NCBI GenBank assembly: GCA_029004185.1 | Contig: JAQUPB010000004.1 | Coordinates: forward strand, 1-52,679 | Direction of reading: 5' to 3' | Source of the DNA: Bacteroidales bacterium | GTDB lineage: Bacteria; Bacteroidota; Bacteroidia; Bacteroidales; JAHJDW01 | Length of the DNA: 52,679 nt | Shown: positions 1 through 52,679 of the stretch, in pieces | How the letters are laid out: each line of letters begins with the position of its first letter | Numbering within the stretch: the first letter of the stretch is position 1 | The notes under the pieces: generated by a model | The model's database searches: none | What the model saw: only the letters and a program-made list of their open reading frames with translations | Told to the model about the DNA's origin: nothing | Program-made: the position numbers and the translations under genes

Positions 1-48
1 AAAGCTGCGATTATTCGAAGTGCGGATAAAAGAATGAATCTATTTTAA
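1..48 (+). CDS. 3' end of an unidentified gene (partial)
   Basis: Reading from base 1, an open frame of 15 codons ends in TAA at 46-48. It would be the tail of a gene entering from the left, with the C-terminus SADKRMNLF. It is too short to assign to a family. Its last 9 bases overlap the end of the minus-strand methyltransferase, so the two genes would converge tail to tail. A chance open frame is possible, because no stop is expected in 15 codons with much certainty in this AT-rich DNA. Confidence 0.35.
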   Translation, partial: KAAIIRSADKRMNLF

Positions 49-975
49 GCTACCAATTAAATAAAAATTATTTTTAATAAATGATATTTCATTTAATTCC
101 CAATTGTAATTTGTGTGTTGATTCATAAATTCAACAAAATATTTATAGTTGTCTACTCCTGGAACATTCTTCTGAAAACCTATTAAAAAATACTTAGGAT
201 TATCAATTAATGAAAATATTTTATTTCTTAAATCAATTGGGCATTCACTAATAGACCATAAACCAACAAAAACATCAATGTTTTTTAGTGATTTATTTTG
301 AATTAATTTTTCATAATCAGAATATAAGTCAACACTTTTATTAGTAGTATTATTTAAAGTACTATTATATGATATATTTTCTATAATATGTAAAGACTTT
401 AAAAAATACTTTTGTAATAAGGAAAAAATAGGTAAATCGTAAATAATATAATTTCCATTATAATTCATGCGATAAATAAATCGACAAAAACTCCCATAAC
501 CTCCTCCGAATTCAAATATATTATTTTGTTCTGATATTTTTATTTCAGAATGCTTGACGAATTCATTAAATGAGTATGCTTGGTGAATCAGATTACCACT
601 ACTTCTAGGAAAAAAAATAAATCTGTCGGGGTTACCAGTTTTATCTTCAATAATGCTTTTTTTATATGTTTGCCATAATGAAGATTTTTTTAATTCAATC
701 AATTCTCGAATATTTCCTCCATAGAACATGGTGTCTCTAATCACGAGCCAATTTAAAAAATTACGTGGATCGGAATTTATTACTAGTTTCGTAAAGATTT
801 TTGAATAATTATCCCAAAAATCAAGTGTTTCCTGATTCCCTTTTATTTCTAATAAATCTTTTCTGAATTCTTCAATCAGATTTTTTTCTTCTTTATTTGG
901 AGGTAAATACTTCCTTAAGCTAAAAGAGATTAATTTGTTTAAAAATTTGTACTTTGAAAAGTTTCTTCTTTGCAT
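40..975 (-). CDS. Putative SAM-dependent sugar methyltransferase
   Basis: This 311-residue protein has a class I methyltransferase motif I near the middle (FEFGGGYGSFCR), the glycine-rich loop that binds S-adenosylmethionine. The following segment (YIIYDLPIF) fits the acidic end of strand 2. No signal peptide or membrane segment is seen, so it should be cytoplasmic. The overall form resembles the putative sugar O-methyltransferases found in O-antigen and capsule loci, and its neighbours (second methyltransferase, fucosyltransferase, glycosyltransferase) support a role in modifying a surface glycan. The substrate is unknown. The start ATG at 973-975 gives a basic N-terminus. The gene is very AT-rich, more so than the metabolic genes of the window, as is common for horizontally exchanged glycan genes. 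Confidence 0.6.
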   Translation of the reverse strand: MQRRNFSKYKFLNKLISFSLRKYLPPNKEEKNLIEEFRKDLLEIKGNQETLDFWDNYSKIFTKLVINSDPRNFLNWLVIRDTMFYGGNIRELIELKKSSLWQTYKKSIIEDKTGNPDRFIFFPRSSGNLIHQAYSFNEFVKHSEIKISEQNNIFEFGGGYGSFCRFIYRMNYNGNYIIYDLPIFSLLQKYFLKSLHIIENISYNSTLNNTTNKSVDLYSDYEKLIQNKSLKNIDVFVGLWSISECPIDLRNKIFSLIDNPKYFLIGFQKNVPGVDNYKYFVEFMNQHTNYNWELNEISFIKNNFYLIGSLK

Positions 976-1079
976 AAAATTTAATATTTAGTTAATTATA
1001 TGAAATGTTTTCTTTGCAAAATTATATATTTTATTAAGAAATTAACAAAATGATTTTAAATAAAACCTTTTTTTGTAAA

Positions 1080-1736
1080 TCAGTCAAATATTATTCTTAT
1101 CATATTATCTTTCACTTCAAACTCCGAAGTAGGATTGTTTTTTCTAATGTATCCCGATAATTCTTCAATTGTAGGGTAATCATTTTTACCTATAAAACAA
1201 TGTGCATCGTCAATAAGCAAAATATGACTGAATTTTTTTGCTTTGAAAATTGCATCCAGTTCATTATAAATTGGGCAATTGCTGTCGCCTTTTGATGAGA
1301 TGCCTGCACAGTAGTGTCCGTCAAGCCAGAATACTGCTGGTTCGTCAACTTCTTTCATTATTTCGGGCATGAGTTTTCCGCTGTCGCCAAAAAAAAGTTT
1401 TATTTTGTTATCTTTCTCAAACCTCTTGACTGCCTTTTGGTACAATATTTCCGAAAGTTCAACCGAAATTATTTTTTTAAAAAAACGCCTTTGTGTATAA
1501 ACCATGTCTCCACGGTATGTTCCTGTTTCGACCAGAATATTATAATTAAATTTCTTCCTGTAATCGCGAACTGTTTTTTGTTTTATTTCATGAGGCGGTG
1601 GCAAATACTTTCCTCTTATTTTCCAGAAAAAAATAATCAAATGATAAAATACCCGGCTCCGCGTACATCTTATCCAGTTCTGAATGTTCTCGGGAAATAA
1701 TCCGGTGAAGAACTTTATGATTTTATACATTATCAT
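1080..1736 (-). CDS. Class I SAM-dependent methyltransferase
   Basis: This 218-residue protein carries a SAM-binding motif I (VETGTYRGDMV, about residues 89-99), an acidic strand-2 residue (ISVELSE) and a later WLDGHYCAG motif. That order is seen in the methyltransferase family that includes many FkbM/TylF-like sugar-modifying enzymes. The N-terminal 40 residues are hydrophobic and basic and may form a membrane-associated helix. It lies 105 bp from the preceding minus-strand methyltransferase and is divergent from the fucosyltransferase operon, so it probably acts on the same surface glycan. The substrate cannot be told from sequence. Translation could start at the first or the third codon, both ATG. 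Confidence 0.6.
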   Translation of the reverse strand: MIMYKIIKFFTGLFPENIQNWIRCTRSRVFYHLIIFFWKIRGKYLPPPHEIKQKTVRDYRKKFNYNILVETGTYRGDMVYTQRRFFKKIISVELSEILYQKAVKRFEKDNKIKLFFGDSGKLMPEIMKEVDEPAVFWLDGHYCAGISSKGDSNCPIYNELDAIFKAKKFSHILLIDDAHCFIGKNDYPTIEELSGYIRKNNPTSEFEVKDNMIRIIFD

Positions 1737-1784
1737 AATTTATTTTGATAAAAGTCCCAAAGGTATTATTTTTTAAAATAAAAA

Positions 1785-1848
1785 TGCCACAGATTCACAG
1801 ATTAAAAAGAATAATTTTACAATCTGTGAATCTGTGGCAATTTTTTTT
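1785..1848. repeat. Palindromic intergenic element, CACAGATT family, copy 1
   Basis: Two perfect 19-bp arms (1785-1803 and 1821-1839) are separated by 17 bp and followed by a run of T. Each arm repeats the word CACAGATT twice in tandem. It looks like a terminator, but it sits between divergent genes, 38 bp upstream of the fucosyltransferase start, so it does not follow a plus-strand gene. Related palindromes occur at 6816-6928 and 16711-16908. Confidence 0.8.
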
Positions 1849-1877
1849 ACTAATTTTACAAATTCTAAATACTTAAA

Positions 1878-2834
1878 ATGATAATTGCAAAAATAACAAG
1901 CGGACTCGGAAACCAGATGTTTCAGTATGCTGCTGCACGGCGGCTTGCAAATTATCATAATGCCGAACTTAAACTCGACATATCGCACTTTTCGAAAAAT
2001 AAGGAACGAACTTACGACTTAAAAAATCTAAACATTATTGAAAATATTGCAACACCAAACGATATTTATAAGGTATATAAGCTCGAAGGAATAAACCGTT
2101 TGTTCCTAAGAAAAATATTCGGGAAAGGGTTTTCAGATAAATTCAATAATCTAATTGAAAGAAAATTTAAAAAAGCATATTACACTTTTAATCCCGAAAC
2201 AGGCAATATTCCCGAATTGCTCAGAGGAAGAATTTTAACCCAGAATTTCTGTCATTTCGATGAAAGAATTTTAACTGCTCCTGACAATGTATACATGCTC
2301 GGCTACTGGCAATCAGAAAAATATTTTAAGGATATTGAAGATATCATAAGGAAAGAGTTTACTTTCAAAAATCCGCCGCAGGAAAAAAACGAAGAACTGA
2401 GCCGTGAAATAAAAGGCAACAATTCTGTTTCCATTCATATAAGGCGCGGCGATTATATCAATAAGCCGGTAGTTTCCATGGATTTTAACATTTGCGATAC
2501 AGATTATTATTTAAGAAGCGTAGATTATATTTCAAAACAAATTACAAATCCGGTATTTTATGTATTTTCGGATGATATTTCGTGGGTGAAAGAAAATTTC
2601 AAAATTCCGTATCCTATGAAATTTGTTGATTCCAATACACCCGAAAATAGCTTTGAAGATATGCGGCTCATGAGTTTGTGCAAACACAATATTCTTGCCA
2701 ACTCCTCGTTTAGCTGGTGGAGCGCCTGGCTCAACGAAAATAGAAATAAAATAATTGTTACACCAAGGGAGTGGGTGAGGATAAAAGATTACAAAACATC
2801 AGATATAGTTCCTGATAATTGGTTTAGATTATAA
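1878..2834 (+). CDS. Alpha-1,2-fucosyltransferase (GT11 family)
   Basis: This 318-residue enzyme should transfer L-fucose from GDP-fucose to a galactose-type acceptor in a surface glycan. The N-terminus has the GT11 signature GLGNQMFQYAAARRLA. The GDP-fucose-binding motif HIRRGDY is at about residues 187-193, and the late motif SSFSWWSAW is at about 276-284; length and motif order match the family. No membrane segment is seen, as is normal for bacterial GT11 enzymes. It heads a three-gene operon: the next start codon follows the TAA directly. The acceptor sugar cannot be told. Confidence 0.93.
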   Translation: MIIAKITSGLGNQMFQYAAARRLANYHNAELKLDISHFSKNKERTYDLKNLNIIENIATPNDIYKVYKLEGINRLFLRKIFGKGFSDKFNNLIERKFKKAYYTFNPETGNIPELLRGRILTQNFCHFDERILTAPDNVYMLGYWQSEKYFKDIEDIIRKEFTFKNPPQEKNEELSREIKGNNSVSIHIRRGDYINKPVVSMDFNICDTDYYLRSVDYISKQITNPVFYVFSDDISWVKENFKIPYPMKFVDSNTPENSFEDMRLMSLCKHNILANSSFSWWSAWLNENRNKIIVTPREWVRIKDYKTSDIVPDNWFRL

Positions 2835-3512
2835 ATGTTTAAAAAAGTGAACAGAAAAGAACAATATAAAAAAATATTAAAGGCACAAGTATTACATAAA
2901 GAACATTCAATTGTTCAAAGATGTGTAAATAAAAAAGTATTGGATGTGGGTTGTGTTGGGCAGGATAAATTTTACGAAAGCGATGAATGGCTTCATAAAG
3001 CAATTAAAAAAGTAGCAAAAAGTATCGACGGCGTTGATATAAATACTGAATGCAAAAATGTTTTGCATAATTTAGGTTATAATTTATTAAGTCCTGAAGA
3101 ATTAAAAGAGTTAAAAGAAAGATATCAGGTAATAGTTATGGCTGATGTTATAGAACATGTTGGAAATGTATTTGATTTTATAAAATTCTATTTAAACTTT
3201 CTCGAAGAAGACGGTGAAATTATTATAACCACACCGAACCCTTTCAGTATAAGAAGAGCAACTTCTGTCCTTTTATATAAAGAACCCGGCGTGAATCCTG
3301 AACATAAATTATGGCTCGACCCTTCAAATGTATTAGAAATATTATCTGTATTAAATTTAAAACTAAAGGATTTTTTCTGGTTACATGAATATTCAAAACC
3401 AGGTAAATTAAGATACGAAATATTATATCCTGTTTTCAGATCATTATATTATTTAAGAAAATATTATGCTCCTAATTTTATGTTTGTAGTATGCAGGAAT
3501 CCGGCAAAATAG
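2835..3512 (+). CDS. Class I SAM-dependent methyltransferase
   Basis: This 225-residue protein has a SAM-binding motif I (VLDVGCVGQDKF), a strand-2 acidic residue in GVDIN, and a strong MADVIEHV motif typical of the UbiG/Methyltransf_11-23 group, followed by EDGEIIITTPNP. It starts one base after the fucosyltransferase stop and overlaps the next gene by 22 bp, so the three are surely co-transcribed and probably translationally coupled. That context points to methylation of a sugar or of a lipid-linked glycan intermediate. The exact substrate is unknown. Confidence 0.75.
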   Translation: MFKKVNRKEQYKKILKAQVLHKEHSIVQRCVNKKVLDVGCVGQDKFYESDEWLHKAIKKVAKSIDGVDINTECKNVLHNLGYNLLSPEELKELKERYQVIVMADVIEHVGNVFDFIKFYLNFLEEDGEIIITTPNPFSIRRATSVLLYKEPGVNPEHKLWLDPSNVLEILSVLNLKLKDFFWLHEYSKPGKLRYEILYPVFRSLYYLRKYYAPNFMFVVCRNPAK

Positions 3513-4561
3513 CTATTTTCACACAATATCACATGAATCCGAAGCATCCTCGTATTGAGATGGAATATGATGTTTTGAAAAAAAATGGTTTTAATGCTGA
3601 GATAATTCACCCGACTTCAAAAGTTAAATCAAGGAGTTTATTGTATTTACTGACTTTTGCATATTTTAACTGGAAACTTATTTTTGAATATAAAAAAATC
3701 ATTAATGATTATAAGAAAGTAATAATATATGACTTTGCTTTACTTCCTCTTGCGTTTTTTGTGAATAACCGAAATACTCAAGTCATATACGAAACTATTG
3801 ACCATAATATTTTATTCGGTTATTATGAACTTACAAAAAGACTAAAACTTCTGAAATTGTTCCGTTGGTTTATTATTCCTGTTTTTAGTTTTATTGAAAA
3901 AACAATAATTAAAAATAAAATTGATAAAATAATAGTTAATTCCGATTCTTTGAAAGAGTCATTTTCAAATCTTGATAAAGAAATAATTGTTAATTATTAT
4001 GCATCTCCATTTGAAAACAACATTCTCCAAAAAACATCTTCAAATAATTTTGCATTACTTTATTTTGGGAGAATAAATAACTTCAAGGGATATGACTTGA
4101 TGGCTGAATTTTCGAAAAAGTATAATATTAAATTATTTCTTTTCGGTGATGTTGACGATGAAGATACAATGAGGGATATTAAGGAAAATCAACTGATTTC
4201 ATATGTAAAGAAAATAAGCATAAAAGAGCTTTCTGAGAAAATAGTTGAACTTTCAAAGAATTACAAATTACTTGGAATAAGTCTGGTGAAAGATGAAAAT
4301 GAAAGTTCTGCAATTCAGGAATTGAATAAGGATATAGATTATTTGGCATTGGGTATTCCAATAATTGGAAATTATAGAATACCTACAAAAGAAAAAATCG
4401 AAAAAAATTGCGGTTTGTTTTACGATGATGACGAAAAAATTAAGAAATTATTAACTTGTGATAATTTTTATGATAAATTATCTTCCAACTGTAAAACTTA
4501 TTACAACAGCAGATATTCAATGAATTTTTTTGAAGAAAAGATAATATTTGCTTTAACTTAA
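3491..4561 (+). CDS. Glycosyltransferase, GT4-like (GT-B fold)
   Basis: This 356-residue protein has a GT-B layout: an N-terminal half opening with IAIFTQYHMNPKHPRIEME, a central VNSDSLKESF segment, then a second domain starting with ALLYFGRINNFKGYDLMAEF, typical of glycosyltransferase group 1. The late region (DYLALGIPIIGNYRIPTKEKIEKN, split here as DYLALGIPIIG and following) corresponds to the donor-binding part, although the usual ExxxxxxxE motif is not obvious. It ends the fucosyltransferase operon and should extend the same glycan from a nucleotide sugar. Donor and linkage are unknown. It overlaps the upstream methyltransferase by 22 bp. Confidence 0.75.
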   Translation: MQESGKIAIFTQYHMNPKHPRIEMEYDVLKKNGFNAEIIHPTSKVKSRSLLYLLTFAYFNWKLIFEYKKIINDYKKVIIYDFALLPLAFFVNNRNTQVIYETIDHNILFGYYELTKRLKLLKLFRWFIIPVFSFIEKTIIKNKIDKIIVNSDSLKESFSNLDKEIIVNYYASPFENNILQKTSSNNFALLYFGRINNFKGYDLMAEFSKKYNIKLFLFGDVDDEDTMRDIKENQLISYVKKISIKELSEKIVELSKNYKLLGISLVKDENESSAIQELNKDIDYLALGIPIIGNYRIPTKEKIEKNCGLFYDDDEKIKKLLTCDNFYDKLSSNCKTYYNSRYSMNFFEEKIIFALT

Positions 4562-4576
4562 TAATTCCCACTCTAC

Positions 4577-4639
4577 GAATTCTAGAAAGATTCTAACGAA
4601 TTCTAAAAATATCCCAGCGGATTCTAATTTGCTGTTGAC
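4577..4639 (+). promoter_or_regulatory. Three 21-bp-phased repeats upstream of LamG gene
   Basis: Cores GAATTCTA (4577-4584), GAATTCTA (4598-4605) and GGATTCTA (4619-4626) are spaced exactly 21 bp. An extra half-phase GATTCTA lies at 4589-4595. The middle 21-bp unit (4598-4618) is identical, base for base, to 10231-10251. The third unit ends in TTGAC, the upstream promoter element. Two-helical-turn spacing next to the promoter suggests binding sites for an activator; a LytTR-family regulator is encoded 1.4 kb downstream. Confidence 0.75.
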
Positions 4640-4664
4640 TTATGATTTATTTTTTGTATATTTG
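4635..4664 (+). promoter_or_regulatory. Bacteroidota-type promoter of the LamG gene
   Basis: TTGAC at 4635-4639 and TATATTTG at 4657-4664 match the Bacteroidota -33 and -7 (TAnnTTTG) elements, with 22 bp between their starts. The ATG lies 28 bp after the -7 element. The same arrangement is seen upstream of the gene at 10373. Confidence 0.75.
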
Positions 4665-4692
4665 TTTTTAATTAATTAAAAAAGAATAAATT

Positions 4693-5925
4693 ATGAAAAA
4701 ACTTTACATTTTATTAGTTGCGTTATTTACATTAAATGTAATGAATGCACAAAATTTAACTGACAGTTTATTGATTTATTATCCATTTACCGGTAATGCA
4801 AATGATGCCAGCGGGCATGGTTATAATGGTACTGTTTATGGGGCAACATTAACAGCAGATAGATTTGGAAATTCTAACAGCGCATACAATTTTCATGGAA
4901 CTGATGCTTATATTGACTTACCAAATGTAAGCAAACTGAAACCGCAATTACCATTTTCCGTTTCGCTATGGGTTTATTTTAATGATTTAAATAATTGTTA
5001 TCCGATTTTTACAACAGATTATTATGAATCAGGTTATACAGGGAGTTGGATAGGTATTAACACGATAAACCAAGATACAGTGATGATAATTAACTATGGT
5101 GATGGTGGCACAGTTGGCGACCCTGCTGCAAGAAGAAGTAAAGCAGGAACAACAAAAATGGTGAAAAATAAATGGTATCACGTTATTGGTATATGGAGAG
5201 GACCAACTGATATGGATATTTACATTGATTGTATAAATGATGGTGGCACTTATTCCGGTACAGGAAGTAATTTAGTTTATAGTAGTTACCCGGGAAGTAT
5301 TGGAAGAAAAAAATGTTCAATTGCTGGACCAACATCATATTGGTATTTAAACGGGAAAGTTGATGAAGTAAGGTTTTGGAACAGAGCATTAACACAGAAA
5401 GATATTGATAATTTATGTAATCCTTGTGGTACACCAATAATTGTATCTATTAATGGACTTAATTCTTCGTATGATAAAAATGATACCTGTCACACTCTGA
5501 CAGGAACACCATCTGGAGGAATATTATACGGAACCGGAGTTTACAATGGAAAATTTTGTCCAAATATACTTGATGTTGGTACTTATAATTTAGCTTATGT
5601 TTATAAAGATGCTGATGGGTGTTCGGGTGTAATTTGTCAAAGTGTCAATATAACAAATGTTGGCAATGTAAGTGAAAAAACAGAAAATAAAACAGATATA
5701 TTTATTTACCCCAATCCCGCAAACACTCAATTAACAATAGAAATTCCCCCAACAACAAAACAAAGTACAATTAAAATATACAATATAAACGGGGAAGAAC
5801 TAATAAAGCAACAAGCAAATACAAACAAAACAGAAATTGATGTAAGCAATTTAACAGGCGGAGTTTATTTTGTGAAAATTATAAACAAACAAGGTGTGAA
5901 TATTGGCAAGTTCGTTAAGGAGTAA
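4693..5925 (+). CDS. Secreted LamG-domain protein with T9SS sorting domain
   Basis: This 410-residue protein starts with a signal peptide (residues 1-19, ending NAQ). A LamG/concanavalin-like domain follows at about 25-235, with the usual DASGHGYNG, FSVSLWVYF and GKVDEVRFWNRALTQ landmarks; such domains bind carbohydrates or act as adhesion modules. A short linker with paired cysteines follows. The last 75 residues are a type A T9SS sorting domain (YPNPA, then GGVYFVKI and a lysine-rich end), so the protein should cross the outer membrane by T9SS and stay on the surface or be released. It has its own promoter with 21-bp-phased repeats, shared with the gene at 10373. The ligand is unknown. Confidence 0.85.
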   Translation: MKKLYILLVALFTLNVMNAQNLTDSLLIYYPFTGNANDASGHGYNGTVYGATLTADRFGNSNSAYNFHGTDAYIDLPNVSKLKPQLPFSVSLWVYFNDLNNCYPIFTTDYYESGYTGSWIGINTINQDTVMIINYGDGGTVGDPAARRSKAGTTKMVKNKWYHVIGIWRGPTDMDIYIDCINDGGTYSGTGSNLVYSSYPGSIGRKKCSIAGPTSYWYLNGKVDEVRFWNRALTQKDIDNLCNPCGTPIIVSINGLNSSYDKNDTCHTLTGTPSGGILYGTGVYNGKFCPNILDVGTYNLAYVYKDADGCSGVICQSVNITNVGNVSEKTENKTDIFIYPNPANTQLTIEIPPTTKQSTIKIYNINGEELIKQQANTNKTEIDVSNLTGGVYFVKIINKQGVNIGKFVKE

Positions 5926-5987
5926 AAAATAAATAGGATATTAGAAAGAAATCTGGAAAAGAAAATTTGCGGATTTATTTCTTTGTA

Positions 5988-6018
5988 TTTGTGCATTAAT
6001 AAAATTGATTTAAGTTTG
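5988..6018 (+). promoter_or_regulatory. Probable promoter of the LytTR regulator gene
   Basis: TTTG at 5988-5991 and TAAGTTTG at 6011-6018 fit the Bacteroidota -33/-7 pattern, with 23 bp between their starts. The ATG follows at 6056. No GAATTCTA-type repeats are present here, so the regulator does not appear to control itself through that site. Confidence 0.55.
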
Positions 6019-6055
6019 CATGTAATATTTAAAAATATAAAATTTATTTAGTAAT

Positions 6056-6805
6056 ATGTTAAAAACAATTATAGTAGAAGACGAATCAAATTCAAGAGAA
6101 CTCATAAGGAATATTTTAAAGCAATATTGCAGTTCAATTGTTTCGATTGCTGATGAAGCAACAGACGTTAAATCGGGAATTGAGAAAATTTTAAAGCATA
6201 AACCCGATCTGGTTTTTCTTGATATTAATTTGCCGGATGGTACGAGTTTCGATATTTTAAAAACAATTAAAAATGTCAACTTTAAAATAATTTTCATAAC
6301 TGCTTATGAGCAATATGCAATACAGGCAATTAAATGCAGTGCTTTGGATTTTATCATTAAGCCGGTTGATTACAAGGAACTTATTTCGGCTGTTGAAAAA
6401 GCAAATGAATCTTTTATTTCTGAAGAATACAGATTGAAGATTGAAACTCTGCTTAATAATACAAATGGAGTTTCGAGGCAGAACAAAAAAATAATTTTAA
6501 AATCATCAGAGAAGATTAACGTTATAAGCGTTAGTGAAATTATACGATGTGAATCGAAAAATAATTATACGCAGTTCTACTTATGTGATGGTTCAAATGT
6601 CCTGGTGTCCACAACGCTTAAAGATTACGAAGAATTGCTTATACCGTTCGGTTTTGTGAGGATTCACCAGTCGCATCTGGTAAATGTTGATTTTATTAAA
6701 AGTTATGATAAAAAAAGAGAATTAATTCAGATGAAAGATGGTTCCGATGTTCCTATCTCTGCGAGGAAAAAAGACGATCTGATAGAAATTCTGGAAAAAA
6801 TGTAA
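6056..6805 (+). CDS. LytTR-family response regulator
   Basis: This 249-residue cytoplasmic regulator has a receiver domain (about 1-120) with the acidic pair in VEDE, the phosphoacceptor Asp56 in FLDINLPDG and the conserved lysine in IIKPVDY. A LytTR DNA-binding domain follows at about 145-245 (KINVISVSEIIRCESKNNY, then FVRIHQSHLVN). LytTR proteins usually bind pairs of 9-10 bp direct repeats with about 21 bp between starts. The gene is followed after 165 bp by a propeller histidine kinase of the LytS type, its likely partner. The genes just outside the pair, at 4693 and 10373, both have 21-bp-phased repeats, so they are the prime candidate targets. Confidence 0.92.
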   Translation: MLKTIIVEDESNSRELIRNILKQYCSSIVSIADEATDVKSGIEKILKHKPDLVFLDINLPDGTSFDILKTIKNVNFKIIFITAYEQYAIQAIKCSALDFIIKPVDYKELISAVEKANESFISEEYRLKIETLLNNTNGVSRQNKKIILKSSEKINVISVSEIIRCESKNNYTQFYLCDGSNVLVSTTLKDYEELLIPFGFVRIHQSHLVNVDFIKSYDKKRELIQMKDGSDVPISARKKDDLIEILEKM

Positions 6806-6815
6806 AATTAAAATA

Positions 6816-6928
6816 GCCACAGATTCACAGATAATAATACTCTATTTATAAATAATGAATTTCTACTCAATGCAAACTATTAATCCTAAAGGATATTCAA
6901 ATATAAATTCAATCTGTGAATCTGTGGC
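6816..6928. repeat. Palindromic intergenic element, CACAGATT family, copy 2
   Basis: Arms of 17 bp (6816-6832 and 6912-6928), perfect inverted copies, enclose a 79-bp loop. Arm sequence is nearly that of the element at 1785-1839. It separates the LytTR regulator from its kinase gene and could act as a processing or attenuation hairpin, but a mobile repeat is equally possible. Confidence 0.75.
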
Positions 6929-6970
6929 TGTTTTAACTATCCGATATACATTATTGAGCCATTAATTTTT

Positions 6971-9900
6971 ATGTTAAAAAGAATTTGCCTGTTAATATTG
7001 TCTGCATCAGTTTTATTAAATGCAAATTCCCAAACTCCTTCTTTCAAACAATACACTGTAAAAGACGGTTTACCTTCGTCGGAAGTTTTTCATGTAATTC
7101 AGGACAGGCAGGGTTATATTTGGTTTGCAACAAACTTCGGAGTGAGCAAATTTGACGGATATAAATTCGAAAACTATAATACTTCAAATGGATTGCCCGA
7201 AAATTCCACACTCGAAATATACGAGGACTACAAAGGACGATTATGGTTTATATCCGTTTCATGCAAGCTATCATATTATTATAACGGTAAAATATACAAC
7301 TATAAATATAATGAGCAACTTCAAAAAGTCTTTAAGGAAACTCCAAATTACGTTAAGTTGGGGTTTAGGATTAATAAAAAAGAACATGTTTTTATTTGTG
7401 TGCATTATTACGGATTAATTGAAATTACAGATAAGGGAATTATTACAAAAAATGATTTTGGTTTATATAGGTCGCATATATTGTTTCCAAGTATAAAAGA
7501 AACATATATTATAGCAATATCATATATATTTGATTCTGATTCCTATTTGTTAAGAAGAAAAACAAGAGTAGTTATCAAAAATAATAATATTGAGAATAAA
7601 TTCACTTTTTATACTCCAAATGAAAAAAATGGAAATATTAGTAGCTTTAGTGTAGAAAATTCAGATCAGATAGTTTATACTATAAGTTCGCAACTATGCA
7701 TTCTTGAAAAAAATAAAATTATAAAATATTTTGAATTCCCATCTTTTATTACATGGCTGAACAAAGACTACGAAAACAACATATGGCTTTCAGTTTATAA
7801 AAACGGTTTATATTTTTATCGAAAGGGCAATTTTAATAATTCTCCTGAAAATTATTTTCCAGAAAAAACTGTTACAACAACATTAATAGATAAAGAAAAA
7901 GGATTGTGGGTTACTACTCTTGAAGATGGTGCTTTCTATATTCCTTCACATAAAATACGAAATTATTTTGATGAAAATACCTCCGATAATAATGTTAATT
8001 GCATTTTTGTTGAAAAAAACAATTCTTTTAAGGCAGGCAAGGATAATGGTATTATAATGTCAATAGAGAAAAATAAATTATTATTTGAACAAATTCCCGA
8101 TAAAGTTAAATCTAATATATACTGTTTATATAACAATAAACTAAATAATAAAACATGGCTTGGCACCTCACAATATTTATATTATATTTTCAATGGAAAA
8201 TATAAAAAAATAACCGGAGTTGCCGATACTGTGTTATTTTGGTATATAAATAAAAATAAGGTAGATAAAAAAACTATTCCCTCGTATCAACCTTTTTATC
8301 AGATTTATAATATTTTATTTAAAAGGAAATTTTTATATTTAGGTGTAAATCATGGTTTAGTTAAAGTTGAGGATGACGTAATTATTTATGATAGTTATTT
8401 ATGCAAAGATTTTGAACTAAAAACATATTCGCTTTCTGAAAGCAAAGACGGTGGAATATGGCTTGCAACAATAAATGGTTTGTGGAAGTTATATGAAACT
8501 GGTTCCGGAAAACAAACAAAATATAAGTACATAAACTACGGTAATAAAAACAAGCTTCTTAAAAACAGAATTAATGATGTTTGCGAAGTTAACGGTTTGG
8601 TGTTTGTTGGGACGGATGATTATGGGGTAGTAATTTTATCGGACGATTCGCTAAAACAGCAGTTCTTGGTTAGTAACGGACTTACAAGTAATAAAATTAC
8701 TTCATTATTTTATAGTAAAGGAATTCTTTGGGCGGCAACACTTAATGGATTGAATAAAATCGTTCTGAATACACGGAAATTAAATGATTCTAAAATAGAA
8801 AATTATACAACAATAAAGGGTTTGATTTCAAATGAAATCAACAAAGTTTATGTAAAAGATTCAAATGTTTATCTTGCCACAAAGGGAGGAATTACGATTT
8901 TTAATTATTATAAAACAACAGCCAATAATGTTCCCCCTCCGGTTTATATTACGAAAATACGAATAATGGAAAGGGATACTTCGGTTGGAAATAAATTCAA
9001 TTTAACATACAAACAAAATTATATTAATATTTCATTCGTAGGGCTATCGTACAGAAACGCAGGAAAGCTAATGTATAAATATAAACTTGAAGGAATTGAC
9101 AATAACTGGCATTATTCAACTATTAATTCAATAACATATCCGTTTATCCCTCACGGTGAATATAAATTTATGGTATATGCAAGCAACGAAGACGGGGTTT
9201 GGAGCATTAAGCCTGCTGTAATTGACTTTATTATTGCTCCGCCTTACTGGAAAACGTGGTGGTTCAGAACGATAGTTGTATTGGCAATTCTGATAATAAT
9301 TTCATCAATTTATATTATAACAATAAGGAATATTAAGAACAGAAACAAACTCGAAAAAAATCTCAATCATTTTATGTTTCAGGCATTGGGTAAGCAGATG
9401 AATCCGCATTTTATTTTCAATTCATTAAATTCAATAAATAATTTTATTTTAAAAAACGAAAAACTCGAATCGAGCAGATATCTGAGCAAGTTTGCAAGTC
9501 TGATGCGGTTGATTTTAAAAAACAGCCAGAGTCAGCTTGTGCCAATTAACGATGAAATAACTGCGGTTAAATTATATGTTGAGCTTGAGTCGCTGAGGTT
9601 TGATGATTGCTTTAGCTTTGAAGTAAAAATTGATGAAAAAATAAACCCCGAGGAAAATAAAATTCCTCCTTTGCTTATTCAGCCGTATGTCGAAAATGCA
9701 ATACTGCACGCACTTATGCCCAAAGAAGGAGAAAAAAGATTAAAACTGGAATGTAGTTTGAAAAAGGTTGATGAAAAAGAATTTATTTTATGCAGTATAG
9801 AAGATAATGGAATAGGAAGGGAAAAAGCATCGGAAATAAAACGTATAAAAAATATAAAACACCAGTCGTTTGGTACTGCTATAAACAAACAACGTATGGA

Positions 9901-10015
9901 TATACTTTATACAATTAAAAAAATGAATATTGAAATAAAATATACCGACCTTAAAGATGAAAACGGAAACGCATCGGGAACAAGAGTTGAATTGTTAATT
10001 CCAATCGTATCCTGA
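6971..10015 (+). CDS. Propeller-type sensor histidine kinase (LytS/YehU-like core)
   Basis: This 1014-residue membrane sensor begins with a signal peptide (about 1-20) and a long periplasmic region of two-component-propeller repeats (about 25-640; units such as YIWFATNFGVSKFDG and GLWVTTLEDG). A Y_Y_Y domain follows at about 660-750, then one membrane helix at about 765-787. The cytoplasmic core is a His_kinase (PF06580) domain with phosphoacceptor His813 in QMNPHFIFNSLNS, and an ATPase domain with PPLLIQPYVENAI and DNGIG. It lacks the fused receiver/AraC part of the hybrid PUL sensors and instead pairs with the LytTR regulator just upstream. The propeller probably senses an extracellular glycan or envelope signal; the ligand is unknown. 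Confidence 0.92.
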   Translation: MLKRICLLILSASVLLNANSQTPSFKQYTVKDGLPSSEVFHVIQDRQGYIWFATNFGVSKFDGYKFENYNTSNGLPENSTLEIYEDYKGRLWFISVSCKLSYYYNGKIYNYKYNEQLQKVFKETPNYVKLGFRINKKEHVFICVHYYGLIEITDKGIITKNDFGLYRSHILFPSIKETYIIAISYIFDSDSYLLRRKTRVVIKNNNIENKFTFYTPNEKNGNISSFSVENSDQIVYTISSQLCILEKNKIIKYFEFPSFITWLNKDYENNIWLSVYKNGLYFYRKGNFNNSPENYFPEKTVTTTLIDKEKGLWVTTLEDGAFYIPSHKIRNYFDENTSDNNVNCIFVEKNNSFKAGKDNGIIMSIEKNKLLFEQIPDKVKSNIYCLYNNKLNNKTWLGTSQYLYYIFNGKYKKITGVADTVLFWYINKNKVDKKTIPSYQPFYQIYNILFKRKFLYLGVNHGLVKVEDDVIIYDSYLCKDFELKTYSLSESKDGGIWLATINGLWKLYETGSGKQTKYKYINYGNKNKLLKNRINDVCEVNGLVFVGTDDYGVVILSDDSLKQQFLVSNGLTSNKITSLFYSKGILWAATLNGLNKIVLNTRKLNDSKIENYTTIKGLISNEINKVYVKDSNVYLATKGGITIFNYYKTTANNVPPPVYITKIRIMERDTSVGNKFNLTYKQNYINISFVGLSYRNAGKLMYKYKLEGIDNNWHYSTINSITYPFIPHGEYKFMVYASNEDGVWSIKPAVIDFIIAPPYWKTWWFRTIVVLAILIIISSIYIITIRNIKNRNKLEKNLNHFMFQALGKQMNPHFIFNSLNSINNFILKNEKLESSRYLSKFASLMRLILKNSQSQLVPINDEITAVKLYVELESLRFDDCFSFEVKIDEKINPEENKIPPLLIQPYVENAILHALMPKEGEKRLKLECSLKKVDEKEFILCSIEDNGIGREKASEIKRIKNIKHQSFGTAINKQRMDILYTIKKMNIEIKYTDLKDENGNASGTRVELLIPIVS

Positions 10016-10035
10016 TAGGTTTTTAACAAAAGAAT

Positions 10036-10110
10036 TTAGACGCAGATTGACGCAGAAAAATTATGATTATCTGCGTTTATCATAAACTTTCATAACAAAT
10101 CTGCGTCTAA
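10036..10110. repeat. Nested palindrome built on GACGCAGATT words
   Basis: Outer 13-bp arms (10036-10048 and 10098-10110) are perfect inverted copies, and an inner ACGCAG/CTGCGT pair lies inside. The left arm repeats GACGCAGA in tandem, echoing the doubled CACAGATT words of the other palindromes in this window. A T-run follows the right arm, so it may also terminate transcription of the kinase gene. Confidence 0.75.
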
Positions 10111-10209
10111 TTTTTTATATAATAGTGGCAAATCTCAACTTTCTCGAAAAAAATTATGATTTTATCTATAAAATATTGACTTTTCGACTTTTTCAAGGAT
10201 GATTTTCAC

Positions 10210-10272
10210 GAATTCTAAAAATATCCAAACGAATTCTAAAAATATCCCAGCGAATTCTAAAAAGCACTTGAC
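10210..10272 (+). promoter_or_regulatory. Three 21-bp-phased GAATTCTA repeats upstream of fibre-like gene
   Basis: Perfect GAATTCTA cores begin at 10210, 10231 and 10252, exactly 21 bp apart. The first two 21-bp units differ at only two positions. The third unit ends in TTGAC, the upstream promoter element, with 8 bp between core and TTGAC, exactly as at 4619-4639. The whole arrangement matches the other copy upstream of 4693 and suggests a shared activator. Confidence 0.78.
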
Positions 10273-10298
10273 TCGCAGTATTTCTTATTTTACGTTTG
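10268..10298 (+). promoter_or_regulatory. Bacteroidota-type promoter of the fibre-like operon
   Basis: TTGAC at 10268-10272 and TACGTTTG at 10291-10298 match the -33 and TAnnTTTG elements, with 23 bp between their starts. The ATG is about 75 bp downstream, leaving a long leader with a purine-rich AAAGAGTAGGGGAT stretch. Confidence 0.72.
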
Positions 10299-10372
10299 CT
10301 CCCGAATTAATATAAAAACGGAGCATCCCGAAAATCCTATAAAGAGTAGGGGATATTAAAATCAATAAAATT

Positions 10373-11434
10373 ATGAAAACAAAAGTTTTAATTTTAGTAA
10401 TAGCGTTTATTGCTATTTCATATTTAAATTATGGGCAAAGCACAACAGCAAGTAATACATTATCAGGAACACTGCCAACTTCACCAGCTCAGTACATTGG
10501 TTCAAGCAATTATGCAGATGTAATTTTTAAATCTAATGGAATTGAAAGGATGAGGATATTATCAACTGGAAATGTTGGTATTGGTAATTCAACAATTAAT
10601 TCAAAGTTACATATAGGAAATGGAAGTAACGGTTTGAATATACAATTAAGAGATTATGGATTCCTCGGAATTACTGGTTCGGCACAACAAGTAATAATAG
10701 GATATAATGTTAAATCAACTGCAGCAGGCGATAATACACCTATTGTAGCAAACACAAGTTCGACTGGTTATACTGCAATAAAACTTAATGGGGGAAATGG
10801 AGGTATGACTTTTTATACAAATAGTGGTAATGTTAATGCCGGTGATTTTGTTAGTGGGTCTTTAGCAAAAATGATAATTGATGGCAGTGGCAACGTTGGC
10901 ATAGGAACAACAACTCCAGCCCAAAAACTTGAAGTGAATGGTGCAATAAAAATTGGAACAACAACAACAGCAAGTCCCGGAACCATAAAATGGGATGGAA
11001 CAAATTTTATGGGTTACAACGGAACAAGCTGGTTAAATTTTGGAAGTTCAGTTTGGACAATAAATGGAAATAATATTTATAATAGTAATACTGGCAATGT
11101 TGGTATTGGAACAACAAATCCCGGCACATATAAACTTGCTGTTGTGGGAAGTATTCATGCGTATGAAGTTGTGGTAGAAACAAGCTGGAGTGATTTTGTT
11201 TTTGAGCAAAACTACAAACTGAGAACACTTGCAGAAGTTGAAAAATATATAAATGAACACAAACATTTGCCCGATGTTCCTTCCGCTTCAGATGTTGAAA
11301 AGAATGGCGTAAACCTTGGTAAAACCGATGCCATTCTTTTACAAAAAATCGAAGAACTTACTCTTTATATGATTGAGTTGAAAAAGGAAAATGAAAACCT
11401 CAGACAACGAATAGCAAGCATTGAAAACAAATAG
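10373..11434 (+). CDS. Secreted tail-fibre-like protein with coiled-coil C-terminus
   Basis: This 353-residue protein has a signal peptide (about 1-21). Its body carries repeated GNVGIGTTTPAQKLEV-type units (about residues 66-85, 174-195 and 242-262), the beta-rich repeats found in trimeric fibre and adhesin-like proteins of Bacteroidota. The C-terminal part (about 272-353) has the conserved block KLRTLAEVEKYINEHKHLP, followed by a heptad-rich coiled coil. The block resembles the intramolecular chaperone-like tails of phage fibres (peptidase S74-like), but no autocleavage motif can be confirmed. It lacks an obvious T9SS domain. The next gene begins 27 bp later, so they form an operon controlled by the phased-repeat promoter. 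A surface fibre role is inferred. Confidence 0.75.
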   Translation: MKTKVLILVIAFIAISYLNYGQSTTASNTLSGTLPTSPAQYIGSSNYADVIFKSNGIERMRILSTGNVGIGNSTINSKLHIGNGSNGLNIQLRDYGFLGITGSAQQVIIGYNVKSTAAGDNTPIVANTSSTGYTAIKLNGGNGGMTFYTNSGNVNAGDFVSGSLAKMIIDGSGNVGIGTTTPAQKLEVNGAIKIGTTTTASPGTIKWDGTNFMGYNGTSWLNFGSSVWTINGNNIYNSNTGNVGIGTTNPGTYKLAVVGSIHAYEVVVETSWSDFVFEQNYKLRTLAEVEKYINEHKHLPDVPSASDVEKNGVNLGKTDAILLQKIEELTLYMIELKKENENLRQRIASIENK

Positions 11435-11461
11435 TTATTGAACAATAAAGGATTATTTAAA

Positions 11462-13651
11462 ATGAAGAATTATTGTTTGATAATATCAGGATTGTTGTTT
11501 TTGTTCGTGAACATAAATGCGTATTCACAAATGCAGGAACAACAAGATGCTGACAATGAATGTAAATACTGGCACTACAGGGAAAGATTAAAATATTTTG
11601 TGTATTCTGGAGAATGGCTTGGCGAAAGTCATATAGTAGGGATAAGAAATATTAATAATACCGGACGACTTGATATAGTTAATGGTCAGCACTGTAAATA
11701 CTGGGGGTTATATGTGGGCATGCTGGCTACGGAATATAAAATTCTTTCAATGCAAGGTAAAGATTACAGTAAAACATTAAAGGAATTGTGCTATGCTTTT
11801 ATGACACTTGAAAAAAAGATGGACACTTATTCTAATTTTCCGGGAGATGATATATGGTGGTTAAATGGTTTTTTTGTACGATGTCCTAATTATTTTTATC
11901 AGTTAAATAAAAATATAAATACTCATAATTTTTTCCACGATATAGATGAAGTTACAGGTTACTGTAAGCCCAATGAACATATGAATAAAATGAATGAAGG
12001 ATTTTATCTGGAAGACCCACCTTTATTTAACTATACAATATGCTCAGATTATAAAAAATGGAATTCTAATTACATGTGGGATGAGAAGACCAATAGTTAT
12101 GGGGATTTACCTCGTGGAAGACCAGGCTATGCTGACTACATAGAAAAAGAAGGAGGAGAATACTCAATACCATCTCTTGATGCAATGAGCCAGGATGAAG
12201 TAACAGGTATTTTGTTGGGTCTTTCACTTGTAAAAAAAATGCTCCCTGACAATTACATAAAAATTCAACTTAATGATGTTTACCATTATGATATTAATTT
12301 TGTACAAGATGCAAATATGATGGCACAGAATATTATCGAATATATGTGTGAAAGTCCCTATGTATATAATTATGGAGATTGGCCGGGGCAAAGTCATCAT
12401 TGGATAATTTATCAACCTAATGGCAGTGAAGTTTCTGCGGGTGCAGATGCAAGGTGGGCGGCACCGGCATATTATGACATCTATAAAAACTTTTTTGGTG
12501 GTACAATTAATATGGATATGCCTGGAATTTATTATACTGATCGGTGGAAATTCTATGTAAATACTCAACCCATGAATGATTCTCAATTCTTAATATTATT
12601 AGCAATAGCTGATAATAAGGGAAGTGAAACGGAACAAAAAATTTATAGTGTTGCATACGGAAACAATAGCCAGACTTTTAACTGGGAAACGTTTTATTTA
12701 TTATTTTGGGCTGTATTACACGATAAACAGATAACACAAATTCCGAATAACAATAAAAAAATAAGAGACCAGATAAATTCTGCTCCTTTCGAGGGTCCTT
12801 ATTGTTATTCAAGCACTATTAAAGCTCCTTATGGCTGGGCGGGTTCATATAAATGGTTTTATGATGGAGATGAACAAAATAATGGCAATCCGGGTTTTTA
12901 TGGTACATTTAACGGTACTGATTATATGCTATTATACAATCTTTATAAAATTTATTCAACAACAAAAGCACCATTAGCCGATTGCTATCCTTATATGATA
13001 CCAGTTCATCCATTTCCAACGTATTCATTCGGTTCTAAAGCCATTCCTGGTTATAATAACTATATGGGTGGTGTTGATGTTACTTCACAAATACTAAATC
13101 ATGTATGCAACAACCCAAGTTTATCAGGGGGCGATAATGTTGGTAGTGTTCAGATAATAGCAGACAAAATAACATTAAAGCCGGGTTTCAAAGCAGAAAA
13201 CGGAGTTTATTTTAAAGCACATGCAATTCTTTCAGTAGAAAATTATTGCCCAGACGAAATTTCATTATTTTCACGTACTCAAGGTACATCAAGTAAAACT
13301 CCAATCGCATATTTAATAGATAATAGTACTGATAAATCAACATCTGATATCCGCCAGAATAAAAACTCCGAAATTTCCAAAGAAAGCAAATCAATTCAGG
13401 ATCTGAAAATTTTTCCAAACCCATTTTCAAATTTAACAACTATAAATTACAATATTGCAGAAGACGAAAATATTAAAATATGCGTTTATGATGTAATGAA
13501 TAAAAAAGTTGCTGAGTTGGTGAACGAATACAAGCAAAGCGGGGAGCATAATATTGTTTTTGATGGTTCAAATTTGGATAAAGGAATTTATTTTTGCACA
13601 ATAGAAACAGAAGGATATAGAAAAACAGAAAAAATAGTTTTAATAAAGTAG
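11462..13651 (+). CDS. Large secreted T9SS protein of unknown function
   Basis: The ATG at 11462 is preferred to a TTG at 11438 because it places a good signal peptide at residues 1-23 (ending AYSQ). The 729-residue protein has a Trp/Tyr-rich region (about 25-520) with motifs such as GDDIWWLNGFFVRCP, DAMSQDEVTGILLGLSL and GADARWAAPAYYDIY. Spacing of helices and aromatic residues is reminiscent of an alpha/alpha-toroid glycan-active fold, but this is not established. A short segment near 570-590 (ADKITLKPGFKAENGVYFKA) is the coathanger-stack-type repeat common in Bacteroidota exported proteins. The last 80 residues are a type A T9SS domain (IFPNPFSN to KGIYFCTIET). It is co-transcribed with the fibre-like gene. 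Confidence 0.7.
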   Translation: MKNYCLIISGLLFLFVNINAYSQMQEQQDADNECKYWHYRERLKYFVYSGEWLGESHIVGIRNINNTGRLDIVNGQHCKYWGLYVGMLATEYKILSMQGKDYSKTLKELCYAFMTLEKKMDTYSNFPGDDIWWLNGFFVRCPNYFYQLNKNINTHNFFHDIDEVTGYCKPNEHMNKMNEGFYLEDPPLFNYTICSDYKKWNSNYMWDEKTNSYGDLPRGRPGYADYIEKEGGEYSIPSLDAMSQDEVTGILLGLSLVKKMLPDNYIKIQLNDVYHYDINFVQDANMMAQNIIEYMCESPYVYNYGDWPGQSHHWIIYQPNGSEVSAGADARWAAPAYYDIYKNFFGGTINMDMPGIYYTDRWKFYVNTQPMNDSQFLILLAIADNKGSETEQKIYSVAYGNNSQTFNWETFYLLFWAVLHDKQITQIPNNNKKIRDQINSAPFEGPYCYSSTIKAPYGWAGSYKWFYDGDEQNNGNPGFYGTFNGTDYMLLYNLYKIYSTTKAPLADCYPYMIPVHPFPTYSFGSKAIPGYNNYMGGVDVTSQILNHVCNNPSLSGGDNVGSVQIIADKITLKPGFKAENGVYFKAHAILSVENYCPDEISLFSRTQGTSSKTPIAYLIDNSTDKSTSDIRQNKNSEISKESKSIQDLKIFPNPFSNLTTINYNIAEDENIKICVYDVMNKKVAELVNEYKQSGEHNIVFDGSNLDKGIYFCTIETEGYRKTEKIVLIK

Positions 13652-13708
13652 TTAATTGGTTATTCCTCACTCCCTCTCCAATATGGAGAGGGCAGGGGGT
13701 GAGGTAAA
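13637..13708. repeat. Direct repeat A: 3' gene end plus CCCTCTCC hairpin
   Basis: The repeat begins with the last codons of the T9SS gene (GTTTTAATAAAGTAGTTAATT region, 21 bp identical to 14320-14340) and continues into a palindrome with arms CCCTCTCC/GGAGAGGG inside CTCAC/GTGAG ends. A second copy lies at 14320-14395, so the small lipoprotein gene is bracketed by the pair. The hairpin alone may also act as a terminator. Confidence 0.75.
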
Positions 13709-13717
13709 ACAAACAAT

Positions 13718-14317
13718 ATGAAAACAAAACTTTTAATTTTATTTTCGGCAGTTTTTTGTTTGATGATTTTTAATCATTGCAAAAAAGAAGTAGGAAAAAA
13801 TTTTGGCACATTAAAATTTACAGAAGCAGAGCTTAATATTATACCCTATAAAGCTAATGACACAATTATTTTTAAAGATTCTATTGGAGATTCTTTAGTA
13901 TATAAATCTGAAGGACGTTTCTCGGAAATGTATCGTTATTATAGAGATCCGGATAACTATGGTTACAAAACAGCATCAGATTATTATGATTTTGAACGAA
14001 ATACTGCCCGTTTTAATAATAATGGACCTAAATTAGTTTTAGAATTTGATAATCCTTTTATTACAGGGAGGATTGTAAAATATTTTAAAATTATTTGTAA
14101 TTTTAATAATGATTATTTTTCTGAATGGTACGAGTTTGAAGCAAACAATATAACTCCTTCCATATATCACGATACTTTAAAAATTATTAACAGAAAATTC
14201 TATTCTGTATATGAACTTAAAGAAAATAATGCAAGCAGTACGCAGCTATTTTATACATTTAAAGAAGGAATAGTTGGTTTTAAAACAAATGACGGAAAAT
14301 ATTGGTATTTAAAATAA
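13718..14317 (+). CDS. Small putative lipoprotein, function unknown
   Basis: This 199-residue protein has a hydrophobic export signal ending in a cysteine at residue 21 (MIFNHCKKE), a form common in Bacteroidota lipoproteins although the lipobox is not canonical. The rest is a beta-rich domain with no family I recognise; it is rich in Tyr, Phe and Asn. It should be anchored in the outer or inner membrane facing the periplasm. It sits between two direct repeats that include the 3' end of the gene before it, so it may have been inserted or duplicated here. Confidence 0.55.
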   Translation: MKTKLLILFSAVFCLMIFNHCKKEVGKNFGTLKFTEAELNIIPYKANDTIIFKDSIGDSLVYKSEGRFSEMYRYYRDPDNYGYKTASDYYDFERNTARFNNNGPKLVLEFDNPFITGRIVKYFKIICNFNNDYFSEWYEFEANNITPSIYHDTLKIINRKFYSVYELKENNASSTQLFYTFKEGIVGFKTNDGKYWYLK

Positions 14318-14319
14318 AG

Positions 14320-14395
14320 GTTTTAATAAAGTAGTTAATTAATTTTTCAATCCCTCACTTCCTCTCCAGTTTGGAGAGGGCAGGGGTGAGGTAAA
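14320..14395. repeat. Direct repeat B: copy of upstream gene end plus hairpin
   Basis: The first 21 bp are identical to 13637-13657, which contains the last codons and stop of the T9SS gene. The following hairpin (CCTCTCC/GGAGAGG) matches the copy at 13666-13708 with a few changes. Because a gene end has no reason to recur here, the segment is best read as a duplication footprint. Confidence 0.75.
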
Positions 14396-14435
14396 CTTGA
14401 GGCGCCAATTTGATACCTCAAAAACGTAGGAAAAT

Positions 14436-15146
14436 TTATTTTTTTTTAATCACCAAAAAATAATCTCTTTTCCTCGAAAACAATAATCTAAAAAGTTCAA
14501 TTGCAAAAGTTTCGAATCCGTGAAAGAAATAATTTTTAAAATCGCAGTGGTTGAAATATATCTTGCATTTTAAATTTTCAACAGTATTTATTGAATCAAC
14601 CAATTTCTTCAAATCTTTTCTTGAGTGGTAGTACCAGCCCACTGGAACGCTTCCCGAAAAATCGGTGGAAGAAGATATTATAATGTAACTTTCATTTTTT
14701 GCGTAAAGATTTATGATGTTCAGAATTTCCTTTTTAATTTGTTCAATATCTTTAACATTAAGCACCGATAAACCTAATGCAGTAATAAAATCAGATTTTT
14801 TATCAGAGGAAGAAAGGTTTTTTACATCAGCAATTTCAAATTCAACATTTGGCTTTGCATTTAAGAGTTTTGCTATGTTTATTGCATTCTGGGAGAAATC
14901 GATACCAGTGGTTTTCTCAAAATATTCCGATAAAATATACGTTTTTATTCCAAGACCGCATCCAATGTCAATATAGTTTGGAAACTTTTTAACATCAATT
15001 TTAAAATTTGTAAAAATGTTATTGAAAATTCTTTTGTATTTTCTTTCTTCAAGAGAATATGCTGGCAAAGAAGTAAAGTTTGAATATCGCTTTTCGTATA
15101 TTTCTTTGACTTCTGCGGGATTATATTTTAAATCTTCGTTGCTCAT
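14436..15146 (-). CDS. Class I SAM-dependent methyltransferase
   Basis: This 236-residue protein has motif I YIDIGCGLGIKTYIL, strand-2 acidic residue in TGIDFSQNAI and the later FEIADVKNLSS segment, a clear SAM-binding Rossmann fold of the Methyltransf_25/31 type. No signal peptide or membrane helix is seen. It is divergent from the flippase gene (56 bp between starts), and with the flippase and deacetylase-like gene it forms a second glycan segment. A sugar or lipid-linked glycan substrate is likely but not shown. Confidence 0.75.
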   Translation of the reverse strand: MSNEDLKYNPAEVKEIYEKRYSNFTSLPAYSLEERKYKRIFNNIFTNFKIDVKKFPNYIDIGCGLGIKTYILSEYFEKTTGIDFSQNAINIAKLLNAKPNVEFEIADVKNLSSSDKKSDFITALGLSVLNVKDIEQIKKEILNIINLYAKNESYIIISSSTDFSGSVPVGWYYHSRKDLKKLVDSINTVENLKCKIYFNHCDFKNYFFHGFETFAIELFRLLFSRKRDYFLVIKKK

Positions 15147-15202
15147 ATTGAGAAAAAATATAAAACAAAGTTAAAATTTTATTAATATCTTTGAAATTTA
15201 AT

Positions 15203-16693
15203 ATGGGAATTGTTCAGAAAGATAGCATTAAGATAACCGTACTTTCATACATTGGTGCGGCAATAGGTTATTTAAACAAAATACTGCTGTTTACAAATTT
15301 TCTTACCACTGAACAGGTCGGACTGGCAAATATTATTGTTCCGATGGCCACCATTATTGCACAACTTGCTTCACTCGGAACTAATGGAACAACACTGCGT
15401 TTTTTTCCGTTTTTCAAAACCAAAGACAGAAAACATAATGGATATTTGTTTTGGGCAATAACAGTTATTACATTCGGCTTTATAATTTTCGCATCATTAT
15501 TCCTGATTTTTAAACATCCGATTTTAAATTATTATCAGAAAAATTCTCCGCTTATTACCGAATATTATTTTTATTTGATTCCTCTGGCATTGGCAATTTT
15601 ATTTTTCAACTTCTTTGACAACTACCTAAGGTCGTTGTTTAAAAATATTGTTCCCGTATTTGTTTATGAAGTATTGCTTAGAGTGTTTGTGTCAGCTTCA
15701 ATAGTGTTGTATGCATTTAATTTAGTGAATTTCCATCATTTCTTTATAATTTATCTTTTTGCGAATTCTTTGCCGGCTTTTGTTCTTTTGCTATATGTGA
15801 TTTTCTTAAAACAATTTTACTTTAAACCGATAGTTTCAACGGTTTTGAGAAGGTTACTTAAAATAATTTTTGTGTATAGTTTATTTTCATTCGTAAACAT
15901 TATAAGTTATCAGTTTCTCACAATTGTCGATTCTCTTATGGTTGCCGGAATGATAAACCTTAAGGCAACAGGAATTTATACAACCGTCCTTTTCATAACA
16001 GGCGTGATGCTTATTCCTTATAAGGCAATTCAAAAAGTGTCTGCTCCCATTATTTCAGAGTCATGGAAAAAAAGAGATATGAAGACAATGGCAGATGTTT
16101 ACAAAAAAACTTCTGCCGTGAATCTTGTAACCGGGTTATTCATATTTGTTTTGCTATGGGTGAACTTTGATAATATTTTAATGCTTATTCCAAAGGAATA
16201 CGAAAGTGGAAAATATGTATTTCTTATTTTAGGATTTGCAAAAATGTGCGATATGTATACAGGAGTGAACGGGACAATTTTATTTACATCAAAAAATTAC
16301 CGCTGGGATTTATTATTTACAGTAGTTTTAATTTTCCTTACAATATTTCTAAATAAAATGCTTATCCCTGTTTATGGTATTGAAGGTGCTGCTATTGCAA
16401 GTTTGCTTACGATTTTTACTTATAATGCTTTAAGGGTTCTTTTCGTTCAGCTGAAGTTTAAAATGCATCCTTTGCATTTTAAGCACATTCTGGTTTTAAT
16501 GATTTGTGTTTTTGTTTCACTGATTTCGACAAAAATAAATTATATGGGAAATCTTTTTATTGATGTGATTGTGCGTTCGCTTATATGTGCGATTATCTTT
16601 GCTGTTCCAGTCTTTTACCTTAAAGTCTCGGAAGACATAAATTCTTTTATAGTTGATTTTTTGAATAAGATTAAATTGAAGATTAAGAAATAG
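15203..16693 (+). CDS. Polysaccharide flippase (Wzx/MOP superfamily)
   Basis: The ATG at 15203 is preferred to the TTG at 15191; the product then has 496 residues. It is very hydrophobic with about 12-14 membrane segments spread over its length, typical of the MOP (multidrug/oligosaccharidyl-lipid/polysaccharide) exporter superfamily. Such proteins flip undecaprenyl-linked oligosaccharides across the inner membrane. The N-terminal segment SYIGAAIGYLNKILLFTNFL and a later charged loop (KVSAPIISESWKKRDMKTM) fit the family. Surrounding methyltransferase and deacetylase-like genes support a role in surface glycan export. Confidence 0.88.
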   Translation: MGIVQKDSIKITVLSYIGAAIGYLNKILLFTNFLTTEQVGLANIIVPMATIIAQLASLGTNGTTLRFFPFFKTKDRKHNGYLFWAITVITFGFIIFASLFLIFKHPILNYYQKNSPLITEYYFYLIPLALAILFFNFFDNYLRSLFKNIVPVFVYEVLLRVFVSASIVLYAFNLVNFHHFFIIYLFANSLPAFVLLLYVIFLKQFYFKPIVSTVLRRLLKIIFVYSLFSFVNIISYQFLTIVDSLMVAGMINLKATGIYTTVLFITGVMLIPYKAIQKVSAPIISESWKKRDMKTMADVYKKTSAVNLVTGLFIFVLLWVNFDNILMLIPKEYESGKYVFLILGFAKMCDMYTGVNGTILFTSKNYRWDLLFTVVLIFLTIFLNKMLIPVYGIEGAAIASLLTIFTYNALRVLFVQLKFKMHPLHFKHILVLMICVFVSLISTKINYMGNLFIDVIVRSLICAIIFAVPVFYLKVSEDINSFIVDFLNKIKLKIKK

Positions 16694-16710
16694 ATTCCGG
16701 AAATAAATTT

Positions 16711-16908
16711 GCCACAGATTCACAGAACGAAGTAAGAAGTATGAGGTACGAAAAGCATAAATTATTATTTTGTAAAACTCATATTACTTAAAAGGTTATT
16801 AAACAAATATTAAACTAAAGCCAAACACAGATCGCCTAAACCAGTATTTTCATATCTCTTACCTCATACTTCAATTTTTTATAAGTGAATAATCTGTGAA
16901 TCTGTGGC
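16711..16908. repeat. Composite palindrome: CACAGATT element with a second palindrome inside
   Basis: Outer arms of 15 bp (16711-16725 and 16894-16908) match the CACAGATT family. Inside them lies another inverted pair, GAAGTATGAGGTA (16736-16748) with its complement at 16860-16872. The inner word recurs, slightly altered, near 40783-40803. The right end runs into a T7 tract. This is the largest element of the family in the window and suggests one repeat inserted within another. Confidence 0.75.
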
Positions 16909-16947
16909 TTTTTTTAACATAAAATGAAATAGAACCAATATATTTCT

Positions 16948-18243
16948 TCAGATTTTCGTATCAAGCGAAACATTATTTCCTCTTGCCCATTCAATTAATT
17001 TCTCATAATACGAAGAAAATCCCTTGTATTTTAATTCTGAAAATGCTGTATTATGGAATAAAACCGAAAAGCAAAAATTAAAATTATTTTTCAATACATC
17101 AAGATGATTTATTATTACTTCAAATTGTATATCCTTGTTTTCTTTCATGTAATGTGATAATGTTCCATCCATAAAAAACAATGGGACTTCAATGATTTCG
17201 GACTTTCTGCATTCATCAAACCCGAATAAGAAAAACGGATTTGCAATGCCATTCCTGAAGCCATATTGTTCTGCAAAGCCCAATGAATAATCCTCTTCAA
17301 TATTTAATTTCTCCTGGATTTTGTTTGTGATTCTTACATCATATTTCAGGAAATGCTGTCGTACCTTTTTTGCAGGCATTTCGGGAAATAAACAATTAAA
17401 TAATTTCAGTTGTTTCTGGAATAAATATTCATTGTCAAATGTATCGTAGCCGGGGTGAAGCGCCACAAGAGAGCCGTTTTCAAGTATCTGCTTCGCACAT
17501 TTTAATATTTTCGGATTGCTTAATTTATAATTTGCATCAAGAGGATTTTTATTCGAAAGGAAGAAATAAATTGAATTAAGGTTATGTTTTATTTCGAATT
17601 CAATTAGGGTTTTAAGTGCTTTAAAATAGCTGTCTTTATTAAGAAATAATTTATTGAATAAAACTTTTATTATTTTAATTATTGAAGTAAAGCTGAAATT
17701 ATTTAAATAGTAACCTGAATCTTCAAGCCAGCCCGAATTCAAACTGTCTACATCATGAGTTAAAATTATTTGTGAGTTGGTTTTTTTGTTTTGAATGTTT
17801 GTTCCATTTTTTTGAAGTGCCTCTTTCAAAATTTCAAAATATACATTTACGACAGGCAGTTTTACGAAATCAAATTTATATTGGAGCGAATTTTTATAAG
17901 AAAATCTGTTGTGCTTGTCTTTACTTCTGTTTATCCATTCCTGCCAGCCGGATAAAAACAGAAATGAATTTAAAAATATGTCAAAAGTTATTTTTTTATC
18001 AACCGAATATTCTTCTTTGAAATTTTCATCATAAATAAAAACAGGCACGGAAATATTTTTCCATTTTATATATTTTGGTTCGGTAATAAAAATATTATTG
18101 AATTTAACTTCATAATCACCGTAGTGCTTAATATAAATCTGTTCAAGCGCATTTTCTCCAATCTCATTATAATTATACAGCAAACGGAAATTGCACAAAA
18201 CATAATTTCGTATTTCATTATATGAAGGAAAATTTATTGCCAT
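16948..18243 (-). CDS. Polysaccharide-deacetylase-like protein (with N-terminal DUF7033-like region)
   Basis: This 431-residue protein has a central ILTHDVDSLNSGW motif, the metal-binding THDVD of the polysaccharide deacetylase (NodB) superfamily, a YFFLSNKNPLD segment and an ALHPGYDTF motif that gives the second metal site (H-x-G-Y). The N-terminal 130 residues resemble the extra domain seen in Bacteroidota members of this group. No signal peptide is seen, so it may act on cytoplasmic or lipid-linked sugars. It is the last gene of a four-gene minus-strand operon, 14 bp after yihY. Function in glycan maturation is inferred from family and neighbours. Confidence 0.78.
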   Translation of the reverse strand: MAINFPSYNEIRNYVLCNFRLLYNYNEIGENALEQIYIKHYGDYEVKFNNIFITEPKYIKWKNISVPVFIYDENFKEEYSVDKKITFDIFLNSFLFLSGWQEWINRSKDKHNRFSYKNSLQYKFDFVKLPVVNVYFEILKEALQKNGTNIQNKKTNSQIILTHDVDSLNSGWLEDSGYYLNNFSFTSIIKIIKVLFNKLFLNKDSYFKALKTLIEFEIKHNLNSIYFFLSNKNPLDANYKLSNPKILKCAKQILENGSLVALHPGYDTFDNEYLFQKQLKLFNCLFPEMPAKKVRQHFLKYDVRITNKIQEKLNIEEDYSLGFAEQYGFRNGIANPFFLFGFDECRKSEIIEVPLFFMDGTLSHYMKENKDIQFEVIINHLDVLKNNFNFCFSVLFHNTAFSELKYKGFSSYYEKLIEWARGNNVSLDTKI

Positions 18244-18257
18244 AGGAAAATATTTAT

Positions 18258-19181
18258 TTAATTTGTTTTAACAGGTGGATTCATGGCTCTGTATATGCTT
18301 ACATTTAGTTCATATCCGATAAGCAATACAAGCGAATTAATATTTATCCAGAGAAGTAAAACTATTAACGTTCCTATTGAACCGTATATTGCATTGTATT
18401 TGGCAAAATTATTTATATAAAAGTTAAAGCCGATATAAGTTAAAACCATTAAAAATGTTACAAAAATGGAACCTATTGAAATTCCTTTCCATTTCATTTT
18501 TTTTGCGGGACCAAGATAATATAAAAATGAAGTTACAAAATAGCAAAGCATCACTATTATCAGCCATTTTGCAACAATTAAAAGGTAAATAATATATTTA
18601 CCTTTTAAAAAATCAATTCTGTTTATGTATTCAAAGGATATGGCTGTAATTATTATTAAGGCAATGCCAATGAAAACCAGAAATGACAGAATGAAGACAA
18701 GCAATATTGATATTAAACGTGTTTTAAATCCCGACCTTGTTTCGGCTATGTGGTAACTTTGGTTAAATCCGTCAATCATAGCTTTAATACCGTTTGACGA
18801 AACAAACAATGCGGCCACAAAACCTACAGATAAGAGTCCTCCACGGGGACGGCTGATTATATCTTCAATGGTTGCTTTGACAACTGCGTATGTTTCGGAG
18901 GGGATAATAGATTTTAATAAATCCATTAACTGTGGCTGTAAATTATCTATCGGGATATATGGTACAAGTGTAAATAAGAAAATTATTGCCGGAAAAATGC
19001 CGAAAAACAAATTAAATGAAATGGATGAAGCTCTTGTGTTTATAGCTCCATTCTTTAATCCGTCAAAAAATAAAACAAAAACATCGTACAGGGAAATATC
19101 TTTTGTTCCGGAGATTTTAATTTTTTTCAGCAATCCAATTATGAGTGAAATCGGAAATACATTTTCTATTTTAAAGTTCAT
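18258..19181 (-). CDS. YihY/BrkB-family inner membrane protein
   Basis: This 307-residue protein has about six hydrophobic segments and the family landmarks ASSISFNLFFGIFPAIIFLFTL (here seen as RASSISFNLFFGIFP) and an SNGIKAMIDGFNQSYHI segment. The group was once thought to be ribonuclease BN but is now regarded as a membrane protein family of uncertain transport role. It follows nadC by 12 bp in the same operon, a gene order common in Bacteroidota. Length fits the family. Confidence 0.88.
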   Translation of the reverse strand: MNFKIENVFPISLIIGLLKKIKISGTKDISLYDVFVLFFDGLKNGAINTRASSISFNLFFGIFPAIIFLFTLVPYIPIDNLQPQLMDLLKSIIPSETYAVVKATIEDIISRPRGGLLSVGFVAALFVSSNGIKAMIDGFNQSYHIAETRSGFKTRLISILLVFILSFLVFIGIALIIITAISFEYINRIDFLKGKYIIYLLIVAKWLIIVMLCYFVTSFLYYLGPAKKMKWKGISIGSIFVTFLMVLTYIGFNFYINNFAKYNAIYGSIGTLIVLLLWININSLVLLIGYELNVSIYRAMNPPVKTN

Positions 19182-19193
19182 TTTTATATGAAT

Positions 19194-20030
19194 TTATTTT
19201 ATTGCTTTTAAGCTCATGTCAATGCTTTTGGCTTTATGAGTCAGGGCGCCGATTGAAATAAAATCAACTCCGGTTTCTGCAACTTCCCTTATATTTTTTT
19301 CGGTTATTCCTCCCGAAGCTTCTGTTTCATATCGTCTGCCAATTAGTTTTGTTGCCTTTTTTAAATCAACAATTGAAAAGTTATCGAGCATTATTCTGTC
19401 AACTTTGCCTGTATTCAAAGCGTCATTCAATTCTTTAAAATTCCTGACTTCAATCTCAACTTTCAGGCTTTTTTTATTTTTTTTTAGATAATTGTTTACG
19501 GCAATGATAGCATTTTTTACACCGCCTGCAAAGTCAATATGATTATCTTTTATAAGTATCATATCATACAAGCCCATTCTATGATTAACCCCTCCACCAA
19601 TTCTTACAGCCCACTTTTCTGCTATCCTGAAATTAGGAGTGGTTTTTCTGGTATCTAGAATTTTTGCTTTTGTCCCTTCTGTAAGCTTTACAAGTTTATT
19701 TGTATAAGTTGCAATTCCGCTCATTCTTTGCATACAGTTTAATATCAATCGTTCTGCTTTAAGTATATTCCGCGAATTTCCTTCAACAACAAAAACCACG
19801 TCACCTGCTTTTACCGGAAAGCCATCTTTTTTGAAAATATTAATTTTTATTTTTTTATCAATATGCTTGAATATTTTTCGTGCAAGTTCAACTCCTGCAA
19901 TAATGCAAGGTTCTTTAATGAGCAATTGTGCTTTGCCTTTTGCTTTTTCGGGTATGCAGGCAATGGAAGTATGGTCGCCGCAACCGATATCTTCTATTAA
20001 TGCGGCGGCAATAAATTTATATGTGCTCAT
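19194..20030 (-). CDS. nadC: Nicotinate-nucleotide pyrophosphorylase (carboxylating)
   Basis: This enzyme converts quinolinate and PRPP to nicotinate mononucleotide, CO2 and pyrophosphate in de novo NAD synthesis. ATG at 20030 is preferred to a TTG at 20066, which would run into the upstream gene; the product has 278 residues, normal for NadC. Landmarks are EDIGCGDHTS near the N-terminus, LNCMQRMSGIATYT, the substrate-binding LDTRKTTPNFRIAEKWAV, GGGVNHRMGLYDMILIKDNH, and the late EASGGITEKN. No nadA or nadB is in the window. It lies 20 bp after the DUF4783 gene and 12 bp before yihY. Confidence 0.96.
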   Translation of the reverse strand: MSTYKFIAAALIEDIGCGDHTSIACIPEKAKGKAQLLIKEPCIIAGVELARKIFKHIDKKIKINIFKKDGFPVKAGDVVFVVEGNSRNILKAERLILNCMQRMSGIATYTNKLVKLTEGTKAKILDTRKTTPNFRIAEKWAVRIGGGVNHRMGLYDMILIKDNHIDFAGGVKNAIIAVNNYLKKNKKSLKVEIEVRNFKELNDALNTGKVDRIMLDNFSIVDLKKATKLIGRRYETEASGGITEKNIREVAETGVDFISIGALTHKAKSIDMSLKAIK

Positions 20031-20049
20031 ATTTTGAAAGCAGGTTATT

Positions 20050-20451
20050 CTACTCTTTTGGCTCAAAGCGTAACTGATGTATTAAATATTTGTCGGAGAC
20101 TTTTCTTAAAAGATATGTAACCCTGAAACTGTTTTTATTTGTTTCGAGTTTACCGATAATGTAAGGTGAATTATCTTTCGACAAGCCTTTATGTATAACC
20201 GTAAAACTTTTAGGGGCGTTCTTTGTGAAAAATTCCTTGACAATTATTTCTGCCTGGGCTTTGCTGTATGTATCTTCATAACCGGGCAGAGTTAAATCAA
20301 TGGTGGTATTGAAAAATTTTGCAAGTTCTTTGGCGTTTCCTGAGTTTATAGCTTTTGTAATATCATCGGTAGCATCCTGAAAGCCGGCAATTAAGGTAAA
20401 ACCAAGAAATGTTATGAATGAAAGAAATAATATTATTGTAAACTTTTTCAT
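20050..20451 (-). CDS. DUF4783 exported protein
   Basis: The ATG at 20451 is chosen over an upstream ATG at 20520 because it starts directly with a signal peptide (MKKFTIILFLSFITFLG). The 133-residue product has a NTF2/SnoaL-like pattern: DITKAINSGNAKELAKFF, a PGYEDTYSKAQAE turn, then FFTKNAPKSF and a beta-rich tail ending HQLRFEPKE. This matches the DUF4783 family, found next to nadC in many Bacteroidota; function is unknown. It heads the minus-strand operon DUF4783-nadC-yihY-deacetylase-like. Confidence 0.8.
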   Translation of the reverse strand: MKKFTIILFLSFITFLGFTLIAGFQDATDDITKAINSGNAKELAKFFNTTIDLTLPGYEDTYSKAQAEIIVKEFFTKNAPKSFTVIHKGLSKDNSPYIIGKLETNKNSFRVTYLLRKVSDKYLIHQLRFEPKE

Positions 20452-20634
20452 TATTATGATTTTATTATAAAGAAATGCAATTATCAAACCAAAATTACCG
20501 AAACAAAGATATGAAATCATTTTTTGAAATAATCAGGAAACTCAAAAAATTTATAAACCCCATTAATATTTGAATTCAAAAAAAAATTATTATTTTTGTA
20601 TTACTTTTTTAATTGGCTTGTTCATAAAGTCATG

Positions 20635-20695
20635 AGTTTGGTTCAGGATGTTCGAGTTCGAGGCTAACGAAGAAATCGGACATTCTGAACAAACT
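20635..20695. repeat. Imperfect inverted repeat upstream of tRNA-Gly
   Basis: GTTCAGGATGT (20641-20651) and ACATTCTGAAC (20680-20690) form an 11-bp inverted pair with one mismatch, extended by GTTT/AAAC with a one-base bulge. The loop carries TTCGAGTTCGAGG. It lies just before the tRNA genes; it may be a transcript leader hairpin or a dispersed repeat. Confidence 0.55.
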
Positions 20696-20702
20696 AATAA
20701 AA

Positions 20703-20775
<73 letters not shown>

Positions 20776-20808
20776 CTAATTATTTAACTAAGTTCTTTTA
20801 ATAACCCT

Positions 20809-20839
20809 AAACTGGAAACTGAAAACTAAGAACTGAAAA
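20809..20839. repeat. AAACTGA/AAACTAA word repeat between tRNAs
   Basis: The stretch repeats AAACTGGAAACTGAAAACTAA-type words up to the first base of tRNA-Leu. Similar runs occur at 40831-40865 (same orientation) and 44785-44818 (inverted orientation). All three are intergenic and next to a gene end or start. Confidence 0.6.
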
Positions 20840-20924
20840 GCCCAGGTGGTGGAACTGGTAGACACGCAGGACTTAAAATCCTGTGGCTGATAAAGCCGTG
20901 TGGGTTCAACTCCCACCCCGGGTA
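20840..20924 (+). tRNA. tRNA-Leu (anticodon TAA)
   Basis: An 85-base class II tRNA with a long variable arm (TGGCTGATAAAGCCG). The anticodon arm is CAGGA-CTTAAAA-TCCTG, anticodon TAA. The T arm GTGGG-TTCAACT-CCCAC is perfect. The acceptor GCCCAGG/CCCGGGT holds one A-C mismatch and a terminal G-T pair, slightly weak for this arm; the discriminator is A. CCA is not encoded. Confidence 0.95.
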
Positions 20925-20928
20925 CAAA

Positions 20929-20965
20929 GCCGAAACGTAAGACAAACAAGCGTTTCGGCATTTTT
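20929..20965 (+). terminator. Intrinsic terminator of the tRNA operon
   Basis: A perfect 9-bp stem, GCCGAAACG (20929-20937) with CGTTTCGGC (20951-20959), encloses a 13-base loop and is followed by a T-rich tract. It lies 4 bp after tRNA-Leu. Confidence 0.88.
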
Positions 20966-21120
20966 ATTTGTTTGCTTTCTATTGAAAAATTCTCACTTTT
21001 TTCCGCACTTTTACTATATATTATGTAAAAACAGGTGTTTCACCTGCCATTTTCCCGAGTTTCTCTGTTGATGTCGGGCCTTTGGTTTTGTAATTTTACT
21101 ATAAGAGCAAACCAAAAAAA

Positions 21121-21126
21121 AGGAGG
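21121..21126 (+). promoter_or_regulatory. Strong Shine-Dalgarno site
   Basis: AGGAGG with a 5-bp spacer to the ATG at 21132. Most genes in this window have AT-rich leaders with no such site, as is usual in Bacteroidota, so this one is atypical and fixes the start codon. Confidence 0.7.
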
Positions 21127-21131
21127 CCAAT

Positions 21132-22172
21132 ATGAAAACCAAAAAAAACATAAGAAACCTTATCAGCATCATAGTTCTGATAATGACAGTTACTGTCCAG
21201 CTTAATGCACAGTATGCTATCAACTTCATTGATAACTCCACATATACTACAACATGCGGCAAAGTGGATTCTTCACAATGGGTAGTTAGAAATGATTCCT
21301 GCCTGTTGTATACACCTATACTTTATCCCAACAATGGAGCGGATGATTCAATCAAAATAAGGTATAGAATAAGGATAAACCAATCTGGTAACCTCGACAG
21401 CACTGATATAAATTATATATATATACAGAAAAATTCAGGTCAGTATAATCTTTTGAAAATGTTCCGCGGAACAAGCAATACATCTGTTTTTTCATATGTT
21501 GATTCTATGAAGATTGCTAAGACCGATGATTTCAGGTTTATAATAGCTATGCATAATAACAGCAAAACTTCAAAGTGGTTTATCAAGAACGGGGACATAA
21601 GCATTAATGATGTAGTCATATCGGAAAATATGCCTATTGAGTTACTCAGTTTTAATGCCAAATCAAACAAGAATAATGTGATGCTCACATGGTCTACAGC
21701 TACTGAAACAAATAATGATTATTTTACAATCGAAAAATCTCAGGATGGAATAGCTTTCAGCGAGCTCGTAAATATAAGCGGCGTAGGAAACTCCACTTCT
21801 ATAAGAGAATACAGTTATAATGATGAAAACCCCTATGCAATAACTTATTACAGATTAAAGCAAACTGATTTCGACGGTAAATACAGCTATTCTGAAATTA
21901 TAAGTGTTAATTCAAACATAAATAATATTTACAATACAAGATATTCAGTAATTGACGGGACTTTAAAAATAATGCTTAATTCTGACGTTTCGGGAACAGC
22001 CAGTTTTAATGTTTATAATTTAACAGGAGCCATTGTATTCAGCTATGTAATAAATGTAGAAAATAATCATGAAATTGACATTCCGGTTAAATTGCCTGTT
22101 AGAGCTATATACATAGTAAGTGTTAAAGTAAATGATATGCAACCGGTAACTTCAAAATTTTTTGTAAACTGA
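21132..22172 (+). CDS. Secreted protein with probable T9SS C-terminal domain
   Basis: This 346-residue protein has a signal peptide (about 1-26, ending LNAQ). The N-terminal part (about 27-165) is a beta-rich domain of unknown role with two cysteines. A second domain at about 167-260 begins MPIELLSFNAKSNKNNVMLTW and includes YYRLKQTDFDGKYSYSE, a fibronectin-like unit that often precedes T9SS domains in Bacteroidota. The C-terminus (PVRAIYIVSVKVN to KFFVN) fits a shortened sorting domain. A strong Shine-Dalgarno AGGAGG (21121-21126) lies 5 bp before the ATG, unusual for this phylum. The role is unknown; surface location is inferred. Confidence 0.72.
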   Translation: MKTKKNIRNLISIIVLIMTVTVQLNAQYAINFIDNSTYTTTCGKVDSSQWVVRNDSCLLYTPILYPNNGADDSIKIRYRIRINQSGNLDSTDINYIYIQKNSGQYNLLKMFRGTSNTSVFSYVDSMKIAKTDDFRFIIAMHNNSKTSKWFIKNGDISINDVVISENMPIELLSFNAKSNKNNVMLTWSTATETNNDYFTIEKSQDGIAFSELVNISGVGNSTSIREYSYNDENPYAITYYRLKQTDFDGKYSYSEIISVNSNINNIYNTRYSVIDGTLKIMLNSDVSGTASFNVYNLTGAIVFSYVINVENNHEIDIPVKLPVRAIYIVSVKVNDMQPVTSKFFVN

Positions 22173-22234
22173 TTCAATAAATATCGAAACAAACTCTTCT
22201 AATGAAAATAATTGAGAGAAAGAATAAAACGACT

Positions 22235-22290
22235 TTTTCTCCCCTATAGGGGAGATGTCCGTCCTTCAACCGGTGGACAGAGGGGTTAAC
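22235..22290. repeat. CTCCCCTATAGGGGAG hairpin repeat element
   Basis: A perfect palindrome (22239-22254) is followed by a GTCC/GGAC hairpin (22257-22260 with 22275-22278) and an AGGGGTT end. This composite form resembles short dispersed elements that I know from other Bacteroidota genomes. It separates the T9SS gene from the kinase gene and may stop transcription. One copy is seen in the window. Confidence 0.6.
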
Positions 22291-22362
22291 CCATTACGAG
22301 TTAAAGTTTTTTTATTTAATAAATTAAAATTATTTAAATTGCATTAAATTATCTGAGTTGTT

Positions 22363-24192
22363 ATGAGAAGTATTTTATCCTATATAAAGTTCATTTTTCT
22401 TATACTGGTAATGTTCATTCATTATTCTTCATTTTCGCAAGACCGAAAAAAAGAAGACAACTTTAACAAGCGAATTAAAGAAGAAAAAACTGATACCGGC
22501 AAAATAAATGTTTATATTCAGCTGAGCGATGAATACAAAGGTGAACAGCCCGATTCAGCTCTTTTGTTTTTAAATAAGGCACTCTCTTTATGCCTCGGAA
22601 TGAAAGACAACACAAATAAATTTACTGCAAATTCACTGAACAAAATGGGCGGTATTTATTATTTAAAAGGTGATTATGGAAAGGCGATGGATGCTTTTGT
22701 GAGGTCTATAGAGATTCACGAAAAAATAAATGACCAGAAAGGGATAGCATCCTGTGCTTCGGGTATGGGATTGATATATTACGAACAGGGTTTTCTGGAA
22801 AAAGCAAAAGATTATTTCAACAGGTCGTTCAGAATATATGATTCAATGGGAAGCAAAAAAGATGTAGCGGCATGCTATAATAATCTTGGTTTGGTATTTT
22901 TCGAGGAGAAAAATTATAACAAAGCAATAGAATGCTATTCGAATTCTTTAAAGATAAGAAAGGAACTGAATGACAGAAAAGGAATGTCGAAATGTTTCAC
23001 AAATATCGGAAATGTTTATTCTTCCGAGAAGAATTATAAGAAAGCATTGGAATTTTATCAGAAATCATTAAAGATAAAAGAATCACTGAATGATAAGAAT
23101 GGTATTGCAACAGTGCTTGTGAATATTTCCGAAATGAATATACTCACCGGAAAGTACAATGATGCTATAAATTATGCAAATAAAAGTCTGGAAATAGGAA
23201 AATCAATTAAATCGCTGATGCTGCAGCGCGATAACTATGAAAATCTTTCCATTGCTTATGACAGTCTCCGCAACTATGAGAAAGCATTTAGATATCAAGT
23301 ACTTTTCAAGCAGGTATACGACAGCATCTTTAACAAAGATAAGAGCGACAAGATAGCCGAGCTGCAGACAAAGTACGAAACTGAAAAGAAACAAAGAGAT
23401 ATAGAAAAGTTGCAAAATGAGAAGGAAAGTCAGGAGCTGAAAATCAGGCAAAGCAGGATTATAATTTTGTTTGTGATTATAGGAAGTGTTTTATTACTGA
23501 TTATTGGGCTGTCGCTATTGAATATGTATAAACAAAATCAATCGAAAAGAAAAATCCTGACAGCTATTGTTGAAACGGAAGAAAAAGAAAAAAAACGTTT
23601 TGCAGAAGACCTTCATGACGGACTTGGTCCTTTGCTGTCAGGCGCTAAATTATCTATAAATGAATTGCAGTCTGAAAAGCACAGCCCCGAAAAAAAAGAT
23701 GAGTTCTTTAAAATGGCAAATGATCTTATAAAGGAATCGATAAAAAATACAAGGATGATAGCAAACAACCTCATGCCGGGCGTTTTGGGCGACTATGGAC
23801 TGATAAATGCACTGGAAACATTTTGTGCTAAAATCGAAAAGACAGGCGCCGTCAAAATTTTAATCGACACTGATATTCATAACAAGCGGTATAATGCTAT
23901 TATTGAAATAACTTTATACCGGGTAATCCTCGAACTTATTAATAATACATTGAAGCACGCTGCTGCAAGCACAATTAATATTAAAATATACGAGAGAGAT
24001 AAATACCTGAATGTTTCATACAGTGATAACGGAAAAGGTTTTGAGCTACAGAAAATAATGAATGATGCAAAGAAGGGACTGGGATTGAATAATGTTATTA
24101 ACCGCATAAAAACCATTGACGGTAAATGTGAATTTAAAAGCGAACCTGACAAAGGCACACTTGCCTTGATAGAGGTGAATTATAAAAAGTAA
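22363..24192 (+). CDS. TPR-containing sensor histidine kinase (NarX/HisKA_3 type)
   Basis: This 609-residue protein has a signal peptide (about 1-26), a periplasmic array of about six TPR units (about 50-315; each with an A-x-x-Y/F-x-x-x-L pattern), a short coiled coil, and one membrane helix (about 366-389). The cytoplasmic HisKA_3 domain carries phosphoacceptor His418 in FAEDLHDGLGPLLSG. The ATPase domain shows LINNTLKHAAA and DNGKGFE, then GLGLNNV. Such TPR kinases are common in Bacteroidota; the signal is unknown. It is followed after 10 bp by its partner response regulator. Confidence 0.92.
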   Translation: MRSILSYIKFIFLILVMFIHYSSFSQDRKKEDNFNKRIKEEKTDTGKINVYIQLSDEYKGEQPDSALLFLNKALSLCLGMKDNTNKFTANSLNKMGGIYYLKGDYGKAMDAFVRSIEIHEKINDQKGIASCASGMGLIYYEQGFLEKAKDYFNRSFRIYDSMGSKKDVAACYNNLGLVFFEEKNYNKAIECYSNSLKIRKELNDRKGMSKCFTNIGNVYSSEKNYKKALEFYQKSLKIKESLNDKNGIATVLVNISEMNILTGKYNDAINYANKSLEIGKSIKSLMLQRDNYENLSIAYDSLRNYEKAFRYQVLFKQVYDSIFNKDKSDKIAELQTKYETEKKQRDIEKLQNEKESQELKIRQSRIIILFVIIGSVLLLIIGLSLLNMYKQNQSKRKILTAIVETEEKEKKRFAEDLHDGLGPLLSGAKLSINELQSEKHSPEKKDEFFKMANDLIKESIKNTRMIANNLMPGVLGDYGLINALETFCAKIEKTGAVKILIDTDIHNKRYNAIIEITLYRVILELINNTLKHAAASTINIKIYERDKYLNVSYSDNGKGFELQKIMNDAKKGLGLNNVINRIKTIDGKCEFKSEPDKGTLALIEVNYKK

Positions 24193-24202
24193 AGTATATT
24201 TT

Positions 24203-24838
24203 ATGGAAAAGAAATCCAAAATATTTATAGTCGATGACCATGAGCTGTTCAGGAAAGGATTTGCCATGGTTGTTAATACATTCGATAATGTGGAGCTATG
24301 CGGGGAAGCTTCAAACGGCAAAGAGTTTCTGGAAATAATCGGCAAAGTTGATGCCGACCTCGTATTCATGGATATAAAAATGCCCGAAATGAACGGCATT
24401 GATGCAACTAAAGCTGCTCTTGAAATTAAACCCGGTTTAAAAATAGTGGCATTATCAATGTTCGGCGAAGAAAGATACCTGCAAAGCATGATAGAAGCAG
24501 GTGTTGTTGGCTTCCTGTTAAAAGATGTACAGCGTGAAGAACTTGAAATAGCAATTAAATTAATATTAGATGGCAAGAATTATTATTCAGAAGAACTTCT
24601 TTCTTATTTTACAAAAAAATATATCAGCAATAAGCAGGATATAGACATTTCAAAGCGCGAGCTTGAAATCATGCAGCTTGTGGCAAAAGGATTGACAAAC
24701 CAGGAAATATCGGATAAATTATACATCAGCTTAAGGACTGTCGAAGGTCATAAGACAAACCTTATACAAAAAACAGGTTCGAAAAATATTGTTGATCTTC
24801 TGATTTATGCAATAAAAAATAATCTTATTGAGCTCTGA
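24203..24838 (+). CDS. NarL/FixJ-family response regulator
   Basis: This 211-residue regulator has a receiver domain (about 1-120) with VDDHELFRKG, phosphoacceptor Asp57 in VFMDIKMPEMNG and the switch lysine in FLLKDVQ. The LuxR-type helix-turn-helix at about 147-205 shows SKRELEIMQLVAKGLTNQEI and YISLRTVEGHKTNLIQK. It lies 10 bp behind the TPR kinase gene and is its likely partner. Targets cannot be read from the window. Confidence 0.95.
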   Translation: MEKKSKIFIVDDHELFRKGFAMVVNTFDNVELCGEASNGKEFLEIIGKVDADLVFMDIKMPEMNGIDATKAALEIKPGLKIVALSMFGEERYLQSMIEAGVVGFLLKDVQREELEIAIKLILDGKNYYSEELLSYFTKKYISNKQDIDISKRELEIMQLVAKGLTNQEISDKLYISLRTVEGHKTNLIQKTGSKNIVDLLIYAIKNNLIEL

Positions 24839-24983
24839 CTTTCTGAATTTTATTAATACTTTTATTGTTGTAAAAAATATTTCTTATGAAAGAAATTTAT
24901 ATTACTTTCTGTAAACATCCCAAATGCACAATAGACATGCATTAATAAGGAACTTCAGGTAATTGATTCTATACATACATTGC

Positions 24984-27900
24984 CTACCATATTATCCAGT
25001 CATTCTCATTATTCTCACGCCGTGATGTTGGCTTTTGCTTTCCCCGGGTCAGCTCATCAACGGTATTTATAACGTAATTTTTCAATTCCGAAACTGTTAT
25101 TATTCCATCGTGGTTTCTGTCAGCATCGCCCGATTTTAATCCGTTAATTAATGAATAAGTAAAAACGCCATTGTTCCATTGTGCTGATTCAAGCGCAAAT
25201 CCTGTGCCCGATGCGGCGGAAATAACCGTAAGTCCCGATTTTTTTGAAACATCGGAGAATATTTCCTGCATAAGCTCGAAAGAATTATTTAAGCCAACTG
25301 CCGGCTTTTCGTCGAGCATCATAACGCCGCGCGCACCAGCAACAATTTTTAGGCTATCGCCAGAGCTGGTTTTTGCAATTGCAACTTCTTTTGTTGTTTC
25401 GGTTCTGTCAACTTCGCCGCTATGGCAGGCGTCAATAAGCAAAAGCTTTTTACGGGCAGGAATGCACGACAGCATTTTTTCAATTTCATTAAACCCGATT
25501 CCGTTTTTTGCGGGATTTTTAAAATCAATGTCATTTGTGGCATAATAAAAATCCAGGTTCTTGTCAAGCAATCCATGACCCGAAACATAAAGTATGACTT
25601 CATCGTCTTCCTTGCTGTTGCGGAGCTTGTTGGAGAGATTCGTAAAATTTGCGCGCGTAGCTTTTTCATCAAACAATGTGTCGGTAAAAATATTTTTATA
25701 TTTTACGGTTTGTGTTTTAAATGCAGAAACAAAGTCCCTGCCGTCTTTACGGGCATAGTCGAGGTTATATTTGCTGTCAACATATTTCGAAACTGAAATT
25801 GCAATTAAATATAAATTTCCTTTTGGCTGGGGTGAATTATAAATTATTTCCATGCGCTCTTTCAGGGATTCAATGGAATTAACATTTTGCGCTGATACTT
25901 CAATGATATTATTTCCGGGAGAGAGGTCGATTTTAATATTTTTTTCTGCTGTTTTTGTATTAAATGAATTCAAAATCAATTCAGGTCTGTTGCATAAAGG
26001 AACACCATTTACAAAAACATTTATTTTATCGAGCATTGACAGGCTGTCGGAAACAGCTACCGACAAATTATAAACAGGATTAGTGGTAATGTCGAATAGT
26101 GATACATTTTTAATAACAACTTCCGGAACATTATAAATTGATGTTATATTTTTTCCGGTATTTGTTTTCTGGTTTAATATTTTCCTTTTTTCAACTGCCG
26201 CGGTGTACATGTCGGTTTGTTCTTTTGTAGCCATGCTAAGGCGTTTTATAATAATATCGGGACGGTTGAATAATTCATCAAACTGTTCGAATGTGAATAT
26301 CTTATTTCCGAGTACAAAGTGTACAGCCTTTGTTGCGCCTTTGGTAGCGGTGTAATAACCATCGGGAGCATACGCAACATAATCGTCGGAACCCTGAAGA
26401 CTTATGAAAGTTACAACTTCGGAAAAGTCGCTCATTTTCCAGAGTTTAATTTGAGTGTCAAGACTGCTGCTTGCAAGAAAGCGATCGTCCCTGCTGAATG
26501 ACAGCGAAAGAATTCCGTCGAGATGTCCGCGGAGAGTGGCAATTAATTTCCCGTCTTCAACATTCCATATTCTTATTAAGGAATTATTTATATCTCCTGT
26601 CGCCAGCAATTTTCCGTTATGGCTAAGGCATAGAGCATTTGTCCATGAGCCATATGTTTCATGGTAAAACATTGCTTCGGTGGTTGGTGCTTCAAATTCC
26701 TGAATAATTTTTCCGTTTGTTAAATCCATCATAACAATTCCCTTATTTCCGATTACAATATTTTTCCCGTCACTTGAAAAAGCAAGAGCCGAGCTATATG
26801 AATCGGTAGTAATGTCTGCAAATTTCTCACCCGTTTCGGTAATATAAACAGTAACCGAAAACCTTCTGTCTTCAGGCGATTTTGTTTCACCGTTATTGCT
26901 GTCATCCATATTCAAACCACCTGTTGAAGTTGCAAAATATTTTCCGTCGGGACTGAACACAACTTTTTCAGTGCCATAAACGGTTTTCACCGAACGGCCT
27001 GTTTCAAGGTTCCAGAGTTTGACATTATATTTTTTATCAAACGAGCTTCCTGCACCGCCAATCTTATCGGTAAGCACGCCACCGCTTGTTACGGTTGCCA
27101 TCATTTTTCCGTCAGTAGATATGGCAATATCGGTAATACGATTTGAATGTCCCCTTAACATTTTCTGAAACCGGAAATTCTGCGCATCCCATATTTTTAT
27201 GTTTTTATCGAAGCCGGCAGTGACAATAAATTTTGAATCGGGAGAATAATCTGCTGCGCCTGTTAAACCTTTATGTCCTTCAATCTTGTGCTTGACATTT
27301 GCAAGTGCTATGTTCCACACAACTGCCGAGCCGCCGGAAGAAATCATCAAAATGGAATCGGAAGGGTGAAACCTTACTGTGGGCACGGGTGTTGTGACGT
27401 TTCCGAGAGTGCGTAAAAGCTTTCCTGTTGCGACATCCCATAATTTAATTAATTTATCGTGTCCTCCGCTGATAAGAATTTTTCCGGAATGCGAAAATGC
27501 AAGACATGTTACTTTTCCCGAATGACCCGCTAAAATCCTGCTTTCACTTTTATTTATCCTGTTTATTAATCGTATGGTTGTATCGCTTTTTGTTGATGTA
27601 ATAAAAGCATCAACATATCCGCAGCCGACAGCAATTTGCGACGCATCGTTATCCACTGCAACGCAGGAAATACTTTTTCCGAAACTGCCAATCGGAGTTA
27701 TATCTGCCGAATCAATATATTTTTCCGATGACAAATCATAAAGTTTTATCATCTTGTAGTAAACCAGAAGAAAATTGCTTTTAGAATTAAAAGCAAACGG
27801 AGAGAAATTAAAAATATCCTCAAAGCTTAGAAGCTTTTTTGAAGTTGAACATTTTTCAAGTTCTAAAATAATTTGTTTGTTAAAAAACAATCTGTATTCT

Positions 27901-28343
27901 GTGTTCGGCGAATACAATCCTTTTTTACCGGAAACAGCATTATTGTTATTTATTGAAAAAGCAGTATCCTCAACAGTAATTGTATTATTGTCAATAAAGC
28001 TAAGTACGGGCGATTCGGATTTTGGATATTCTTTAATTATTTTATCGGAATTTATTTCCCATACCTTTCCTCCTGAAGCAATGTATTTATTATCTGGAGA
28101 TATAGCAACCGCATTAGCTTCCGAATTGCATTTGTAAATGCGTATAAGCCGACCTGTTTTAATATCCCATAAGCGCATGGTTCCATCTTTCGAGCAGCTT
28201 GCAAGATATTTGTCATCGGACGAAATGCATAAAGCAGTAACCGGCGCGCTATGCCCAAGCTGCACCATGAACGACGGATTCTGGGAGTAAGAGTTAATCC
28301 GTAAAACAAAACAAATAAATATTAAAAAAAATAATTTTCTCAT
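24984..28343 (-). CDS. Exported WD40-repeat/caspase-like (C14) fusion protein
   Basis: This 1119-residue protein starts with a signal peptide (about 1-21, ending SYSQ). WD40 repeats fill about 25-665 (units such as GHSAPVTALCISSDDKYLAS and DGTMRLWDIKTG). A linker follows, then a beta-sandwich-like segment and a caspase domain at about 855-1065. Catalytic His923 is in YVSGHGLLDK and Cys973 is in IDACHSGE, so both key residues are present. A 12-residue loop (DRNHDGIITVSE, about 1075-1086) fits an EF-hand-type calcium site. Export to the periplasm or surface is inferred from the signal peptide; no T9SS domain is seen. The ATG overlaps the stop of the ankyrin gene by one base, so the two are coupled. 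The substrate is unknown. Confidence 0.87.
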   Translation of the reverse strand: MRKLFFLIFICFVLRINSYSQNPSFMVQLGHSAPVTALCISSDDKYLASCSKDGTMRLWDIKTGRLIRIYKCNSEANAVAISPDNKYIASGGKVWEINSDKIIKEYPKSESPVLSFIDNNTITVEDTAFSINNNNAVSGKKGLYSPNTEYRLFFNKQIILELEKCSTSKKLLSFEDIFNFSPFAFNSKSNFLLVYYKMIKLYDLSSEKYIDSADITPIGSFGKSISCVAVDNDASQIAVGCGYVDAFITSTKSDTTIRLINRINKSESRILAGHSGKVTCLAFSHSGKILISGGHDKLIKLWDVATGKLLRTLGNVTTPVPTVRFHPSDSILMISSGGSAVVWNIALANVKHKIEGHKGLTGAADYSPDSKFIVTAGFDKNIKIWDAQNFRFQKMLRGHSNRITDIAISTDGKMMATVTSGGVLTDKIGGAGSSFDKKYNVKLWNLETGRSVKTVYGTEKVVFSPDGKYFATSTGGLNMDDSNNGETKSPEDRRFSVTVYITETGEKFADITTDSYSSALAFSSDGKNIVIGNKGIVMMDLTNGKIIQEFEAPTTEAMFYHETYGSWTNALCLSHNGKLLATGDINNSLIRIWNVEDGKLIATLRGHLDGILSLSFSRDDRFLASSSLDTQIKLWKMSDFSEVVTFISLQGSDDYVAYAPDGYYTATKGATKAVHFVLGNKIFTFEQFDELFNRPDIIIKRLSMATKEQTDMYTAAVEKRKILNQKTNTGKNITSIYNVPEVVIKNVSLFDITTNPVYNLSVAVSDSLSMLDKINVFVNGVPLCNRPELILNSFNTKTAEKNIKIDLSPGNNIIEVSAQNVNSIESLKERMEIIYNSPQPKGNLYLIAISVSKYVDSKYNLDYARKDGRDFVSAFKTQTVKYKNIFTDTLFDEKATRANFTNLSNKLRNSKEDDEVILYVSGHGLLDKNLDFYYATNDIDFKNPAKNGIGFNEIEKMLSCIPARKKLLLIDACHSGEVDRTETTKEVAIAKTSSGDSLKIVAGARGVMMLDEKPAVGLNNSFELMQEIFSDVSKKSGLTVISAASGTGFALESAQWNNGVFTYSLINGLKSGDADRNHDGIITVSELKNYVINTVDELTRGKQKPTSRRENNENDWIIW

Positions 28344-29359
28344 TACTTGTTTGGAGGCTCTATGGAAGCAATTTCAATTGTCCATCCAAGGTCCATTTTA
28401 AGAATAACAGGCATATTGGGGTTATTAAGAATCCAGAGTTTTTCCGATTTATCTTCCGACTCAACATAAATTACATTCAGCGGTCGGTCATAGCCGTTAA
28501 TTTTTATTTGGTTGTCTGCAGTTGCTTTTTTTCTGTAAAACAATTTTGTTCCGCTGCCGGTATTTAATTCTGTTGCAACGCCGGTACGCAATGAACTAAA
28601 TGACTTCTTGCTAATCCATACGGAAGTTTTATCAATTAAATTTATTTCACCATTCTGAAAATAATTATACATTCCGGTTGCTGTCTTTGCAGCTTCATCC
28701 GAAATAGTGATGGTTCCTTCTTTATCGGTGCGGTTTTCCAAAGTCATTTTCCACCCGAATACAATTTCAGGTCCTGTTTGAATTACATCAACAATAAAAT
28801 TATATTTATTCCCCATGGCATTTACGTTATAGGTAAGTTTTGTGTTAGCATCAATCTTGGCAATTATATCAGCCTTTGCTGCGTATTTATTAAGCATTTC
28901 AAGAATTTCGGTAAACCCGTTGTCCCTTGCCTTATCAATTGCAGTAGCTCCTCCGCCTATATTTGTTATTACAGTGGGGTCGGCGCCGTAATCTAGAAGC
29001 AACTGTACAATTTTCTTGTAACCATAATAACAGGCAGGGAACAATGCAGTAGAACCCAGATTTGATGTGAAATTAGGGTCTGCCCCTTTCTCAAGCAAAA
29101 GTTTAATTATTTCATAATCATTATCTGTTGCCTGACCATTAGTGGGGACAGACATTATTAACGCCGACTGGTTAAAATTATCGCGAATGTTCGGATCGGC
29201 TCCCTTATCCAGTGCTTCTTTTACGTCGCTGAGATTTTTACTGTCGAGGGCTCTCAATAAACCTGCATCATAATCCTGTGCATTAATGCTGAATCCAGTT
29301 GCGAGACTGAAAATTAACAGGGAAATGAGATTTTTTAATACTAAACGTGCATTTTTCAT
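28343..29359 (-). CDS. Exported ankyrin-repeat protein
   Basis: This 338-residue protein has a signal peptide (about 1-27, ending NAQ) and three to four ankyrin repeats at about 30-165 (ALDSKNLSDVKEALDKGADP, KLLLEKGADPNFTSNLGSTA, LLLDYGADP). The C-terminal half is beta-rich with a KMTLENRTDKEGTITI segment and no family I recognise. It precedes and overlaps the WD40-caspase gene (TAATG), so both proteins are made from one message and probably work together outside the cytoplasm. An interaction or inhibitor role for the ankyrin part is conceivable but not shown. Confidence 0.8.
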   Translation of the reverse strand: MKNARLVLKNLISLLIFSLATGFSINAQDYDAGLLRALDSKNLSDVKEALDKGADPNIRDNFNQSALIMSVPTNGQATDNDYEIIKLLLEKGADPNFTSNLGSTALFPACYYGYKKIVQLLLDYGADPTVITNIGGGATAIDKARDNGFTEILEMLNKYAAKADIIAKIDANTKLTYNVNAMGNKYNFIVDVIQTGPEIVFGWKMTLENRTDKEGTITISDEAAKTATGMYNYFQNGEINLIDKTSVWISKKSFSSLRTGVATELNTGSGTKLFYRKKATADNQIKINGYDRPLNVIYVESEDKSEKLWILNNPNMPVILKMDLGWTIEIASIEPPNK

Positions 29360-29596
29360 TTGTTTATTTTTAAATTATTAAAATATATTTTTTTATTAAT
29401 AATATTATAGCAGAAAATAATCTCTAAATTAGCACAAATGCATGCTATTTTATGTGTTAATTGTATGTCTTCAAAATAATTCACACTATTTAGAATAAAT
29501 AATATGTGATTTTACAAATTTAAAAATTAAATAATTAATACAAAATTCAAATTTTCTTTAATGTAATTTTTTCTTCTTTCAGCAATAGTTTTCATT

Positions 29597-30298
29597 TTAG
29601 TTTTCCGGAGGAAACCATTTTTCACGATTCTCAATAAATAGCCATGCGTCATTGACTCCATAGTTTAAATATAGCTTTGGCTTGGATAAATATGCCGTAA
29701 CCAGATCATATTCATTTTTCATTTTTATAAATCTGTGATATTCTTTAGAACCGGTTTTATCGGGATGCAGTTCATTTGATAACTCCCTGAATTTTCTTTT
29801 AAGAGTTTTTTTAATTTCAGCCAAAGATGAGTTGCTTAATCCTTCATTAAAAAATTTAATTTTATCGGGAATAATAATTGAAACGCGTTTAACTTCATAC
29901 CTTCTTTTTGTTTTTTCTTTTCTGAAGCGTAAATCGTTTAATAGTTCCTGCTCAGGTAATTTTTCAATCTTTAAATGAATCAGTTTAATCCATTTTTTTA
30001 TTAAAGTTTCAAAAGCGTCTGCTGTGGACAAATATTTGCTATCAATATTGCTTTTACCTCTTACCTGCCTTAAGCATGAATAAGTTTCGCCGTCTTTTGT
30101 TAATTTTAAAAAAACCGAATTAATATTAAACGAAAACAATGCATAGCGGATTTTAAATTTTATCAGAGTTTTAATGTATTTGTTTAAAGTTGCAGGCAGC
30201 CTCATGCATTCATGGCTGCAGTACGTTTCGCCTGATGTTTCTTTTCCGCATGCAAGGCATTTGCCTTTAAAATTAGTAATGTTGCCGACGACTTTCAT
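29597..30298 (-). CDS. Zinc-ribbon protein with C-terminal J domain
   Basis: This 233-residue protein has an N-terminal zinc-binding cluster (Cys14, Cys17, Cys27, Cys31 in KCLACGKETSGETYCSHEC) and a C-terminal J domain with the HPD motif at about His178 (LSNELHPDKTGSKEYHRFI). The middle part is basic. A J domain normally stimulates an Hsp70 ATPase, so the protein could bring a client to DnaK; no Hsp70 gene is nearby. It lacks the glycine-rich and central zinc regions of true DnaJ. No export signal is seen. It stands alone between the ankyrin and YCF48-repeat genes. Confidence 0.68.
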   Translation of the reverse strand: MKVVGNITNFKGKCLACGKETSGETYCSHECMRLPATLNKYIKTLIKFKIRYALFSFNINSVFLKLTKDGETYSCLRQVRGKSNIDSKYLSTADAFETLIKKWIKLIHLKIEKLPEQELLNDLRFRKEKTKRRYEVKRVSIIIPDKIKFFNEGLSNSSLAEIKKTLKRKFRELSNELHPDKTGSKEYHRFIKMKNEYDLVTAYLSKPKLYLNYGVNDAWLFIENREKWFPPEN

Positions 30299-30346
30299 TT
30301 CAAGGTAAAATTATAAAAAAGAATAATTCAGTATGTGGCAGGGCTA

Positions 30347-32995
30347 TTATTCTTTTATAATTTTTCTAACTTCAACTTTATCGGGAGAAATAAATTTTAC
30401 AAAGTAAACTCCGCTTGAAAAACCACTAATATCAATTTGGGATTTAGGATTTAGGATTTGGGATTTAAAAATTTCTTGCCCGCTTACATTGTAAATCCTA
30501 ACTTCTATCTCCCGAGTCACGTCTCCTAATTCTATTGTTATTTGATTGTTTGCCGGAATAGGATAAATTCTTATTTCTGTTATGTTTCTATTTTTTATTT
30601 GTTTTTCTTTAACATTATTATTGATAATAACTCCTCCGCATGGAGTAGTGTTATTGATAAAATGTTTTCTTATTGAATCTACTCTTTGCTGCAATATGGG
30701 TAAAGCAGCCAGTTTATCGGTATCGTTGTAATTTCTTGCGAAAGGTAAGGCAATATCTATTTCTTGTATGCTATCCGGATAAAATGTAAAAGGACCCATA
30801 GAACCAATTCCTCTTATGTCATACGGTATGTTTCCCACAGTTATTTCATCCCAATCATTTACATTACAATTTGGAGTTGTGTAATTAGTTCCCCAGTGTA
30901 GAGGATCGGTATTTCTGGGGTACATAAAATTTGCTGCAGGTCCGCATGTGCTGTCATATCCATCACCTCCATATTGCATTCGCAAACCATCTTTCCAGTA
31001 TCCTCTCATAAAATTGTAATATTGGTTTGCAATAAACGGATCACCTTTAACAGTATTATCATTAAAGCTATTAATGAATAGGTTTAATCCGAGGCGTTCG
31101 TTATCGGTAACACCATCTCCAAAATTTAAACCATTTATGCCATTATCTATATCTTTGGGATTATCAGTGCCGTCAGCATCCATAAAAGGGCCTCCTAAGA
31201 TAGTAACGCCCTGCACAGGTGGATTTTTTCCATAAGCCAATACATTGCCATAAGGCACATCAGTGTTTGTGGCGTTGTAGCCATAAAAAGTTCCTCTTTG
31301 TACATCGCATCCGACAAAGTCATCACGGTTACCTCCTATATCCAAGTCTGTAAAATTGCTGATATAAGCATTGGTGTAAGTATTTTTTGAACGGTTAATT
31401 ATTTTGTAATTTAAAAATATTGTATTCCAGAATGCCGAATCGGGGCAATTGAAAGCATAAGCCATACAATGTAATTCAACACCCAATTTATATCCTCTGG
31501 TTCCTACGTGATATTTTTTAGCATCGTTTAAGATAAAATATATCGCCTGGTCGCCTCTTATTAATGGGTAGTCGCCATCGAGGGGATCATAAATGCCGTC
31601 AATGTTGTTATCGTAATATGGGGCAAGTTGTGCTGCCTGCCATATTGAAGTATCGCCATTGCCCGGCCATGTGGCTATTCCATCAACAGGTACATATCCA
31701 GCATCACTCCAGTGCTGTTTATGATAGTCAATATCTGATTTATTCAACTTCCAGATTTTATTCACTTGTCCGTACCAGGTTGTGTCATATCCATACCATA
31801 TGGAATCCGCAACATCAGAAATAGGTCCGCAAATAAAATCCTGCCCTGTTATATCATACCTTTGTGCTGCAATGTGTAAAGAGTCTTTGCTGTCTTTTCC
31901 TGCTACCCAAATTATAGAGTTCCAGATTGTATTTCTTCCGCTTCCCTTTGGAACTTCAAAAACAGAGCGGCTTACCCCATCAGAAAAAAGTTCGTTACCG
32001 GGATTTATTCTTGCATAAATGTTGTTAATATCCAAAAACTCAAAAGATTTATTTTTAAAAAACCAGTGATTGCCCCCGTCGGTGGTTTTAAGAATTATAT
32101 TTCCCACGCCAACAGCATAGCCTGTGTTCATGTCAAAAAAATCAACAGAATTCAGAATGTCTTTAGTTCCGCTGTTTTGCGGAAACCAATCATTGCCTCC
32201 GTTTGTGGTTTTTATAATGGTTCCATTGCTTCCGACTGCGAATCCTGTGTTTGAATCAATAAATTTTACAACTGATAAATTATTTGTTGTTCCGGTGTTT
32301 TCTATAACCCATGTGTTTCCTCCATCAGTTGTCTTAATTATTGATCCGGTAGTTCCGGCAGCAAAGCCGGTATTTGAATCAATAAAACAAATAAAAACCA
32401 AGTTTCTTCCGGTTCCTGTTGATTGTTTTATCCAGTTACCGCCCCCATTGGTTGTCGTTAGTAATGTATCGCCTAAACCAACTACAAAACCTGTATTCAC
32501 ATCAGTAAAGTAAACTGATTTTAAATTTTTTATTGTGCCCGAAACTTGCAATACCCAATTCGTACCACCATTTGTTGTTTTTAAAATCATTCCTTTATAA
32601 CTACCTACAGCATAACCGGTGCTCGAATCAGTAAAGAATATTGAAGTTAGGTTATGGGATAAGTATTGTACGGAATGCTGGCAAACCCAGTTTGCACCTG
32701 CATCAGTTGTTTTTAAAATTGTTTCACCGACACCTGACGCATAGCCAATATTTGAATTAACGAAAAAAACACTATATAAACCGTTTGTAGTTCCAATGTT
32801 TTGTTTTAACCAATTGTTCCAATCATTATCAGTTGTTTTTATTATTACCCCTTCTCCTGTGGAATAAGGATAACCAGCAACAATTGCTGTATTTGCTGAA
32901 TTTAAAAATTTAACTGAACTGAATGCAACTGCTTGAGCATTTACTTTCATGTAAATTAAAGTAAGTAAAACCGAAATAAATAATTTTATTTTCAT
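30347..32995 (-). CDS. Secreted YCF48/BNR-like repeat protein with T9SS domain
   Basis: This 882-residue protein has a signal peptide (about 1-20, ending NAQ). At least six propeller repeats of the YCF48/HCF136 type lie at about 22-320; each has a core like SNTGFAVGSNGTIIKTTNGG. The middle region (about 330-790) has many Asp/Asn motifs, for instance DNNIDGIYDPLDGDYPLIRG, that look like calcium-binding loops. The C-terminal type A T9SS domain begins IYPIPANNQITIE and ends SSGVYFVKFIS. The sorting domain contains the segment KSQILNPKSQI, whose DNA matches a dispersed repeat word. Surface location is expected; function is unknown. Confidence 0.85.
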   Translation of the reverse strand: MKIKLFISVLLTLIYMKVNAQAVAFSSVKFLNSANTAIVAGYPYSTGEGVIIKTTDNDWNNWLKQNIGTTNGLYSVFFVNSNIGYASGVGETILKTTDAGANWVCQHSVQYLSHNLTSIFFTDSSTGYAVGSYKGMILKTTNGGTNWVLQVSGTIKNLKSVYFTDVNTGFVVGLGDTLLTTTNGGGNWIKQSTGTGRNLVFICFIDSNTGFAAGTTGSIIKTTDGGNTWVIENTGTTNNLSVVKFIDSNTGFAVGSNGTIIKTTNGGNDWFPQNSGTKDILNSVDFFDMNTGYAVGVGNIILKTTDGGNHWFFKNKSFEFLDINNIYARINPGNELFSDGVSRSVFEVPKGSGRNTIWNSIIWVAGKDSKDSLHIAAQRYDITGQDFICGPISDVADSIWYGYDTTWYGQVNKIWKLNKSDIDYHKQHWSDAGYVPVDGIATWPGNGDTSIWQAAQLAPYYDNNIDGIYDPLDGDYPLIRGDQAIYFILNDAKKYHVGTRGYKLGVELHCMAYAFNCPDSAFWNTIFLNYKIINRSKNTYTNAYISNFTDLDIGGNRDDFVGCDVQRGTFYGYNATNTDVPYGNVLAYGKNPPVQGVTILGGPFMDADGTDNPKDIDNGINGLNFGDGVTDNERLGLNLFINSFNDNTVKGDPFIANQYYNFMRGYWKDGLRMQYGGDGYDSTCGPAANFMYPRNTDPLHWGTNYTTPNCNVNDWDEITVGNIPYDIRGIGSMGPFTFYPDSIQEIDIALPFARNYNDTDKLAALPILQQRVDSIRKHFINNTTPCGGVIINNNVKEKQIKNRNITEIRIYPIPANNQITIELGDVTREIEVRIYNVSGQEIFKSQILNPKSQIDISGFSSGVYFVKFISPDKVEVRKIIKE

Positions 32996-33192
32996 TGGTT
33001 TTTTAAATTTTATATAACAAAGTTACGCTTTTCTCCACTGAAAATCAAGATAATATTCATTTTTTTTACATTGTCATGCTTTTAAATTAGTACTAAAAAA
33101 AATCTATAAATGCAGGATGCTGCAGTTTTTATAATCAGCCTAAAAGTAAACGCCCCTGACCTGATGCCACCTTCACATAATAAAATTCTTTT

Positions 33193-33453
33193 TTACTTTA
33201 TGCCCCGAATAATCGTTTTTTGCTTTACGAGCTGCATGTCGACTATTTCCATATTACGATATATGAAATTTATGCGCAGCTGAGTATTTTAATGTATAAT
33301 TAAATCAAGCATGGTGCCTGTTTCATCGGCGACAGTAGATTTTTTAAGTTCCAAAAACTATGAAACATAATCGCTGCGGTGCTTGTAATTAACCACGAAT
33401 TTATTTTTTGCGGAATCAGCATTCTGCAAAAACCCTTTTAATCGTGCTTTCAA
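33193..33453 (-). pseudogene. Possible decayed gene remnant
   Basis: One minus-strand frame shows three open runs of 31, 22 and 31 codons broken only by TAG and TAA, with protein-like composition (for example STVADETGTMLDLII and MEIVDMQLVKQKTIIRGIK). Stops arise about every 12-15 codons by chance in such DNA, so three long runs in one frame are suggestive but not proof. I do not recognise the family. Codons are less AT-rich than the surrounding spacer. Confidence 0.3.
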
Positions 33454-33558
33454 AAAAAAACAAATAAGCATTACTATACTAAGAAAAAAACTAAGAAATT
33501 ATTAAATTCCTTAAGAAATAACATAGCAATGTATATTTATGCTTATATTATTCCTTTT

Positions 33559-33566
33559 TATATTTG
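33559..33566 (+). promoter_or_regulatory. Probable -7 promoter element (TATATTTG)
   Basis: An exact TAnnTTTG match lies 49 bp before the ATG at 33616. A matching -33 TTG is not evident, so support is partial. Confidence 0.45.
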
Positions 33567-33615
33567 AGGAATAATTATAAATGTCCTTAAGTAAACCCAC
33601 TAAACCTCAAATAAT

Positions 33616-36600
33616 ATGAGAATCAGAAAATTTTTACCGGTTGCATTAATAAGCTTGCTTTTTTCTTTGCCTCAATCTTTATCGGCGCAAACCGGAGCAT
33701 TTACATTTTCGTTACCCGCAGAGGCTACAACAAGCGCAGGGGTGTATAAAATGGATTGCACTCTGGTTCGCACATTGTGGAGCGTGGTAAAATACAGCGC
33801 CGGCAGCCACACGGAATACTGGGATGGAAAAGATGACTATGGTGTAAATATAACTGCTCCGGATGCGAACTACCGGATAAAAGTGTTGTCGAATAATGTT
33901 AATTATACTTGGCAGGGTACTCTTGGCAATTCATCCGATTCAATGACAGGGAGCTCAAAACACAGAGGATATTACATGTGCATGACAGGACTGGCTTTTG
34001 CAACTAACGGCTATGGCTATTTTTGCAAAGGATATAGTGAAGGACATTCTAGTATTGCAAAATTTTCTATATCACAACCACAGGCTAAGACCACTATTTT
34101 CACTGGTCGTGTACTCACTTTAAATACTGATTTTGTAGCAACTGATAATACAAATGTTTATTGGGCAGGAATTGATGCGTATTCAACCAATAATACGATG
34201 GTTCATGCCACCAAAACAAGCGATGATTCGGAAGTGATTTTTGCAAATGGTGTTGTATATAACAATACGTATGGTAAAACATATTCCAGTGTGATATCTA
34301 AATTAAACCAGGCTAATTCAAATATTACCGGGCTTGCTGTACAAAAAACAGGCAACAAATTATTTGTTTCACGTGCAAGCTTAAACCAGTTGCAGGTACT
34401 TGATAAGACCACTGGGGCTTTGCTGCAGACACTTACTTATACAACACCAAAAACTATAGCTGTTGATGGAAGCGATAATCTTTGGATGGTTTCGGGAACC
34501 AATACAGTTGCAAAATATACCGTAAATGGTAATGGCACTTTAACTGCAGCAACACTCACATTGTCGGGATTATTAGATCCTTTGGCAGTGCAGGTTACTT
34601 ATGACGGGACTTTGGTGAGTGTCGCAGACGGAAGCACCAGCCAGCAGGTAAAATTTTTTAATAACACTACCGGAGCATATGTAAAAACAATTGGTGATGC
34701 AGGTGGTTACGCAACGGATGCTACTGTGAATAACAGTAAATTATACTTTAATGATGTAACAGGGAATAAACCGGTATTTATCGCTTATCAATCGGATAAT
34801 TCAGTCTGGATCAATGATCCCGGCAATTCCAGAGTTCAACATTATAATAGCAGCGGAACATTTATTGACAGGATCATGTCTTTGGGATCAAGCTATTCAA
34901 CGTACGTTGACAGGAATGATATTACAAGGGTATTCAATGCTTATATGGAATTCCATATGGATTACTCCGTACAAACATTAACCGGTTCAACCGGCTGGAC
35001 ATTGGTAAAAAACTGGGGAGCAAACATTGGGAGTAGTTATGATGGTTTCCAGAAATTTCATTTTCCTACTACGTTGAGCAATGGCAGAACATATACATTT
35101 TTAAGAGTGTTAAGCAACAACAATTATGAATTGGTAGAGCTGGTTGAAGGAGGCACAGCAAGGCATACAGGTATCATTAGAACGGACGCTCCTTCTTTGG
35201 CGCCGGATGGTTCCTTAATTGTTAACTCGGGCGGCGGAGCCGGTAATACTGAATCGTTAACCAAATACGCGCTTACGGGATTTGATGGTTTAAATAACCC
35301 GCAATGGAGTGGAATTCCTACATTAATTGTCACAACCCCGGTATTGACAAATAAGGATCCTCAATACCTTTACGCTATATCACCCACTAAAGTATTTTTC
35401 TTTAATTCAGGTACATTTATTAACGGGTCAACCGCTCCCTGTTATGATGGATACCATCTAGGCGGAATGGCAATTGGCGGAAATGACTGGATATGGAAAA
35501 CAGAACAGGCAACGCATCAAAATTATGCCGGACCTTATCCCGGTGCAGGATATTTTGATATTGGCAATACTGTTAACCAATATGCCGGAAGCTGGGTAAA
35601 TGCCGTTGACCGTAATGTAATCACGGGCTATCACGGAGAATTCTGGAAACAATCGCAAACAAACAAATACAATCATTATCTCGACAATGGTTTAGCTATT
35701 GGTCAGTTTGGGATTACGGTACCGGAAACAACAGGAGAGTCTCCTGCGGGTCTGGCAGGCAATGCACTATCTCCAATGGCAGTAAAAGATGTGAATGGTG
35801 ATCTTTATTTATATCATGGGGATGAGAGTTTCCATGCCGGAGTTCACAGATGGAAGATTACAAATCTTAATACTATTGCCGAGCAAAATATTGTCATTCC
35901 TTATCCTTCCGGTTATGTTGCGCCTGTTTTGTGCTATGTTGACCTGATGGCAGGCTTGCCTTTTGACAATGTATTGACAGATGGTACAGCCGGTTGGAAC
36001 AGAACACCAACTGCTGAAAGTTCCGGCTGGTCGGTTAAAACAAGCGTATTGAAATATGATAAATTAACATCTCCTGATATTTTTGTGAATTACTCTCAAA
36101 CATCAGGCGGTCAATATAGCGTTACCAGAGACCTTGGTAATAATAATGTTTCAAACTCGTGGGCACTGTCCGGTGAAATAAGCTACCAGGGAAATATGCC
36201 GAATAATAACATTGAACAATATTTTGACATACTTGATAATACAGGAAAAGTTCTGACACATTTTTATGTTGAAATTAACTTTTCCGGTTTTATTGTTACT
36301 GTTCATGCAAACGACAAAATTATTATACAAGGACCGGAAACCCCTGTACGCTGGGATACAGAAAAACTACAGCCCTTTTCAATAAGTGTATCGAATGGTG
36401 TTATAACTTTCAATTATTCAAATTATGCTCCTGTAACTGCATCAGTATTTGATCCTACTGCTAACTGGAAAACACCGAAAACATTAAAGCTATATTTCGT
36501 TCCGGGATCGCCTGCTTACGGTAAAAATATCGGACTGAAAGATTTTAAATTTTTTATTGATGTTGACCCTCAGTGCGAATTTCCTACAGTTATAGCTGAA

Positions 36601-36867
36601 AAAAATACAAGCAACTATTTTGTAATTTATCCTAACCCCGCTGATAACAGGGTAACCATTAATTATCAATTGTCTGAAAATACTCCTATAAGAATTTCCG
36701 TACATGATTTAATAGGAAAAGAGGTTATGCAATTCACAATTAAAAATAACAATGCAGGGGAAAATCAATTTGATATGAATACCGGAAATTTATTACCGGG
36801 CATTTATTTTGTAACGCTTGAAACTAAAAATGGGCTAAGCACTCAGAAATTAATTATTAATCATTAG
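33616..36867 (+). CDS. Large secreted T9SS protein with propeller-like body
   Basis: This 1083-residue protein has a signal peptide (about 1-24, ending LSAQ). A FlgD-like Ig segment follows (about 30-105, with GSHTEYWDGKDDYGVNI). A long beta-propeller-like body (about 110-760) has units such as NPGNSRVQHYNSSGTFIDRI, reminiscent of NHL repeats. A lectin-like beta-sandwich may cover about 770-990. The C-terminal type A T9SS domain begins YPNPADNRVTINY and ends PGIYFVTLETKN. Its DNA is visibly richer in G and C than the neighbouring T9SS genes, which hints at separate ancestry. Function is unknown; surface display or release is expected. Confidence 0.82.
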   Translation: MRIRKFLPVALISLLFSLPQSLSAQTGAFTFSLPAEATTSAGVYKMDCTLVRTLWSVVKYSAGSHTEYWDGKDDYGVNITAPDANYRIKVLSNNVNYTWQGTLGNSSDSMTGSSKHRGYYMCMTGLAFATNGYGYFCKGYSEGHSSIAKFSISQPQAKTTIFTGRVLTLNTDFVATDNTNVYWAGIDAYSTNNTMVHATKTSDDSEVIFANGVVYNNTYGKTYSSVISKLNQANSNITGLAVQKTGNKLFVSRASLNQLQVLDKTTGALLQTLTYTTPKTIAVDGSDNLWMVSGTNTVAKYTVNGNGTLTAATLTLSGLLDPLAVQVTYDGTLVSVADGSTSQQVKFFNNTTGAYVKTIGDAGGYATDATVNNSKLYFNDVTGNKPVFIAYQSDNSVWINDPGNSRVQHYNSSGTFIDRIMSLGSSYSTYVDRNDITRVFNAYMEFHMDYSVQTLTGSTGWTLVKNWGANIGSSYDGFQKFHFPTTLSNGRTYTFLRVLSNNNYELVELVEGGTARHTGIIRTDAPSLAPDGSLIVNSGGGAGNTESLTKYALTGFDGLNNPQWSGIPTLIVTTPVLTNKDPQYLYAISPTKVFFFNSGTFINGSTAPCYDGYHLGGMAIGGNDWIWKTEQATHQNYAGPYPGAGYFDIGNTVNQYAGSWVNAVDRNVITGYHGEFWKQSQTNKYNHYLDNGLAIGQFGITVPETTGESPAGLAGNALSPMAVKDVNGDLYLYHGDESFHAGVHRWKITNLNTIAEQNIVIPYPSGYVAPVLCYVDLMAGLPFDNVLTDGTAGWNRTPTAESSGWSVKTSVLKYDKLTSPDIFVNYSQTSGGQYSVTRDLGNNNVSNSWALSGEISYQGNMPNNNIEQYFDILDNTGKVLTHFYVEINFSGFIVTVHANDKIIIQGPETPVRWDTEKLQPFSISVSNGVITFNYSNYAPVTASVFDPTANWKTPKTLKLYFVPGSPAYGKNIGLKDFKFFIDVDPQCEFPTVIAEKNTSNYFVIYPNPADNRVTINYQLSENTPIRISVHDLIGKEVMQFTIKNNNAGENQFDMNTGNLLPGIYFVTLETKNGLSTQKLIINH

Positions 36868-36906
36868 TTCGATAAAAAAATATCATATCCTTTTTCCAAC
36901 AAAAAA

Positions 36907-36935
36907 ACCGAACATTTTAAATGTCCGGTTTTTTA
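36907..36935. terminator. Bidirectional terminator between convergent genes
   Basis: Arms ACCGAACAT (36907-36915) and ATGTCCGGT (36921-36929), with one mismatch, are followed by T6 on the plus strand and preceded by A7, which gives a T-run on the minus strand. It serves the T9SS gene and nifJ, which converge here. Confidence 0.85.
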
Positions 36936-36951
36936 TATGGTTTTTCATTTA

Positions 36952-39900
36952 TTATTTTGCAGAAACAAGTTCGGGAGAAGATGCCATTTTCTTGTAAACA
37001 TTGTATCTCCATTTTGCTGCTTCTTCCGCTGCTTTGAATAATTCTTCTGCTTCTTTGGGAAACATCTTTTTTAATGAAGTAAAGCGAACTTCAGAATTCA
37101 GGAAGTTCTGGAAATTTTCCCATTTCGGTTCTTTTGAATCAAGCTGGAACGGATTCTTACCTTCTTTTTCAAGAAGCGGATTATATCTGTACAAATGCCA
37201 GTAACCGCTTTCTACAGACTGATTCCCCTGTTCCTGTGCTTTTGCCATTCCTGCTCTTAAACCATGATTTATACATGGACAGTAGGCAATAATTAAGGAT
37301 GGTCCCGGAAATGCTTCGGCTTCCCTGATGGCTTTCAGATACTGATTCTGACTTGCACCTGTGTTTACCTGTGCAACATAAACATAACCGTAAGAAATAC
37401 CCATCATACCCAAATCTTTTTTTCTTATTTTTTTACCTGATGCAGCAAATTTAGCTACTGCAGCAATAGGAGTTGATTTGGATGCCTGTCCTCCTGTATT
37501 TGAATAAACTTCAGTATCAAGAACGAGAAGGTTAATATCTTCGCCGCTTGCAATAACATGGTCCAAACCGCCGTAACCTATATCATAAGCCCATCCGTCG
37601 CCGCCAAACGCCCATACCGATTTTTTAACAAGATAATGTTTCAAATCGAGTATCTGTTTTGCAACCGGATTTGATTCTTTTTGAAGTAATGCAACAACTT
37701 TTGCAGATGCTATTTTTGATTTATCTCCGTCAAGTTTTGTGTCTATCCATTCTTTGAATGCCTGTTTTGTTTCGGGAGAAATGTTGCTATCCATGGCTTC
37801 ATTCATCAGTCTTTCTATTCTTTCTCTGATTTTTTTGTTACCAAGAGCAATACCTAAACCGAACTCAGCATTATCTTCAAATAATGAGTTTGCCCATGCA
37901 ACTCCTTTGCCTTCTTTATTAAAAGAATAAGGCGTACATGGAGCAGTACCTCCATAAATTGAAGAACAACCGGTAGCATTTGCAACAATCATGCGGTCGC
38001 CAAACAATTGCGTTATTAATTTCGGATAAGGTGTTTCTCCGCAACCGGCGCAAGCTCCCGAGAATTCAAATAACGGCTGTGCAAACTGACTGTTTTTAAC
38101 CGATTGTGATTTTGGTACTATTGTATCTTTATATGTAACATTCTTTTCAAAATATTCCCATCTCTTTGCTTCTTCCATTTGAGTTCCGAGAGGTTTCAGG
38201 ATTAATGCCTTTTCCTTTGAAGGACAAGTATCAACGCAGTTTCCACAACCCGTACAATCAAGAGCACTTACCTGTATTCTGAACTGATATTCACCGAGGT
38301 CTTTCGGAATACCTTTTAATGTTGCAGTTCCGGTAGGAGCATTTTTCAATTCCTGTTCATTCAGTAAAAAAGGACGGATAGCAGCGTGAGGGCATACAAA
38401 TGCGCATTGGTTGCATTGTATGCATTTATCGGGCTGCCATTCGGGAATATTAATTGCAATACCTCTTTTTTCGTACCTTGTAGTACCCGGAGGGAAGGTT
38501 CCGTCTTCAGCACCTACAAAAGTACTCACCGGCAAATCATCTCCCCTTTGGGCGCCAATAACATCAACAACATTTTTAATATAATCAGGAATATTTCTTT
38601 CATCTTTTTGCTTTTTCACTTCAATGTTTTTCCATTCGGCAGGAATTTTTATTTCTGTAACATCTCCTCCTTTATCAACAGAAGTAAAATTCATTTTCAC
38701 AATATCTTCACCTTTTCTTCCATAAGATTTTTCAATTGCTTTCTTCATTTCTTTCACTGCTGTGTCGAAAGGAATAACATTTGAAACCTTGAAAAATGCG
38801 GTTTGCATTATGGTATTGGTTCTGTTACCAAGACCTATTTCTTCGGCAATTTTTGTGGCATTTATTGTGTAAAATTTTATTTCGTTTTCTGCCAGATATT
38901 TTTTCATATGGTCAGGCAATCTTTTCTTGGTTTCCTCAACATCCCAAATACTGTTGAAAAGAAAAGAACCGCCTTTTTTCAAGCCCTTTAACATATCATA
39001 TTTATTCAGATATGAAGGAACGTGGCATGCAACGAAATCAGGAGTACCAACAAGATAAGGCGACCTGATTGGTTTATCGCCAAATCGTAAATGCGAAACA
39101 GTAATACCGCCGGATTTTTTTGAATCATATGCAAAATATGCCTGCGCATATTTATCAGTGGTATCGCCAATGATTTTAATAGAGTTTTTGTTTGCACCTA
39201 CAGTACCATCAGCACCTAAACCATAAAATTTAGCTTCAAATGTTCCTTTTGATGCAACGCTGATTTCCGGTAACAGAGGCAATGAAGTGAATGTAACATC
39301 ATCAACAATACCAACTGTGAATTGATTTTTTGGTTCTTTAAGTTTGAGATTTTCAAATACACTTACCATCATTGCTGGAGTGGTATCTTTGGAACTTAGT
39401 CCATATCTGCCGCCAATTATCAGTGGTTTATTTTGTTTGTCATAATATGCGCTTCTTATATCAAGATACAAAGGCTCTCCGTTTGCTCCTGCTTCTTTTG
39501 TTCTGTCAAGAACACAAATTCTTTTTACTGACTTCGGTATTACATTAAAGAAATATTTTTCGGAGAAAGGACGATACAAATGAACCGTAATAAGTCCGTA
39601 TTTTTCGCCTTTTGCAGCAAGATAATCAATAACTTCTTTTATTGTTTCTGTTATTGAACCCATTGCTATAATAACATTCTCAGCATTAGGGTCACCATAA
39701 TAAGTGAATGGATGATATTCCCTGCCTGTCATTTTTGTTATTTCTTTCATATATCCTTCAACTATATCGGGAACTGCATCGTAAAATTTGTTACATGCTT
39801 CGCGTGCCTGAAAATAAATATCGGGATTTTGTGCTGTTCCTCTTGTAACAGGATGTTCGGAACTCAATGCTCTGTCTCTGAATTCCTGCAGGGCTTTATA

Positions 39901-40494
39901 ATCAAGCAACCTGGCCATGTCCTGAGTTTCCAGTGCTTCAACTTTCTGGATTTCATGAGATGTTCTGAAACCATCGAAAAAGTGCAGAAAAGGAACACGC
40001 GATTTGATTGCAGCGAGATGTGCAATACCGCATATATCCATTATTTCCTGAACACTACCGGTAGCAAGTAATGCAACTCCTGTTTGCCTTGTGCTCATAA
40101 CATCGGAATGGTCGCCGAATATTGATAATGCCTGTATGGCAACGCTTCTTGCAGAAACATGAAAAACACCGGGCAATAACTCGCCTGATATTTTGAACAT
40201 ATTCGGTACCATTAACAACAAACCCTGCGAAGCAGTGAATGTTGAAGTTAATGCGCCGCCTTGTAATGAACCGTGAACTGCTCCTGCAGCTCCGGCTTCC
40301 GATTGCATTTCAATAACCTTTACGGTTTCACCGAAAATATTTTTTCTGCCTGCAGCAGACCATTCATCTATATTTTCAGCCATGTTCGATGAAGGAGTGA
40401 TGGGGTAAATCGCAGCTACTTCACTGAACATATATGCAATATGAGCAGCAGCATAATTTCCGTCACATGTAATAAATTTTTTTTTGTTTTCCAT
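36952..40494 (-). CDS. nifJ: Pyruvate:ferredoxin (flavodoxin) oxidoreductase
   Basis: This 1180-residue homodimeric enzyme oxidises pyruvate to acetyl-CoA and CO2, with electrons passing to ferredoxin or flavodoxin. All domains are present in order: the pyruvate-binding N-terminal domain (AAHIAYMFSEVAAIYPITPSS), the gamma-like domain, two 4Fe-4S clusters (CIQCNQCAFVCP and CTGCGNCVDTCP), and the thiamine-diphosphate domain with GACAGCGETPYPKL and GDGWAYDIGYGG. Length matches the single-chain NifJ form. It is oxygen-sensitive as a rule and points to anaerobic life. It is transcribed alone and is divergent from the carboxyltransferase gene. Confidence 0.98.
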   Translation of the reverse strand: MENKKKFITCDGNYAAAHIAYMFSEVAAIYPITPSSNMAENIDEWSAAGRKNIFGETVKVIEMQSEAGAAGAVHGSLQGGALTSTFTASQGLLLMVPNMFKISGELLPGVFHVSARSVAIQALSIFGDHSDVMSTRQTGVALLATGSVQEIMDICGIAHLAAIKSRVPFLHFFDGFRTSHEIQKVEALETQDMARLLDYKALQEFRDRALSSEHPVTRGTAQNPDIYFQAREACNKFYDAVPDIVEGYMKEITKMTGREYHPFTYYGDPNAENVIIAMGSITETIKEVIDYLAAKGEKYGLITVHLYRPFSEKYFFNVIPKSVKRICVLDRTKEAGANGEPLYLDIRSAYYDKQNKPLIIGGRYGLSSKDTTPAMMVSVFENLKLKEPKNQFTVGIVDDVTFTSLPLLPEISVASKGTFEAKFYGLGADGTVGANKNSIKIIGDTTDKYAQAYFAYDSKKSGGITVSHLRFGDKPIRSPYLVGTPDFVACHVPSYLNKYDMLKGLKKGGSFLFNSIWDVEETKKRLPDHMKKYLAENEIKFYTINATKIAEEIGLGNRTNTIMQTAFFKVSNVIPFDTAVKEMKKAIEKSYGRKGEDIVKMNFTSVDKGGDVTEIKIPAEWKNIEVKKQKDERNIPDYIKNVVDVIGAQRGDDLPVSTFVGAEDGTFPPGTTRYEKRGIAINIPEWQPDKCIQCNQCAFVCPHAAIRPFLLNEQELKNAPTGTATLKGIPKDLGEYQFRIQVSALDCTGCGNCVDTCPSKEKALILKPLGTQMEEAKRWEYFEKNVTYKDTIVPKSQSVKNSQFAQPLFEFSGACAGCGETPYPKLITQLFGDRMIVANATGCSSIYGGTAPCTPYSFNKEGKGVAWANSLFEDNAEFGLGIALGNKKIRERIERLMNEAMDSNISPETKQAFKEWIDTKLDGDKSKIASAKVVALLQKESNPVAKQILDLKHYLVKKSVWAFGGDGWAYDIGYGGLDHVIASGEDINLLVLDTEVYSNTGGQASKSTPIAAVAKFAASGKKIRKKDLGMMGISYGYVYVAQVNTGASQNQYLKAIREAEAFPGPSLIIAYCPCINHGLRAGMAKAQEQGNQSVESGYWHLYRYNPLLEKEGKNPFQLDSKEPKWENFQNFLNSEVRFTSLKKMFPKEAEELFKAAEEAAKWRYNVYKKMASSPELVSAK

Positions 40495-40874
40495 TTTATT
40501 TATAGAATTTAATTTTTAAAAAAAACCTTGATTTATATGTATTCCCTCTTTAAAAAGGATAGCAAGTTGCGAATTTAATAACTTAATATTTAAAATCCAA
40601 CAATTTTTTAATTCAGTTATTTGCTTACTGATTTCCTAAGCATAACAGTTAGAGGTTGAAAAAATATTGCTGTTTTTTTAGATTTAGACCAAAAAAAATA
40701 GTTATTTCGCATTTCGTTTTAAACCGATAACTTCATAAAACAAACTTCATAAGGTAAAATCGGTTAAGTTATAAAAAAGCAGAAGTATGAAATATGAGGT
40801 ATGATAAAATTAAGTTTAAAGTTTTGTAATACCGAAAACTGAAAACTAAAAACTAAAAACTAAATTTTTAAATT
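40495..40874. other. 380-bp divergent intergenic region with word repeats
   Basis: No gene is seen. It must hold the promoters of nifJ (minus) and the carboxyltransferase gene (plus). The right half carries GAAGTATGA/ATGAGGTATGA words (40782-40804) that match the inner palindrome at 16736-16748, and an AAACTGAAAACTAA-type run (40831-40865). The rest is AT-rich and unremarkable. Confidence 0.75.
40831..40865. repeat. AAACTGA/AAACTAA word repeat before carboxyltransferase gene
   Basis: Tandem words GAAAACTGAAAACTAAAAAC and onwards run to 10 bp before the ATG at 40875. They match the run at 20809-20839 and, inverted, the one at 44785-44818. Being in the leader, they could affect translation. 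Confidence 0.6.
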
Positions 40875-42419
40875 ATGTCTTTAAAACAAAAAACATTAGA
40901 CCTGCAAAAAAGAATGGCTTCTGCAGTTATGGGTGGCGGAGAAAAAGCTATTGAAAAGCAGGTTGCAATGGGAAAATTACCTGCAAGAGAGCGCATAAAT
41001 GCAATTTTAGATACAGATACTTTCCATGAATACGACCTTTTTGTTGCACATCAGGCAAGAGGATTTGATATGGAAAAGAAAAGCTTAAATGCCGACGGTG
41101 TTATAACAGGTACAGGTAAAATAATGAAACATTCTGTTTGTATTTTTGCTCAGGATTTTACGGTTGCCGGAGGTTCTCTTGGGTTAGCCCATGCAAGAAA
41201 AATTACAAAGATCATGGATCAAGCCATGAAACTTTGCGTTCCTATAATAGGAATTAACGATTCAGGCGGTGCAAGAATTCAGGAGGGAGTTAATTCTTTG
41301 GCCGGTTATGGTGAAATTTTTTATCGCAATACTTTGGCTTCTGGTTTTATTCCTCAGATTTCAGTCATACTTGGTCCTTGTGCCGGTGGTGCTGTTTATT
41401 CACCTGCGCTGACTGACTTTGTTTTTGTTGTGGAAAAGGTTTCTAAAATGTTTATTACAGGTCCTGAGGTTATCAAGACAGTTCTTGGAGAAGAAATTTC
41501 AATGGAAGAACTTGGTGGAGCAAAAGTACATGCGGAAATTACGGGTAATGCTCATTTCTACGCAACTTCCGAGCAGGAATGTTTTGAACAGATAAAAAAA
41601 CTTATAACATTCATTCCTTTTAATAATAAGAAAAAAGCAGACCCATATCCTTCCAAACCTCCGAAAACAAAATATATTCTGGAAGAAATTATGCCTGCCG
41701 ATGCTTCACAACCATACGATATGAGAGATATCATAAAGTGTGTTGTTGATGACTCCGATTTTTTTGAAGTTCAAAAACACTGGGCAGGCAATATAGTAAT
41801 TGGTTTTGCAAGACTGAACGGTGAAACTGTCGGCTTTGTTGCAAACCAGCCTCTTGTTTTGGCAGGTGTGCTAGATGTTGATTCATCCGACAAAGCTGCA
41901 AGATTTGTTCGCTTCTGCGATTCTTTCAATATTCCTTTGGTTACCTTTGTTGATTTACCCGGATATTTGCCCGGGATTGACCAGGAACATGCAGGAGTGA
42001 TAAGACACGGAGCAAAAATGCTTTATTCATACAGCGAAGCTACAGTGCCAAAAGTAACAATTATTCTCCGTAAAGCTTATGGCGGAGGTTACATAGCAAT
42101 GAATTCACGCCACCTGGGTGCTGATTTTGTTTTTGCATGGCCGTCTGCTGAAATTGCTGTTATGGGACCTGAAGGTGCTGCAAATATTATTTTCAGAAAC
42201 GAAATATCAAATGCTCCGGATCCTGACCAGTTAAGAAAAGATAAAGTTGAAGAATATAAGGAGAAATTTGCAAATCCTTATGTGGCTGCTGCACATGGTT
42301 ATATTGACGCAGTGATTGAACCAAACGAATCAAGGAGTTATTTGATTAATTCTCTTGAAATAGCAAAAAATAAATCAGAGTCAAGACCAACTAAAAAACA
42401 CGGTATACCGCCATTTTAA
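40875..42419 (+). CDS. Acyl-CoA carboxylase/methylmalonyl-CoA decarboxylase carboxyltransferase subunit
   Basis: This 514-residue subunit moves CO2 between biotin and an acyl-CoA (propionyl-CoA/methylmalonyl-CoA most likely). Both crotonase-fold halves are present: GINDSGGARIQEGVNSLAGYGE in part with the oxyanion-forming GPCAGGAVYSPAL in the N-terminal half, and FVDLPGYLPGIDQEHAGVI (shown in part) with KAYGGGYIAMNSRHLGAD in the C-terminal half. Length fits MmdA/PccB. It is followed after 8 bp by a biotin carrier gene, so the two act in one complex, either in propionate formation or in propionyl-CoA carboxylation. A biotin carboxylase or a sodium-pump subunit, which would tell these apart, is not in the window. 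Confidence 0.9.
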   Translation: MSLKQKTLDLQKRMASAVMGGGEKAIEKQVAMGKLPARERINAILDTDTFHEYDLFVAHQARGFDMEKKSLNADGVITGTGKIMKHSVCIFAQDFTVAGGSLGLAHARKITKIMDQAMKLCVPIIGINDSGGARIQEGVNSLAGYGEIFYRNTLASGFIPQISVILGPCAGGAVYSPALTDFVFVVEKVSKMFITGPEVIKTVLGEEISMEELGGAKVHAEITGNAHFYATSEQECFEQIKKLITFIPFNNKKKADPYPSKPPKTKYILEEIMPADASQPYDMRDIIKCVVDDSDFFEVQKHWAGNIVIGFARLNGETVGFVANQPLVLAGVLDVDSSDKAARFVRFCDSFNIPLVTFVDLPGYLPGIDQEHAGVIRHGAKMLYSYSEATVPKVTIILRKAYGGGYIAMNSRHLGADFVFAWPSAEIAVMGPEGAANIIFRNEISNAPDPDQLRKDKVEEYKEKFANPYVAAAHGYIDAVIEPNESRSYLINSLEIAKNKSESRPTKKHGIPPF

Positions 42420-42427
42420 TTTTTTTT

Positions 42428-42772
42428 ATGGAAGAGTTGAAAGAATTTAATAATAACGGCAGTGGCAATAAATATATAGATTTATTTGTCGAACATGGTA
42501 ATTATAAAACATTGCCAAATAAGAAATTTCAGGCACGCAAACCTTATAAAAAGAGAGATTTCAAAAAAATAACCGCTTTTATTCCCGGAAAGATAATCAG
42601 TGTTGATGTGCAAAAAGGCGATAAGGTTACTACCGAAACATGCCTTGTAGTTCTGGAAGCAATGAAAATGAAAAATAAATTATTCCCTTCTTTGGATGGA
42701 ATTGTTAAGGATGTTTATGTTAAAGCCGGCGAAATGGTGAAGAAAGATATGGTGCTTGTTGAATTGGAATAG
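42428..42772 (+). CDS. Biotin carboxyl carrier protein
   Basis: This 114-residue protein has a lipoyl/biotinyl domain at about 45-114 with the biotin site Lys80 in LEAMKMKN. The N-terminal 45 residues are polar and basic and lack the usual Pro/Ala-rich linker. It carries CO2 on biotin for the carboxyltransferase encoded just upstream, with which it forms an operon. A rho-independent terminator follows after 29 bp. It could be the MmdC type or a propionyl-CoA carboxylase carrier. Confidence 0.9.
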   Translation: MEELKEFNNNGSGNKYIDLFVEHGNYKTLPNKKFQARKPYKKRDFKKITAFIPGKIISVDVQKGDKVTTETCLVVLEAMKMKNKLFPSLDGIVKDVYVKAGEMVKKDMVLVELE

Positions 42773-42801
42773 AGATTTTTTATATTGAGTTAAAAGAAAA
42801 A

Positions 42802-42826
42802 CCCGGGCTTTACCCGGGCTTTTTTT
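42802..42826. terminator. Bidirectional terminator
   Basis: Two CCCGGG blocks (42802-42807 and 42813-42818) pair across a 5-base loop, followed by T7 on the plus strand and preceded by an A-run. It serves the biotin carrier gene and the convergent lipoprotein gene. Confidence 0.88.
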
Positions 42827-43079
42827 ATCTGATGATATAAGTACCGCCAAATTTCTTGATTTTTATTTTTTTCCTTTTTGTGGTGGACTTCGACCTTATG
42901 GATTTACGCTTCCTTAATTTTCGTGTACTCCTTGCTCTTTTCTTTATAAGGTGCTTTGTATAAAATCTTCCATGCTTTATATGTCTTTTTTGTATCCGGT
43001 GTGAACCGCATCCCGAAAAAAGGATTTCTCCGGTAAAAGCAAATAAAAATATCAGAATATAAATTAAATACTTTTTCAT
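42825..43079 (-). CDS. Small, highly basic putative lipoprotein
   Basis: This 84-residue protein has a hydrophobic export signal and a lipobox-like FSGC ending at Cys24. The mature part (about 60 residues) is extremely basic, with more than 25 Lys/Arg residues and hardly any acidic ones. I know no family that it fits; such tails could bind LPS, nucleic acid or a cell-wall polymer. TAAATTTG on the minus strand (43108-43115) is a candidate -7 promoter element, 29 bp before the start. Confidence 0.6.
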   Translation of the reverse strand: MKKYLIYILIFLFAFTGEILFSGCGSHRIQKRHIKHGRFYTKHLIKKRARSTRKLRKRKSIRSKSTTKRKKIKIKKFGGTYIIR

Positions 43080-43242
43080 TGAAATTAGTTTTATTCTATT
43101 TTTGTTTCAAATTTAACATTTTTATTTAAACGAAAAGTATTATTTAAAGTTTCAAAATTAATTTAAACAATAAGCAAAGAAAAATTATTTTTTATTAAAA
43201 AACAAAGTTAAATATATTTTTTTTAAATACAAGTAATTTAAT

Positions 43243-44781
43243 ATGTTAGTTAAAACATACGGAAGTGCGATATACGGCGTGAATGCCACAACAATTACCG
43301 TTGAGGTTAATGTTGACCAGGGAATAAGTTTTTTTATGGTAGGTTTGCCCGATAATGCCGTTAAAGAAAGTCACCAACGCATAGAAGCAGCGCTGAAGAA
43401 CATCGGGTACAAGATTCCCGGGAAGAAAATAGTCATTAACATGGCCCCTGCCGACATCAAAAAAGAAGGTTCGGCATACGATCTTACTATAGCAACAGGG
43501 ATTCTTGCCGCATCTGAATTTATAAAAACCGAAAAAATAGGCGACTATATAATTATGGGCGAAATTTCACTCGACGGAGGACTTCAGCCCATAAAAGGAG
43601 CATTACCAATTGCAATTGAGGCAAAAAAGGCAGGATTTAAGGGATTTATACTTCCCGAACAGAATGTGAGGGAAGCCGCAATTGTTGAAGGGCTGAAAGT
43701 TTATGGCGTAAAGAACATAACTGAGGTTATTGATTTTTTTAATGATAAAATTACTCTTGAACCAACTTATATTGACTCAAAAGAAGAATTCTATAAAAAA
43801 TTAAATAATTACGAGTTCGATTTTGCCGATGTGAAAGGACAGGAAAATATTAAAAGAGCTCTGGAAATTGCTGCTGCCGGCGGTCATAACATCATTCTTA
43901 TCGGTCCTCCCGGGGCAGGAAAAACAATGCTTGCAAAACGCCTGCCTTCAATATTACCGCCTTTAAGCATAAATGAATCGCTCGAAACAACAAAAATTCA
44001 TTCAGTTGCCGGAAAAGTCACAAAGGATGTTTCTCTTGTTACTGTCAGGCCATTCAGATCACCTCATCATACAATAAGCGATGTGGCACTTGTTGGCGGA
44101 GGCAGTTTCCCTCAACCGGGCGAAATTTCGCTGGCTCATAACGGGGTTTTATTCCTGGATGAACTTCCCGAATTTAAAAGAACGGTTCTCGAAGTGATGC
44201 GCCAGCCTCTTGAAGACAGGGTAGTGACAATATCAAGGTCGAAATTTACTGTTGAATATCCTGCGAGTTTTATGCTGGTGGCTTCAATGAACCCTTGTCC
44301 CTGCGGATTTTATAACCATCCTGAAAAAGATTGCGTTTGTGCTGCAGGCGTGGTTCAGAAGTATTTAAACAGAATTTCAGGACCATTGCTGGATAGAATT
44401 GATATTCATATTGAGGTTACTCCTGTTCCTTTCCGCGAACTTTCAAGTGTTCATCCTGCTGAAAAAAGTGAATTGGTGAGGGAAAGGGTTATTAGGGCAA
44501 GAAACATCCAGCAAAAACGATTTGAAAGCAGCAATGGTGTGCATTGCAATGCGCAAATAACCTCAAAACTTCTCAAATTACATTGCAAAATTGACGATGC
44601 CGGAATGAATATTTTAAAAACAGCAATGGATAAACTCGGTTTGTCTGCAAGAGCTTACGACCGCATTTTAAAAGTTTCACGTACAATAGCCGATTTAGGC
44701 GGAAGTGAAAACATTAAAAATGAACATCTCGCCGAAGCTATTCATTACAGAAGTCTGGATAGGGATAGTTGGGCGGGGTGA
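43243..44781 (+). CDS. YifB/ComM-family AAA+ ATPase (Mg-chelatase-like)
   Basis: This 512-residue protein has the N-terminal ChlI-like domain (SFFMVGLPDNAVKESHQRIEA in part), a Walker A GPPGAGKT at about 221-228, Walker B FLDELPEF, a zinc-like NPCPCGFYNHPEKDCVC segment and the C-terminal Mg-chelatase-like helical domain ending HYRSLDRDSWAG. ComM is a helicase that promotes branch migration during natural transformation. All motifs look intact. A degenerate second copy of its last 60 bp lies at 45817-45876, after the radical SAM gene. Confidence 0.95.
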   Translation: MLVKTYGSAIYGVNATTITVEVNVDQGISFFMVGLPDNAVKESHQRIEAALKNIGYKIPGKKIVINMAPADIKKEGSAYDLTIATGILAASEFIKTEKIGDYIIMGEISLDGGLQPIKGALPIAIEAKKAGFKGFILPEQNVREAAIVEGLKVYGVKNITEVIDFFNDKITLEPTYIDSKEEFYKKLNNYEFDFADVKGQENIKRALEIAAAGGHNIILIGPPGAGKTMLAKRLPSILPPLSINESLETTKIHSVAGKVTKDVSLVTVRPFRSPHHTISDVALVGGGSFPQPGEISLAHNGVLFLDELPEFKRTVLEVMRQPLEDRVVTISRSKFTVEYPASFMLVASMNPCPCGFYNHPEKDCVCAAGVVQKYLNRISGPLLDRIDIHIEVTPVPFRELSSVHPAEKSELVRERVIRARNIQQKRFESSNGVHCNAQITSKLLKLHCKIDDAGMNILKTAMDKLGLSARAYDRILKVSRTIADLGGSENIKNEHLAEAIHYRSLDRDSWAG

Positions 44782-44784
44782 GAT

Positions 44785-44818
44785 AGTTTTCGGTTCTCAG
44801 TTTTCAGTTTTCAGTTAA
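44785..44818. repeat. AAACTGA word repeat, inverted orientation
   Basis: TTTTCGGTTCTCAGTTTTCAG and onwards is the reverse-complement form of the runs at 20809-20839 and 40831-40865. It lies just after the ComM stop codon. Confidence 0.6.
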
Positions 44819-44895
44819 ACTTCATTATTTGAAATTAGATATTCTATATTTTTCTTATTTTTATAGAAACTTGATATAGTTTTTCATCAAGATTA

Positions 44896-45792
44896 ATGAT
44901 AAAAAATTATGTGTTAATGGAACTGAAGAAGTTTAAGAAAATTTATATTGAAATTACCAACGTATGTAACCTCAATTGCAGCTTTTGTTATGCCAGTAAC
45001 CGACAACCCGGATTTATGCCGTTAACATTATTTGCTGAGGTTATAAAAAAAACACATAAGCATACCAATTATATTTGTTTGCATGTAAAGGGCGAACCTT
45101 TAATTCATCCCCAATTAAGCGATATGCTCGACATATGCCGCGAATATAAACTACGTGTAGTTTTGGTTACCAATGGAACACTTCTTGCCGATAAGGGTGA
45201 GATGTTACTGGCGAAGTCTGCATTACGACAAATAAATATATCGTTACATTGTTTTCAGGAAATAAAAAGTTCTGAAAATAAAAACAACTATATTAAAGAA
45301 GTAATAGCGTTTACTAAAAAAGCTATTTTGCAATCTGACAAAACGATATCGCTGCGATTCTGGAATGTTAAAAACGAAAGCCAAAATAATTATCAGGACA
45401 ATCAGACAATTCTTTATGAAATAGAAAAAGAATTTGCTCCAGGTATAGATTTGATGCATAAAATAGAACCGCGAAAGGGTTTGCAACTGCATGAAAGGTT
45501 ATACATTAACTCCGATTACGAATTTTCATGGCCCAGTCTAACAAGTAATTATGATAAAACTGAAGGCACATGTTATGGCCTGCGTTATCAAATAGCAGTG
45601 CTATGCGACGGAACAGTTATACCATGTTGCCTCGATGCCGAAGGAATTATAAACCTCGGAAATATTAATGATAATGAACTACAGCAGATTTTTAACTCGG
45701 ACAAAGCACAAAAAATATATAATGGTTTTTTAAACACAACCCGCATTGAACCACTATGCCGCAAATGCCGGTTTATTGAAAAATTTAACTGA
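44896..45792 (+). CDS. Radical SAM/SPASM-domain protein
   Basis: This 298-residue enzyme has the radical SAM cluster motif CNLNCSFC (Cys24, Cys28, Cys31) and a short KGEP motif (LHVKGEPLIHP). A C-terminal SPASM-like region has cysteines in GTCYG, VIPCCLDAEG and EPLCRKCRF that can bind extra Fe-S clusters. Such proteins modify peptides or sulfatase-like targets; no precursor peptide or sulfatase gene is seen next to it, so the target is unknown. It lies between the ComM gene and a copied ComM end, so it may have been inserted. Start at 44896 is not certain; an ATG at 44917 also works. Confidence 0.85.
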   Translation: MIKNYVLMELKKFKKIYIEITNVCNLNCSFCYASNRQPGFMPLTLFAEVIKKTHKHTNYICLHVKGEPLIHPQLSDMLDICREYKLRVVLVTNGTLLADKGEMLLAKSALRQINISLHCFQEIKSSENKNNYIKEVIAFTKKAILQSDKTISLRFWNVKNESQNNYQDNQTILYEIEKEFAPGIDLMHKIEPRKGLQLHERLYINSDYEFSWPSLTSNYDKTEGTCYGLRYQIAVLCDGTVIPCCLDAEGIINLGNINDNELQQIFNSDKAQKIYNGFLNTTRIEPLCRKCRFIEKFN

Positions 45793-45810
45793 AGCGAAAG
45801 CGAATAAATA

Positions 45811-45876
45811 AAAACCGAACATATTGCCGAAGCTATTCATTACAGAAGTCTGGACAGAGAGAATTGGGAGGGGTAG
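45811..45876 (+). pseudogene. Displaced second copy of the ComM gene 3' end
   Basis: Bases 45817-45876 align with 44722-44781, the last 19 codons and stop of the ComM gene, with about 85 percent identity. The frame is kept: it would read EHIAEAIHYRSLDRENWEG plus TAG, against EHLAEAIHYRSLDRDSWAG in the gene. Most changes are silent or conservative. It is too short to be a gene and looks like the old or foreign gene end left behind by insertion. Confidence 0.85.
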
Positions 45877-46033
45877 AATAAGTTGTGAAGGGTGAATTTG
45901 TGAATTATTGTATAATTTAGGATTTGAGATTTAGGATTTAAAAATATTTACTGTAAATTGTTAAAAATTCTTAAAAAACCCACTCATTTAGTCTAAAAGT
46001 GAGTATAATAACTTCTTTTTATCTTAACTGGTT

Positions 46034-46041
46034 TAATTTTG
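46034..46041 (+). promoter_or_regulatory. Probable -7 promoter element of rlpA (TAATTTTG)
   Basis: An exact TAnnTTTG match lies 36 bp before the ATG at 46078. A clear -33 element is not seen. Confidence 0.45.
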
Positions 46042-46077
46042 CAAAGTTTTAAATTTCAGTAAAACAAATTTTTATAA

Positions 46078-46686
46078 ATGAGATTATTTATTTCAATATT
46101 ACTTTCAGTAAATTTCATATTTATTTCAATTGCACAAAACGGATATGTTGAAATAGGCAGAGCTACTTATTATTCAAATAAGTTTGAAGGCAGGAAAACT
46201 ACCAGCGGCGAAAGATATTTTAAAACAAAGTATTCGGCGGCTCATCCGAAAATGCCATTAGGAACTTATGTGAGAGTAACCAATTTAAAAAACAATAAAT
46301 CAGTTGTAGTAAAAGTCAACGACAGATGCCCTGTCAGAAAAACCAGAATAATAGACCTTTCCAGAGTAGCAGCCCACGAACTTGGCATGATTAATATTGG
46401 TGTTTGCAGTGTTAAAGTAGAACAAATAGATACTTTCATAAAGGATTATTCGAAATATTTTATCAGGGTGGCAACGTGCAAAACTAATCAAGGGGCTTTG
46501 AATACAATAAAAACTTTTTTACCCGACCACCGGAAAAACGCATTCATTGTTACTGCAAAAAGAGGAAATCAGTATTTTTATAAAATTCTTGTTGGTCCTT
46601 ATTTAAGGGAGGAAGAAGCCGAAGAACATCTGAGATCATTAATAAAAAGATACAGGAGCTCTTATATGTTAAGAGTGTCTGAATAA
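46078..46686 (+). CDS. rlpA: Septal ring lytic transglycosylase, RlpA family, with SPOR domain
   Basis: This 202-residue protein has a signal peptide (about 1-19) and a double-psi beta-barrel domain (about 22-115) with GRATYYSNKFEGRKTTSGE and VKVNDRCP, the RlpA hallmarks; its catalytic-type Asp and the glycine-rich turns are present. A SPOR domain at about 125-202 (FIRVATCKTNQGALNTIK, YFYKILVGPYLREEEAEEH) binds denuded peptidoglycan at the septum. RlpA cleaves such glycan during cell separation. It has its own promoter and lies 39 bp before hflX. In Bacteroidota the lipid anchor is often absent, as here. Confidence 0.9.
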   Translation: MRLFISILLSVNFIFISIAQNGYVEIGRATYYSNKFEGRKTTSGERYFKTKYSAAHPKMPLGTYVRVTNLKNNKSVVVKVNDRCPVRKTRIIDLSRVAAHELGMINIGVCSVKVEQIDTFIKDYSKYFIRVATCKTNQGALNTIKTFLPDHRKNAFIVTAKRGNQYFYKILVGPYLREEEAEEHLRSLIKRYRSSYMLRVSE

Positions 46687-46725
46687 AATTTTTCCCCGAA
46701 GGAAAGCTAACTACGAAACTACTTA

Positions 46726-47913
46726 ATGCCAAAAAATTTAAGAACTAACCAAGATACCGAGACCGCAGTTCTTATAGGAGTTATTTCCGGAAAACAAAAT
46801 GAAAAGGAAGTTAAAGAATATCTCGACGAGTTGTCTTTTCTTACCGAAACCGCAGGCGGAAATCCCCTGAAAAGATTTGTTCAGAAACTTGAACATTTTG
46901 AATCGCGGACTTTCATAGGTTCGGGAAAACTCAATGAAATAAAAATATTTGTGAGCGACAATAATGTTGACATGGCCATTTTCGATGATGACCTGTCGCC
47001 TTCGCAAATGCGCAATATTGAAGATGTTTTGAAATGCCGTGTTCTCGACAGGACAAATCTCATACTTGATATTTTTGCGAAAAGAGCAAAAACCGCTTAT
47101 GCAAAAACTCAGGTTGAACTTGCACAATACCAGTATCTGCTTACGCGTCTGGCCGGAATGTGGACACATCTTTCAAAACAAAAAGGAGGAATCGGATTAA
47201 GAGGTCCAGGCGAAAAGGAAATTGAAACCGACCGCCGTATTATCCGCGACAGAATTTCTTTGCTGAAAGAAAAACTTAAAATCATTGACAAACAACAAAT
47301 CACACAGCGCAAAAGCCGCGGAGCGCTTGTGAGAGTTGCCCTGGTGGGTTATACAAATGTCGGGAAATCTACAATAATGAATCTTCTGAGCAAGTCGGAT
47401 GTGTTTGCCGAAAATAAATTGTTTGCAACCCTCGACACTACGGTTAGAAAAGTTGTAATTGAAAATATTCCTTTTCTTTTAAGCGATACCGTGGGATTTA
47501 TAAGAAAACTTCCTCATGATTTGATTGAATCATTTAAATCAACACTCGATGAAGTGCGCGAAGCCGATGTTTTAATTCACGTTGTTGATATTTCACATCC
47601 GTGTTTTGAAGACCAGATAAATATTGTCAAGCAAACTTTGATTGATATTAAAGTTATTGATAAACCCACATTACTTGTTTTCAATAAAATTGACATTTTT
47701 GAAAAAAATGCAAAAGATTACGATTATACCGATGGTTCGGAGATGATGACAATAGAATCGTTAAACAATACATGGATGGCAAAGGAAAATATTCCCTGCA
47801 TTTTTATTTCGGCAACAAACAAAACAAATATTGATAGGTTGAAAAAAGACCTTCTGAAAGCAGTGAGCGAAATTCATTATAAACGCTATCCGAATTATCT
47901 TTTGAATCAATAA
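46726..47913 (+). CDS. hflX: GTPase HflX
   Basis: This 395-residue ribosome-associated GTPase splits stalled or hibernating 70S ribosomes. The N-terminal HflX domain shows FIGSGKLNEIK and DLSPSQMRNIEDVL, followed by RTNLILDIFAKRAKTAYAKTQ (in part) and GGIGLRGPGEKEIETDRR. The G domain has GYTNVGKST at about 208-216, LSDTVGFIRKLPH and FNKID. Length fits the family. It follows rlpA closely and may share its message. Confidence 0.97.
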   Translation: MPKNLRTNQDTETAVLIGVISGKQNEKEVKEYLDELSFLTETAGGNPLKRFVQKLEHFESRTFIGSGKLNEIKIFVSDNNVDMAIFDDDLSPSQMRNIEDVLKCRVLDRTNLILDIFAKRAKTAYAKTQVELAQYQYLLTRLAGMWTHLSKQKGGIGLRGPGEKEIETDRRIIRDRISLLKEKLKIIDKQQITQRKSRGALVRVALVGYTNVGKSTIMNLLSKSDVFAENKLFATLDTTVRKVVIENIPFLLSDTVGFIRKLPHDLIESFKSTLDEVREADVLIHVVDISHPCFEDQINIVKQTLIDIKVIDKPTLLVFNKIDIFEKNAKDYDYTDGSEMMTIESLNNTWMAKENIPCIFISATNKTNIDRLKKDLLKAVSEIHYKRYPNYLLNQ

Positions 47914-47949
47914 CGAAAATAAAAATTCAAATTAAAGTTATAATATAAA

Positions 47950-48048
47950 TTGCCACAAGGGCACAAGGACTCTAGGGTTCACAAAGAAAAACCAAATCTA
48001 CGGCTAATAAACTTAGTGTATCTTCGAATCTTAGTGTCTTTGTGGCAA
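47950..48048. repeat. Palindromic element with doubled CACAAGG word
   Basis: TTGCCACA (47950-47957) and TGTGGCAA (48041-48048) form the ends of an imperfect palindrome; the left arm repeats CACAAGG in tandem. It has the same design as the CACAGATT and GACGCAGATT palindromes. It lies between hflX and the convergent T9SS gene. Confidence 0.6.
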
Positions 48049-48095
48049 AAAATTTTTAATCATTGATTTGTGCTAATAAAAAAATAGTTTGAACT

Positions 48096-48962
48096 TTATT
48101 GTTTTATGATTTTTAAATTAAGTAGTTCGTTTGATAGTATTATTGATAATAAATAAACACCTGAATCAAAAGACGACAAATCTATTTTATATTGATTGGA
48201 AAAAGGAAAATACGATTTTAATTTTTCTCCAAGAATATTGTATAATAAGATTTCTTTAAACTGTGTATTAGCTTGTAAAACATAAATATTGTTTTCGGTA
48301 TTTTTTAATAAAATTTCCTCCTTGTTTTCTTTTTCACTGATGCCAGCAAATATCTGAAAGCAGCTACCATGATCTGGATTTACATATTTTAATGAATCAT
48401 TTTCATAATAACAAACTAACGAAAGACAAACACCTGTCATCTGCGAACCGGGATTGTATAATCCCATTTTATCACCAACACCCTCAATCCATTTATAGCC
48501 ATTGTCAGTATTAATTATTTTTCTATAAGAACCATCAATTTGTACTGAGTCTATTGAAATAACATGAATTGTTAAAGGTTGACCACCTCCAAATAAAGTA
48601 TTTAATATTGTAACTGAGTCGCCGGTATTTAAACTAAAATCGTAAATCAGCCCTTCATTGTCATTATATAAAAGAAAAATCCTTTTTGTACTATCTTCTT
48701 CACGATAGGAGTAATTTTCTCTATACCAATTAATGGAATCTTGTGTGCTTTCAGGTATATAATATTTCTTTCCATTAATTATAGTATCTGAAGTAAACCT
48801 GTAAAGTTTAGTATAATGAGGTGGTGGTCCTGCATAGCAATCATAATAATTCCATAATTTATCAGTATCGATTGTTTTAATATATTGAGCATTTGAAGGT
48901 TTGTTAACAAACAATAGAAATCCAATAAAAAAGATTAAATAAATAAGATAATTGTTTCTCAT
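48096..48962 (-). CDS. Secreted protein with T9SS sorting domain
   Basis: This 288-residue protein has a signal peptide (about 1-25, ending NAQ). The body (about 26-205) is a beta-rich domain with TDTDKLWNYYDCYAGPP-type aromatic segments and GVGDKMGLYNPGSQMTG; four or five cysteines may pair. The form matches a group of small T9SS proteins of unknown role in Bacteroidota. The last 70 residues are a short T9SS domain (EILLYNILGEKL to FDSGVYLLSIILSN). It is convergent with hflX and has no operon partner. Confidence 0.75.
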   Translation of the reverse strand: MRNNYLIYLIFFIGFLLFVNKPSNAQYIKTIDTDKLWNYYDCYAGPPPHYTKLYRFTSDTIINGKKYYIPESTQDSINWYRENYSYREEDSTKRIFLLYNDNEGLIYDFSLNTGDSVTILNTLFGGGQPLTIHVISIDSVQIDGSYRKIINTDNGYKWIEGVGDKMGLYNPGSQMTGVCLSLVCYYENDSLKYVNPDHGSCFQIFAGISEKENKEEILLKNTENNIYVLQANTQFKEILLYNILGEKLKSYFPFSNQYKIDLSSFDSGVYLLSIILSNELLNLKIIKQ

Positions 48963-49073
48963 TTTTTATTTTGTAAAATCATCTGTTTTGTAACAGATAG
49001 CCTGCCCGTATGTATTTTAAAACATAGGTGATAATACCGCGGAATTGTAATTTTAACAATAAGCCACAAACTT

Positions 49074-52000
49074 CTATTTAAAAGCAATCTGTTTTGTATC
49101 GGCAGTAATTACTTTTTTATAAAAATCAGCAAATTGTTTTATTTCAGAAAGCTGAATTATATCTTTTTTGATTTTCAATTCTCTTTTTGCTGTGATTTTA
49201 TTTTTTAGTACCGAAAAAGTAAGCGTATAATCTGCAATTGCACAGGTATATTTTATTGTTTTCGGAATTTCTGCGAGTATCTTAGCCGGAGGAAGAATAA
49301 TAACAAGCGTTTCGACATTTGAGTCAGAAATATATGTGCTCGAAATGTCAATCGGATATTTTCTTTCCTGGGCAAAAATAAAATCTTTAGCATCGGCTTT
49401 CATTGCCCAAGGTATAATAAATAAAGATAATCCGCTTACTTTTGTTATTGCACCTGAAGCAGTATAATTATATTTGTATATTACCGTATCTGTTCTGTCA
49501 TCAAGATGTTTGAATTCAAGAGAATTTAATTTTACGTTAGGATATTCACCCGTAAGCGCTTCGAGCATGCTTTTCTCCTGTTCTTTCTTTCCAAGATCGC
49601 GATACGAACTTCTCATGTCAGCAGCAAAAAGTCCCACTTTATAATTTGTTTTGATAATATTAAGATTTTCACCATCAATATTCACGGTTCCTGTACGGGA
49701 TATCAAATTTAAGTTTCTTGTTGGCGGATTAAGATAAAAAGGATTTACAACAATTTTATCTTTTTCATTTTTAATTTCCAGGACATACGCTTCAATCAGA
49801 CTTTCATAAAAACTGTTGAACGGAAGAAAATCAGAAGTCAGTTCTATGTAATAATCTTTTGAATCAATATTAACTTTAGCAATACAATGATTGAAAGCAA
49901 CAGAAGGCAGCAGTAAATCTTTTTTTCCGTTGTTTTTTGTATTAACCAAAACCCATTCGGCATTAACGCCTATTTCTTTGCACATTGCAACGAATAAAGT
50001 TGAAACATCTTTGCAGTCGCCAAGTTTTGTATTAAGTACCTTCGATGCTTTTTGAGGAACAAAACTGCTTTGTAAAAATGATACAGAGCTGTATCTGATA
50101 TTTTTTACAATGTAATTATAAATTTCTTTCACTTTTGCCATAGTTGAAAGATTTGTCTTTCCTTCAAATAAAGAAGCAACTGTTTCTTTTACTTCAAAAT
50201 CGGATTTTGCTTTGGTTGAAGCAAGGTCATAGTACCAGTTGGAAATGTATGTCCAGTCAGGAAAAGAAGACAAGTGCAAAACATTTGCATAATCAGAAAA
50301 TTTTGGCATTTTATCTTCACTTTTTATACTTTCCTGATTTGTTTTTTCCCAAATATAAAGATCAAATTCTTTGTCTTTTGTTACTTTGGGAGCTATTTCC
50401 TCCTGACTGAATTTGGAAGTAAATTTTATTTCAGGTGAAATCAGCAAACTATATTTTGTTTTCAAATAAGGAAAAGCATGACTGAAGTAGCATTTGTTGG
50501 AGAAATAGGGAGCCAACTTTCCAACATAGTAATTTTCCACTTTATAAGTTATATGAATGGCGTCGCCAACCTCAAGTGAAGTAAACACAATTTTGTTGTC
50601 GCTGGTTTCGGCAGCAATTTTACTTCCGCTGGGTTTTATTACTTCGGCTTTTTCGATTAGAAGCCTCTGCATATAATAATAATATATTGTATAATTTTTC
50701 CATGTATCAATACCTTGTGCATTCAGAACCTTAATTAATATTATATGTTTCTCTTCTGATGCGCCACCGCTATATACAATCTTTTGTGTTTCATCTAAAA
50801 GAATAACACTATTATCTTCTGGGTATTCAGAAGCTTTTGGCGAACTTTTACAAATTGCATAAACGTCCGGCTGAGTGAAATAATCATAAGGATCTTTTTT
50901 GTCTTCAAGTTTTGTAAGTTTTTTTCTGTTTTCATATTGATTGGGAGAATATGTAATAGACTTTTTATAAGCATCTATGGCATTTGTCTTTTGGGACTGA
51001 TTTTCGTATGCAGAAGCTAATTCACCCCAATATGCACCAACATAAGGAGCTAATACTAATGATTTTTTGTACCAATCTTCAGCTTCGGAATATTTTTGCA
51101 GCTGGAAGTAAACATCTCCGATTTGTTTCGGATATTCAGCTTCACCGGGGTTCAATTCTATCAGCTCTTTAAATGAAGAAAATCCATTTGTAATGTCTCC
51201 TATATGAAAATAATCATCGGTAATACTTGCTAAAATAGATGTAGTGTAATGATTGCTCAGATATTTTTTCAATACTCTAATTGCTCCCGGATAATTTTTG
51301 TTTACTTCAACTTCAATTGCATGTTTCAGATCAACAAAATCAGCTTCTTCGGGATATTTCTTATAAGCAGCTTCTGCTAATTTTATAAGTTCTTCCTGTT
51401 TTTTATTTTTTGCTGCAAGTTCAATTCTCTTAGACATAGTTGCTTGATTTATTCCATAAAGATTTTCTATCTGGTCGAGTTTTTCTTCAGCTCCTTTATA
51501 GTCTTCTTTATCTATGTCTTCTCTGTATAAACAGTTTAATGAAAAGAGACTTTTGGGGTCATTGTCTTTCAACCATTCCAAAGTTGCATTATAATCGGTA
51601 TTGTTTTTTTCGCTATAATAAACATCAAGCAAATCATAGTGAATAAAGCTGCATTTAGGTGCTATCTTTTGAGCTTTCAGCAATATTTTTCTGGCTTCAT
51701 ATGATTTCTGGTTTCTGAGATACGTATTGGCAAGCAATAAATAGTTAAGCATTTTATTCGGATTTTGCTCTATTTCCTTTTTAAAAAATTCTTCGGCAAA
51801 ATTTGGAATATAAGTTGATTTATATGAATTATCAGGTGTGTATTCCTTCGGAGTTTTTGAATATAACATATTGGGAACAGGCCTTCCTTTATTATCTGTA
51901 ATTCTCATCAGGAAATTTGAAGCTCCTATTTCACTCTCTCCAATCTGAATCAGGATACGGTTATATCCTTTTTTGAGTTTAATTGTAGCAATGTATGTAT

Positions 52001-52679
52001 CCAGGTCGTTATTTCTTTCTTCTGATTCGGAATAAACGAGATTATCGTTAACCCATGCTTTCAATGAACCCGATGTTCCGATTCTTAATTGTACATCCTT
52101 GTCGGAAGGACTGTAAACAAATGTTTGCGCATAAATTATTGCATTGTGATAATAAAAGTGATAAGTAAGGTACATCCATTTATTTCTTTTGTTTGCCGGC
52201 ATATCAAACCAATATACGGTTGCTCCGTATTTGTTAACGAAAGGATGTTTGGAATCAACATACTTTATAGGCTCGTAGTTTTTGTCGAATCCGCTTCCTG
52301 AAATATTTTCAAACTCACCTACAATCTGCCATACCGAATTTGCGCCAAGTTTTTCATATTCTTTTTCCGCGTTATTCAAATTGTTTGTTATCTCATAATG
52401 ATCGCCAAGTGAAGAAACTGCCATTGCCTGAATTGTTCCCTCGGCTTTTGTATCTTCTATAACTTTATTCAGGAGTTCAAGTTGTTCACTTGTTTTTTTT
52501 GCACCCTCGAAAATACAGGCAGTGCTCCATAATGCATACATATATGGATACGGATTATCAGAGGCATTAAAAAAATTCATGAATTCCTTAAACGATTCTT
52601 TATTTGTTTTATCAACGTTCGATAGCATTGATAAAACCAGCGAAGCTTCGGCTTTTATTTTCTTGTCGGAAGAAGCGGC
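49074..52679 (-). CDS. Large TPR protein with DUF3857 and transglutaminase-like domains (5' end outside)
   Basis: The frame stays open to the window edge, so the N-terminus (signal peptide) lies outside; 1201 residues are visible. TPR-like helices fill the first half (units such as YLRNQKSYEARKILLKAQ and AEDWYKKSLVLAPYVGAYWG). A DUF3857 domain at about 620-790 begins with VILLDETQKIVYSGG. A transglutaminase-like domain near 835-910 has LGDCKDVSTLFVAMCKEIG, with the catalytic-type Cys in GDCKD and a later His in FNHCIAKVN and an Asp after it. The C-terminal part is beta-rich. The family is common in Bacteroidota, exported, and of unknown function. Confidence 0.82.
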   Translation of the reverse strand, partial: AASSDKKIKAEASLVLSMLSNVDKTNKESFKEFMNFFNASDNPYPYMYALWSTACIFEGAKKTSEQLELLNKVIEDTKAEGTIQAMAVSSLGDHYEITNNLNNAEKEYEKLGANSVWQIVGEFENISGSGFDKNYEPIKYVDSKHPFVNKYGATVYWFDMPANKRNKWMYLTYHFYYHNAIIYAQTFVYSPSDKDVQLRIGTSGSLKAWVNDNLVYSESEERNNDLDTYIATIKLKKGYNRILIQIGESEIGASNFLMRITDNKGRPVPNMLYSKTPKEYTPDNSYKSTYIPNFAEEFFKKEIEQNPNKMLNYLLLANTYLRNQKSYEARKILLKAQKIAPKCSFIHYDLLDVYYSEKNNTDYNATLEWLKDNDPKSLFSLNCLYREDIDKEDYKGAEEKLDQIENLYGINQATMSKRIELAAKNKKQEELIKLAEAAYKKYPEEADFVDLKHAIEVEVNKNYPGAIRVLKKYLSNHYTTSILASITDDYFHIGDITNGFSSFKELIELNPGEAEYPKQIGDVYFQLQKYSEAEDWYKKSLVLAPYVGAYWGELASAYENQSQKTNAIDAYKKSITYSPNQYENRKKLTKLEDKKDPYDYFTQPDVYAICKSSPKASEYPEDNSVILLDETQKIVYSGGASEEKHIILIKVLNAQGIDTWKNYTIYYYYMQRLLIEKAEVIKPSGSKIAAETSDNKIVFTSLEVGDAIHITYKVENYYVGKLAPYFSNKCYFSHAFPYLKTKYSLLISPEIKFTSKFSQEEIAPKVTKDKEFDLYIWEKTNQESIKSEDKMPKFSDYANVLHLSSFPDWTYISNWYYDLASTKAKSDFEVKETVASLFEGKTNLSTMAKVKEIYNYIVKNIRYSSVSFLQSSFVPQKASKVLNTKLGDCKDVSTLFVAMCKEIGVNAEWVLVNTKNNGKKDLLLPSVAFNHCIAKVNIDSKDYYIELTSDFLPFNSFYESLIEAYVLEIKNEKDKIVVNPFYLNPPTRNLNLISRTGTVNIDGENLNIIKTNYKVGLFAADMRSSYRDLGKKEQEKSMLEALTGEYPNVKLNSLEFKHLDDRTDTVIYKYNYTASGAITKVSGLSLFIIPWAMKADAKDFIFAQERKYPIDISSTYISDSNVETLVIILPPAKILAEIPKTIKYTCAIADYTLTFSVLKNKITAKRELKIKKDIIQLSEIKQFADFYKKVITADTKQIAFK

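Follow-up and report, generated by a model that had tools for sequence, protein, structure and literature searches.

Arrays and promoters in the window

The stretch of DNA analysed here (the window, 52,679 nucleotides of a Bacteroidales bacterium) contains a LytTR response regulator gene and a sensor kinase gene lying between two promoters, each preceded by an array of direct repeats. Are these repeats the operators of the regulator encoded between them and, if so, how far does its regulon extend? The arrays are very probably operators of this LytTR regulator, as arrays of this geometry also lie beside the genes of related regulators and the core changes with the regulator. Phosphorylated by the neighbouring kinase, the regulator would recruit RNA polymerase at some 13–15 promoters of the genome, a reading as a whole to which we give a probability of about 0.88. 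The coordinates are collected in Table 1.

Table 1. Features of the window around the regulator and kinase genes.
Feature	Position	Strand	Basis and details
Putative operator array 1	4577..4626	+	cores 4577-4584 (GAATTCTA), 4598-4605 (GAATTCTA), 4619-4626 (GGATTCTA); 21-bp steps; profile R1, 73.7 bits
Promoter 1	4635..4664	+	-33 TTGAC 4635-4639; -7 TATATTTG 4657-4664
Predicted target gene 1, LamG (Laminin_G_3) protein with type IX Por_Secre_tail	4693..5925	+	Pfam
Probable promoter region of the regulator gene, array-free	5989..6055	+	sequence
LytTR response regulator	6056..6805	+	receiver domain, then LytTR DNA-binding domain; Pfam Response_reg 1.9e-21, LytTR 8.4e-18
Sensor kinase, Reg_prop propeller + Y_Y_Y + His_kinase (LytS-type, PF06580)	6971..10015	+	adjoins the regulator gene; Pfam, His_kinase 4.4e-21
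Putative operator array 2	10210..10259	+	cores 10210-10217, 10231-10238, 10252-10259 (all GAATTCTA); 21-bp steps; profile 84.9 bits
Promoter 2	10268..10298	+	-33 TTGAC 10268-10272; -7 TACGTTTG 10291-10298
Predicted target gene 2a, secreted fibre-like protein, C-terminal coiled coil	10373..11434	+	sequence, Pfam; no confident family
Predicted target gene 2b, type IX Por_Secre_tail protein	11438..13651	+	Pfam; 3 bp after 2a, same strand

The sequence-only reading had described paired arrays with 21-bp steps, an 8-bp gap, TTGAC and TAnnTTTG elements and identical middle units, and on re-check this description is exact to the base. The gap between the third core and TTGAC is exactly 8 bp in both arrays, the start of TTGAC precedes that of the -7 element by 22 bp in promoter 1 and 23 bp in promoter 2, and no base differs over the 21 bp of the middle units, 4598-4618 and 10231-10251. 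The elements of promoter 1 correspond to the -33 and -7 elements of the Bacteroidota sigma-A type consensus. A GATTCTA at 4589 in array 1 is out of register with the cores, and no further ATTCTA pair at lag 21 occurs in the window beyond the two arrays. The region ahead of the regulator gene (5989-6055) is without an array, and therefore no sign of autoregulation is seen. The best NCBIfam profile for the regulator is BtsR, with a score under the cut-off of that profile. Inverted repeats of the CCACAGATTCACAG...CTGTGAATCTGTGG and ACGCAGATTGACGCAG kind are also present in the gap between regulator and kinase genes (6812-6937) and past the kinase gene (10030-10112); they look like REP-type hairpins.

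Array copies in the genome and the genes behind them

The whole genome (3.24 Mb) was searched by pattern and with a sequence-only profile built from 13 arrays, a search that the sequence-only reading had proposed and that found the same promoter 13 times. With up to two mismatches, the two-core pattern gave 33 matches versus 2 for the reversed pattern, and ATTCTA-N15-ATTCTA-N8-TTG occurs exactly at 12 places and with one mismatch at a thirteenth. The 13 strong arrays, on 11 contigs, score from 71.8 to 87 bits, as expected of sequences from which the profile was built; the informative part is the gap below, the next places being C48 (39.8 bits) and then C5 (27.7 bits). The two window arrays reach E-values of 8e-24 and 3e-20, both being among the sequences that built the profile. 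The arrays are far beyond chance. The weaker arrays at C48 and C5 have ATACT-type cores and lie ahead of secreted repeat proteins, that of C5 with a type IX tail. A place on C86 (26.4 bits, profile R1) was left out, as its second core was not seen. All 13 strong arrays, which were chosen by fixed geometry, have three cores spaced by 21 bp, the first being imperfect in some; a recognisable -7 element is found in nearly all and T-rich DNA ahead of the first core in most. The profile search returned no further copy of full strength in another geometry.

The genes behind the arrays form a heterogeneous set. Type IX tails are found in both units of the window, in two units on C46, and in those on C248 and C221, the last with a subtilisin bearing the tail as second gene. 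The Por_Secre_tail domain is in the first gene of 4 of the 13 units; when the second gene is counted as well, 6 of the 13 have it. Type IX sorting domains occur in at least 150 genes of this genome, roughly 5%, and the binomial p is about 0.004 for the first gene and about 0.001 for the first two, assuming 2800 genes. The enrichment of type IX genes behind the arrays is moderate. The remaining targets are without Por_Secre_tail: a secreted protein truncated where the contig ends (C142), a GxxExxY PD-(D/E)XK protein (C1), two related tandem ORF6N-domain genes behind one array (C42; L033 7325-8454), DUF5618 (C106), a Y1 transposase-like ORF (Y1_Tnp) 356 bp away from its array (C126), a RecD-like helicase fragment (C192), and ssb followed by gldD in one unit (C235; L039 438-1663). 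This last unit ties the gliding and type IX machinery to the array regulon, GldD being a gliding lipoprotein. A competence-like reading, suggested by ssb, the helicase and a ComE-like regulator, was dropped, since DNA-uptake genes are absent from the 13 targets.

The proposed link between the arrays and type IX-exported proteins holds in this genome, and the predicted regulon also takes in ssb-gldD, the helicase, GxxExxY, ORF6N, DUF5618 and the Y1 transposase. Arrays ahead of many unrelated genes had been named as evidence against the proposal, and this is in part what is observed, several targets not being surface proteins. The compact module first envisaged is too small a description for 13 strong arrays on 11 contigs and two weaker ones with such targets.

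The full motif was found in none of 59 relatives, and none of 294 genomes of the order had a comparable profile score (best outsider, 23.9 bits); arrays in genomes devoid of the regulator, which would have spoken against the proposal, were hence not seen among these 294. The exact pattern gave 28 matches in 84,980 GTDB species, a collection from which near records of this genome may be missing, and all were low-complexity AATTCTAAATTCTAAA runs or lone chance matches. Viral contigs had no match to the motif. In the sister genome, from the same family, a single clear array is present, and some of the weak profile matches in relatives adjoin close LytTR homologues. The expansion to 13 promoters is private to this genome.

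Arrays beside LytTR genes of relatives

About 120 related LytTR loci were compared, 60 and then 60 more distant ones, with a motif-blind scan for intergenic 9-mers repeated with at most one change at lags of 12–40. Directly beside the LytTR genes of the first 60 loci, lag 21 was represented by 25 pairs and the other lags by 0–10 (mean 3), an excess with a Poisson p of about 2e-15. The more distant loci gave 16 pairs at lag 21 versus a mean of 3.4 and a maximum of 7, with the same thresholds except that "beside" meant 60 bp instead of 50. Control loci of the same order were not enriched (6 at lag 21, 0–8 at the others). Most arrays are found no more than about 200 bp from the LytTR gene, on its 3' side, and point into the gene that follows; at about half of the related LytTR genes, no lag-21 array adjoins. 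The cores vary among loci and include CCGTTAACTGATT, ACCGTTTAC, CGTTCA, CCGAATTTA, CGAATATT and GCACGTTCAACC, among others.

CGAAT cores like those of the window occur at lag 21 at six places in 289 kb around LytTR homologues, versus five in total over 19 other lags. Whether related genomes keep arrays near the regulator had been posed as a check, and CGAAT-type arrays do adjoin close homologues of the window regulator in G001, G047, G040, G098 and G067, usually just 3' of the gene. In G001, of the same family, the LytTR gene is followed closely on its 3' side by three cores (CGAAAATTA/CGAATATTC/CGAATATTA), the last of which stops 8 bp short of TTG; an 8-bp gap is also seen in G047, and G040, G098 and G067 have CGAAT pairs 3' of their LytTR genes. 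Outside this genome, the genome-wide CGAAT pattern gave 45 matches in register (N12) versus 35 in an off-register control (N11), and alone it is therefore uninformative at that scale. The partner kinase in G047, G040 and G001 is of the TPR type, so that the sensor part appears to have been exchanged while the output stays. The tie between arrays and type IX-exported proteins holds in relatives as in this genome: the G001 and G047 arrays precede type IX-tail genes, the tail match of G047 being in a gene farther down the same stretch. The G098 array precedes a secreted Fib_succ_major protein.

Other arrays were also seen in relatives. Five of them (L200, L204, L277, L294, L299) share a second LytTR module, in which an array of the CCGTTAACT or CCGTTTACT type follows the LytTR gene on its 3' side and is itself followed by a conserved membrane protein of about 152 residues and a TonB-dependent receptor-like gene. 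A similar TonB-dependent-type receptor lies beside the C188 LytTR gene of this genome (L288). At L194 (G046), separate triple CGTTCA arrays with 21-bp spacing are found at 10524 and 14023 near one LytTR gene, one of them preceding an esterase with a type IX tail.

Core and recognition residue

In the alignment of the classed regulators, two positions separate those with CGAAT from those with CGTT arrays: 205 (Gln versus Lys) and 149 (Lys/Arg versus mostly Ser/Pro). Residue 205 is Gln in six of seven CGAAT regulators and Lys in all 10 CGTT regulators (6:0 versus 0:10, Fisher p 1.2e-4), with the core classes labelled after the arrays were seen and the tree offering only 1–2 independent residue-core pairs, a number insufficient for significance. 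All CGAAT regulators fall in one supported clade of 36, along with one CGTT regulator (Lys205). At no locus does Gln205 accompany a CGTT array or Lys205 a CGAAT pair; the remaining Gln205 regulators have other cores or none. Gln205 of the window regulator, in an H-Q-S motif, aligns with Asn201 of AgrA, one of three AgrA residues with specific base contacts (PMC11039898). This contact set comprises His169, Asn201 and Arg233, and the position of Arg233 is a conserved Arg in our alignment. AgrA was reached via the LytTR-domain profile, phmmer with the full regulator giving receiver-domain structures only among its best 60. The hypothesis that the core follows the regulator residue has good support from these comparisons. 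A wider code for the order, in which residues 205 and 149 would set the core of an array just 3' of the gene (Gln with Lys/Arg, CGAAT; Lys with Ser, CCGTTAACT; Lys with Pro, CCGTTYAC), is a tentative proposal that we place somewhat below even odds.

These data bear on the identity of the binding protein. Regulators of the AraC/XylS family, many of which are found in Bacteroidota, bind direct repeats that are likewise spaced by about 21 bp and adjoin the -35 element, and by geometry alone such a protein could bind the arrays. However, 21-bp arrays cluster specifically beside LytTR genes, their cores vary with the LytTR recognition residue, and the conserved block of about 12 bp per 21-bp unit is shorter than a two-HTH AraC half-site, which makes an AraC/XylS regulator improbable here. 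Ownership of the CGAATTCTA arrays by another of the five LytTR regulators of the genome is still less probable. Although 11 of the 13 arrays have neither the window regulator nor any other LytTR gene nearby, it is only the window regulator that CGAATTCTA arrays flank, and it alone of the five has Gln205. The C22 and C188 LytTR genes adjoin arrays of a different, CCGTT/CCGWWAAC-type core (ACCGTTTA/ACCGTTCA and CCGTAAACTT/CCGATAACTT, respectively), and the C39 and C43 proteins have His-Arg-Ser and His-Lys-Ser where CGAAT regulators carry His-Gln-Ser.

Conservation between the copies

The 13 arrays could also owe their likeness to a mobile promoter cassette copied through the genome, and not to co-regulation. 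Several downstream genes are of a scattered or mobile kind (GxxExxY, ORF6N, DUF5618, Y1_Tnp) and the expansion is private to this genome. Identity between copies, however, is 91–96% in the cores and TTGAC and 59–75% in the linkers, and drops upstream, downstream and in the -33/-7 spacer to 34–38%, the level of unrelated AT-rich DNA. Any copying would therefore have to date back a long time, with selection acting on the cores since then, and we consider a cassette about as improbable as another LytTR owner. With cores conserved among unrelated flanks and spacers, it is function, and not recent copying, that would keep the arrays; the pattern fits binding-site selection. The least credible alternative is that the arrays are DNA-bending phased A-tracts or an UP element: A5 and AATT tracts do recur in every unit, once in two turns, but conservation (91–96%) extends to the non-A core bases C, G and CTA and related regulators have arrays with quite different, non-A-tract cores.

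Proposed mechanism and significance

In the LytTR operator reading, the propeller kinase would sense a signal, presumably from outside the cell, and phosphorylate the regulator, whose LytTR domains would bind all three cores from the same face of the DNA, with two helical turns between one core and the next. Bound just upstream of the -33 element, the regulator would recruit RNA polymerase. We infer activation rather than repression because the array ends 8 bp upstream of -33. The regulator would probably switch on genes for exported surface proteins, along with an assortment of others.

Pairs of a LytTR regulator and a propeller or TPR kinase occur commonly in Bacteroidota. The present analysis would link one such sensor to 13–15 promoters, among them the promoters of the ssb-gldD unit and of surface proteins exported by type IX secretion, and points to private expansion of a regulon through promoter evolution. 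It also suggests a route from regulator to targets: lag-21 repeats are sought just 3' of a LytTR gene, the core is taken and the genome is scanned with it. If the residue-core code were true, sequence could reveal the operators, and with them entire regulons, of hundreds of sensor pairs that have yet to be studied.

Comparison with known systems

BtsS/BtsR and YpdA/YpdB of E. coli likewise pair a LytS-type kinase with a LytTR regulator and have direct repeats at 21-bp steps; they are known for one transporter each, whereas 13–15 promoters, many for type IX-exported proteins, are concerned here. AgrA of S. aureus and ComE of S. pneumoniae are also LytTR-domain response regulators with a partner kinase; their operators lie upstream of a promoter and consist of direct repeats of about 9 bp, with about 21 bp from one start to the next. 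Their two repeats have a ACAGTTAAG-like core, in contrast to three repeats of CGAATTCTA here, and AgrA has Asn201 where the window regulator has Gln; the window also differs in its propeller kinase and Bacteroidota promoter, and no autoinducer genes were seen alongside. The canonical LytTR core [TA][AC][CA]GTTN[AG][TG] is not matched by the window core ACGAATTCTA, which keeps CG and has GAA in place of GTT. The non-canonical core makes this less of a canonical site and does not lessen the membership of the protein in the LytTR family.

Three-repeat LytTR operators with two-turn steps have been proven for CoxC and reported for RcoM1, and the cores of CoxC and RcoM likewise depart from the canonical one (PMC11347149). 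These proteins are one-component CO sensors whose operators (TTCNNGCA/TTNNNGCN) differ in sequence from the window cores, although here too three direct repeats at two-turn intervals would be read by LytTR domains. The three-repeat CoxC sites overlap -35 and repress (PMC11347149), whereas the window arrays end 8 bp upstream of -33. Comparable in arrangement are the LytTR-associated CCGTTAAC arrays of relatives, which have 21-bp steps, lie directly 3' of the LytTR gene and read into the next gene; they differ in their CCGTT core, in Lys205/Ser149 of the regulator and in their targets, a small membrane protein and a TonB-dependent receptor-like gene. In the open-licence literature we found no paper on LytTR operators in Bacteroidota, nor an operator or regulon of a Bacteroidota LytTR regulator with a propeller or TPR kinase. 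Direct repeats spaced by about 21 bp as a typical feature of LytTR sites, and triple sites for RcoM1 and CoxC, were already known; what is new is the putative operator and regulon of a LytTR regulator paired with a propeller kinase, the rule of 3' arrays in this order, and the proposed correspondence between residue and core.
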